Made by a program: the position numbers and the translations under genes. The notes under the pieces are model-generated. The model did not search any database, was not told the DNA's origin, and saw nothing but the letters and a program-made list of their open reading frames with translations. DNA of 36,448 nt, taken from NCBI RefSeq assembly GCF_002285265.1, contig NZ_NSJB01000016.1, positions 1 through 36,448 on the forward strand, in the 5' to 3' direction. Positions 1 to 36,448 of this stretch are shown piece by piece; position 1 is the first letter of the stretch, and every line of letters begins with the position of its first letter. The DNA comes from Vandammella animalimorsus. GTDB taxonomy: Bacteria > Pseudomonadota > Gammaproteobacteria > Burkholderiales > Burkholderiaceae_C.

Positions 1-170
1 TCAGCCTGGCGAGCATCAGCCCGGGATTGCTGCCCAAGCACTTGCTGCGGTTACGCCAGCGTCTGGGTGAGCAACTGCTGCCCAAACAACGACGGGGGCG
101 ACAATGCCCCCGTGTTGTGAAGAAGCCCCCTGCTCGCTATCCGTTCAAGCAGGTTCGTGCTGTTAAGTGA
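1..170 (+). pseudogene. IS4-family-like transposase, C-terminal end only
   Basis: The reading frame is open from the left edge of the window to a TGA at 168-170 and gives about 55 residues rich in Arg and Lys. The tail carries a CPRVVKK stretch followed by a YPFK-type ending. IS4-family transposases usually finish with a basic tail of this kind (PRxVK followed by a short basic stretch). No catalytic DDE residues are in view because the gene begins outside the window, so it is not known whether the full gene is intact. The element end probably lies just after the stop, before the hairpin at 208. The family call rests on the tail only; another DDE transposase is possible. Confidence 0.55.
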
Positions 171-207
171 ACGGCATTACGCCCTGGGCGCTGCTTTTTT
201 ATGCTGC

Positions 208-230
208 GATGCCGCAGCCGCTGCGGCATC
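208..230 (-). terminator. Perfect 10-bp hairpin after the BraC/LivK-like gene
   Basis: GATGCCGCAG at 208-217 pairs perfectly with CTGCGGCATC at 221-230 around a 3-base loop. It lies 16 bases beyond the stop of the minus-strand binding-protein gene. There is no T-run on the minus-strand side; the T-run at 195-200 would serve neither strand in the canonical position. It could be a weak terminator or an mRNA 3'-end stabiliser. Confidence 0.4.
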
Positions 231-246
231 GGAACTGGGCAATGGC

Positions 247-1371
247 TTATTGCGCAGCGGTCTTGCTGCCGTCCTTGTGCCAGTTGAAGACGTCGAACTT
301 GAAGCTGTTGAGGTCGCCGGCCTTGTTCCAGGACAGCTCGCCCACCGGGCTGGGCAGCTTGGCGCCCTTGAGGAACTGGGCCACCTTCTCCGGCTCGTTG
401 GCGCCTGCGCCCTTGATGCCTTCGGCAATGGCCAGCGTGGCGGCGTAGGCCGTCATCTGGAAGGCGCCGCCGGGGTTGCGCTTCTTGTCCTTGAAGGCCT
501 GCACGATCTTGGCGTTGTCCGGGTTCTGCGTGAAGTCCGCCGGCAGCGTCACCAGCATGCCCTCGACGGCGTCGCCGGCGATGGCGTTGATGTCGGGGTT
601 GCCCACGCCTTCGGGGCCCATGAACTTGGCCGTCACGCCTTGCTCCTTGGCCTGGCGCAGCAGCAGGCCCATTTCGGGGTGGTAGCCGCCGAAGTACACG
701 AAGTCGATGCCTTCGGACTTGAGCTTGGTGATCACGGCAGAGTAGTCGGTGTCACCGGCGTTGATGCCTTCAAAAATGGCCACGGGCACCTTGGCGGCCT
801 GCAGGTTGTCGCGCACGGCGCTGGCAATGCCCTGGCCGTAGGAGGCCTTGTCGTGCAGCACGGCGACCTTGCTGGGCTTGACCTTCTCGATGATGAACTT
901 GGCGGCGGCCGGGCCTTGCTGATCGTCGCGGCCGATGGTGCGGAAGATGAACTGATAGTCCTTGCCGTCGGTCAGCGCGGGGGAGGTGGCCGAGGGCGTG
1001 ACCATGACCACGCCTTCCTCGTCATAGATGGGCGCAGCGGCGATGGTGGCGCCCGAGCAGACGCCGCCGACCACGTAGCCAATCTTGTCGTTGACCACGC
1101 GGTTGGCAGCCACCGGGCCTTGCTTGGGCTCGCAGGCGTCGTCGATGTAGACCGCCTCGAGCTGCTTGCCCAGCACGCCGCCGCCGGCGTTGATCTGCTC
1201 GATGGCCGTTTCCACGCCTTCCTTGACCATGTCGCCGTACTGCGTCACGGGGCCGGTGGTCGGGCCGACCACGGCGATCTTGATGTTCTGGGCGTAGGCG
1301 CCGGCCGAGAATGCCAGCGCGCCGGCGATGGCGGCGGCAGTGACGACCGACTTGAGACGAAATTGCGTCAT
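247..1371 (-). CDS. Branched-chain amino acid-type ABC transporter substrate-binding protein (LivK/BraC family)
   Basis: A 374-residue periplasmic type I binding protein. The N-terminus (MTQFRLKSVV, then an Ala-rich hydrophobic core ending in AYA before QNIKIAV) is a typical Sec signal peptide. The mature start KIAVVGPTTGPVTQYGDM is the family hallmark, followed by a GGGVLGKQLE segment and a VVGGVCSGAT loop. The start at 1371 has GGAGCC just upstream; frames extending further upstream lack a signal peptide. Family members bind Leu/Ile/Val, other amino acids or aromatic acids and deliver them to LivHMGF. No permease or ATPase genes of that type lie in the window, so it is either an orphan or its partners are elsewhere. 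The 238-base gap to the divergent gene at 1610 presumably holds promoters for both, but I see no convincing boxes. Confidence 0.9.
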   Translation of the reverse strand: MTQFRLKSVVTAAAIAGALAFSAGAYAQNIKIAVVGPTTGPVTQYGDMVKEGVETAIEQINAGGGVLGKQLEAVYIDDACEPKQGPVAANRVVNDKIGYVVGGVCSGATIAAAPIYDEEGVVMVTPSATSPALTDGKDYQFIFRTIGRDDQQGPAAAKFIIEKVKPSKVAVLHDKASYGQGIASAVRDNLQAAKVPVAIFEGINAGDTDYSAVITKLKSEGIDFVYFGGYHPEMGLLLRQAKEQGVTAKFMGPEGVGNPDINAIAGDAVEGMLVTLPADFTQNPDNAKIVQAFKDKKRNPGGAFQMTAYAATLAIAEGIKGAGANEPEKVAQFLKGAKLPSPVGELSWNKAGDLNSFKFDVFNWHKDGSKTAAQ

Positions 1372-1609
1372 GATGGCTCCTTGATGTGTGTGCAGGGCTG
1401 TTCGAGATGCAGAACAGGTTTTGATGGATTTGCTCGCGCATGCGCCTGGCCATGCGCTTGGCGGCAGCACGCGCAAAACGGATCAAGCATACACGCCAAA
1501 ATTGTTTGCGCCATTGAGGCAAACGCGGATTTCCGAGCCCGCGGTACGGGTTCATCAATGGGGCGCAGCGCCGCTTTTTGGGCGTGCGCCGCAGGACGAA
1601 AGGATGGCA

Positions 1610-2443
1610 ATGGAAGACGAGCAAAGCCGCGCCGCTGCAGGCATTGCGCTGGATTGGCACGCCGCAGGCGAGGGCGATGGCAGGGGCGATGGCGCGCCCT
1701 GCTGGGCGCATGTGCGCGTGCGCAATTCGGGAAAACTCGGGGCTATGACGGTGGCCATGTGGCTGCAGCTGCGCGAGGTGTTCGAGCGCATCGCGCAGCA
1801 GCCGCAGCTGCGCTGCGTGCTGGTCACGGGCGAGGATGGCGCATTTTGCGCCGGCGGCGACATTTCCGAGTACGCGCAGTTTCGCTTCGAGCCCCAGTCG
1901 CTGGCGCATTTTCATGAGCAGCAGGTCTGGGGCGGCCTGGGCGCCATGTTGGCCTGCGAGGTGCCGCTGATTGCCGCCATCGACGGCCCTTGCATGGGCG
2001 CGGGGCTGGAGATTGCCAGTTGCTGCGATCTGCGCATCGCCACGGCGCGCTCGCAGTTCGGCGCGCCGATTGCGCGGCTGGGCTTTCCAATGGCGCCGCG
2101 CGAGCTGGCCCTGGTGGGGCGCGCCGTGGGCGATGCGCTGGCGCGGCGCATGCTGCTGGCCGCGCAGGTGCTGCCGGCGCAGGCGCTGCACGAGGCGGGT
2201 TTTGTGGCCCAACTGCTGCCCGAGCAGGAGTTCGAGGCCGCCGCGCAGCAATGGGTGCAGCGCCTGCTGGCCCTGGCGCCGCAGGCCGCGCGCATGCACA
2301 AGCGCAGCCTGCGCACGCTGGCCGACGCCGGCCAGCAACAGGCGCTGGCCGCGCTGCTGCCCGGCGCGTACGACTACGCCCCCAGCGCCGAGCACCGCGA
2401 AGGCATCGCCGCCTTTCTGGCCAAGCGCAAGCCGCAGTTTTGA
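1610..2443 (+). CDS. Enoyl-CoA hydratase/isomerase family protein (crotonase fold)
   Basis: A 277-residue crotonase-superfamily protein acting on acyl-CoA thioesters in the cytoplasm. The oxyanion-hole segment CAGGDI is at residues 80-85 and the second one, GPCMGAGLEIA, at about 127-137 with Glu134 in the first catalytic position. The place of the second hydratase Glu reads GAPIARLGFP, so that Glu is absent. This argues against a classic enoyl-CoA hydratase and leaves isomerase, hydrolase or another crotonase reaction open. The ATG at 1610 is preferred because GAAAGGA lies 5 bases upstream of it; the in-frame ATG at 1604 touches that same site. Residues 10-35 before the fold are poorly conserved-looking and Gly/Asp-rich. 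The gene is convergent with the permease gene ending at 2466. Confidence 0.85.
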   Translation: MEDEQSRAAAGIALDWHAAGEGDGRGDGAPCWAHVRVRNSGKLGAMTVAMWLQLREVFERIAQQPQLRCVLVTGEDGAFCAGGDISEYAQFRFEPQSLAHFHEQQVWGGLGAMLACEVPLIAAIDGPCMGAGLEIASCCDLRIATARSQFGAPIARLGFPMAPRELALVGRAVGDALARRMLLAAQVLPAQALHEAGFVAQLLPEQEFEAAAQQWVQRLLALAPQAARMHKRSLRTLADAGQQQALAALLPGAYDYAPSAEHREGIAAFLAKRKPQF

Positions 2444-2465
2444 ACAGCTTGCAACGGGTTCTGAA

Positions 2466-3365
2466 TCAGCGCCGGGCGTGGCGCAAGGCGGTGTACAGCC
2501 CGGCGGCGACGATCAGCGCCGCGCCCAGGTAAAAGCCCCAGGCTGGCTGCTCGCGCCAGATCAGCCAGCCCAGCAGGGTGGACCACAGCAGCAGGCTGTA
2601 GTCAAAGGGCACGACCACGGCCGCCGGCGCCAGCCGAAAGGCCTGGGTGATGAAACCCAGCCCCAGCGTGGCGCACAGCGCCAGCGCGGCCAGCTGCGGT
2701 GCGTGTGCGGGCGACAGCGGCACCCAGAAGCCGCCCAGCAACGCAGCGGGCGCGGCAAACACCAGCTGGCCCAGCACGATGTAGGTCATGGTGGTGAGCA
2801 TGTGCTCGCCGGGGCGGATGCGCCGCGCGCTGAGCATCATGATGGCGTAGCCCAGCGCGGTGAGCACGGGCAGCGCCATGGCCCACAGGGGCTGATGGCT
2901 TGCCTGCGCTGCGCTGGCGCCGTGTGAGGCGGCAATCAGCACCACGCCGCAAAAGCCCGCACCGATGGCCAGCCAGGCGCCCAGGCCCAGGCGCTCCTTG
3001 AGCACCAGGGCCGAGATCAGCGCGATGAACAGCGGCGCGCAAAAGGTCAGCGCCGTGGTGTGCGCCAGCGGCAGCAGCGTCATGCTCCAGTAAAAGCAGA
3101 TCGCGCAGATGACGTTGATCAGCCCGCGCAGCGTGTGGATGCCCAGATTGGCCGTGCGCAGCGCGGCCGGGCCCAGCGTCAGTGCCACCAGCGCCAGCAG
3201 CGCCGGCGCGGCCAGCGCGGCGCGCAGCAGCAGCAACTGCATGGGCGGGTAGTGCGCGCCCAGCCACTTGGCCAGGGCATCGCTGCAGGCCAGGCAAAAG
3301 GCCCCGGCCAGCATGTAGGCAATGCCGGCCGCGTGGCGCGGCGCAGGCGCGGCGGTGGTGCTCAT
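2466..3365 (-). CDS. EamA-family (DMT superfamily) transporter
   Basis: A 299-residue integral membrane protein with about ten hydrophobic segments arranged as two similar halves, the EamA duplication. Early family features include the first segment (AYMLAGAFCLACSDALAKWL), the half-repeat GxxL motifs, and an end-of-half stretch FCAPLFIALISALVLKERLGL, which is the classic FxxPxFxxLxxxxxLxE pattern of EamA. Such proteins export or import metabolites, often amino acids or nucleosides; the substrate cannot be told. The start at 3365 was chosen because it begins just before the first membrane segment; the ribosome-binding site is weak. It follows the NUDIX-TusA gene by 52 bases on the same strand and may be co-transcribed with it. 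Confidence 0.88.
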   Translation of the reverse strand: MSTTAAPAPRHAAGIAYMLAGAFCLACSDALAKWLGAHYPPMQLLLLRAALAAPALLALVALTLGPAALRTANLGIHTLRGLINVICAICFYWSMTLLPLAHTTALTFCAPLFIALISALVLKERLGLGAWLAIGAGFCGVVLIAASHGASAAQASHQPLWAMALPVLTALGYAIMMLSARRIRPGEHMLTTMTYIVLGQLVFAAPAALLGGFWVPLSPAHAPQLAALALCATLGLGFITQAFRLAPAAVVVPFDYSLLLWSTLLGWLIWREQPAWGFYLGAALIVAAGLYTALRHARR

Positions 3366-3417
3366 GGCTTGGCAGGTGTTGGCGTGGCCGGTGTTGGCAT
3401 GCAAGGCCGATTGGCGC

Positions 3418-4317
3418 TCAACGGCGCTGCAGCACGAAGTGGTGCACCCCAGCCTCATCGGTGTGCTGCGCAATCAGCGCATTGCCGGTTTGCCGCGCAA
3501 AGGCGGCGAAGTCCTGCAGCGAGCCGCTGTCGGTGGCCAGCACGCGCAGCCGCTGGCCGCTTTGCAGCGTGGCCAGCGCCCTCTTGGCACGCAGGATGGG
3601 CTGCGGGCAGCGCAGGCCCTTGGCATCGACTTCGAGGGCCACCGCGCCGGCTGCTGCATCGCCCGCAGCGTCCACGCCATGGTTGGCGATGTTGGCGCTG
3701 GCTGCCGGGGCCGGTGCGGCAGCTGGCGCGGCGCTGGCCGTGTGGGCATCGGTGGGCGCTGCGCTGCTGGCCTGGGCGCTGGCCTGCGGGTAGCGCTCGA
3801 TGACCTGCGGCTCGAAGCCGCGCGCGCGCAGCCATTTCTGCAGCGCCAGCCCGGTGCCCGTGGTCCAGACCGTGGCCTGGGCCGGATCGACCAGCCGGTA
3901 TTCGGACAGCTCGGGCGAGAGCGCGATCTCGCCGGTGGCGAGCACGTGGTAGCTGATGAGCACCTGGTTCATGCGCAAAAAGGCCGAGACATCGACCAGC
4001 GTGCACTGCTGCACGTCGAGGTTGACCTCCTCCTTGACCTCGCGGGCAATGCCTTGCTCGGGCGTCTCGCCCGCCTCCATGAAGCCCGTGATCAGGCCGA
4101 AGAAGCGGTCTTTCCACAGCGCATTGCGCGCCAGCAGGATCTGGCCGTGGTACTCGACGATGGCCGCCAGCACGGGCGTGGGGTTGTTCCAGTGCGTCCA
4201 GCCGCAGGCCGGGCAGCGCAGCCGGTCAACCAGGCCGCTGTCTTCCTGCGCCTGCACCCAGGCCAGCGCCGTGGCGCAGTGCGGGCAGTAGCGCATCTCG
4301 TAGGTGGGGGTGCTCAT
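3418..4317 (-). CDS. NUDIX hydrolase with zinc ribbon fused to a C-terminal TusA-like domain
   Basis: A 299-residue two-domain protein. Residues 11-38 form a four-cysteine zinc ribbon (Cys11, 14, 35, 38) as in NudC-type proteins. The NUDIX box lies at about 78-100 (GFMEAGE, then REVKEEVNL); the usual Gly near its end is Asn here. The SQPWPFP motif typical of NADH pyrophosphatase NudC is not seen, so the substrate is uncertain. An Ala/Pro/Ser-rich linker spans about 178-225. Residues 228-299 match the TusA/SirA fold, with the signature GLRCPQPILRAKRAL carrying the sulfur-accepting Cys237 and the CPxP motif. TusA proteins relay persulfide sulfur; NUDIX enzymes hydrolyse nucleoside diphosphate derivatives. 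I do not know this fusion as a described protein. The gene directly downstream of cysM is suggestive of a sulfur link. Confidence 0.85.
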   Translation of the reverse strand: MSTPTYEMRYCPHCATALAWVQAQEDSGLVDRLRCPACGWTHWNNPTPVLAAIVEYHGQILLARNALWKDRFFGLITGFMEAGETPEQGIAREVKEEVNLDVQQCTLVDVSAFLRMNQVLISYHVLATGEIALSPELSEYRLVDPAQATVWTTGTGLALQKWLRARGFEPQVIERYPQASAQASSAAPTDAHTASAAPAAAPAPAASANIANHGVDAAGDAAAGAVALEVDAKGLRCPQPILRAKRALATLQSGQRLRVLATDSGSLQDFAAFARQTGNALIAQHTDEAGVHHFVLQRR

Positions 4318-4390
4318 GGGGTGCTTTTGCTGTTGTTTTGTGCGGGTGGGCTGGGAGTGAGGGCCTGTCTTGCGTGGCTCAGCAGGGCCA

Positions 4391-4410
4391 GAGACTTTGA
4401 ACAGGCTTTC
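4391..4410. repeat. Fragment of the palindromic element end
   Basis: GAGACTTTGAACAGGCTTT resembles the right terminus of the element at 18331-18491 (GAGATTTTGAACAGGTTCT), agreeing at about 16 of 19 positions. It overlaps the first base(s) of the minus-strand cysM stop codon at 4409-4411. Short enough to be coincidence, but the position at a gene end fits the family. Confidence 0.35.
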
Positions 4411-5311
4411 AGATCGGAAACACGCCGGTGGACAGGTAACGATCGCCCCGGTCGCAGACCACAAAGGCAATCACCGCATCGCGCACCGCCGCCTGCACCT
4501 GCAGCGCGGCCCACAGCGCGCCGCCCGAGGAGATGCCGGCAAAGATGCCTTCCTCACGCGCCAGGCGGCGGCACATGTGCTCGGCATCGTCCTGGGCCAC
4601 CGGCAGCAGCTCATCGACCAGGCCGGGCTCGTAGATGCTGGGCTGGTAGGGCTCGGGCCACTTGCGGATGCCCGGAATGCGCGCGCCCGGCGCGGGCTGG
4701 GCGCCGATGATGCGGATGGCCGGGTTCTGCTCCTTCAGATAGCGCGCCACGCCGGTGATGGTGCCGGTGGTGCCCATGGCGCTGACGAAGTGGCTGATGC
4801 GCCCCTGCGTCTGCTGCCACAGCTCCGGCCCGGTGCTCTCGTAATGAATGCCCGGGTTGTCGGCGTTGGCGAACTGGTTGAGGATCACGCCCTCGCCCCT
4901 GGCGGCCATGGCCTCGGCCAGATCGCGCGCGGCCTCCATGCCGCCGCTCTTGGGAGTCAGAATCAGCTCGGCCCCGAAGGCCTTCATGGTCTGTGCGCGC
5001 TCGATCGACAAATCCTCGGGCATGACCAGCACCATGCGATAGCCCTTGATGGCCGCGGCCATGGCCAGCGCAATGCCGGTGTTGCCCGAGGTCGGCTCGA
5101 TCAGTGTGTCGCCGGGGCGGATCTGGCCGCGCTGCTGCGCGCGCTGGATCATCGCCAGCGCCGGGCGATCCTTGACCGAGCCGGCCGGATTGTTGCCCTC
5201 GAGCTTGGCCAGCAAGGTATTGCCGCGCGCCAGACACGCCTGGCGCTCAAGGCGCTGCAGCGCCACCAGCGGCGTCTGGCCGACGATGTCCTCAATCGTT
5301 TGGAATTGCAT
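4409..5311 (-). CDS. cysM: Cysteine synthase B (O-acetylserine/O-phosphoserine sulfhydrylase)
   Basis: A 300-residue PLP-dependent fold type II enzyme, close to the usual CysM length of about 303. It makes L-cysteine (or S-sulfocysteine from thiosulfate) from O-acetylserine in the cytoplasm. Lys47 in NNPAGSVKDRPAL is the PLP Schiff-base lysine; the phosphate/substrate loop TSGNTG is at 74-79. The stretch VSAMGTTGTITG forms the PLP phosphate cup, and SSGGALWA lies near the end. The start MQFQTIEDIVGQTPLV is standard for CysM; the frame upstream would run through the tRNA gene and is excluded. The leader is very short and no clear ribosome-binding site is seen. The NUDIX-TusA gene follows by 91 bases. 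CysM rather than CysK is inferred from the start sequence and length. Confidence 0.93.
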   Translation of the reverse strand: MQFQTIEDIVGQTPLVALQRLERQACLARGNTLLAKLEGNNPAGSVKDRPALAMIQRAQQRGQIRPGDTLIEPTSGNTGIALAMAAAIKGYRMVLVMPEDLSIERAQTMKAFGAELILTPKSGGMEAARDLAEAMAARGEGVILNQFANADNPGIHYESTGPELWQQTQGRISHFVSAMGTTGTITGVARYLKEQNPAIRIIGAQPAPGARIPGIRKWPEPYQPSIYEPGLVDELLPVAQDDAEHMCRRLAREEGIFAGISSGGALWAALQVQAAVRDAVIAFVVCDRGDRYLSTGVFPI

Positions 5312-5332
5312 GCTGCGAATGTGCCATATAAT
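5306..5332 (+). promoter_or_regulatory. Probable promoter of tRNA-Leu
   Basis: A perfect -10 box TATAAT lies at 5327-5332, placing the transcription start about 10 bases before the mature tRNA at 5349. The best -35 candidate is TTGCAT at 5306-5311 with a 15-base spacer, which is short. That -35 overlaps the start codon of the divergent cysM gene (5309-5311), so tRNA and cysM transcription initiation must share this segment. Confidence 0.6.
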
Positions 5333-5348
5333 TTGCCGCTTTCTGCCA

Positions 5349-5433
5349 GCCGGAGTGGTGAAATTGGTAGACGCAGCGGACTCAAAATCCGCCGCCGCAA
5401 GGCGTGCCGGTTCGATTCCGGCCTCCGGCACCA
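5349..5433 (+). tRNA. tRNA-Leu (anticodon CAA)
   Basis: An 85-base type II tRNA. The acceptor stem GCCGGAG pairs with CTCCGGC at 5423-5429, followed by discriminator A and an encoded CCA at 5431-5433. The D-arm carries TGGTAGACGCA. The anticodon stem GCGGA/TCCGC encloses the loop CTCAAAA, giving anticodon CAA, which reads UUG codons. A long variable arm typical of tRNA-Leu follows, then the T-loop GGTTCGATTCC. Confidence 0.97.
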
Positions 5434-5443
5434 GCGAATGTGC

Positions 5444-5479
5444 AAGGGCTTACGACCTGAATGGGCGTAGGCCCTTTTT
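5444..5479 (+). terminator. Rho-independent terminator after tRNA-Leu
   Basis: AAGGGCTTACG at 5444-5454 pairs with CGTAGGCCCTT at 5466-5476 (one T-G pair) around an 11-base loop, and is followed by a T-run ending at 5479. It lies 10 bases after the tRNA CCA end. Confidence 0.88.
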
Positions 5480-5506
5480 GTTGCCCGCTCTGAGTCGAAA
5501 GCTAAA

Positions 5507-5543
5507 AGCACACAGCCCCCGGGCAGAGCGGGGGCTGTGTGCT
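5507..5543 (-). terminator. Strong 15-bp hairpin, terminator for the HTH gene
   Basis: AGCACACAGCCCCCG at 5507-5521 and CGGGGGCTGTGTGCT at 5529-5543 are perfectly complementary with a 7-base loop. Read on the minus strand the stem is followed by TTTTAGC, so it most likely ends transcription of the HTH gene at 5608-5952. Confidence 0.75.
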
Positions 5544-5550
5544 GTGCTGT

Positions 5551-5580
5551 GATGCGATGTGATGTGATGTGATGTGATGC
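5551..5580. repeat. Pentanucleotide tandem repeat (GATGY)x6
   Basis: Six consecutive 5-bp units: GATGC, four GATGT, GATGC. It sits between the 15-bp hairpin and the stop codon of the HTH gene at 5608. A 5-bp unit can change copy number by slippage, but here it lies outside any gene. Confidence 0.9.
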
Positions 5581-5607
5581 GGGGCAGGGCGTGCAGGCCG
5601 GGGCGGC

Positions 5608-5952
5608 TCAGCCCTGCTCGCCGCGATCGGCCTGCTCCAGCTCCTTGGCCAGTTCCGGGTGGCGGATCAGCAGCTCAAACAGACACACGGCCGCGCCGGG
5701 CGGCACCTGCCGGCCTTGCTCCCAATCGTTGAGCAGGGCCAGCGGGGTGTTGATGAGCCGCGCGAAATTGACCTGCGGCAGGCCCAGGGCCTTGCGGGCC
5801 TGGCGGGTCTTGGCCTGCTGGGGCGTGCTGCCAGCCTCGACAGGGCTGGGCACGCTCGCGCCAAAGGGCGCGGGCGGCGCTGCGACGGGAGCCTGCACCT
5901 TGGTGGCCACCGCATCGGCCATTTCTGCCAGGTTGATTTTTCTTGCGCACAT
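5608..5952 (-). CDS. Small helix-turn-helix (XRE-like) DNA-binding protein
   Basis: A 114-residue protein. Residues 1-45 are Ala/Pro-rich and probably flexible. Residues 48-85 form a helix-turn-helix resembling the MqsA/HigA-type antitoxin and NadS-like regulator domain: an Arg/Lys-rich helix, LGLPQVNFARLINTPLALL, then NDWEQGRQVPPG. The DWEQGRxxPxG stretch is the most conserved part of that group. A final helix, LFELLIRHPELAKELEQ, follows. Such proteins bind their own promoter, often with a toxin gene beside them, but no toxin-like frame is adjacent. The start at 5952 (MCARKINLAEMADAV) is uncertain because no good ribosome-binding site is visible and the frame continues upstream without recognisable protein. 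Confidence 0.7.
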   Translation of the reverse strand: MCARKINLAEMADAVATKVQAPVAAPPAPFGASVPSPVEAGSTPQQAKTRQARKALGLPQVNFARLINTPLALLNDWEQGRQVPPGAAVCLFELLIRHPELAKELEQADRGEQG

Positions 5953-6400
5953 AGGGATATCTCGTCGATGAGGGGGTGATCCCATTTCCCGGTCAAGGGC
6001 TTGGCTGAATGCGCTCGCTGGCTTGGGCAGCCCATGCCAGCGGCCGCATGGCCTGCCGCCTGGATTGAGAAATGGAAGAAAAAGCACCTGCCTGGCCAGA
6101 GCGCCGGGCAGGCCCACAGTGCCCATGGCGTCATCGGCGGCTGGCGCAAGCTGGCGAAGGGGGCGATGACGGCCATGCATGGCACGCAACAAAGCCGATT
6201 GTAGAAGCGGATGCCCAGGCCGGCGCTGAAGCAGGGCGCAAGCTGTGCGCCAGGGGGGATGTGTTGCGGCCTGCCAGGGTTGTTGAGATTGAGTGTTGCG
6301 GCGGTGTTTTCGGTCAAAACTGCGCAGCCGCAGCGTTTTCGCCTTGCATTTGCGGCTTTTGCCGCGAAAAACCGCTTCGCAAACCAAATTTCAACAACCC
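5953..6400. other. Intergenic stretch of 448 bases without a recognisable gene
   Basis: Open frames exist on both strands here but their translations are Arg/Pro/Ala-rich and show no family features. A TACAAT on the minus strand (complement of 6198-6203) has no matching -35 box. A short inverted repeat GCGGC-TTTT-GCCGC lies near 6353-6366. The segment 6300-6400 is richer in A/T than the surrounding genes. The promoter of the HTH gene should lie in this stretch, but I cannot place it. Confidence 0.6.
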
Positions 6401-7549
6401 CTAATTCAAATGCGTCAACAGGTGATGCCAGAAGCGTGTGCGCAGTGCCAGGGTGGAGATGAGGATGTGTTCTTGCCGGGTATGGGCGCCGTCGCCGTCT
6501 GCGCCCAGGCCGTCCAGTGAGGGCACGCCCAGTGCGGCGGTGAAGTTGGCGTCGCTGCCGCCGCCGGTGGGCGGCGCTTCCTCCAGCGTCAGGCCCACGG
6601 CGCGGGCCGAGGCCTGGGCGCGTTCGAGCAGGCGCTGGGTGTGCTCGGTCTTGACCATGGGCGGTCGGTTGATTTCGATGTCGACTTGCAGTGTCACATC
6701 CTCGCCCACGGGGCGCAGGGCGCGCAGCCTGGGCAGCAGCTCGTCGATGGCTGCGGTATCCGGCAGGCGCAAATCCACGGTGCAGCGGCATTGGGCCGGC
6801 ACGGTGTTGGTGGCGCTGCCGCCGGTGATGGTGCCGACGTTGACGCTGATGCCGTGCTCGTAGTCGGTCATGGCCTCCAGCGCCAGGATTTGGTGGGCCA
6901 TTTCGCGAATGGCGCTGCGCCCTTGCGCGTGGGCCACGCCGGCGTGGGCGGCGCGGCCCTGCACGCACAGGTACAGCATCCCCGTGCCTTTGCGCGCGGT
7001 CACGCAGCGTCCGCCGTGGGCGCGCGCTGGCTCTGCCACCAGGCAGTAGCGGGCGTTGCGGGCAAAGGCTTCGATGTGCCTGCGCGAGGCGTGGCTACCG
7101 GTTTCCTCATCGGGCACGATGAGCAGGTCCACCGGCAGCGCTGTGCTGCCGGGCCGGGCTGCGGCTGCCAGTGCGCTCAGCGCCATGTACACCCCGGCTT
7201 TCATGTCGTAGCCGCCAGGGCCGTAGAGGCGATCGCCTTCGATGCGCACGGGGTTTTCCTGCAGCATGCCGATGGGGTGGACGGTGTCGCAATGGCCCAG
7301 CACCAGCAGCCCTGGGCGGGCGTCGCCCTCTGCCCGGTTGCTGATGTGCAGCAGGGGCAGCTCAGGGCCGCTGGGCTGGCCTGGGCGCTCGGCGCTGATG
7401 GGCGTGAGTCTGGTGCGCAGGCCGGCGGCCTGGGCCGCGTTGCGCATCAACTCGGCCATGCGCGTGACGGCTGCCGCATCGCTGGAAGGAGATTCGCAGC
7501 GCATCCAGTCGCAAATGCCTTGCACGAGGGGGGTGGTATCGAAAGTCAT
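6401..7549 (-). CDS. M20 family metallopeptidase (glutamate carboxypeptidase / acetylornithine deacetylase-like)
   Basis: A 382-residue co-catalytic zinc hydrolase that cleaves N-acyl amino acids or the C-terminal residue of small peptides. Zinc ligands and catalytic residues are in place: GHCDTVHP (His86, Asp88), GPGGYDMKAG (bridging Asp115), PDEETG (Glu148 base, Glu149 ligand) and a late GDGAHTRQEHI histidine. The dimerisation domain is visible around the RKGTGMLYLCVQGRAAHAG stretch. There is no signal peptide, so it is cytoplasmic. It is closest in motifs to carboxypeptidase G2-type enzymes. The gene lies 75 bases after the dipeptide-type ABC operon on the same strand and probably processes what that importer brings in. 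The start at 7549 sits at the first conserved-looking residue; its ribosome-binding site is weak. Confidence 0.88.
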   Translation of the reverse strand: MTFDTTPLVQGICDWMRCESPSSDAAAVTRMAELMRNAAQAAGLRTRLTPISAERPGQPSGPELPLLHISNRAEGDARPGLLVLGHCDTVHPIGMLQENPVRIEGDRLYGPGGYDMKAGVYMALSALAAAARPGSTALPVDLLIVPDEETGSHASRRHIEAFARNARYCLVAEPARAHGGRCVTARKGTGMLYLCVQGRAAHAGVAHAQGRSAIREMAHQILALEAMTDYEHGISVNVGTITGGSATNTVPAQCRCTVDLRLPDTAAIDELLPRLRALRPVGEDVTLQVDIEINRPPMVKTEHTQRLLERAQASARAVGLTLEEAPPTGGGSDANFTAALGVPSLDGLGADGDGAHTRQEHILISTLALRTRFWHHLLTHLN

Positions 7550-7624
7550 GCGTCCATTCAAGAGGTGGCAGAAAACGGGCGGGGCGTGCCAGAGCCTGGG
7601 CGCGATGCCTGGCAGGCATTGCAC

Positions 7625-8668
7625 TCAGCCCTGTACGAGGTGGCAGGCGACGCTGTGCCCGGCGGCGCTGGCCTGCAGCGCCGGCGCCTGCTGCTGGCAG
7701 AGCGGCATGGCGTGCGGGCAACGTGGATGAAAGCTGCAGCCCGGCGGCGGGTTCAGCGGCGAGGGGATTTCGCCCTGAATGGGCGCGAAGATGCGCTTGC
7801 GCCGCGAGACGTTGGGGACTTCGGCCAGCAGCGCTTGGGTATAGGGGTGCTGGGCCTGGGCGAAGACGCTGGCGGTATCGGCCATTTCGACGATCTTGCC
7901 CAGGTACATGATGGCCACGCGGTCGCAGATGTGGCGCACCACGCTCATGTCGTGGCTGATGAACAGGCAGGTCAGGCCGCGCTGGGCGCGCAAGTCCATG
8001 AAAAGGTTGATGACCTGGGCCTGGATGGACACGTCCAGCGCGGCCACGGGCTCATCGCAGACGAGAAATTCCGGGCCGACCATCAGGGCCCGGGCAATGC
8101 CCACGCGCTGGCGCTGGCCGCCGGAGATCTGGTGCGGCAGGCGGTTGCGGTATTCCGGCGCCAGGCCCACCTCGGCCAGCGCGGCGTCGACGCGCGCGGG
8201 GATGTTGGCCGCAGGCGCCAGGCGGTGCACGCGCAAGGCTTCACCGAGGATTTGATGGAGCTTTTGGCGCGGGTTGAGCGAGGCCTGCGGATCCTGGAAC
8301 ACCATTTGCACGCCCAGCGTGTAGGCCAGTTTGTCGGCCCCTTGCAGGCTGCGCACATCCTGCCCCTGGTAGTGCAGCTGGCCCTGGCAGGGCTGGTGCA
8401 GGCCGGCGACGATGCGCCCCAGGGTGGATTTGCCGCAGCCGGACTCGCCCACCAGCCCCAACACTTGGCCGCGCGCAACCTCCAGGCTGACGCCATTGAC
8501 GGCGTGCACGGTGCGCGTCTGCATCGGCTGGCGCGTGATGGCGGCCAGCCAACGGGTCAGGGCGTCTGGCCGATGGCTGAAGCGTTTGTGCACATCGCGC
8601 AGTGCAATCACTGGCGGGGCCTGGGCAGGTTCGGTGGTGTTCATGTCCAGTTCTTGCGTGGTGTTCAT
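7625..8668 (-). CDS. Dipeptide/oligopeptide ABC transporter ATP-binding protein (DppF/OppF type)
   Basis: A 347-residue cytoplasmic ATPase subunit. Walker A GESGCGKS is at 74-81, Q-loop FQDPQASLNP at about 124-133, signature SGGQRQR at 182-188, and Walker B FLVCDEP at 201-207. The C-terminal OppF-type extension contains the Cys-rich segment PPGCSFHPRCPHAMPLC, which in this family can bind an iron-sulfur cluster. The start overlaps the preceding gene's stop by four bases (ATGA). The N-terminus carries a duplicated MNTT start: a 12-base direct repeat at 8634-8645 and 8658-8669 gives two in-frame ATG codons eight codons apart, so either could be used. It works with the other ATPase and two permeases encoded upstream. 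Confidence 0.93.
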   Translation of the reverse strand: MNTTQELDMNTTEPAQAPPVIALRDVHKRFSHRPDALTRWLAAITRQPMQTRTVHAVNGVSLEVARGQVLGLVGESGCGKSTLGRIVAGLHQPCQGQLHYQGQDVRSLQGADKLAYTLGVQMVFQDPQASLNPRQKLHQILGEALRVHRLAPAANIPARVDAALAEVGLAPEYRNRLPHQISGGQRQRVGIARALMVGPEFLVCDEPVAALDVSIQAQVINLFMDLRAQRGLTCLFISHDMSVVRHICDRVAIMYLGKIVEMADTASVFAQAQHPYTQALLAEVPNVSRRKRIFAPIQGEIPSPLNPPPGCSFHPRCPHAMPLCQQQAPALQASAAGHSVACHLVQG

Positions 8669-9651
8669 GCGCTGGCCTGCAGCGGGTGAAAGCAGCGGTA
8701 TTCGCGCGGGCCCTGCGCTGTTGCCTCTGTGCTGGGCGCCGGTTGTTCGGACAGGCAGCGGGCGCTGGCGCGGGGGCAGCGCGGCGCAAAGGCGCAGCCA
8801 CTCACGCGCCCCGAGAGGCTGGGGGCCATGCCATTGATTTGCGCCAGGCGCTGGCCCGGCTGGGCCTGTGCAGGCAGCGATTGCAGCAGCCCTTGCGTGT
8901 AGGGGTGGCGCGGCGCGTCGAACACCGCATCGACCTGGCCGCTTTCGACGATGCGCCCGGCGTACATCACGGCCACGCGGTCGGCCAGCTCGGCAATCAC
9001 GCCCAGGTCGTGGGTGATCCAGATCAGCGCCGTGCCGTGTTGCTGGCAGATTTGTTGCATGCGGTAGAGGATTTGCCCCTGGATGGTGACGTCCAGCGCC
9101 GTCGTGGGCTCATCGCAGATGATGAGATCGGGCCGGTTGAGCATGGCGATGGCGATGGCCACGCGCTGGCGCATGCCGCCGGAGAACTCGTGCGGCCAGC
9201 TGCGCAGGCGCTTTTGCGGCGCGGGGATGCCGACCATGGCCAGCGCCTGGGCGCAGCGCTGCAAGGCCTGGGCGCGCGGCACGCGCTCGTGGGCCAGGAT
9301 GGCCTCCATCATCTGCTCCTGGATGCGCAGCACCGGGTTGAGCGTCATCAGCGGGTCCTGAAAAATCATGGCGATGCGTCTGCCGCGCAGGCTGCGCATG
9401 GCCTTGGGCGTGAGCTGGCGCAGGTCCTGGCCCTGCAGCAGCACCTGGCCCTGGGTGACTTCACCTGGCGCGTCGATCATGCCGAAGATGGAAAAGCCCG
9501 TGACCGATTTGCCCGAGCCGGACTCGCCCACCAGGCCCAGGATCTCGCCGCGCTGCAGCTGCAAGCTGAGCTCGCTCACAGCCGGCCAGGCCCCCTCCTC
9601 GGTGTGAAAGACGGTGTGCAGGTTGCGAATTTCCAGCAAAGGTTCTGCCAT
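8665..9651 (-). CDS. Dipeptide/oligopeptide ABC transporter ATP-binding protein (DppD/OppD type)
   Basis: A 328-residue ATPase that pairs with the product of the next gene. Walker A GESGSGKS is at 42-49, followed by IFQDPLMTLNP as the Q-loop, signature SGGMRQR at 157-163, Walker B LIICDEP at 176-182 and the H-loop ITHDLGV. The end has the OppD-type domain with SGCAFAPRCPRASARC. The order ATPase D then F after the two permeases is the standard dpp/opp layout. The gene starts 13 bases after the stop of the permease gene. Confidence 0.93.
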   Translation of the reverse strand: MAEPLLEIRNLHTVFHTEEGAWPAVSELSLQLQRGEILGLVGESGSGKSVTGFSIFGMIDAPGEVTQGQVLLQGQDLRQLTPKAMRSLRGRRIAMIFQDPLMTLNPVLRIQEQMMEAILAHERVPRAQALQRCAQALAMVGIPAPQKRLRSWPHEFSGGMRQRVAIAIAMLNRPDLIICDEPTTALDVTIQGQILYRMQQICQQHGTALIWITHDLGVIAELADRVAVMYAGRIVESGQVDAVFDAPRHPYTQGLLQSLPAQAQPGQRLAQINGMAPSLSGRVSGCAFAPRCPRASARCLSEQPAPSTEATAQGPREYRCFHPLQASA

Positions 9652-9664
9652 GTCTTGGCTCCTC

Positions 9665-10603
9665 TTAGCTCCTTGGGTCCAGGGCTGCGCGCAAGCGATC
9701 GCCCAGCAGGTTGATGGCGAGGATCAGCGCCAGCAGGGCCAGGCCGGGGAACATGCTGATCCAGTACTCGCCCGAGAGCAGATAGTTGAAACCGTTGGCG
9801 ATCAGCAGGCCCAGCGAAGGCTCGGTGATGGGCACGCCCACGCCCAGGAAGGACAGCGTGGCCTCCAGCGCGATGGCATTGGCAATCTGGATGGTGGCAA
9901 ACACCAGCACCGGGGCGATGCAGTTGGGCAGCAAGTGGCGCGTCATGATGCGCCAGGCGGAAAAGCCCAGATTGCGCGCGGCCTCGACGTATTCCTTCTT
10001 GCGCTCCTGCAAGGCGCGGGCGCGCATGATGCGCGCGTAGTTGGCCCATTGCACCAGCACGATGGCCAGGATGACCTTGTCCACCCCTCGGCCAATGGCT
10101 GCCAGCAGCACCAGCGCCACCAGCATGGAGGGAAAGCCCAGGATGAAATCCACCACGCGCATGAGCAGGGCGTCGATGGCGCCGCCGCGGTAGGCCGCAA
10201 GCAGGCCAGCCAGGGAGCCGATCAGCGCGGCCAGCCCCACGGCGCTGAGCCCCACCACCAGGCTGATGCGCAGGCCGTAGAGAATGGCGCTGAGCATGTC
10301 GCGCCCCTGATCGTCGGTGCCCAGCCAGTAGGTCGCTCCCGAGGCCGATTGCGCGCCGGGCGCCAGGCGCCCATCGAGAAAATCCAGCGCGGCCAGGTCA
10401 TAGGGGTTTTGCGGCGCCAGCCAGGGCGCCAGCAGTACCACCGCCAGCAGCGCCAACAATGCCAGAGCCGAGCCCTTGACCGAAGGCTTGCTGCGCAGGC
10501 GGCGCAGGATGGCGCGGCGCGCGGGCGTGTGCTGCAATGGCTGGGCGCGCGGGCCGCCCCCATCGGGCGAGACGGATGGGGGCGGGGCAAGGCGTTGCGT
10601 CAT
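9665..10603 (-). CDS. Dipeptide-type ABC transporter permease (DppC/OppC type)
   Basis: A 312-residue inner-membrane permease. It has the DppC hallmarks: a cytoplasmic N-terminus followed by a first membrane helix (ALALLALLAVVLLAPWLAPQNPYD), the LGTDDQGRDMLSAILYGLRISL block at about 95-115, and the EAA coupling loop YVEAARNLGFSAWRIMTRHLLPN. About six membrane segments are visible. AGGAGG lies six bases upstream of the ATG at 10603, a strong ribosome-binding site. Its start overlaps the DppB-type gene by four bases. Confidence 0.93.
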   Translation of the reverse strand: MTQRLAPPPSVSPDGGGPRAQPLQHTPARRAILRRLRSKPSVKGSALALLALLAVVLLAPWLAPQNPYDLAALDFLDGRLAPGAQSASGATYWLGTDDQGRDMLSAILYGLRISLVVGLSAVGLAALIGSLAGLLAAYRGGAIDALLMRVVDFILGFPSMLVALVLLAAIGRGVDKVILAIVLVQWANYARIMRARALQERKKEYVEAARNLGFSAWRIMTRHLLPNCIAPVLVFATIQIANAIALEATLSFLGVGVPITEPSLGLLIANGFNYLLSGEYWISMFPGLALLALILAINLLGDRLRAALDPRS

Positions 10604-11577
10604 GAGGCCTCCTGCTGCAATTGCACGCGAGGATCGAGCGCCGCGTAGAGCACGTCCACCACCAGGTTGATGACGACGAAGGCGAAGGTCACCAGCATGA
10701 CGTAGACCACCACCACCGGGCGGTCCAGGCGCTCGATGCTCTCGATCAGCAGCTTGCCCATGCCGGGCCAGGCGAACACTTTCTCGGTGATGGTTGAGTA
10801 CGCCAGCAGATGGCCAAACTCCATGCCGATGACGGTGATGACTGGGATCAGGATGTTGCGCAGGATGTGGCGGCCCACGATGCGCCGCTCGCTGATGCCC
10901 TTGGCGCGGGCGAACTTCACGTAATCCTGTGTCTTGGCGTCCATCACGCCCGTGGCCGTCAGGCGCAAGACCAGGGCGATGTTGGCCAGCGCCAGGTTCG
11001 TGGCCGGCAGCAGCACGTGGCGCCAGCCATCGGCTGTCAGCAGTGACAGGGGCAGGCCCAGCACCGCCACCGTCTCGCCCCGGCCCGAGGCGGGCAGCCA
11101 CTGCAGCCAGACGGCAAACAGCAAGATCAGCATCATGCCTTGCCAGAAATTGGGCAGGGAAAAGCCCAGCACCGAGCCGCCCATCAGAGTGCGCCCCAGG
11201 GCGCGGTCGTGGTAGAGCCCGGCCAGCAGCCCCAGCGCAATGCCCAGTACGCAGGTCAGCGCCATGGCCACCAGCACCAGCTCGAAGGTGGCCGGAAAGC
11301 GCTGCAGGATCAGCTCAATGCTGGGCACGCCGTGCACGAAGGAAACGCCCAGATCCCCCTGCAAGGCCCTGTGCATGAAGTTCAGATACTGCTGCCACAC
11401 GGGCAAGTCCAGGCCCAGGCGCGCGATCATGGCCTGGCGGTCGGCCTCGCTGGCATCGGGGCTGACCAGCAGCTCAATGGGGTCGCCCACGGCATACACG
11501 GCCAGAAACACCACCAGCGATACCGCCAGCAGCACCATCACGCTTTGCACCAGACGGCGCAGCACATACAGAATCAC
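10600..11577 (-). CDS. Dipeptide-type ABC transporter permease (DppB/OppB type)
   Basis: A 325-residue inner-membrane permease beginning (M)ILYVLRRLVQSVMVLLAVS, the standard DppB first helix. Further family features are DPIELLVSPDAS after the first helix, the LGLDLPVWQQYLNF segment, and the EAA loop YVKFARAKGISERRIVGRHILRN. I chose the GTG at 11577 because AAGGAG lies five bases upstream; the in-frame GTG at 11583 would touch that site. The gene is separated from the upstream binding-protein gene by 135 bases that hold a degenerate palindromic repeat, so transcription of the operon has to pass through that element. Confidence 0.92.
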   Translation of the reverse strand: MILYVLRRLVQSVMVLLAVSLVVFLAVYAVGDPIELLVSPDASEADRQAMIARLGLDLPVWQQYLNFMHRALQGDLGVSFVHGVPSIELILQRFPATFELVLVAMALTCVLGIALGLLAGLYHDRALGRTLMGGSVLGFSLPNFWQGMMLILLFAVWLQWLPASGRGETVAVLGLPLSLLTADGWRHVLLPATNLALANIALVLRLTATGVMDAKTQDYVKFARAKGISERRIVGRHILRNILIPVITVIGMEFGHLLAYSTITEKVFAWPGMGKLLIESIERLDRPVVVVYVMLVTFAFVVINLVVDVLYAALDPRVQLQQEAS

Positions 11578-11604
11578 GGGCACTCCTTGTCAGGCAAGGT
11601 CTGC

Positions 11605-11712
11605 ACGAATCTCGGCATCGTGCGCATCGGCCGATTGGCGCGAGTCTGCTGCCTCGCAAAGCCCATCCAAAACCGCTGTTTGCTCATTCGCGCCGAGATT
11701 GTGAACAGGCGC
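11605..11712. repeat. Degenerate copy of the palindromic intergenic element
   Basis: The right half matches the element at 18331-18491. CCCATCCAAAACCGCTGTTT then CGCGCCGAGATTGTGAACAGGC here corresponds to CCCATCCCAAACCGCTTCTT then CGCACTGAGATTTTGAACAGG there. AATCTCGGC at 11608-11616 mirrors GCCGAGATT at 11692-11700, so the palindromic layout survives. The outermost left end is not recognisable. It lies between the binding-protein gene and the permease gene of the dipeptide-type operon. Confidence 0.7.
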
Positions 11713-13365
11713 TCAAGGTGCAGGCTTGACCGCCGTGGCCAGCGTGTACTGATCGCGCCGCCCTTCGTAGCTCAGCCCTTTCTTGAAGGCCCAGATGCTG
11801 CTTTCGAAATGCAGGGGGATCAGCGGCACGTTCTCCAGCGCGATGCGCGTGGCCTTTTGGTACTGGGCGCGGCGCTGGCCATCGTCCATGAGCAGCATGG
11901 CCGGCAGGAAGACTTCATCGAATGGCCCATGGCTGAAGCCGCCGTAGTTGCTGGTGCCCAGGCTTTTCTCGCGATCGGTGGTGGTCAGCCAGTACTGGAA
12001 CAGCGCCGAGGCCTCGCCGTTTTCCGATGGCCAGCCGCCAATGGCAAAGCTGAACTCGCGCTTGGCGCGCTTGGGAAAGTAGATCGCGGCGGCCTGCGCG
12101 TCCACCTGGGTCTTGATGCCGATGCGCGTGAGGTACTGGGCCACGGTCTGCGCGATTTGCCCGTCGTTGACGTAGCGGTCGTTGGTGGAGGTCAGCGTCA
12201 GCTCAAAGCCATTGGGGTAGCCGGCCTCGGCCAGCAGCTCTTTGGCGCGCTTGGGGTCAAAGGCGATTTGCTCGGGCTTGTCCAGGCTGCCGAACATGCC
12301 ATCGGGCATGTATTGGTAGGCCACCGTGGCCATGCCATCCATCAGGCGCTGGACGATGGCCTTGCGGTCGATGGCCATGTTGATGGCCTGGCGCACGCGC
12401 AGATCCTGCAGCGGGTTCTTGCCATCGGGCGCCTTCACGAAGGGGCTTTGGGCGCGGCCCACGTCGGGCTGGAAGAAGATCAGGCGCGTGGACGGAGTGG
12501 CCACGAAATCGAACTGGCTGTTGTTCTTGATGCGCGGCAGATCGCGCGCCGCCGGGTTTTCGATCAGGTCGTAGTCGCCGGCGAGCAAGCCCGTCAGCCG
12601 GGCGCCGGGATTGGGCACGGGCACCAGCTTGACCCTCTCCCAGTGCGGCTTTTCGCCCCAATAGCCGTCGTTGCGCTCCAGCTCGGTGCCTGTGCCCTTG
12701 ACGTAGGACTTGATCTTGTAGGGGCCTGTGCCCACCAGGAATTTGCCGGTATTGAAATCGGCCACGGTGGGCCAGGGCGAGGTCACGCCGCAGCCTTGCT
12801 TGGGGGCGAAGTGCAGCTTGTCGAACTGGGCGATGCCGCTCCAGATGATGGGCAGCGCCCGCGCCAGCTCCACGGGCATGGTGGGAATGGGGCGCGTGGT
12901 CTTCAGGATGACGGTGTGTGCATCGGGCGTTTGCACATCGGTGAAGCTGCGCGCCGGCTCGGTGTAGGAGCGCGAGACGTTGGCCTCGTTGTTCAAAACC
13001 CTGCAGATGGTGAACAGCACGTCCTGCGAGGTGAAGGGCGCGCCGTTGGAGAATTTCACGCCCTGGCGCAGCTTGATTTCCCAGGTCAAGTCGTCCAGCG
13101 CGCGCCAGGACTCGGCCAGGGCCGGCACGGGTTGCATTTGCGCGTTGCGATGGACCAGCGATTCGAAGACGTGCGCGGCCAAGGCGTCATTGGGCGTGAC
13201 CTTGTGGTAGTGCGGGTCGGCGGCGGTGGGCTCCGAGGCCAGGCCGATGGTCAGCGACTGGGCCCAGGCAAGGCCCGTGCACAGGGCCAGGGGCGTGAGC
13301 AAGGCCCATGCGGCGCCGCGCGCCAGCGTGCGGCCATGGCCGCGGGGGGTATGCAAAGTGGTCAT
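11713..13365 (-). CDS. Dipeptide-type ABC transporter periplasmic binding protein (family 5)
   Basis: A 550-residue secreted binding protein, in the usual size range for DppA-like proteins. The N-terminus is a Sec signal peptide (Arg-rich start, then ALLTPLALCTGLAWA before QSLTIGLASEP). Family features follow: SEPTAADPHYH, NDALAAHVFESLVH, ESWRALDDLTWEIKLRQGVKFSNGAPF and later PLQDLRVRQAINMAIDRKAI, the most conserved block of the family. GAGGAG lies upstream of the ATG at 13365. Substrates of the family include peptides, opines, nickel and glutathione; the sequence does not decide. It sits 44 bases after the polyamine-type binding-protein gene, so the two ABC blocks may be one transcript. Confidence 0.93.
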   Translation of the reverse strand: MTTLHTPRGHGRTLARGAAWALLTPLALCTGLAWAQSLTIGLASEPTAADPHYHKVTPNDALAAHVFESLVHRNAQMQPVPALAESWRALDDLTWEIKLRQGVKFSNGAPFTSQDVLFTICRVLNNEANVSRSYTEPARSFTDVQTPDAHTVILKTTRPIPTMPVELARALPIIWSGIAQFDKLHFAPKQGCGVTSPWPTVADFNTGKFLVGTGPYKIKSYVKGTGTELERNDGYWGEKPHWERVKLVPVPNPGARLTGLLAGDYDLIENPAARDLPRIKNNSQFDFVATPSTRLIFFQPDVGRAQSPFVKAPDGKNPLQDLRVRQAINMAIDRKAIVQRLMDGMATVAYQYMPDGMFGSLDKPEQIAFDPKRAKELLAEAGYPNGFELTLTSTNDRYVNDGQIAQTVAQYLTRIGIKTQVDAQAAAIYFPKRAKREFSFAIGGWPSENGEASALFQYWLTTTDREKSLGTSNYGGFSHGPFDEVFLPAMLLMDDGQRRAQYQKATRIALENVPLIPLHFESSIWAFKKGLSYEGRRDQYTLATAVKPAP

Positions 13366-13409
13366 GAAAAATCTCCTCGTTGACAGCGCCTGCGGGCGGT
13401 TTGGGCGGC

Positions 13410-14468
13410 TTATCGCTCCACCGTGCGGTTCCAGCGCTTGCTCCACGCCGGGCGCTCGGCGTTGATCACGTCCCAGTCCAGCACGACGGCGGTTTTCAGG
13501 ATGTCGTTCATGCGCGCCTGGTCTTCTGCGGCCTTGCCCTTGAGCGGGGCCTGGGGGTTGACGGGGTTGTAGGAGCCGTGCTCCATGGCCAGCGCCTGGG
13601 CCTGGGGGCTGACCAGGTAGTCCATCAGCTTGAGCGCCATGGCGCTGTCGGGGTTGTCGGCCAGCGCGCATTGCGCCGTCATGAGCACCACGGCCCCCTC
13701 CTTGGGCGCGACGAACTCCATGGGGATGCCCTTGGACTTCATCAGCTCGGTCTGCGTGAAGGTGTAGGGAAAGAGCGCGGCGTCACCCGCTTGCATCATC
13801 TCGACGATCTTGCTGGAGTTGGGGATGTATTCGACGACGTTGGGGCCGATGGTCTCGGGCCAGGCCTCGAAGCCGGGGTTGACGTTGCTCTCGTTGCCGC
13901 CCTTGAGGCGGTTGAACATCAAAAAGGCGTGCAGGCCAAAAGAGGATGCGGGCATGGACTGCACGACGACCTTGCCTTTGTACTTGGCATCGGCCAGATC
14001 GCCCCAGGAGGTGGGCGGCGCCCAGCCTTGATCGGCAAAGGCTTTGGTGCTGTAGGCCAGGCCGGTCAGCCCCATGGACAGGCCCACGGCATGGTCCTTG
14101 ATGCGCACGATGTCGGGCAACGAGGCCATGTGGCCGCTGGGCTGGATCTTCTCGCACAGGCCCATGCCGATGGCGCGATACATGATGCCGTCGTCCAGCG
14201 TCATGACGTGCATTTGCGCTTTGCCCTTGGCCGCCTGGGCCTTGGCCAGGATGTCGGTGGAAGTGCCGGGCACGACCACGACCTTGACGTTGTGCGCTTT
14301 CTCAAAGGGCGGAAAGACGAACTGCGTGTAGGTGCGCTCCATGTTGCCGCCGTTCATGCCGATGTACAGCGTTTGGGTTTGCGCCTGGGCGCTGGCGCAC
14401 AGCAGCGCGGCGCTGGCCGCCGCCAGGCCCAGGGATGCCTTCAGCAAGGTCTGTTGCGGTTTTTTCAT
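13410..14468 (-). CDS. Spermidine/putrescine-type ABC transporter periplasmic binding protein (PotD-like)
   Basis: A 352-residue secreted type II binding protein of the PotD/extracellular family 1 group. It has a Lys-rich start MKKPQQTLLKA, an Ala-rich core and a likely cleavage after AQA near residue 30. Family features include the segment TLYIGMNGGNMERTYTQFVFPPFEK at the mature start, then VVPGTSTDILAKAQAAKGKAQMHVM, and GLAYSTKAFADQGWAPPTSWGDL, which is a typical PotD hinge region. It is encoded last in the block, after the two permeases, ATPase and the dehydrogenase genes, and overlaps the preceding gene by four bases. In such operons the protein binds amino-acid or polyamine-like cations, or opines; the ligand is unknown here. 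Confidence 0.9.
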   Translation of the reverse strand: MKKPQQTLLKASLGLAAASAALLCASAQAQTQTLYIGMNGGNMERTYTQFVFPPFEKAHNVKVVVVPGTSTDILAKAQAAKGKAQMHVMTLDDGIMYRAIGMGLCEKIQPSGHMASLPDIVRIKDHAVGLSMGLTGLAYSTKAFADQGWAPPTSWGDLADAKYKGKVVVQSMPASSFGLHAFLMFNRLKGGNESNVNPGFEAWPETIGPNVVEYIPNSSKIVEMMQAGDAALFPYTFTQTELMKSKGIPMEFVAPKEGAVVLMTAQCALADNPDSAMALKLMDYLVSPQAQALAMEHGSYNPVNPQAPLKGKAAEDQARMNDILKTAVVLDWDVINAERPAWSKRWNRTVER

Positions 14469-15721
14469 GGCGTGTCTCCTTCATGGGTTGTGCGGGGCTG
14501 TGCCGCCCCGCTGGTGCAAAAACGGTCGATGGCAAACGCCTGCAGCGGCGTGTCGGTGCGCCCTTGGGCAATGAGCTCGGCCAGCACCTCGCCCACGCCG
14601 GGGCCGAGCTGAAAGCCCGCGCCGCAAAAGCCAAAGGCGTGGTAGAGGCCAGGCCGGCGCAGGCTGGGCCCAAGGATGGGTTGGTCGTCGGGCAGGCTGC
14701 CTTCGTTGCCGCTCCAGGTGCGGATCAGCTGGGCATGGGCCAGCTGCGGCAGCAGGGTGCTCAGCCGCGCCATCTGCGCCAGCAAGGCGCCTTGGGTCGT
14801 GCGTGCGTGCTCGGGCAGCTGCCCGGGGGCGTCGCAGGTGTGCGCTGGCGCCGCGCCCGGAGCAGGGAACAGGTGGCCGCGCCCGCCGCCGAAGACGATG
14901 TTGCCCCGGCGCACCTGGCGCAGGTAAATGCTGCCGCCTTCGACCCCCAGGCTCCAGGGCAGGAAAAAGGGCAGGGGTTCGGTAACGCCCATGGCCGGCG
15001 CGATGGTGTGCATGGGCACGGCCTCGCCCCATTGAGCGGCAAAAGGGGCGGCCCAGGCGCCGGCGCAGTTGACGAGCACGGGCGCGCAGGCGCGCAGGCT
15101 GGGCGCGGCTGCGGCCCCAGGCCGGGCCGTGTGCTGGGTGGGGGCGGCGTGGACGATGAAGCGCTGGCCATCGTGCTCCACGGCGCAGGCGGTGGTGTGC
15201 TCGCGCACATCGACGCCATGGCGGCGCGCGGCCTGGGCAAAGGCCGGCGCGACCAGGCGCGGGTTGGCCTGGCCGTCCTCGGGGCACAGCGAGCCGCCGA
15301 CGATGCGCGCGCCCACGGCAGGCAAGTGCTTTTGCAGTGCGCTGCGCCCCTCGATGAGCTGCAGGTTCAGGCCATAGTCCTTGCTGCGCTGTGCGTACTC
15401 GGCCAGGGCCTGCATGTGCGCGGCCGTGAACGCCATCTTGAAATGGCCGCTGCGCTCGTATTCGCCATCGGTGCCGATCAGGCTGCGCAGCCGCCCCCAG
15501 AGCTGTTGGGAGCGCTGGGCCAGCGGCAACTGGGCGATGGCGCGGCCCTGGCGGCGCACGCCGCCGAAGTTGATGCCGCTGGCGCGGGCGCCGCAGACAT
15601 CGCGCTCCAGCAGCGTGACTTGCAGCCTGTGCCGCTGGCGCAGGAACAAGGCCGTGGCGCAGCCCATGATGCCGCCGCCGATGACGATGACGTCGCTGCC
15701 AATGCGGGTGCTGCCGCTCAT
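14465..15721 (-). CDS. FAD-dependent oxidoreductase, beta (SoxB/DAO-like) subunit of a three-part amino-acid-derivative dehydrogenase
   Basis: A 418-residue flavoprotein of the D-amino-acid/sarcosine oxidase fold. The N-terminal dinucleotide-binding motif GGGIMG is at residues 15-20, followed by LLERD for the ribose contact. SGINFGGVRRQGR then CPEDGQANPRLVAPAFAQAA and CAGAWA are typical of the beta chains of octopine/nopaline oxidase (OoxB/NoxB), D-hydroxyproline dehydrogenase and HcnC. This subunit oxidises the C-N bond of the substrate and passes electrons to the alpha subunit. Its length matches those chains (about 370-420). The gene overlaps both neighbours by four bases, so it is translated together with the alpha and gamma subunits. 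Confidence 0.85.
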   Translation of the reverse strand: MSGSTRIGSDVIVIGGGIMGCATALFLRQRHRLQVTLLERDVCGARASGINFGGVRRQGRAIAQLPLAQRSQQLWGRLRSLIGTDGEYERSGHFKMAFTAAHMQALAEYAQRSKDYGLNLQLIEGRSALQKHLPAVGARIVGGSLCPEDGQANPRLVAPAFAQAARRHGVDVREHTTACAVEHDGQRFIVHAAPTQHTARPGAAAAPSLRACAPVLVNCAGAWAAPFAAQWGEAVPMHTIAPAMGVTEPLPFFLPWSLGVEGGSIYLRQVRRGNIVFGGGRGHLFPAPGAAPAHTCDAPGQLPEHARTTQGALLAQMARLSTLLPQLAHAQLIRTWSGNEGSLPDDQPILGPSLRRPGLYHAFGFCGAGFQLGPGVGEVLAELIAQGRTDTPLQAFAIDRFCTSGAAQPRTTHEGDTP

Positions 15722-17169
15722 GGGGCGTTGCCCTCCGATTTTTGCGAGGCCAGGGCGGCGCCCAGCGGCACGGGTTTGATGGGGGCCTGCGCGCGCAGCC
15801 GCCCGACCTGCTGCACGGGCATGCCCAGGGTGTGGGCCAGCAGCTCGGCGGCGGCGGCGGCGCACATGCGGCCCTGGCAGCGGCCCATGCCCACGCGGCA
15901 CAGGGCCTTGAGGCGGTTGAGCTCCTGCGCGCCGCCTTCGGTGATGGCGGCGTGCACCTGGGCGGCGGTGATGTGCTCGCAGCGGCAGATGACGAGCTCG
16001 CCTGGGCAGTGCTGCGCCCATTGCGCGGCAGGCAGCGGGAAGGCCTGTTCCATGGCCTGGCGAAAGCGTTGCGCGCGCGCCAGCTGGCGCTGCAGGCGGG
16101 CGATGCGCGTGGCATCCACCGGCAGGCCGCGATCGGCCAGCAGCGCCCAGGCCGCCAGCTCGCCCGAGCATTCGGCCGCATCGGCCCCCAGGACGGCAGC
16201 GCCGTCGCCAGCCAGGTACACGCCAGGCACGCTGCTGCGGCGCATGGCGTCGATGGTTGGCACGTGGCAGCGCTGCACGGGCGAGAAGCTGAACGCGCAG
16301 CCGAGCAGATCGGCCAGCTGGGTCTCCGGGCGCAGGGCGTGGCCCAGGCCCACGGCGTTGCAGGCGCTGCGCTGCGCTCGGCCAGCATGGTCGCGCCAGA
16401 CTATGGCCTGGGCGCGCTGCTGGCGGGCATCGCCTTCGATGTGCAGCAGTTGCACGCCCCGGTGCACGGGCACGCGTTGCGCGCGCAGTCTGGCGATGAG
16501 CTGCAGCCCCTGGGCCGCGATGGCGGGCTGGCTGAGCATGCCGGGGATGGCGCGCCAGCGCGCCGCGCGGGGGGCGGTATCGAGCACGGCCACGACCTGC
16601 GCACCGGCGCGGGAGTATTGGCTGGCCACCAGGTACAGCAGCGGGCCGGTGCCGGCGAACACCACGGCGCTGCCAATGGCGCAGCCCTGGGATTTCAGCG
16701 CCACTTGCGCGCCGCCCAGGGTGTAGACGCCGGGCAGCGTCCAGCCCGGCAAGGGCAGGACGCGATCGGTGGCACCGCTGGCAACGATGATCTCGCGCCA
16801 GGGCAGGCAGGAGAGCGTTTGCGTGGGTTGATGCAGCAGATCCAGCCCGTCGGGCTGGGCGTTCCACAGCAGCGTGTCGGGGCGGTAGTCGATCTGCGCC
16901 TGGATGCTGGCAAAGCAGGCATGCACGGCCCGGGCGCGCCCGGCCTGGCTGCCGTAGAGCTCTTGCGCGCTGCGCTCAAGCCCCGGCGGCGGCTGGCGGT
17001 ACACCTGCCCGCCCGAGCGGGGCGCCTCGTCCACCACCACTGGGCGCAGGCCGTGGGCCAGCAAGGTGGCGGCAGCGCGCACGCCGGCCGGGCCCGCGCC
17101 CACGACGATGGGCGGCAGATCGGCGCAGGTGCTGCGCTGCAGGCGAAAGTGCGGGGCAGTGGTTGTCAT
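15718..17169 (-). CDS. FAD/NAD(P)-binding oxidoreductase with C-terminal BFD-like [2Fe-2S] domain, alpha subunit (OoxA/HcnB type)
   Basis: A 483-residue subunit with two Rossmann domains. GAGPAG at 24-29 binds FAD; a second motif FAGTGPLLYL lies at about residue 167. A conserved YLAGDGAAVLGADAAECSGE segment near 340 resembles the FAD-binding aspartate region of NAD(P)H-dependent flavoproteins. The C-terminus is a BFD-like ferredoxin domain with CRC (Cys395, 397) and GMGRCQGRMC (Cys431, 436), plus an extra Cys424. HcnB, OoxA and the D-hydroxyproline dehydrogenase alpha chain share this plan. The order small [2Fe-2S] subunit, alpha, beta is that of hcnABC, but the ABC transporter and IclR context fits substrate catabolism better than cyanide production. 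Confidence 0.85.
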   Translation of the reverse strand: MTTTAPHFRLQRSTCADLPPIVVGAGPAGVRAAATLLAHGLRPVVVDEAPRSGGQVYRQPPPGLERSAQELYGSQAGRARAVHACFASIQAQIDYRPDTLLWNAQPDGLDLLHQPTQTLSCLPWREIIVASGATDRVLPLPGWTLPGVYTLGGAQVALKSQGCAIGSAVVFAGTGPLLYLVASQYSRAGAQVVAVLDTAPRAARWRAIPGMLSQPAIAAQGLQLIARLRAQRVPVHRGVQLLHIEGDARQQRAQAIVWRDHAGRAQRSACNAVGLGHALRPETQLADLLGCAFSFSPVQRCHVPTIDAMRRSSVPGVYLAGDGAAVLGADAAECSGELAAWALLADRGLPVDATRIARLQRQLARAQRFRQAMEQAFPLPAAQWAQHCPGELVICRCEHITAAQVHAAITEGGAQELNRLKALCRVGMGRCQGRMCAAAAAELLAHTLGMPVQQVGRLRAQAPIKPVPLGAALASQKSEGNAP

Positions 17170-17498
17170 GGGCCTGGGCGGCGTTGCGCGCCGTTGGTGC
17201 AGATGACCATGCCCGGCTCCAGCAGGCTTTGGCAGGCGCGGATGCTGCGCCCATCGGCCAGGCGCACCCAGCAATCCTGGCAGGCGCCCATGAGGCAAAA
17301 GCCTGCCCGGGGCAGCTGGCTGAATTCATGGGTGCGCAGCTGTGCGCCTTGGGTGAGGATGGCGGTCATGACCGTGTCGCCCAGCAAGGCGCGGGCCGGC
17401 TGGCCGTCGAGCGTGAACTGCACCACGGGCCGATCCAGGGCCTTGAGGCGCTGGAGCAGGGCCTCTGCGCGGACTTCATGTGCGGATGAGCTGGGCAT
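17166..17498 (-). CDS. (2Fe-2S)-binding small subunit, gamma (HcnA/OoxC type)
   Basis: A 110-residue ferredoxin-like protein with a plant-type [2Fe-2S] pattern: Cys68, Cys73, Cys76 and Cys89, in CLMGACQDCW and IRACQ. The N-terminal half carries the beta-grasp segment VVQFTLDGQPARALLGDTV seen in HcnA and in the small subunit of D-hydroxyproline dehydrogenase. It transfers electrons between the flavin subunits or out of the complex. It overlaps the alpha-subunit start by four bases and follows the permease gene by 15 bases. Confidence 0.85.
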   Translation of the reverse strand: MPSSSAHEVRAEALLQRLKALDRPVVQFTLDGQPARALLGDTVMTAILTQGAQLRTHEFSQLPRAGFCLMGACQDCWVRLADGRSIRACQSLLEPGMVICTNGAQRRPGP

Positions 17499-17513
17499 GT
17501 GGGCAGACTCCTC

Positions 17514-18308
17514 TCAATGCTTGCCGATCAGCACGCGATCGAGGCCGTAGATCCAGTCGAGCAGCAGCATCAGGCCCAGCGTGAGAAAGACGATCAGGGC
17601 GGAGACGGCGGCCATCATCGGGTCGAGCGATTCGGTGGCGTACATGTACATGCGCACCGGCAGCGTGACGGTCGAGGGCGAGACCACGAAGATGGACATG
17701 CTCAGCTCGTCGAAGCTGTTGATGAAGGCCAGCAGCCAGCCGCCGGTCACGCCCGGCAAGATCATGGGCAGCGTCATGCGCAGCAACACCACCTTGCCAT
17801 TGGCGCCCAGCGACTGGGCGGCCTGCTCAACGCTGCGGTCGAAACCCACCAGTGCGGCCATGATCAGCCGCATGGTGTAGGGCGTGACCACCAGCGCGTG
17901 GGCCAGGATCAGCCAGCCGAAACTGCCCTGGCCGCCCAGCAGCGAGAGCATGCGCAGCATGGCCACGCCCAGCACCAGGTGCGGAATGATCAGCGGTGAG
18001 AGAAACAGCCCCTGCAGCCAGCTGCGCCCGGCGATGGGGTAGCGCACGATGGCCAGCGCCGCGGCCATGGCCAGGGCTGTGGAGAGGGTGGCGGCCGCCG
18101 TGGCCAGCGCCAGGCTGTTGTAGAACGCCTGCATGAAGTCCGGGTGCCGGAAGACTTGCCGGAACCAGCGCAGCGACCAGTTGCCCGTGGGCACGGACAG
18201 GGTCTCGGCCGGGGAAAACGCGGCCAGGCAGACGATGAGCAGCGGCGCCAGCATGAATGCCATGACCAGCGTGTGAAACAGCAGCGCGATGGGGCCGTTT
18301 TTCTGCAT
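17514..18308 (-). CDS. Polyamine-type ABC transporter permease (PotC-like)
   Basis: A 264-residue inner-membrane permease with six predicted membrane segments. It begins MQKNGPIALLFHTLVMAFML and has FSPAETLSVPTGNWSLRWF, the family's first periplasmic loop. The EAA coupling loop is AAQSLGANGKVVLLRMTLPMILPG, and the end has LLLDWIYGLDRV. The ATG at 18308 is preferred: AAGGAG lies six bases upstream, whereas the ATG at 18314 abuts that site. The gene is separated from its partner permease gene (18512) by the 161-bp palindromic element, which is unusual because potB and potC genes normally abut or overlap. Confidence 0.92.
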   Translation of the reverse strand: MQKNGPIALLFHTLVMAFMLAPLLIVCLAAFSPAETLSVPTGNWSLRWFRQVFRHPDFMQAFYNSLALATAAATLSTALAMAAALAIVRYPIAGRSWLQGLFLSPLIIPHLVLGVAMLRMLSLLGGQGSFGWLILAHALVVTPYTMRLIMAALVGFDRSVEQAAQSLGANGKVVLLRMTLPMILPGVTGGWLLAFINSFDELSMSIFVVSPSTVTLPVRMYMYATESLDPMMAAVSALIVFLTLGLMLLLDWIYGLDRVLIGKH

Positions 18309-18330
18309 GGGCATCTCCTTTTTTTTCTTA

Positions 18331-18491
18331 GAACCTGTTCAAAATTTCTGCGCGGTGTGCAATCAAGCGGATTTGGGCGGCCTGCCGCGTTGCAAAGCCT
18401 CGCCATAGCCCCAGCTATGGCTGCGTTTTGCGCCTTGCAGCCCATCCCAAACCGCTTCTTGCCCACTCGCACTGAGATTTTGAACAGGTTC
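18331..18491. mobile_element. 161-bp palindromic MITE-like element between two permease genes
   Basis: The two ends are inverted repeats: GAACCTGTTCAAAAT at 18331-18345 is the exact complement of 18477-18491, and similarity continues to about 21 of 24 bases. Further in, CAAGCGGATTTGGG mirrors CCCAAACCGCTT on the other side. The centre is a perfect CCATAGC/GCTATGG stem (18403-18409, 18414-18420) with a 4-base loop. The bases TTA flank it on both sides (18328-18330 and 18492-18494), like a 3-bp target duplication. It encodes nothing. Related, more degraded copies are at 29338-29515 and 11605-11712. The layout suggests a miniature inverted-repeat element mobilised in trans by an unseen IS, or a large REP/BIME-like structure. 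Confidence 0.75.
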
Positions 18492-18511
18492 TTATCCTGG
18501 GTGCATTGCAA

Positions 18512-19378
18512 TCAGCCCAGGGCTTTTTGGTAGCGGCGCTCGACCATGCGGCTGATGCCCACCATGATGATGAGATTGAGCGCCAGCAACAGCAGCGCAA
18601 TGGCCGCCCCCAGCGGCCAGTTCAGCTCGTACAGGTACTCGTCGTAGATCAGCGTGGCCACCATCTTCATCCGGCGCCCGCCCAGCAGGCCGGGGATGGC
18701 AAATGAGCTGGCCGAGAGGCCAAACACAATCAGGCTGCCGGCCAGCACGCCCGGCATCACCTGCGGCAGCACCACGCGGCGCAGCGCGGCCAGCGGCGTG
18801 GCCGACAGCGAGAGCGCGGCGTTTTCCAACCAGGGGTCGAGTTTTTGCAGCGAAGTCCACACCGCAATCACCATGAAGGGCATCATCACGTGCACCAGCG
18901 CGATGACGATGGCCGTCTCGTTGTAGAGCAGGCGCACCGGCCCCAGCCCCAGCGCCTGCAGCGCGGCATTGATCAGCCCGTTGGGGCCCAGCAGCATGCT
19001 CCAGCCGAAGGCGCGCACCACCACGGAGATCAGCAGCGGCGCCAGGATCACCAGCAGGAACACCGAGCGCCAGGGCTGGCGCATGCGGCTGAGGATGTAG
19101 GCCTCGGGCGCGCCGATCAGAATGCAAAGCAGTGTCACCACGGCCGAGATGCGCAGCGTGCGCCAGAAGATCCCGTAGTAGTACGGATCGCGCAGCACCT
19201 GCCGGTAGTTGTCCAGCGTGAAGCTGCCCGGCACGGTGCCGGCGCTGGGGTCGTAGGCGTTGAAGGACAGCGCCACGCTCAGCGCCAGCGGGGTCAGCAG
19301 CAGCACCGCAAACAGCGCCAGCGCGGGCGCCGTCATGGCCCAGGCCAGCCAGTGCCTGCCGGTGCGGTGCGATGTCAT
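18512..19378 (-). CDS. Polyamine-type ABC transporter permease (PotB-like)
   Basis: A 288-residue inner-membrane permease. It has a cytoplasmic start MTSHRTGRHWLAW, a first helix APALALFAVLLLTPLALSVALSF, the segment FTLDNYRQVLRDPYYYGIFWRTL, and a QPWRSVFLLVILAPLLISVVVRAFGW block typical of PotB. The EAA loop reads AALSLSATPLAALRRVVLPQVMPG. GGAGAC precedes the ATG at 19378 and the start overlaps the ATPase stop by four bases. It forms the channel with the PotC-like product encoded beyond the palindromic element. Confidence 0.92.
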   Translation of the reverse strand: MTSHRTGRHWLAWAMTAPALALFAVLLLTPLALSVALSFNAYDPSAGTVPGSFTLDNYRQVLRDPYYYGIFWRTLRISAVVTLLCILIGAPEAYILSRMRQPWRSVFLLVILAPLLISVVVRAFGWSMLLGPNGLINAALQALGLGPVRLLYNETAIVIALVHVMMPFMVIAVWTSLQKLDPWLENAALSLSATPLAALRRVVLPQVMPGVLAGSLIVFGLSASSFAIPGLLGGRRMKMVATLIYDEYLYELNWPLGAAIALLLLALNLIIMVGISRMVERRYQKALG

Positions 19379-20463
19379 GCCTGGGTCTCCAGCAGGCGCA
19401 GGCTTTGCGCCTGCCAGTCGATGCCCACCTCTTGCCCCAGCGCCAGCGGGGCCGTGCCATCGTTGGTGCGCAAGGCCATCAGCGTGCCCAGGGGGGTGTG
19501 CAATGCATACAGCCATTGGCTGCCCAGGAACAGGCATTGCGTGACGTGACCCCGGCAGCGGCCGGCGTCCGTGGTCGTCAGCAGCAGTTTCTCGGGGCGG
19601 ATGGCCAGCGTCAGTGCGCCGCTGTCGGCCCTGGCCGATGGCGCCCGCTGGCCCGCAGGCGGGCCGTCCAGCGGGCCGAGCAGTGCAATGCCTGCCGCGA
19701 CGGCATGCCAGCGGCCTTGTGCGTCGAGTACGGGCTGCGCCTGCACGACGTTGGCCTTGCCGACGAAGTGGGAGATGAATGGCGTGCGCGGGTGTTCATA
19801 CAGCGCCTGCGGCGTGTCCATCTGGGTGATGCGCCCGGCCTGCATCACCACCACGCGGTCGCTGATGGACATGGCCTCGGCCTGGTCGTGCGTGACCATG
19901 ATCGTGGTCGTGCCCAGCTTGCGCTGGATGTCGCGCAGCTCGAATTGCATCTCCTCGCGCAACTGCGCATCCAGGTTGGACAGCGGCTCGTCGAGCAACA
20001 GCAGCGGCGGCTCGATCACCAGCGCCCGCGCCAGTGCCACGCGCTGGCGCTGCCCGCCCGAGAGCTCGCGCGGGTAGCGCTCGGCCAGGGGCTGCAAATG
20101 CACCAGCTCCAAGGCCCGCATGGCCCGCTCGCGGCGCTCTTGCGCGGGGCATTTGCGCATCTCCAGGCCGAACTCCACGTTCTGGCGCACCGTCATGTGC
20201 GGAAACAGCGCGTAGCTCTGGAACACCACGCCCAGGCCGCGCAAATGCGGCTTGAGCCGCGTGATGTCGCGCCCTTGCAGTTCGATGGTCCCGGCACTGG
20301 CCTGCACGAAGCCGGCAATCATCTGCAAGGTCGTGGTCTTGCCGCAGCCCGAGGGCCCCAGCAGCGAGACGAACTCGCCTTGCGCAACGTCCAGGCTGAA
20401 GTCCTGGACGACCCAGTTCTTGCCGTACTGTTTGCCAAGATGATGAAGGCGCAGAAAGCTCAT
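19375..20463 (-). CDS. Polyamine-type ABC transporter ATP-binding protein (PotA-like)
   Basis: A 362-residue ATPase of the PotA/CUT1-like group. Walker A GPSGCGKT is at 36-43, Q-loop FQSYALFPHMTV, signature LSGGQRQRVALARAL at 134-148, Walker B LLLLDEP at 154-160 and H-loop VTHDQAEAM. After residue 235 there is a C-terminal TOBE-type domain (LAIRPEKLLL and the following region), as in PotA. This is the first gene of the minus-strand run and starts at 20463, next to the AT-rich control region shared with the IclR gene. The ribosome-binding site (TGAGTGGA) is moderate. Confidence 0.92.
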   Translation of the reverse strand: MSFLRLHHLGKQYGKNWVVQDFSLDVAQGEFVSLLGPSGCGKTTTLQMIAGFVQASAGTIELQGRDITRLKPHLRGLGVVFQSYALFPHMTVRQNVEFGLEMRKCPAQERRERAMRALELVHLQPLAERYPRELSGGQRQRVALARALVIEPPLLLLDEPLSNLDAQLREEMQFELRDIQRKLGTTTIMVTHDQAEAMSISDRVVVMQAGRITQMDTPQALYEHPRTPFISHFVGKANVVQAQPVLDAQGRWHAVAAGIALLGPLDGPPAGQRAPSARADSGALTLAIRPEKLLLTTTDAGRCRGHVTQCLFLGSQWLYALHTPLGTLMALRTNDGTAPLALGQEVGIDWQAQSLRLLETQA

Positions 20464-20633
20464 TGAATGAATCCACTCACCGTAAAAAGAGCGAAAGCTT
20501 TTTGCATTCTTCAGTCAGATTGCGCAAAAGAAATTAGGTAAAAACACTGAAATCGGGACTTAAGACAAAAATATTCCACTGGTCGGAACAATAGATCTGC
20601 TAACCTCGGATTTCTTCCGATTGAGCACATGCC
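20464..20633. promoter_or_regulatory. AT-rich divergent promoter region with two candidate IclR operators
   Basis: This 170-base gap between the divergent ATPase and IclR genes is markedly richer in A/T than the flanking DNA. Two inverted repeats stand out: TTCC-N7-GGAA at 20574-20588 and TCGGA-N5-TCCGA at 20606-20620. Both carry the TCC/GGA half-sites expected of IclR-type dimers and are about 32 bases apart centre to centre. They lie close to the IclR start, so autoregulation is likely. I could not fix the -10 and -35 boxes of either promoter. Confidence 0.55.
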
Positions 20634-21527
20634 ATGACCAGACCAGCGCGACCTGCCACCGAGCGCCTCCGCCCAGCGGTGGCCGCCGACGATGCGCACG
20701 CCACTGCCGCCCAGCACCAGCGCAGCGCCACCCACCGCATCTTCAGCGTGCTGCGGGCGCTGGGGCAGCACCAGCGCGAAGGCGTGCGCGTGACCCATCT
20801 GGCCCAGGCGCTGGGCCTGACCCAGGCCAGCGCCCATCGCCTGTTGCAAAGCCTGGTGCAGGAAGGCGTGGTCGAGCAGGACGCGCACAGCAAGCGCTAC
20901 CGGCTGGGCCTGGACTTGTTCTGCCTGGCCGCGCAGGCCTCGGCAGGCCAGGATCTGCGCACCCTGGCGCGGCCGGCCTTGCTGCGCCTCAATGCCAGTC
21001 TGGGCGATACGGTGCTGCTGATGGTGCGCTCCAGCTTCGATGCGGTCTGCCTCGATCGCGTCGAAGGCCAATACCCGGTGCGCACCTTCACGGGGGACGT
21101 GGGCGGGCGCGTGGCCCTGGGGGTGGGGCAGGGCTCGCTGGTCATCCTGGCGCACTTGCCCGATGCCGAGCATGAGGAGGTGCTGCGCTACAACCTGCCG
21201 CGCATCCGGCACTACAACGTCTATGACGAGGTCTATCTGCGCAATGCCGTGCGCCAGGCGCGCGAGCTGGGCTACAGCTTCAAGCGCGATGGCCTGCTCG
21301 AAGGCATGGCCGGCATTGCCGTGCCGGTCTTTGACGTCAATGGCAGCGTGGTGGCGGCGCTGTCCGTTGCCACGCACGTCTTGCGCCTGAGCGATGAGCG
21401 CCTGCCCATCGTGCGCGATTTGCTGCTGCGCGAGGCGCGGCAGCTCTCAGGCCTCATCAACCCCTTCGACCCCAGCCTGCGCCGCCCCATGTACACCATG
21501 GTGGCCCATGTGGGGCAGGCGCTGTGA
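20634..21527 (+). CDS. IclR-family transcriptional regulator
   Basis: A 297-residue regulator. After an Ala/Arg-rich N-terminus of about 30 residues comes the winged HTH (HRIFSVLRALGQ, then THLAQALGLTQASAHRLLQSL at about 54-74, and the wing KRYRLGLDLF). The effector domain follows, with the typical DRVEGQYPVR, GRVALGVGQGSLVILA and GLLEGMAGIAVPVFDVNG stretches. It is transcribed divergently from the ABC transporter/dehydrogenase operon, the classic arrangement for a substrate-responsive controller of catabolism. Whether it represses or activates cannot be seen. The start at 20634 lacks a good ribosome-binding site. The usual IclR length is about 250-280, so a shorter internal start is possible. 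Confidence 0.93.
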   Translation: MTRPARPATERLRPAVAADDAHATAAQHQRSATHRIFSVLRALGQHQREGVRVTHLAQALGLTQASAHRLLQSLVQEGVVEQDAHSKRYRLGLDLFCLAAQASAGQDLRTLARPALLRLNASLGDTVLLMVRSSFDAVCLDRVEGQYPVRTFTGDVGGRVALGVGQGSLVILAHLPDAEHEEVLRYNLPRIRHYNVYDEVYLRNAVRQARELGYSFKRDGLLEGMAGIAVPVFDVNGSVVAALSVATHVLRLSDERLPIVRDLLLREARQLSGLINPFDPSLRRPMYTMVAHVGQAL

Positions 21528-21528
21528 A

Positions 21529-21556
21529 GCACCGCCGCTGCCGCCGCGAGCGGTGC
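21529..21556. terminator. Hairpin between convergent genes
   Basis: GCACCGC at 21529-21535 pairs with GCGGTGC at 21550-21556 around a 14-base loop. It lies just after the IclR stop and before the end of the convergent hydrolase gene. There is no T-run, so factor-independent termination is doubtful. Confidence 0.35.
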
Positions 21557-21560
21557 GGCG

Positions 21561-22556
21561 CTATTGGCCAGCGGGCAGCAGCCCGTTGTTGCGCAGCCAG
21601 CCGATGATGTGTTGGTTGACCTGCTCGGGCTGCTCCTGCTGGCTCCAGTGGCCGCAGTTGCCGATCAGCTCGGTCTGGGCGCGTGGCACGTTGCGGGTGA
21701 TGTCTTGTGCGGTGGCCGGCGGCAGGGCCAGGTCGTATTCGGCGGTGAGCATCAGCGCCGGCAGTTGCACCATGTCGGGCGTGCCGGCGCTGTCGAGCCA
21801 GTTGCGGTGCAGGTTGCGGTACCAGTTCAGCCCGCCGGTGAAGCCGGTGGCTTCGTAGGTGCGCACGTAGACGGCCAGCTCCTGCTGGCTGAGCAGCGGC
21901 TCGCCCCACAGCTGCGGGGTGTGGCCCAGCAATGTGGCCGGCAGTGCGCGCAGCAGCTCGGGCTGCTGGCGCGCCATCTCGGCGATGGCCGCCGGGTTGG
22001 GGCGGCGCATCATGCCGGAAAAGGTGGCGGCCACGTCGCGGCCCAGCAGCTCCTCACCCTGGCCTGGCTTCTGGAAGAAGATCATGTAGTGCTGCTCGCC
22101 GCGGTATTTGCGCAAGGTGGCGATCAGGTCGTCCTCGGTGCGGCGGGTGTAGGGGGTGTTCAGCGCGATCACGCCCAGCAGGCGCTGGGCGTGGTCGCGA
22201 GCCAGCGTCCAGGCCAGGGCGCCGCCGAAGTCGTGGCCGACGACCACGGCCTGCGCAATGCCCAGTGCGTCCAGCATGCCCAGTACGTCGCGCGCCAGGT
22301 TGTGCATGCGGTAATCCTCCAGCGCGCCCTGTGCGCCGGTGTGGCCGTAGCCGCGCAGGTCGGGCACGATGACCTGGCAGCCGGCCTGCGCCAGCGGCGC
22401 AATCTGGTGCCGCCAGGAGTAGGCCAGCTCGGGGAAGCCGTGCAGCAGCACGATGGGCAGGCCGGCGCCGGCCACATGCACCGAAAAGCGCGCGCCATTG
22501 GCGTCGATGGTCTGTGCGGCGGGCATGTCGGGGTAGGGGGGCAGGCGCTCTGGCAT
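21561..22556 (-). CDS. Alpha/beta hydrolase, epoxide hydrolase-like
   Basis: A 331-residue alpha/beta hydrolase. The oxyanion motif HGFPE at 39-43 and the nucleophile elbow GHDFGG at 107-112 (nucleophile Asp109) are the signature of soluble epoxide hydrolases and, less exactly, haloalkane/fluoroacetate dehalogenases. PDLRGYG lies at 65-71. The catalytic His is His303 in NCGHWSQQEQP. Epoxide hydrolases open epoxides with water to diols in the cytoplasm. AAAGGA five bases before the ATG at 22556 fixes the start. It is convergent with the IclR gene and stands alone, with no obvious operon partner. Confidence 0.87.
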   Translation of the reverse strand: MPERLPPYPDMPAAQTIDANGARFSVHVAGAGLPIVLLHGFPELAYSWRHQIAPLAQAGCQVIVPDLRGYGHTGAQGALEDYRMHNLARDVLGMLDALGIAQAVVVGHDFGGALAWTLARDHAQRLLGVIALNTPYTRRTEDDLIATLRKYRGEQHYMIFFQKPGQGEELLGRDVAATFSGMMRRPNPAAIAEMARQQPELLRALPATLLGHTPQLWGEPLLSQQELAVYVRTYEATGFTGGLNWYRNLHRNWLDSAGTPDMVQLPALMLTAEYDLALPPATAQDITRNVPRAQTELIGNCGHWSQQEQPEQVNQHIIGWLRNNGLLPAGQ

Positions 22557-22679
22557 GGCAATCCTTTCTGGCTGGGCGTGGCAGGTGTGGCAGGCGGCGC
22601 GGGCATTTGCGGCACAGGCCCTGGGCTGTGCCGGGCGGGTGGGCGCACCGGGCGATGTCGGCAGGGGCAGATCGTAGCC

Positions 22680-22700
22680 GCAGGCCCAGCGCGGGCCTGC
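22680..22700 (-). terminator. Hairpin after the EamA permease gene
   Basis: GCAGGCCC at 22680-22687 pairs perfectly with GGGCCTGC at 22693-22700 (5-base loop), 16 bases beyond the permease stop. A second stem, GGCACAG/CTGTGCC, is at 22611-22617 and 22626-22632. Neither has a T-run. Confidence 0.4.
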
Positions 22701-22716
22701 AGCCTTGGGGACAGGC

Positions 22717-23754
22717 CTATGCCGCCCCCCGGTGCTGGCGCTGGTGCACGCGCGCGCACCACAGCACGCCGGCAATCAGTGCCGTCATGGCCAGCCATTC
22801 CAGCGTGGAGGGCAGTCGCCAGTCGTACAAAAAGCCGTAGACCAGGCCGAAGACGGTCTCGAACACGATCATTTGCCCAATCATGGTCAGCGGCAGCTGA
22901 CGGCTGGCGCGGTTCCAGAAGTTGTTGCCCACCACCGAGGCCAGGATGGCCAGCGTGCCCGTCAGCAGCCAGAAGTACAGCCACTGCGCGGGCGTGTGCG
23001 CTGCATCGCTGCCTGCCGCCGGCGCCAGCCAGGGGGCGAGAAAGGCCGGCACGGCCAGCCCCAGCGACAGCAGCCCGGTGGCCAGCCCGGTCAGCAGCGA
23101 CCAGTCCCACGGCGAGATGTCCGGGCGGCGGCGCAGCCAGTGGCTGTTGTAGATCGAATAGGCCGACCAGCTCAGCAGCGCGCCGCTGGCGGCCAGCAGC
23201 CCCAGCGCGCGCTGGCCGGTGCTGAGCGTGGCCGTGGCCGGGCTGCCCTGCAGCAGGCTTTGCGCCGCCACCAGGCTGGTGCCCAGCAGGCACAGCGCCA
23301 GCGGCGCCAGCAGCGGGCGCAGGCCGATGGCGCCCTGGCGGCTGGTGCCAAACAGCGTCACCAGCACCGGGATCAGGCCAATGATCAGCGTGGTGGGCGC
23401 GGCCCCGGCCCATTGCACGCCCCAGACCAGCAGCACGTAATACACGATGTTGCCCAGCATGCTCAGGCCCAGCAGGCCCAGCAGCTCCTGGCGGCCCAGC
23501 CGGCCGCGCAGGCGCGGCCAGCGGGGCGCCAGCAGCAGCACGGCCACGCAGCCATAGACCAGGTAGCGCGCGGCCGAGAGCTGCCAGGCATTGAAATCGG
23601 GCAGCAGCAGCGGGATCAAGAAAATCAGCCCCCAGAACGCCCCGGCCACCAGGGCATTGACGACCCCGGCGGTGACCTGTGACGGTGGCGCCGTGCAGGG
23701 CTGGGCTGCAGCAGGCGGGGCGGGGGCGTGGCTGGCGGGCGATGGGGGCGACAT
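22717..23754 (-). CDS. EamA-family (DMT superfamily) transporter
   Basis: A 345-residue membrane protein with about ten hydrophobic segments in two EamA halves. A Pro/Ala-rich cytoplasmic N-terminus of about 28 residues precedes the first helix (VVNALVAGAFWGLIFLIPLLL). Further helices include GLLGLSMLGNIVYYVLLVWG and APTTLIIGLIPVLVTLFG; the second half contains LTMIGQMIVFETVFGLVYGFLYD. It is longer than the other EamA protein (2466-3365) and not closely similar to it. The substrate is unknown. The start at 23754 is the first ATG before the membrane part; no strong ribosome-binding site is visible. Confidence 0.87.
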   Translation of the reverse strand: MSPPSPASHAPAPPAAAQPCTAPPSQVTAGVVNALVAGAFWGLIFLIPLLLPDFNAWQLSAARYLVYGCVAVLLLAPRWPRLRGRLGRQELLGLLGLSMLGNIVYYVLLVWGVQWAGAAPTTLIIGLIPVLVTLFGTSRQGAIGLRPLLAPLALCLLGTSLVAAQSLLQGSPATATLSTGQRALGLLAASGALLSWSAYSIYNSHWLRRRPDISPWDWSLLTGLATGLLSLGLAVPAFLAPWLAPAAGSDAAHTPAQWLYFWLLTGTLAILASVVGNNFWNRASRQLPLTMIGQMIVFETVFGLVYGFLYDWRLPSTLEWLAMTALIAGVLWCARVHQRQHRGAA

Positions 23755-23814
23755 GGGCGCGGGCAGGGCAAAAAACGGCGGCCATGGTAGCAGCCGGGCG
23801 CGCAGGCCGGCCCC

Positions 23815-23820
23815 TACAAT
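23815..23820 (+). promoter_or_regulatory. Possible -10 box upstream of the acyl-CoA dehydrogenase gene
   Basis: TACAAT lies 146 bases before the ATG of the gene at 23966 in an otherwise GC-rich gap between divergent genes. No matching -35 box is visible, so this is only a suggestion. Confidence 0.3.
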
Positions 23821-23965
23821 GCCTGTTTTCACCTTGGAAGGCCTGCGGGCAGCGCGCCGCGCGTGCTGCGCAGCGCCCGGGCCGTGCAGGCGCTGAGCGC
23901 GCCGGGCGCGCTGGTGCGATGGCCCCCGCGGGCCTTCCGTTGCAATGCACCTTGGAGACCAGCCC

Positions 23966-25096
23966 ATGCTGTTGACTGAAGACCAGACCATGATCCGCGA
24001 TGCCGTGCGCGCTTTCGTGCAGGAGCAGATCGCCCCGCACGCCGCGCAATGGGACCGCACGCACCACTTCCCCGCCGACGTGCATCAGGGCCTGGCGGAG
24101 CTGGGCGCTTACGGCATCTGCGTGCCCACCGAGTACGGCGGCGCTGGCCTGGATTACCTGACGCTGGCGCTGGTGCTGGAGGAAATCGCCGCAGGCGACG
24201 GCGGCACCAGCACCGCCATCAGCGTGACCAACTGCCCCGTCAACGCCATCCTCATGCGCTATGGCAATGACGCGCAGAAACGCCAATGGCTGCAGCCGCT
24301 GGCGCAGGGCAAGATGCTGGGCGCGTTCTGCCTGACCGAGCCGCAGGTCGGCTCGGACGCCTCGGCGCTGCGCACCACCGCGCGCCGCCAGGGCGATGAA
24401 TACGTCATCGATGGCGTCAAGCAATTCATCACCAGCGGCAAGAACGGCCAAGTGGCCATCGTCATCGCCGTGACCGACAAGGCCGCCGGCAAGAAGGGCA
24501 TGAGCGCCTTCATCGTGCCCACCGACAACCCCGGCTACCACGTCGAGCGGCTCGAAGACAAGCTCGGCCAGCACTCCAGCGACACGGCCCAGATCCGCTT
24601 CGAGGACTGCCGCATCCCGCTGGAAAACCGCATCGGCGAAGAAGGCGAGGGCTACAAGATCGCGCTGTCCTCGCTCGAAGGCGGGCGCATCGGCATCGCC
24701 TCGCAAAGCGTGGGCATGGCGCGCGCGGCCTTCGAGGCCGCCGTGCAGTACGCCAAGGAGCGCGAGAGCTTTGGCACCGCCATCATCAACCACCAGGCCG
24801 TGGGCTTTCGCCTGGCCGAGTGCGACATGCAGATCGAAGCGGCGCGCCAGCTCATCTGGCATGCGGCCAGCCTGCGCGACGCCGGCCGGCCCTGCCTGCG
24901 CGAGGCCGCCATGGCCAAGCTGTTCGCCAGCGAAATGGCCGAGCGCGTCTGCAGCGCCGCCATCCAGACGCTGGGCGGCTACGGTTACGTCAACGACTTC
25001 CCGCTCGAGCGCATCTACCGCGACGTGCGCGTCTGCCAGATCTACGAAGGCACCAGCGACGTGCAGAAAATCCTGATCCAGCGCGCGCTGGGTTGA
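23966..25096 (+). CDS. Acyl-CoA dehydrogenase
   Basis: A 376-residue FAD enzyme that introduces the alpha,beta double bond in acyl-CoA thioesters, donating electrons to ETF. The order is N-terminal helical domain, the FAD/substrate segment FCLTEPQVGSDAS, the beta domain with QFITSGKNGQ, and the C-terminal helical domain with QTLGGYGYVNDFPLERIYRD. The catalytic base is Glu361 in IYEGTSDVQ. This placement is that of short- and branched-chain enzymes rather than isovaleryl-type ones. The ATG at 23966 (MLLTEDQ) has GGAG upstream and matches the usual family start better than the ATG at 23945. It stands alone but belongs functionally with the acyl-CoA genes at 29.6-34 kb. Confidence 0.95.
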   Translation: MLLTEDQTMIRDAVRAFVQEQIAPHAAQWDRTHHFPADVHQGLAELGAYGICVPTEYGGAGLDYLTLALVLEEIAAGDGGTSTAISVTNCPVNAILMRYGNDAQKRQWLQPLAQGKMLGAFCLTEPQVGSDASALRTTARRQGDEYVIDGVKQFITSGKNGQVAIVIAVTDKAAGKKGMSAFIVPTDNPGYHVERLEDKLGQHSSDTAQIRFEDCRIPLENRIGEEGEGYKIALSSLEGGRIGIASQSVGMARAAFEAAVQYAKERESFGTAIINHQAVGFRLAECDMQIEAARQLIWHAASLRDAGRPCLREAAMAKLFASEMAERVCSAAIQTLGGYGYVNDFPLERIYRDVRVCQIYEGTSDVQKILIQRALG

Positions 25097-25128
25097 CCCG
25101 ATCACCTCTGGCATCGCAGGCTGGGCGT

Positions 25129-25169
25129 GGCCCGATCAGGGCCGGCGCCATGCACGCCCGAGGCGTGCA
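25129..25169. terminator. Two hairpins between convergent genes
   Basis: GGCCC/GGGCC (25129-25133, 25139-25143) and TGCACGCC/GGCGTGCA (25151-25158, 25162-25169, 3-base loop) lie in the 75-base gap between the acyl-CoA dehydrogenase stop and the gspC stop. Neither is followed by a T-run. Confidence 0.4.
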
Positions 25170-25171
25170 AC

Positions 25172-25759
25172 TCAACCCCCAGGGGGCATGGCCACGTGCT
25201 GCTGGGTGGAGCGCGGCGAGTGGCGCTGCGGCAGGTTGTTGGCGCCGGGCTGGGTGGTGGGCGCAGCGTACAGCGGGCTGGCGGTGGCCGGGCGCTGGGC
25301 GGGCTCGAACTCGGGCAGTTGCAATTGCAGCTGGGCTGCGCCGCCCAGGCTGGGGCCCAGTTGCGCGCTGCGCCCTGAGACCGATTGCAGGTAGAGGTTT
25401 TCGCCGCCGTCGAGCAGCGCGCCGACGCGGTAGTGCTTGGCGGGCTGGCCGTTGACGGCGATCAGCGCGGCGCCGCGGCCGCTGCGTGCGCCGGCCAGCA
25501 CGCCCACGAGCTGGTACTGCGCAGCGGGCGCGGGCGGCTCGTCTGGGGCCGCTTGGGGCTCGGCGGCGTTCGCGCCCAGCAGCTGGTTCAGGCCCTGGGC
25601 ATCGGCCAGCAGCGCGGCCTGGGCCACGTCGGCATCGGCCGGGGGCTGCTGGCTGGGCAGGTGCAGCAGCCAGAAGGCGGTGCTGCCGGCGGCCAGGGCC
25701 CACAGCCCCAGCGTGAGCAGGCGCGGCGGCCAGGCGGAGGAGAGAAAAGGCGTACGCAT
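25172..25759 (-). CDS. gspC: Type II secretion system inner-membrane protein GspC, short form
   Basis: A 195-residue bitopic protein. After a short cytoplasmic start, residues 13-35 form the single membrane helix. A Pro/Ala-rich linker follows, then the homology-region domain at about 80-135 (YQLVGVLAG, ALIAVNGQPAKHYRVGALL, ENLYLQSV), which contacts the secretin GspD. The C-terminal third is Gln/Pro-rich; no PDZ or coiled-coil domain is present, unlike the roughly 270-residue enterobacterial form. It is divergent from gspG, an arrangement also known in Burkholderia. The identification rests on the homology-region pattern and the neighbours. Confidence 0.82.
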   Translation of the reverse strand: MRTPFLSSAWPPRLLTLGLWALAAGSTAFWLLHLPSQQPPADADVAQAALLADAQGLNQLLGANAAEPQAAPDEPPAPAAQYQLVGVLAGARSGRGAALIAVNGQPAKHYRVGALLDGGENLYLQSVSGRSAQLGPSLGGAAQLQLQLPEFEPAQRPATASPLYAAPTTQPGANNLPQRHSPRSTQQHVAMPPGG

Positions 25760-25907
25760 GGGCTGCGATTATGATTCACGCCGCAGCCGGCAGCGGCTGC
25801 CCGGGTGCCGCCGCCCGTGCCGTGCTGCATGGGCGGCTCGGTCTGCGCCATGTGGCCTGTGCCTTGCCTGGGCGCTGCCCGTGTTTTTTTAGCTCCAGGG
25901 CTTTTCT

Positions 25908-26360
25908 ATGTCGACAAGCATTTCCCGCCGCCCTGCTGGCCGCCGCCAGCAGGGCTTTACGTTGATCGAGATCATGGTGGTGGTGGTCATCATCGGCGTG
26001 CTGGCCGCGCTGGTGGCGCCCAGCATCCTGGGCCGCACCGATGAGGCGCGCCAGACGGCCGCGCGCGCCGACATCAATACGCTGATGACGGCGCTCAAGC
26101 TCTACCGCACCGACAACATGCGCTACCCGACCAGCGAGCAGGGCTTGCAGGCGCTGGTGGCGCGCCCCAGCACCGAGCCGGTGCCGGCCAAGTGGAGCCG
26201 CCCGTACCTGGACAATGGCAAGCTGCCCAATGACCCTTGGGGCAATCCGTATGTGTACGTCTTCCCCGGCGTGTATGGCGAGGTGGATGTGCTCTCCTAC
26301 GGCGGCGATGGTCGCCCCGGCGGCGAGGGCACGGACGCGGACATCGGCAGCTGGCAGTAA
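25908..26360 (+). CDS. gspG: Type II secretion system major pseudopilin GspG
   Basis: A 150-residue major pseudopilin. A class III leader ends at Gly16 and processing before Phe17 gives FTLIEIMVVVVIIGVLAALVAP, with Glu at mature position 5 and the usual Pro in the helix. The C-terminal domain has YPTSEQGLQALV, LPNDPWGNPYVYV and YGGDGRPGGEGTDADIGSW, the calcium-binding loop region of GspG. It forms the core of the periplasmic pseudopilus. The 148-base gap to the divergent gspC must contain the promoters of both. Confidence 0.96.
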   Translation: MSTSISRRPAGRRQQGFTLIEIMVVVVIIGVLAALVAPSILGRTDEARQTAARADINTLMTALKLYRTDNMRYPTSEQGLQALVARPSTEPVPAKWSRPYLDNGKLPNDPWGNPYVYVFPGVYGEVDVLSYGGDGRPGGEGTDADIGSWQ

Positions 26361-26413
26361 GCCCCGCTGGCTGTTCAGACGGTTCAAAGTTCCAGCGCGA
26401 GGAGCCAGTTGGC

Positions 26414-26947
26414 ATGGGCAGCAAGGCGTACACCGCAGCCATGGCCTGGGCGGGCAGCACTGCAGGCCGGCCAGCCTGGCCGTGCTGCCCTTCGCGCCTG
26501 TCACTGACGCCGCTGAAGCCGCGCCGCCAGCGCGGCTTCACGCTGATGGAGATTTTGGTGGTGGCCACCATCATCGCTGTCGGCGCGGCGGTGATGGTGT
26601 TGGCCTGGCCGGACAGCGGGCAGCGCGCGCTCGAGCGCGAGGGCGACCGCCTGGCGGCGTTGCTGGAGTCGGCGCGGCTGCACTCGCGCGCCAGCGGCCA
26701 TGCGGTGCATTGGCGCCCCACGCCCGAAGGCTTTGTGTTCGAGGGGCGCATCCCGCATTTGCTGCAAGACCTGCCCACGCGCTGGGAGCAGCCGGGCGTA
26801 GTGGCCCAGCCCGTGCAGCCGGTGCTGCTGGGGCCCGAGCCCATTCTCACGCCCACGGCCATCACGCTCAGCCTGCCGGATCAGCCGGCGTTGCGCGTGC
26901 AGGTGGTCAGCGATGGTCTGGCGCCGTTCGAGGTGCGCGTGCCATGA
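26414..26947 (+). CDS. gspH: Type II secretion system minor pseudopilin GspH
   Basis: A 177-residue minor pseudopilin. The prepilin site RRQRG/FTLMEILVVATII lies at Gly41 if translation starts at 26414, making an unusually long leader; starting at the ATG at 26441 gives Gly32. GAGGAG sits 10 bases before 26414. The body has DRLAALLESARLHSRASGHAV and a late beta-rich part, as in GspH. It caps the pseudopilus with GspI, J and K. It overlaps gspI by four bases. Confidence 0.9.
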   Translation: MGSKAYTAAMAWAGSTAGRPAWPCCPSRLSLTPLKPRRQRGFTLMEILVVATIIAVGAAVMVLAWPDSGQRALEREGDRLAALLESARLHSRASGHAVHWRPTPEGFVFEGRIPHLLQDLPTRWEQPGVVAQPVQPVLLGPEPILTPTAITLSLPDQPALRVQVVSDGLAPFEVRVP

Positions 26948-27354
26948 CGCTGCCCTGGCCGCGCCGAGCCGCGCCCAAGCCTGTCGCGCGTGGGCTGCGC
27001 CAGCATGGCTTCACGCTGGTGGAGGTGCTGGTGGCGCTGGCCATCGTGGCGGTGGCGCTGGCTGCTGGCTCACGCACCGCAGGCGGCCTGTTGCACAACG
27101 CCCAGCGCCGCGAGGAGGTGATGCTGGCGCAGTGGTGCGCCGAGAACGCCCTGGTGCAGGTGCGCCTGCTGGCGCAGACCCAGCTGCCCTCCATTGGCAC
27201 CACGCGCGAGCGCTGCGAGCAGGCCGGGCGGGCGTTCGAGGTTGAGGTGGTCAGCAGCGGCACCGTCAACCCTTCGCTGCGGCGCGTCGATGCGCGTGTG
27301 CACAGCGCGCAGCACTTTGTGCTCTCGCTCTCGACCCTGGTGGGGCGCTTCTGA
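26944..27354 (+). CDS. gspI: Type II secretion system minor pseudopilin GspI
   Basis: A 136-residue minor pseudopilin with a leader ending at Gly22 before FTLVEVLVALAIVAVALAAG. The AQWCAENALVQVRL stretch after the helix is characteristic of GspI. Start overlaps the gspH stop (ATGA). It nucleates the tip complex with GspJ and GspK. Confidence 0.94.
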   Translation: MTLPWPRRAAPKPVARGLRQHGFTLVEVLVALAIVAVALAAGSRTAGGLLHNAQRREEVMLAQWCAENALVQVRLLAQTQLPSIGTTRERCEQAGRAFEVEVVSSGTVNPSLRRVDARVHSAQHFVLSLSTLVGRF

Positions 27355-27355
27355 G

Positions 27356-28240
27356 ATGGCGGGCCAAAGAACTTCTCCAGGCGCAGGGCGCACGGCGTGT
27401 GGCTTCACGCTCATCGAGGTGCTGGTGGCCGTGGCGCTGATGGCGGTGCTGGCGGGGCTGAGCTGGCGCGGCATTGACGGCTTGCTGCGCGCCCAGGCCC
27501 ATGCCGAGCGCAGCGCGCAGCGGCAGGCGCTGCTGCAGACCGCGCTGGCGCAGTGGCAGCGCGACCTGGATCAGCTGGTGCAGGTGCCAGCGCTGACCAC
27601 GCTGGACTGGGACGGCAAGGTGCTGCGCCTGACGCGCGCCAGCACTCGCGTGCACGAGGGCGAGCCGCCCAGTCTGCGCGTCGTGGCCTGGGCGGAGCAG
27701 CAAATCGACGGCCAGAGCCACTGGTTGCGCTGGCAGTCGCAGCCCATCAGCCAGCGTCGCCAGTGGCTGGCGGCATGGAATGCGGCCCAGCTCTGGGCCC
27801 AGGGGCAGGGCCAGTCGCAGTACGGCCAGGCCGTGCGCCTGCTGCCGCTGGTGCGCTGGCAGATTTTTTATGCGCTGGAAGGGCGCTGGAGCAACCCGCT
27901 GTCCAGCCAGCAACTGGGCTGGGCCGGTGGCCCAGGCCCAGGCGGGGGCGACCCGCAGGGCGGGCTGGACCAGCCCTTCGACCGCCAGGAGCGGCCGCCA
28001 GCCGATGGTCAGCGCGATGGCGCACTCGATGCGCCAGGTGGCCAGCCCCCAGGCAACGGGCAGGGCAATGGCGAGGGCGGTGCAGAGGGCGAAGGCAACG
28101 CGCAGCGCTACCAAAGCCCAGCCGTGCGCATGCGCTTGCCCGACGGCATCCGCCTGGAGCTGGAGTTGGCCGAGCACAGCGGCTTTGGCGGCCGCATCAC
28201 GCGCGACTGGCTCAGCCCACTGTTCGGGAGTGCGCGCTGA
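27356..28240 (+). CDS. gspJ: Type II secretion system minor pseudopilin GspJ with a low-complexity insert
   Basis: A 294-residue minor pseudopilin. The leader ends at Gly16 before FTLIEVLVAVALMAVLAGL; SWRGIDGLLRAQ follows, as usual for GspJ. The family is usually about 200-240 residues. The extra length is a Gly/Gln/Pro/Asp-rich stretch at about 190-251 placed before the last conserved block (RMRLPDGIRLELEL). The nucleotide sequence over the insert stays in frame and without obvious tandem units. The start at 27356 follows the gspI stop by one base. Confidence 0.93.
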   Translation: MAGQRTSPGAGRTACGFTLIEVLVAVALMAVLAGLSWRGIDGLLRAQAHAERSAQRQALLQTALAQWQRDLDQLVQVPALTTLDWDGKVLRLTRASTRVHEGEPPSLRVVAWAEQQIDGQSHWLRWQSQPISQRRQWLAAWNAAQLWAQGQGQSQYGQAVRLLPLVRWQIFYALEGRWSNPLSSQQLGWAGGPGPGGGDPQGGLDQPFDRQERPPADGQRDGALDAPGGQPPGNGQGNGEGGAEGEGNAQRYQSPAVRMRLPDGIRLELELAEHSGFGGRITRDWLSPLFGSAR

Positions 28241-29337
28241 TGGCCGGTCGCATGCCCCCCCGTCGCTCAGGCGGCCTGGCGCAGCGGCTGCGGCCCGCCG
28301 CTGCGGCCCGCATGCGCGGCGCGGCCTTGCTGCTGGCCATGCTGATTGTGGCGCTGCTGGCCAGCATGGCGGCTGCGGCCAGCTGGCGTCAGTGGCGCAG
28401 CGCCCAGGCCGAGGCCGATGAGCGCGCGCAAATGCAGTCGCATTGGCTGGTGCGCGGCGCGCTGGACTGGTCCAAGATCATCCTGAACATCGACGCCGTG
28501 GTCGATTCGGCCTCCAGCAGCCAGGGCGGCCAGCCCAGCGACCACTTCAACGAGCCCTGGGCCGTGCCGCTGGCCGAGGCCAAGCTGGGCACCTTTCTGA
28601 GCGCCGAGCACAACATCGCCACGGACGCCAACGCCGATCTGGGCGAGGCCTTCTTCTCTGGCGCCATCGTCGATCTCAACGGCCGGTTGAACTTTGCCAA
28701 TCTGCTCGATGGCGGCCAGATCGACCCGCAGGTGCTGCAGCAGTTCGAGCGTTTGTTCATCGAGCTGGGTCTGGGCGCAGGCCGCGCTGCGCCGTTGGCG
28801 CAACGCTACCTGGAGGCCACCCGCGTGGATTTGCAGGCCGATGTGGATCTGGCGCCCACCTGTGTCGAGCAGCTGGCCTGGCTGGGCCTGCGCGAGCCCG
28901 AGATCGCCTCGCTGCGCCCGCACATCACGCTGCTGCCGGCGGTGCGCACGCGGCTGAACCTCAACACCGCCAGCGAGCGTGTGCTGGCCGCCGCGCTGCC
29001 CGAGGGCGCCGGCAGCGCCGCAGCGCGCCTGGCGGCCGTGCGCAGCCTGCAGCATTTCGATTCGCTGGCCATGGCCCAGGCCCTGCTGCCTGGGGAGATG
29101 GCGCTGCCCGAGCGCTATTTCAGTGTCGGCAGCGATTACTTTCTCGTCAGTGGCCGGCTGCGCCTGGATGCGCTGCAGACCCAGGATCACTACATCCTGC
29201 GCCGCGACGGCCGCACGCTGCACACCGTGGGCCGCGAATGCGCCGTGCCGCCGCCAGCGCTGGACGCCCCGCTGGCGCCGCTGAGCACGGCCCCACAGCC
29301 AGGCCAGCCAGGCCAGCCCGCAGCGCAGCGGCGCTGA
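28240..29337 (+). CDS. gspK: Type II secretion system minor pseudopilin GspK
   Basis: A 365-residue minor pseudopilin, the large tip subunit. The leader is Arg-rich and ends at Gly27 before AALLLAMLIVALLASMAAAA; as usual for GspK the Glu at mature position 5 is missing. SHWLVRGALDWSKIIL, FSGAIVDLNGRLNFANLL and LNLNTASERVLAAAL (the helix-hairpin-helix-like region) are family hallmarks. The ATG shares its A with the gspJ stop (TGATG). The C-terminus is Pro/Gln-rich. gspL, M and N normally come next but none is present; a palindromic repeat begins one base after the stop. Confidence 0.94.
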   Translation: MAGRMPPRRSGGLAQRLRPAAAARMRGAALLLAMLIVALLASMAAAASWRQWRSAQAEADERAQMQSHWLVRGALDWSKIILNIDAVVDSASSSQGGQPSDHFNEPWAVPLAEAKLGTFLSAEHNIATDANADLGEAFFSGAIVDLNGRLNFANLLDGGQIDPQVLQQFERLFIELGLGAGRAAPLAQRYLEATRVDLQADVDLAPTCVEQLAWLGLREPEIASLRPHITLLPAVRTRLNLNTASERVLAAALPEGAGSAAARLAAVRSLQHFDSLAMAQALLPGEMALPERYFSVGSDYFLVSGRLRLDALQTQDHYILRRDGRTLHTVGRECAVPPPALDAPLAPLSTAPQPGQPGQPAAQRR

Positions 29338-29515
29338 GAGCCGCTGTTCAACATCTTTGCACGGCGGTTTCCGGATTGCGGATTGGGCCGATCCGCTTGC
29401 GCTGCAAAGCCTCGCCACAGCGTTGGCCATGGCTGCGTGATCGGCGCAATGTGTCGCCTTGCACCCATGCCCAACCGCTTCTTGCCCAGTTGCGCCGAGC
29501 GGTTGAGCAGGATTT
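29338..29515. repeat. Second, degenerate copy of the palindromic element
   Basis: The left end GAGCCGCTGTTCAACATC resembles GAACCTGTTCAAAATTTC of the copy at 18331. The middle CTGCAAAGCCTCGCCACAGC and the right part CCCAACCGCTTCTTGCCCAG followed by a degenerate TTGAGCAGGATTT end also align. The apical stem is imperfect (CCACAGC/GCCATGG). It fills most of the 297-base gap between gspK and the next gene; the remainder, 29516-29634, shows nothing further. Confidence 0.7.
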
Positions 29516-29634
29516 GAGCCTCACGCTGACTGCACGCTCCGTGCCGCTGTCGGCTGGCGGACAGCCTTTGCCATGCCTTGCATTTAGCATGGCCCCTCGT
29601 CCGCTGGAAACCGAACAGAAAAGGCCTTTTCTTC

Positions 29635-31806
29635 ATGTCCGACCTTGCCTCTTCCCCCAACCCGAATGCTGCGGCGCCCTTGCTGTGGCAGCAGCATGGC
29701 CCGGTGTTGGCGCTGCAGTTGCAGCGCGCGCCTGTGCTGGCCGATCAGGCCGTCGTGTGCGCCGCCCTGCAGCAGGCGCTGCAACAGGCCCAGGACGATG
29801 CGGCCACGCAGGCCGTGCTGCTGCTGGCCGGCCCCGCCTGGGATGGCGCGCTGGACGCTGCGGCCGTGCAGGGCGATGCCGCGCGCACGCCCGATGGCCA
29901 GGCGCTGCGCGCGGCCTGCCAGGGCATCGAAGCCTTTCCCAAACCCGTCATCGCCGTGCTGCAGCAGCGCGTGCAAGGCGCGGGCCTGGAGCTGGCCCTG
30001 GCTGCGCACTACCGGCTGGCCTTGCCTTCGGCCCGTTTGGCATGGGCCGATTGGGCGCTGGGCTTGCCGCCGGCTGCGGGCGGCATGGCGCGCGCGCTGC
30101 GCTGGATGGGCGCCGAGGCCGCCGCCGCATGGCTGCTGGGCGGCAAGGCGCTGACGGCGCAGCAGGCCTGCGATGCCGGCCTGGTCGATCAGCTGCTGGC
30201 CGATGGCGACGATGCCCTGGCCGCTGGCCTGGCCTGGGCCGGGCAGTTGTTGGCGCAGCAGGCTGGGCCGCGCCCGGCCTCGGCCCAGCTGTTGGCATCG
30301 CCTGAGCAGGCTCTGGCAGAGCTGGACGCGCAGGAGCAGGCGCAGCGCAAGAGCAGCCGCGGCCTGCAAGCGCCCGGTTTGATCCTGCAGGCGCTGCGCA
30401 CGGCTGTGCAGCAGCCCTGGGCGCAGGCCCTGGCGGGCCAGCAGGCCGTGTTCGAGCAAGCCCGCGGCAGCGCCCAGCACGCCGCGCTGCTGCATGCGGC
30501 CTGGGCCGAGCGCGCCGCCGCGCAGGTGCCAGAGGCGCGCGCCGCCGCGCCGCGCCCAGTGCATTGCATCGGCGTGGTCGGCGGCGGCACCATGGGCGCA
30601 GGCATTGCCGTGGCGGCGCTGAATGCAGGCCTGCTGGTGACCATGATCGAGCGCGATGCCCAGGCCCTGGCGCGTGGCCAGGCCAATGTGGAAAAGGTCT
30701 ATGACGGCCTGATCGCCAAGGGCCGCATGAGCGAGCAGGCCAAGGCCGACACCATGGCGCGCTTTGCCGCCAGCACCGATTACGCCGCGCTGGCCGAGGT
30801 GGATCTGGTGATCGAGGCCGTGTTCGAGGATCTGGCCGTCAAGCAGGCTGTGTTTGCCCAGCTCGAGCGCGTTTGCAAGCCCGGCGCGGTGCTGGCCACC
30901 AACACTTCTTACCTGGACATCGACGCCATCGCTGCGGCCACGGGCCGGCCGCAGGACGTGATCGGCCTGCACTTCTTCAGCCCGGCGCACATCATGAAGC
31001 TGCTGGAGATTGTCGTGCCCGCGCAGGCCGCGCCGGATGTGGTGGCCACCGCCTTTGCACTGGCTGCGCGCATGAAGAAAACGCCGGTGCGCGCCGGCGT
31101 CTGCGATGGCTTCATCGGCAACCGCATTCTGGCTGTGTACAAACAGGCGGCCGACTACCTGATGGAAGACGGCGCCAGCCCCTACGAGATCGATGCTGCC
31201 GTGCGCGGCTTTGGCTACCCGATGGGGCCGTTCCAAGTCACGGATCTGGCCGGGGGCGACATCGGCTGGGCCACGCGCAAGCGCCGCGCTGCCACGCGCG
31301 ATCCGCGTGCGCGCTATGTGGAGATTGCCGACCGCATCTGCGAGCGCGGCTGGTTCGGCCAAAAGACCGGGCGCGGCTTTTACCGCTATGTCGAGGGAGC
31401 GCGCAGCGGCCAGCCCGATGAGGAGGTGCTGGCCATCGCCGCTGCCGAGCGCGCGCGCAAGGGCATCACGCCGCGCAGCTTCAGCGCCGATGAGATCATG
31501 CGCCGCTACATGGCCGCCATGGTCAACGAAGGCGCCAAGGTCGTGCAGGAAGGCATTGCGCTGCGCCCGCTGGACGTGGACGCCGTGTTCCTGGGCGGCT
31601 ATGGCTTTCCGCGCTGGCGCGGCGGGCCCATGCACTGGGCCGATGCGCAAGGGCTGCAGACCATCCTGGCCGACATCCAGGCCTTCGCCCAGGAAGATGC
31701 GCTGTTCTGGCAGCCTGCCCAGCTGCTGCAGCAACTGGTGGCGCAAGGGCGCAATTTCGCCAGTCTCAATGCCGCCGCAGCCACCACGGAGGAGCAGACC
31801 CCATGA
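29635..31806 (+). CDS. Bifunctional enoyl-CoA hydratase / 3-hydroxyacyl-CoA dehydrogenase (FadB/FadJ-like)
   Basis: A 723-residue fusion used in beta-oxidation. Residues 1-290 are the crotonase-type part, residues 308-723 the dehydrogenase. The NAD-binding motif GVVGGGTMGAG starts at 313; His446 in GLHFFSPAHIMKLLEIV and the following Glu458 form the dehydrogenase catalytic pair. The hydratase part is degraded: Glu119 is kept in GAGLELAL, but the second catalytic Glu is Asp139 (AWADWALG) and the first oxyanion segment, normally GADI-like, reads GPAWDGALDAA. Dehydrogenation is therefore more secure than hydration. AAAAGG lies upstream of the ATG. The next gene overlaps by four bases. Confidence 0.92.
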   Translation: MSDLASSPNPNAAAPLLWQQHGPVLALQLQRAPVLADQAVVCAALQQALQQAQDDAATQAVLLLAGPAWDGALDAAAVQGDAARTPDGQALRAACQGIEAFPKPVIAVLQQRVQGAGLELALAAHYRLALPSARLAWADWALGLPPAAGGMARALRWMGAEAAAAWLLGGKALTAQQACDAGLVDQLLADGDDALAAGLAWAGQLLAQQAGPRPASAQLLASPEQALAELDAQEQAQRKSSRGLQAPGLILQALRTAVQQPWAQALAGQQAVFEQARGSAQHAALLHAAWAERAAAQVPEARAAAPRPVHCIGVVGGGTMGAGIAVAALNAGLLVTMIERDAQALARGQANVEKVYDGLIAKGRMSEQAKADTMARFAASTDYAALAEVDLVIEAVFEDLAVKQAVFAQLERVCKPGAVLATNTSYLDIDAIAAATGRPQDVIGLHFFSPAHIMKLLEIVVPAQAAPDVVATAFALAARMKKTPVRAGVCDGFIGNRILAVYKQAADYLMEDGASPYEIDAAVRGFGYPMGPFQVTDLAGGDIGWATRKRRAATRDPRARYVEIADRICERGWFGQKTGRGFYRYVEGARSGQPDEEVLAIAAAERARKGITPRSFSADEIMRRYMAAMVNEGAKVVQEGIALRPLDVDAVFLGGYGFPRWRGGPMHWADAQGLQTILADIQAFAQEDALFWQPAQLLQQLVAQGRNFASLNAAAATTEEQTP

Positions 31807-32624
31807 GCGCCACCGCAACGACCGAGCCGCCATTGCTGCGCCAGCGCCACGGCGTTGTGCTGCTGCTGTCCAACAACAACGTGGCGGCGCGCAACGCGCT
31901 CACGCCCGGCTTTTACCAGGGCCTGGTGCAGGCGCTGCGCGAGGCCGCAGACGATGCCAGCGTGGGCGCGATCGTGCTCACCGGCGAGGGCGGGCACTTC
32001 TGCGCTGGCGGCGATCTGCGCCAGCTGGCGCAGCGCCACGCCATGGCGCCGCAGCAGCGCCGCGAGGAGCTCGAACGCCTCAACATCCTGGTGCGCGCCA
32101 TCGCCGATTGCCCCAAGCCGGTGATTGCCGCCGTCGAAGGCGCAGCCGCAGGCGCCGGGCTGTCGCTGGCGCTGGCTTGCGACATGCTGGTGGCTGCTGA
32201 AGACGCCGTGTTTTCCGTCGCTTACGTCAAAGTCGGTCTGAGCCCCGATGGCGGCGCCACGCATTTTCTGGCGCAGTTCCTCTCGCGCCAGCGCATGACG
32301 CAGCTGTGCCTGACAGGCGAGCGCATCAGCGGCGTGCAACTGCATGCGCTGGGCGCCGTCAACGCGCTGACGCCGCCGGGCCAGGCGCGAGCCCAGGCGC
32401 TGGAGCTGGGCCAGCAGATCGCCCAGGGGCCGATGCAGGCCATGGCCGACATCAAGGCGCTGTGCCGCATGGCCGCCAGCCAGCCGCTGGCGCAACAGCT
32501 CGAAGAAGAGGCGCAGCGCATGGTGCAGGCCCAGGGCCGGGACGAGGCGCGCGAAGGCATTGGCGCCTTTCTCGAAAAGCGCAACCCCGATTTTGTGCGC
32601 CTGCGCCAGGCGCGGCGCGATTGA
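31803..32624 (+). CDS. Enoyl-CoA isomerase/hydratase family protein, PaaG-like
   Basis: A 273-residue crotonase. The oxyanion segments CAGGDL (67-72) and EGAAAGAGLSLALACD (112-127) are present, but Ser121 replaces the first catalytic Glu and the second is also absent. Instead FSVAYVKVGLSPDGG (137-151) carries Asp149, as in PaaG and Delta3,Delta2-enoyl-CoA isomerases, which use this Asp as base. A double-bond isomerase acting on unsaturated or oxepin-type CoA esters is therefore more likely than a hydratase. The start overlaps the bifunctional enzyme's stop by four bases (ATGA), so the two are translationally coupled. Confidence 0.88.
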   Translation: MSATATTEPPLLRQRHGVVLLLSNNNVAARNALTPGFYQGLVQALREAADDASVGAIVLTGEGGHFCAGGDLRQLAQRHAMAPQQRREELERLNILVRAIADCPKPVIAAVEGAAAGAGLSLALACDMLVAAEDAVFSVAYVKVGLSPDGGATHFLAQFLSRQRMTQLCLTGERISGVQLHALGAVNALTPPGQARAQALELGQQIAQGPMQAMADIKALCRMAASQPLAQQLEEEAQRMVQAQGRDEAREGIGAFLEKRNPDFVRLRQARRD

Positions 32625-32634
32625 GGAGCAGGCC

Positions 32635-33936
32635 ATGGATGCAAAAACTCAGCCCGCCGAGCGTGCGGCCCCAGATGCAGCAGATTCCGCCGCGCCGCAG
32701 CCCCTGCCGCTGGCCGGCGTGCGTGTGCTCGACCTGTCGCGCGTGTTTGCCGGGCCGCTGTGCGCCCAGGTGCTGGCCGACTTCGGCGCCGAGGTCATCA
32801 AGATCGAACACCCTGGCCGTGGCGACGACACGCGCGACTGGGGCCTGCGCATCGGCCAGACCGAGACGACCTACTACAACAGCATGAACCGCAACAAGCG
32901 CTCGGTCACGCTGGATCTGCAAACCCCGCAGGCGTTGCAGATCATCGAGGCGCTGCTGCCGCAGATTGATGTGCTGGTGCACAACTTCAAAAGCGGCGGC
33001 GCGGAAAAGCTCGGCCTGGGCTACGAGCGGCTCAAGGCCCTCAAGCCAGAGCTGATCTACTGCGCCGTGGCCGGCTACGACAGCAGCGGCCCTGAGGCCG
33101 CGCGCCCCGGCTATGACCTGGTGATCCAGGCCGAGGCCGGGCTGATGGCCCTCAACGGCGAGGCCGGGCAGCCGCCGCTGAAATTTGGCGTGGCCGTGGT
33201 GGACTTGATGACCGGCATGGCCGCCGCGCAGGCCGTGCTGGCGGCATTGTTTGAGCGCCAGCGCAGCGGCCGTGGCCGGCTGATCGAGATGGCGCTGTAC
33301 GACTGCGGCCTGATGGTGACGGGCTACTACGGCCTGGAGGCCCTGGAGCTGGGCCACGACCCGGCGCGCTACGGCAACGCCCATCCGTCCATCATGCCCT
33401 ACGGCCTGTTCGAGGCCGCTGACGGCCCGCTCATCATTGCCGTGGGCAACAACGCGCAGTTCGAGAAGTTTTGCCTGCACGTCATCGAGCGCCCGGAGAT
33501 CGTGCAGGACGAGCGCTTTGCCACCAACGTGCAGCGCGCCCGCCACCGCCAGGCGCTGGCACCGCTGCTGCAGCAGGCCATTGCGGCCTGGCCGCGCGCG
33601 CAGTTGCTGCAGCGCTTGCGCGCGCAGGGCATCCCCTGCGGCGAAGTCAGCGGTCTGCACGAGGCGCTGAGCAGCGATCGCACCCAGCGCAGCGGCCTGC
33701 TGCAGAGATTGCCGCACCCCGTGGCTGGCACGGTGCCGGTGTTCGCGCCGCCTTACCGGCTCGACGGCCAGCGCCTGCCCATCCGCCATGCGCCGCCCAC
33801 GCTGGGCGAAGGCACGCGCGAGGTGTTGCACAGGCTGCTGGAGATGAGCGAGGAGCAATTGCAGCAACTGCAGACTCAGGGCGTGCTCAAACTGCCTGCT
33901 GCGGCTGAGGCGTCGAGCGCATCCAAGCTTTCTTGA
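32635..33936 (+). CDS. CaiB/BaiF class III CoA-transferase
   Basis: A 433-residue CoA-transferase that moves CoA between carboxylic acids without ATP. It has the opening LAGVRVLDLSRVFAGPLCAQ, then DFGAEVIKIEHPGRGDDTR and RNKRSVTLDL, all family hallmarks. The catalytic Asp is Asp161 in RPGYDLVIQAEAG. The last part contains GEVSGLHEAL and GTVPVFAPPYRLDG, the typical closing region. GAGGAG six bases before the ATG fixes the start at 32635, ten bases after the isomerase stop. In this operon it probably activates the substrate acid to its CoA ester, which the upstream enzymes then degrade. Confidence 0.94.
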   Translation: MDAKTQPAERAAPDAADSAAPQPLPLAGVRVLDLSRVFAGPLCAQVLADFGAEVIKIEHPGRGDDTRDWGLRIGQTETTYYNSMNRNKRSVTLDLQTPQALQIIEALLPQIDVLVHNFKSGGAEKLGLGYERLKALKPELIYCAVAGYDSSGPEAARPGYDLVIQAEAGLMALNGEAGQPPLKFGVAVVDLMTGMAAAQAVLAALFERQRSGRGRLIEMALYDCGLMVTGYYGLEALELGHDPARYGNAHPSIMPYGLFEAADGPLIIAVGNNAQFEKFCLHVIERPEIVQDERFATNVQRARHRQALAPLLQQAIAAWPRAQLLQRLRAQGIPCGEVSGLHEALSSDRTQRSGLLQRLPHPVAGTVPVFAPPYRLDGQRLPIRHAPPTLGEGTREVLHRLLEMSEEQLQQLQTQGVLKLPAAAEASSASKLS

Positions 33937-33947
33937 ATGGTCTGAAC

Positions 33948-33964
33948 GGCCCTGGGCCAGGGCC
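33948..33964 (+). terminator. Palindromic hairpin after the CoA-transferase gene
   Basis: GGCCCTGG and CCAGGGCC form an almost gapless palindrome just after the CoA-transferase stop. No T-run follows, so it may be a weak terminator or an mRNA-stabilising structure. Confidence 0.35.
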
Positions 33965-34041
33965 AAGCCCGCGCATGGCGTGACCCTGGCGCCAGGCACG
34001 GGCGGGATCGGTCAATCACCACCGGGGGAGGGAGCATTGCC

Positions 34042-35178
34042 ATGACTGTCATCACCGCTTGCCACGCACCGTTGCAGGCCCTGCGCCGCTGTGGTGGCGC
34101 ACGCATCGAGCGCTCTGCGCGGATTGGGAAGATGGGGGGGACTGGGCGTATGGCGCGCATGGCGCGGGCCGCCTGGGCAGCGCTGGGCGCAGCGGCCCTG
34201 CTGGCGCTGCCTGGCCTGCCTGCCCAGGCCAGCGGGCAGGCCAAGGCTCAGCAGGCGCAGGTCGGGCAGGGCGCCCAGCCCTGGCCGAGCCGGCCCGTGC
34301 GCATCATCGTGCCCTATGCGCCCGGCGGCTTCACCGACCAAATGGCGCGGCTGTTGCAGCCGGGTCTGCAGCAGCGCCTGGGTCAGCCCGTGGTGGTGGA
34401 CAACAAGCCTGGCGCCAACAGCATCACCGGGGTGGCCGAGCTGGCCCGCGCCGCGCCCGATGGCCATACGCTGGGCGTCGTCATCGCCGCCTATGCCGTC
34501 AATACCACGCTGTACCCCAAGCTGCCCTACGACCCGGCCAAGGACTTGCGCGGCGTCTCGCTGCTGGGCATCTCGCCGCTGGTGGCCGGGGTGGCCAAGC
34601 AGGTGCCGTTCCAATCGGCCGCGCAGCTGATCGAACACGCCCGCGCGCACCCGGGCAAGCTCAGCTATGGCTCGTCGGGCAAGGGCGCATCGGCGCACCT
34701 GACGACCGAATTGCTCAAATGGCGCACGAAGGTGGACATGGTGCACGTGCCCTACCGCGGCGCAGCGCCGGCGCTGGCCGACTTGATCGGCGGCCACATC
34801 GACCTGCTGCTCGATGCGCCCACCAACCTGATCGAGCACGGCGGCCCGCAAGGGCGGGTGCAGCTCATAGGCGTGGCTGGGGCCGAGCGCCTGCCGGCCA
34901 TCCCCGATGTGCCGACCTTTGCCGAACAGGGCATTGCAGGCGTTGAAGGCAGCACCTGGGCCGCGCTGATCGCCCCGGCGGCCGTGCCCGACGCCGTGGT
35001 GCAGCAGCTCGCCCAGGCCACGGCGCAGATCCTGCAAGAGCCCGCGGTGCAGGCCACGCTGCAGCGCATGGGCACTTTCCCCAAAGGCTTGCCGCCGGCC
35101 CAGACCGATGCCTTCATCGCCGAGGAAACCGCCAAATGGGCCGGCGTCATCCAGCAAGCCGGCATCACGCTGGATTAG
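34042..35178 (+). CDS. Bug-family (TctC-like) periplasmic substrate-binding protein
   Basis: A 378-residue secreted solute-binding protein of the Bug/TctC family, which is hugely expanded in beta-proteobacteria and binds carboxylates and aromatic acids. Family features are PSRPVRIIVPYAPGGFTDQMARLL, NKPGANSITGVAELARAAPDG, the segment DMVHVPYRGAAPALADLIGG and LPAIPDVPTFAEQG. The N-terminus is long: a hydrophobic signal core ending in LPAQA appears only after about 40 residues. A strong GGGAGGGAG upstream supports 34042, but the ATG at 34150 would give a normal-length signal and also has purine-rich bases before it. No tctA/B permease genes are in the window. Confidence 0.92.
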   Translation: MTVITACHAPLQALRRCGGARIERSARIGKMGGTGRMARMARAAWAALGAAALLALPGLPAQASGQAKAQQAQVGQGAQPWPSRPVRIIVPYAPGGFTDQMARLLQPGLQQRLGQPVVVDNKPGANSITGVAELARAAPDGHTLGVVIAAYAVNTTLYPKLPYDPAKDLRGVSLLGISPLVAGVAKQVPFQSAAQLIEHARAHPGKLSYGSSGKGASAHLTTELLKWRTKVDMVHVPYRGAAPALADLIGGHIDLLLDAPTNLIEHGGPQGRVQLIGVAGAERLPAIPDVPTFAEQGIAGVEGSTWAALIAPAAVPDAVVQQLAQATAQILQEPAVQATLQRMGTFPKGLPPAQTDAFIAEETAKWAGVIQQAGITLD

Positions 35179-35288
35179 GGCCTGTGAGGCCCCTGGCCTG
35201 AAGCGACCCACTGCGGTTGCGCCCCCCATCACCTCAACCCGCTGGCCTGGCCGGCAACGTGCAACGCCCCGATCGAAAGGAATCCACC

Positions 35289-36275
35289 ATGCGCCACCAC
35301 CCCAATCGCCGTGAATTCATGGGCCGCCAGCTGCTGGCCGGCCTGGGTCTGCTGACCAGCGCAGGCGCCATCCCCGCCTGGGCCACAGGCCAGTTCAGCA
35401 AGCCGCTGCAACTGATCGTGCCCTATGGCGCGGGCGGGCCGACCGATACCTTGCTGCGCACCCTCTCGGCCCAGGCGGCGCAGGCGCTGGGCCAGGAAAT
35501 CGTGATCGAAAACCGCCCCGGCGCCAATGGCACATTCGGCGCGGCGGCCCTGGCGCGGGCGCGCGATGGGCACACCATTGCCGTGCTGCCGGCAACGGTG
35601 TTTCGCGAGCCTTTTCTGACCAAGGTCGGCTTCGATCCGCTCAAACTGAGCTACATCATCTGCATGACCAACTACGTGTTCGGCTTTGCCGTGCGCCAGG
35701 ATGCGCGCTGGAAAACCTGGCAGGAGTTTGCGCAAGAGGCCAAGCAGCGCCCGGGCCAGCTGACCGTGGGCGTCACCGGCGCCACCGGCACGCCGCGCAT
35801 CGTCATGGGCGAGGTGGCGCAGGCGCTGGGGCTGGAGCTCAACATCGTGCCCTACAAGAGCGACAGCGACATCACCACCGAGCTGCTGGGTGGCCACCTG
35901 GACGCCGCGGCCATGACGGGCACGGCGGTGCAGTACATCCGCGCCGGGCGCATGAGGTATTTGGCCATGCTCACCGAGCAGCGCTCGCAGCAGTTTCCCG
36001 ACTTGCCCACCATGCGCGAGCTGGGCGCCGATACCTGGGTGGATTCGCCCTTTGGCCTGGCCGGCCCGCCGGGCATGGATGCGGCCCAGGTGCAGGCCGT
36101 GCACGATGCCTTCAAGCAGGCGCTGGAGTCCGACGCAGGCCGCCAGGCGCTGGCGCAGCTCAACCAGCCGCTCAATTACATGGGCCCCAAGGAATACACA
36201 GCCTATGCGGCGCAGAGCGTGGCCAAGGAAAAGGCGCGCGTGCAGCAACTGCGCGCGCAAGGGCTGCTGGGCTGA
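35289..36275 (+). CDS. Bug-family (TctC-like) periplasmic binding protein with Tat-type signal
   Basis: A 328-residue Bug/TctC binding protein. The start MRHHPNRREFMGRQLLAGLG carries a twin-arginine motif (RREFM) ahead of a weakly hydrophobic core and a likely cleavage after AWA, so export through Tat is predicted, unlike the Sec-type neighbour at 34042. Mature features are PLQLIVPYGAGGPTDTLLRTL, NRPGANGTFGAAALARARDGH, LNIVPYKSDSDITTELLGGHLD and FPDLPTMRELGAD. AAAGGA eight bases before the ATG at 35289 supports this start. The two Bug genes are separated by 110 bases and are not close copies of each other. Confidence 0.94.
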   Translation: MRHHPNRREFMGRQLLAGLGLLTSAGAIPAWATGQFSKPLQLIVPYGAGGPTDTLLRTLSAQAAQALGQEIVIENRPGANGTFGAAALARARDGHTIAVLPATVFREPFLTKVGFDPLKLSYIICMTNYVFGFAVRQDARWKTWQEFAQEAKQRPGQLTVGVTGATGTPRIVMGEVAQALGLELNIVPYKSDSDITTELLGGHLDAAAMTGTAVQYIRAGRMRYLAMLTEQRSQQFPDLPTMRELGADTWVDSPFGLAGPPGMDAAQVQAVHDAFKQALESDAGRQALAQLNQPLNYMGPKEYTAYAAQSVAKEKARVQQLRAQGLLG

Positions 36276-36336
36276 GCCATTGCGCTGAGTGATTGGGGTG
36301 TGAGCTATTGGGCCGAGTGATTAGAGCATTTTCGAT

Positions 36337-36448
36337 TTAATTAATTACATATCCAGCTGATCTGAAGTAATTGGCACACTCTTGAGCCGAGAACAGATCA
36401 ACCAGTTGCCCCATGCGCCGCCACAGCGCATCCACCGTGCGCTCGCCG
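36337..36448 (-). pseudogene. IS630-family-like transposase, C-terminal end only
   Basis: On the minus strand the frame enters from the right edge and ends at a TAA (36337-36339). About 36 residues are visible, including LVDLFSAQECANYFRSAGY. The ECANYFxxAGY ending is typical of IS630-family transposases. The AT-rich stretch after the stop, GAGCATTTTCGATTTAATT at about 36324-36342, probably belongs to the terminal inverted repeat, with the element boundary near a TA at about 36322. The rest of the gene lies outside the window, so its integrity cannot be judged. Confidence 0.7.

Follow-up and report, generated by a model that had tools for sequence, protein, structure and literature searches.

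MITEs are usually regarded as dead fragments of a single insertion sequence (IS). Among other small palindromic repeats of bacteria, REPINs are mobilised by RAYT, and ERIC elements have a conserved central palindrome. The IS5-family ISs that duplicate TNA on insertion form the IS1031-type subgroup. REP/BIME repeats are not known to make a target duplication. Their units are 20-40 bp long and carry a GTAG or CGTC tag (PMC3733652).

Here we describe a 161-bp element from Vandammella animalimorsus, which lies within a window of 36,448 nucleotides, the whole stretch of DNA analysed. In its ends and its target the element resembles the MITEs of IS5-family ISs, and its centre is a hairpin core of ∼50 nt that is found beneath the ends of other transposases. 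We consider it probable that this core, selected in its folded form, has long been carried through the Proteobacteria by MITEs whose ends have been swapped between transposase families that are unrelated, including at least IS5 and IS630.

The element and its insertion site

The element and its parts are as follows.

18331..18491, plus strand (set by the orientation of the core): MITE of 161 bp, with ends GAACCTGTTC...GAACAGGTTC
18328..18330, no strand: left copy of the 3-bp target duplication TTA, which is a single TTA at the empty site of G205
18492..18494, no strand: right copy of the 3-bp target duplication TTA, likewise single at the empty site of G205
18331..18345, plus strand: left terminal inverted repeat, a perfect 15 bp, common to the IS5-family IS of relatives
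18477..18491, minus strand: right terminal inverted repeat, which pairs with the left 15-bp end
18387..18437, plus strand: hairpin core (element positions 57-107), common to MITEs with other ends
18385-18441: match of model R1 to the window core, 73.8 bits
18402..18421, plus strand: apical 8-bp stem with a 4-base loop, from folding and the core alignment

The coordinates, the perfect 15-bp outer ends and the TTA on both sides agree with the first-pass annotation of this DNA. The element is an imperfect palindrome, in which 90 of 161 positions equal the reverse complement, whereas 2000 random windows of the same contig average 45.4 and reach at most 74. As that annotation had also proposed, the whole unit can fold as one hairpin, with energies of -48.8 kcal/mol as DNA (z -8.2) and -88.2 kcal/mol as RNA (z -9.5) for the element strand, and in neither case did any of 200 shuffles fold as well. 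The 4-base apical loop (CCCA) stands as described, whereas the stem, GCCATAGC/GCTATGGC, has 8 bp and not the 7 bp originally given. Neither the element nor the cores of 20 further loci scored above the curated threshold of any Rfam family; the best sub-threshold candidate on the element, the microRNA model mir-1781, was reached via the terminal repeats with 25.9 bits against a required 68, and a known RNA family was rejected.

The element does split an ABC permease pair, both neighbours being BPD_transp_1 permeases on the minus strand, and an ABC ATPase with a TOBE_2 domain lies upstream of the pair in the same direction. The start codon of the second permease is only 16 bases away from the element, and a transcript across both permeases would therefore carry the hairpin. 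The earlier view that the element is gene-free also holds, because the reading frames that overlap it run beyond it rather than staying inside, and we take them as chance. With terminal inverted repeats, no coding capacity and a length under ∼500 bp, the element has the defining properties of a MITE.

Copies in the host genome and the empty site

A search of the host genome (3.1 Mb in 22 contigs) with the element found 70 matches, both strands counted, and one with model R1 found 46 at E ≤0.1, one of which is the second strand of another. Related copies occupy about 45 dispersed places. We fetched 30 host copies, of which 22 align end to end; the other eight were excluded from the duplication count. 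Identical 3-bp flanks occur at 14 of the 22 full-ended copies, and 13 of these are TNA, as the first-pass annotation would have led one to expect. When flanks were shuffled 10,000 times, the mean was 4.4 identical and the maximum 13. The remaining eight full-ended copies have flanks that do not match exactly, such as CTA/TTA, TAA/TGA and TTA/TTG.

For the window copy, to which the empty-site comparison applies, a relative of the same genus (G205) has the site with a single TTA and without the element, between flanks that match at 91-94%. The element is also absent from the site in G203, where the flanks match at only 66-72%. In four of ten same-genus genomes, the host being one of the ten, the window element as query gave no match at E ≤1e-20.

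One host locus (L367 1227-2004; G000:C16:242226-243003) contains ∼4.7 head-to-tail copies of a 165-bp member, with the units of the array joined through TGA and with variant ends GAGCTTGGTCAAAG.

Degraded relatives of the element also lie within the window. Two had been reported previously, both between genes, and we find these and a third:

29378..29511, plus strand: degraded relative, 72% over element positions 37-158, with an R1 match of 20.3 bits at 29397-29455
11630..11709 (approximate), plus strand: degraded relative, its right half 84% over 50 bp
26409..26451, minus strand: degraded fragment, 81% over 43 bp (element positions 78-120)

None of the three overlaps a called gene, as judged by a home-made gene caller that missed some genes. 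The relic at 11590-11710 starts like a C-type end (TCTGCACGAATC) and finishes like an A-type end (GTGAACAGG), and is perhaps a mixed-end element.

Insertion sequences with the same tips

A full IS with matching ends is present in relatives of the same genus. This 848-bp IS5-family IS has the same tips as the element (15-19 bp; about 15-20). Three copies are flanked by duplications (L188 TAA/TAA, L206 TCA/TCA, L190 TAA/TAA), and two more have none, one with TAA/TTA flanks (L201) and one cut by a contig end (L209). These ISs combine a 3-bp TNA duplication with a DDE_Tnp_1 transposase, as in the IS1031-type subgroup. One genome (G188) holds both the 848-bp IS and 70 R1 matches. A search of the host draft with PF01609 gave no match, and the autonomous IS was not found there. 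On an Acidovorax plasmid, the A-type end also matches an IS at its left end, which we take to be a remnant.

The copies, flanks, empty site and ISs of relatives support the earlier suggestion of non-autonomous transposition with a 3-bp duplication and support, at the level of sequence, identification of the window element as a MITE that would be moved in trans by an IS5-family transposase duplicating TNA. The other possibility raised at that stage, a REP/BIME-like chromosomal repeat, is rejected on the 161-bp length, the terminal repeats and the 3-bp duplications. We therefore class the element as a MITE rather than a REP/BIME because of its dispersed copies, TNA duplications, empty site and IS5-family ISs with the same tips.

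A core common to MITEs with other ends

When the element was compared with 200 genomes of the family, 80 gave matches, and among the matches listed these covered mostly its middle (e.g. 42-123, 57-107). The 28 that we read are palindromes of similar length, most with other ends. A scan of named genomes with a core pattern gave at least 120 stretches, holding 126 core occurrences (the listed set). Inverted repeats surround 111 of these 126, some of them inside the element, and outer inverted repeats spanning at least 139 bp surround 98. Of the 15 occurrences without repeats, 12 have a stretch end no more than 150 bp away and three (L114, L121 and L160) do not. The right arm was recognised in 113 of the 126. 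The matches listed come from Acidovorax, Comamonas, Variovorax, Ramlibacter, Massilia, Castellaniella, Cupriavidus and Azonexus, with one A-type match (L102) among those from named genomes. They also include three stretches from metagenome bins, two from a single bin assigned to Desulfovibrionaceae and one from a bin assigned to Bacteroidetes, and these may reflect errors of binning.

Across the phylum, 35 of 398 genomes match model R1 at E ≤0.001, other classes included, and 363 do not. At 23 of 29 phylum loci (L241-L269) the core forms the centre of outer inverted repeats agreeing at 14 or more of 18 positions, compared with 8 of 232 control points. The core string matched six plasmid records and, among phages, two stretches of 25 bases at E 0.3. 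Among the ∼160-bp elements that share a hairpin core of ∼50 nt, a superfamily present throughout Burkholderiales and reaching other classes of Proteobacteria, the window element is an ordinary member.

Two further observations concern the distribution of the core. In a collection of viral contigs, the exact core pattern is present in only two stretches (L371, L372). At L245 1356-1454 (genome G213), a fluoride riboswitch (Rfam, 44.2 bits) adjoins a core MITE.

Ends that match unrelated transposases

By their ends, 97 of the 126 listed occurrences fall into 16 types, window type included, which rest on hand-chosen representatives and on the left end; 14 have other ends and 15 none. Single-linkage clustering of the 98 occurrences with outer repeats gave 13 clusters, one of which holds 70. 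The ends appear to fit different transposases, IS5-family for those with TNA, YTAR or TA-like flanks and IS630-like for those with CTAG. Eight end types, with 24 of the 126 listed occurrences, start with CTAGT, where CTAG includes the TA target.

ISs of the IS630 family (PF13358) with CTAGTGT ends were found at four loci (L350, L351, L358 and L369). In one genome (G567), the 1194-bp IS630-family IS L369 and the core MITE of L250, which is 167 bp long with CTAG, share their first 19 bases, CTAGTGTGGTGTTTCAGAA. I-type ends match L369 and resemble L350. The first letters of L358 agree with the H type at 21 of 24 positions, and L358 lies in a genome (G114) with no R1 match. The partner of the B type is an IS5-family IS with CTAG on both sides (L208). 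Types A, B and I thus have partner ISs and type H a similar one, and we infer partner transposases for the remaining types. For the largest type, D (26 of the 126 listed occurrences), a partner IS was not found, and when D, B, H and I ends were compared with plasmids, no transposase was named under the matches themselves.

The PF13358 search covered ten genomes, nine that bear the core and one not known to carry it (G241). Matches were obtained in three (G567, G128 and G483), with IS ends that fit the core MITE only in G567; in G483 and G128 they differ from the ends of the core element read there. The other seven gave no PF13358 match, including G122 and G571, whose MITEs begin with CTAGT and may be orphans.

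Several end types also show identical flanks, counted without a control: 5 of 10 for B (4 bp), 6 of 13 for C (2 bp), 8 of 11 for E (3 bp), and, at 3 bp, 4 of 6 for A2 and 4 of 4 for A3. The D-type count of 0 of 25 is uninformative because the D string includes target letters.

Core-region identity within an end type across genomes averages 0.854 (95 occurrences used). Four pairs of IS5-like and IS630-like elements in the same genome have an identity of 0.676, against 0.655 for such pairs across genomes. Same-genome pairs are hardly more alike than cross-genome pairs, so recent local swapping of ends is not supported and end replacement between transposase classes looks old. Two C/O pairs in one genome reach 0.987.

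Fold, covariation and length

Alignment A1 comprises 88 sequences, 85 hand-chosen from 105 distinct pattern cores plus three host copies, and leaves out some broken right arms. RNAalifold alone predicts only six pairs for A1, and the structure tested on it was drawn by hand from single-sequence folds. By the design of the pattern, only two pairs are free to vary on the left, and both exchange whole pairs, with two-sided changes in 42 and 33 sequences; the cell count was reached by 0 of 500 shuffles. Alignment A2 contains 51 R1 matches from 47 hand-chosen loci, most of its members pattern-free. Here two-sided compensatory changes occur at all 15 core pairs, and the number of cells is 112, compared with 28.1 after shuffling (sd 3.7; 0 of 500 as high) and at most 23 for slid versions of the structure, in an alignment that was fitted to the R1 model and so leans towards its structure.

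Unpaired letters are kept as well. Among the 29 phylum loci, GCGTTG precedes the stem at 21 and CGCCTTG follows it at 22, with both present at 20, and they are kept even where both stems differ. Under IS5-like and IS630-like ends alike, paired and unpaired letters of the core are retained. That the letters retained on either side are unequal speaks against one arm simply being corrected by the other.

The length of the elements is also nearly constant. In the 99 of 126 listed occurrences where both ends could be placed, the span averages 162.5 bp (sd 11.4, range 96-245), with some of the end strings including 1-3 target letters. Type medians are 159-167 bp for the span, 81-84 bp from the left end to the core centre and 78-84 bp from the right, J excepted throughout. 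A second, stricter search found a good outer repeat at 21 of the 29 phylum loci; 14 spans are 160-167 bp and seven are shorter, in some of which the program took an inner repeat.

The compensatory stem changes and the unequal unpaired letters kept on the two sides would also suit a signal in single-stranded DNA or in RNA that is linked to the element's replication or transcription, a reading that we regard as rather unlikely. It could draw on a strand imbalance in genome G152, whose contig C1 has 113 core matches: the 74 of these listed divide into 51 plus-strand and 23 minus-strand matches, and among the matches listed between 1.42 and 3.06 Mb there are 32 plus and 5 minus. Read as a replication-strand bias, however, the imbalance does not resolve into two replichores, and the skew over 20 stretches shows no clear origin or terminus.

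Decay of resident copies and the role of the core

We measured divergence of host copies from the consensus of all 30, separating the 16 nearest to the query from the 14 most diverged; since similarity was the means of finding these copies, the counts may be biased. In the 16 nearest copies, mismatches number 24/813 in the core, 53/398 in the left arm, 18/336 in the right arm and 11/256 and 9/256 in the ends, and the core is conserved about as well as the ends. In the 14 most diverged copies, the counts are 143/704 in the core, 68/346 in the left arm, 34/290 in the right arm, 41/212 in the left end and 28/224 in the right end, so the right arm is less diverged than the core. In old copies the core has decayed at the same pace as the left arm, and resident copies, in this one genome, are thus not protected for the core. 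Conservation of the core across end types would consequently have to act on the moving lineages.

That young host copies keep the core no better than the ends is what one would expect of an ordinary IS-derived MITE, an internally deleted IS5-family copy whose common core reflects ancestry without function, and the ends and duplications do match an IS5-family IS. The match to the IS copies is limited, however, to the last 15-20 bp, with nothing further better than E about 0.08; model R1 found nothing at E ≤1 in the 60 transposase loci examined (193,290 bases); and the core letters, paired and unpaired, persist under both IS5-like and IS630-like ends. We consider this origin distinctly unlikely.

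Alternatively, the core could serve the host as a terminator, mRNA stabiliser or protein-binding site, with resident copies being kept, as proposed for REP/BIME. The hairpin is strong, and in 10 of 30 host copies (L003, L004, L005, L007, L010, L013, L014, L017, L021 and L025) the neighbouring gene has as its stop codon precisely the TNA that adjoins the element, against an expectation of 12-15% drawn from the window with a rough gene caller. The decay of the core in old copies argues against such a role, as does its orientation, which is even relative to tandem neighbours (seven same, six opposite); six further copies are convergent, three divergent, three inside called frames and five unresolved, all 30 being judged with the home-made gene caller. 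No T run follows the element. Given the core loss in old copies and the even orientation, a host function is not favoured and appears very unlikely.

The best explanation, and one that we hold to be reasonably likely, is that exchangeable ends are mounted on a conserved fold-back chassis whose core aids propagation in cis. A transposase of the IS5 family duplicating TNA would move the window MITE in trans, while across the superfamily the fold-back MITEs of ∼160 bp would keep one hairpin core of ∼50 nt at their centre. In cis, this core might work through a cruciform, through a single-strand hairpin or through a common host protein that binds it, so that the ends of a 160-bp element could meet with the help of folded DNA or of that protein. 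Whichever transposase is at work, the core would thereby turn so short an element into a good substrate for pairing of the ends or for replication, and replacement of the ends would be rare and old.

Comparison with known systems

Our literature searches, with most subscription journals outside them, found no report of one core under the ends of unrelated transposases, and nine papers containing pieces of the core string have titles without bearing on such a core. A genome paper on Polaromonas JS666, cited for MITEs, could describe a member of the superfamily. As far as this search goes, the superfamily is new and the window element is not.

If the proposed scheme is true, the lineage is a parasite that switches transposases, its core raising propagation whatever the enzyme, and some MITEs are lineages of long standing in their own right, one part of which has a function that does not depend on the enzyme moving them. 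The question of why few small elements multiply, and most deleted ISs do not, is thereby made testable.

Correia/NEMIS, ERIC, RUP and QMITE, described in part in PMC10969869, are bacterial fold-back MITEs like the window element. REP/BIME and REPINs resemble it as intergenic imperfect palindromes in many copies, and differ from it in that the window element has 161 bp, terminal inverted repeats and a target duplication. MITEs of the IS630 family with CTAG/TA ends include members of the superfamily that have the same core and nearly the same length, whereas the ends of the window element are of IS5 type and its target is TNA. Closest are the IS5-family TNA ISs and their MITEs, which it resembles in its tips, 3-bp TNA duplication, non-coding interior and dispersal. 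Its interior has no counterpart in the IS5-family ISs compared, and, in contrast to the MITEs of those ISs, its core is found also in MITEs that bear the ends of other transposases.
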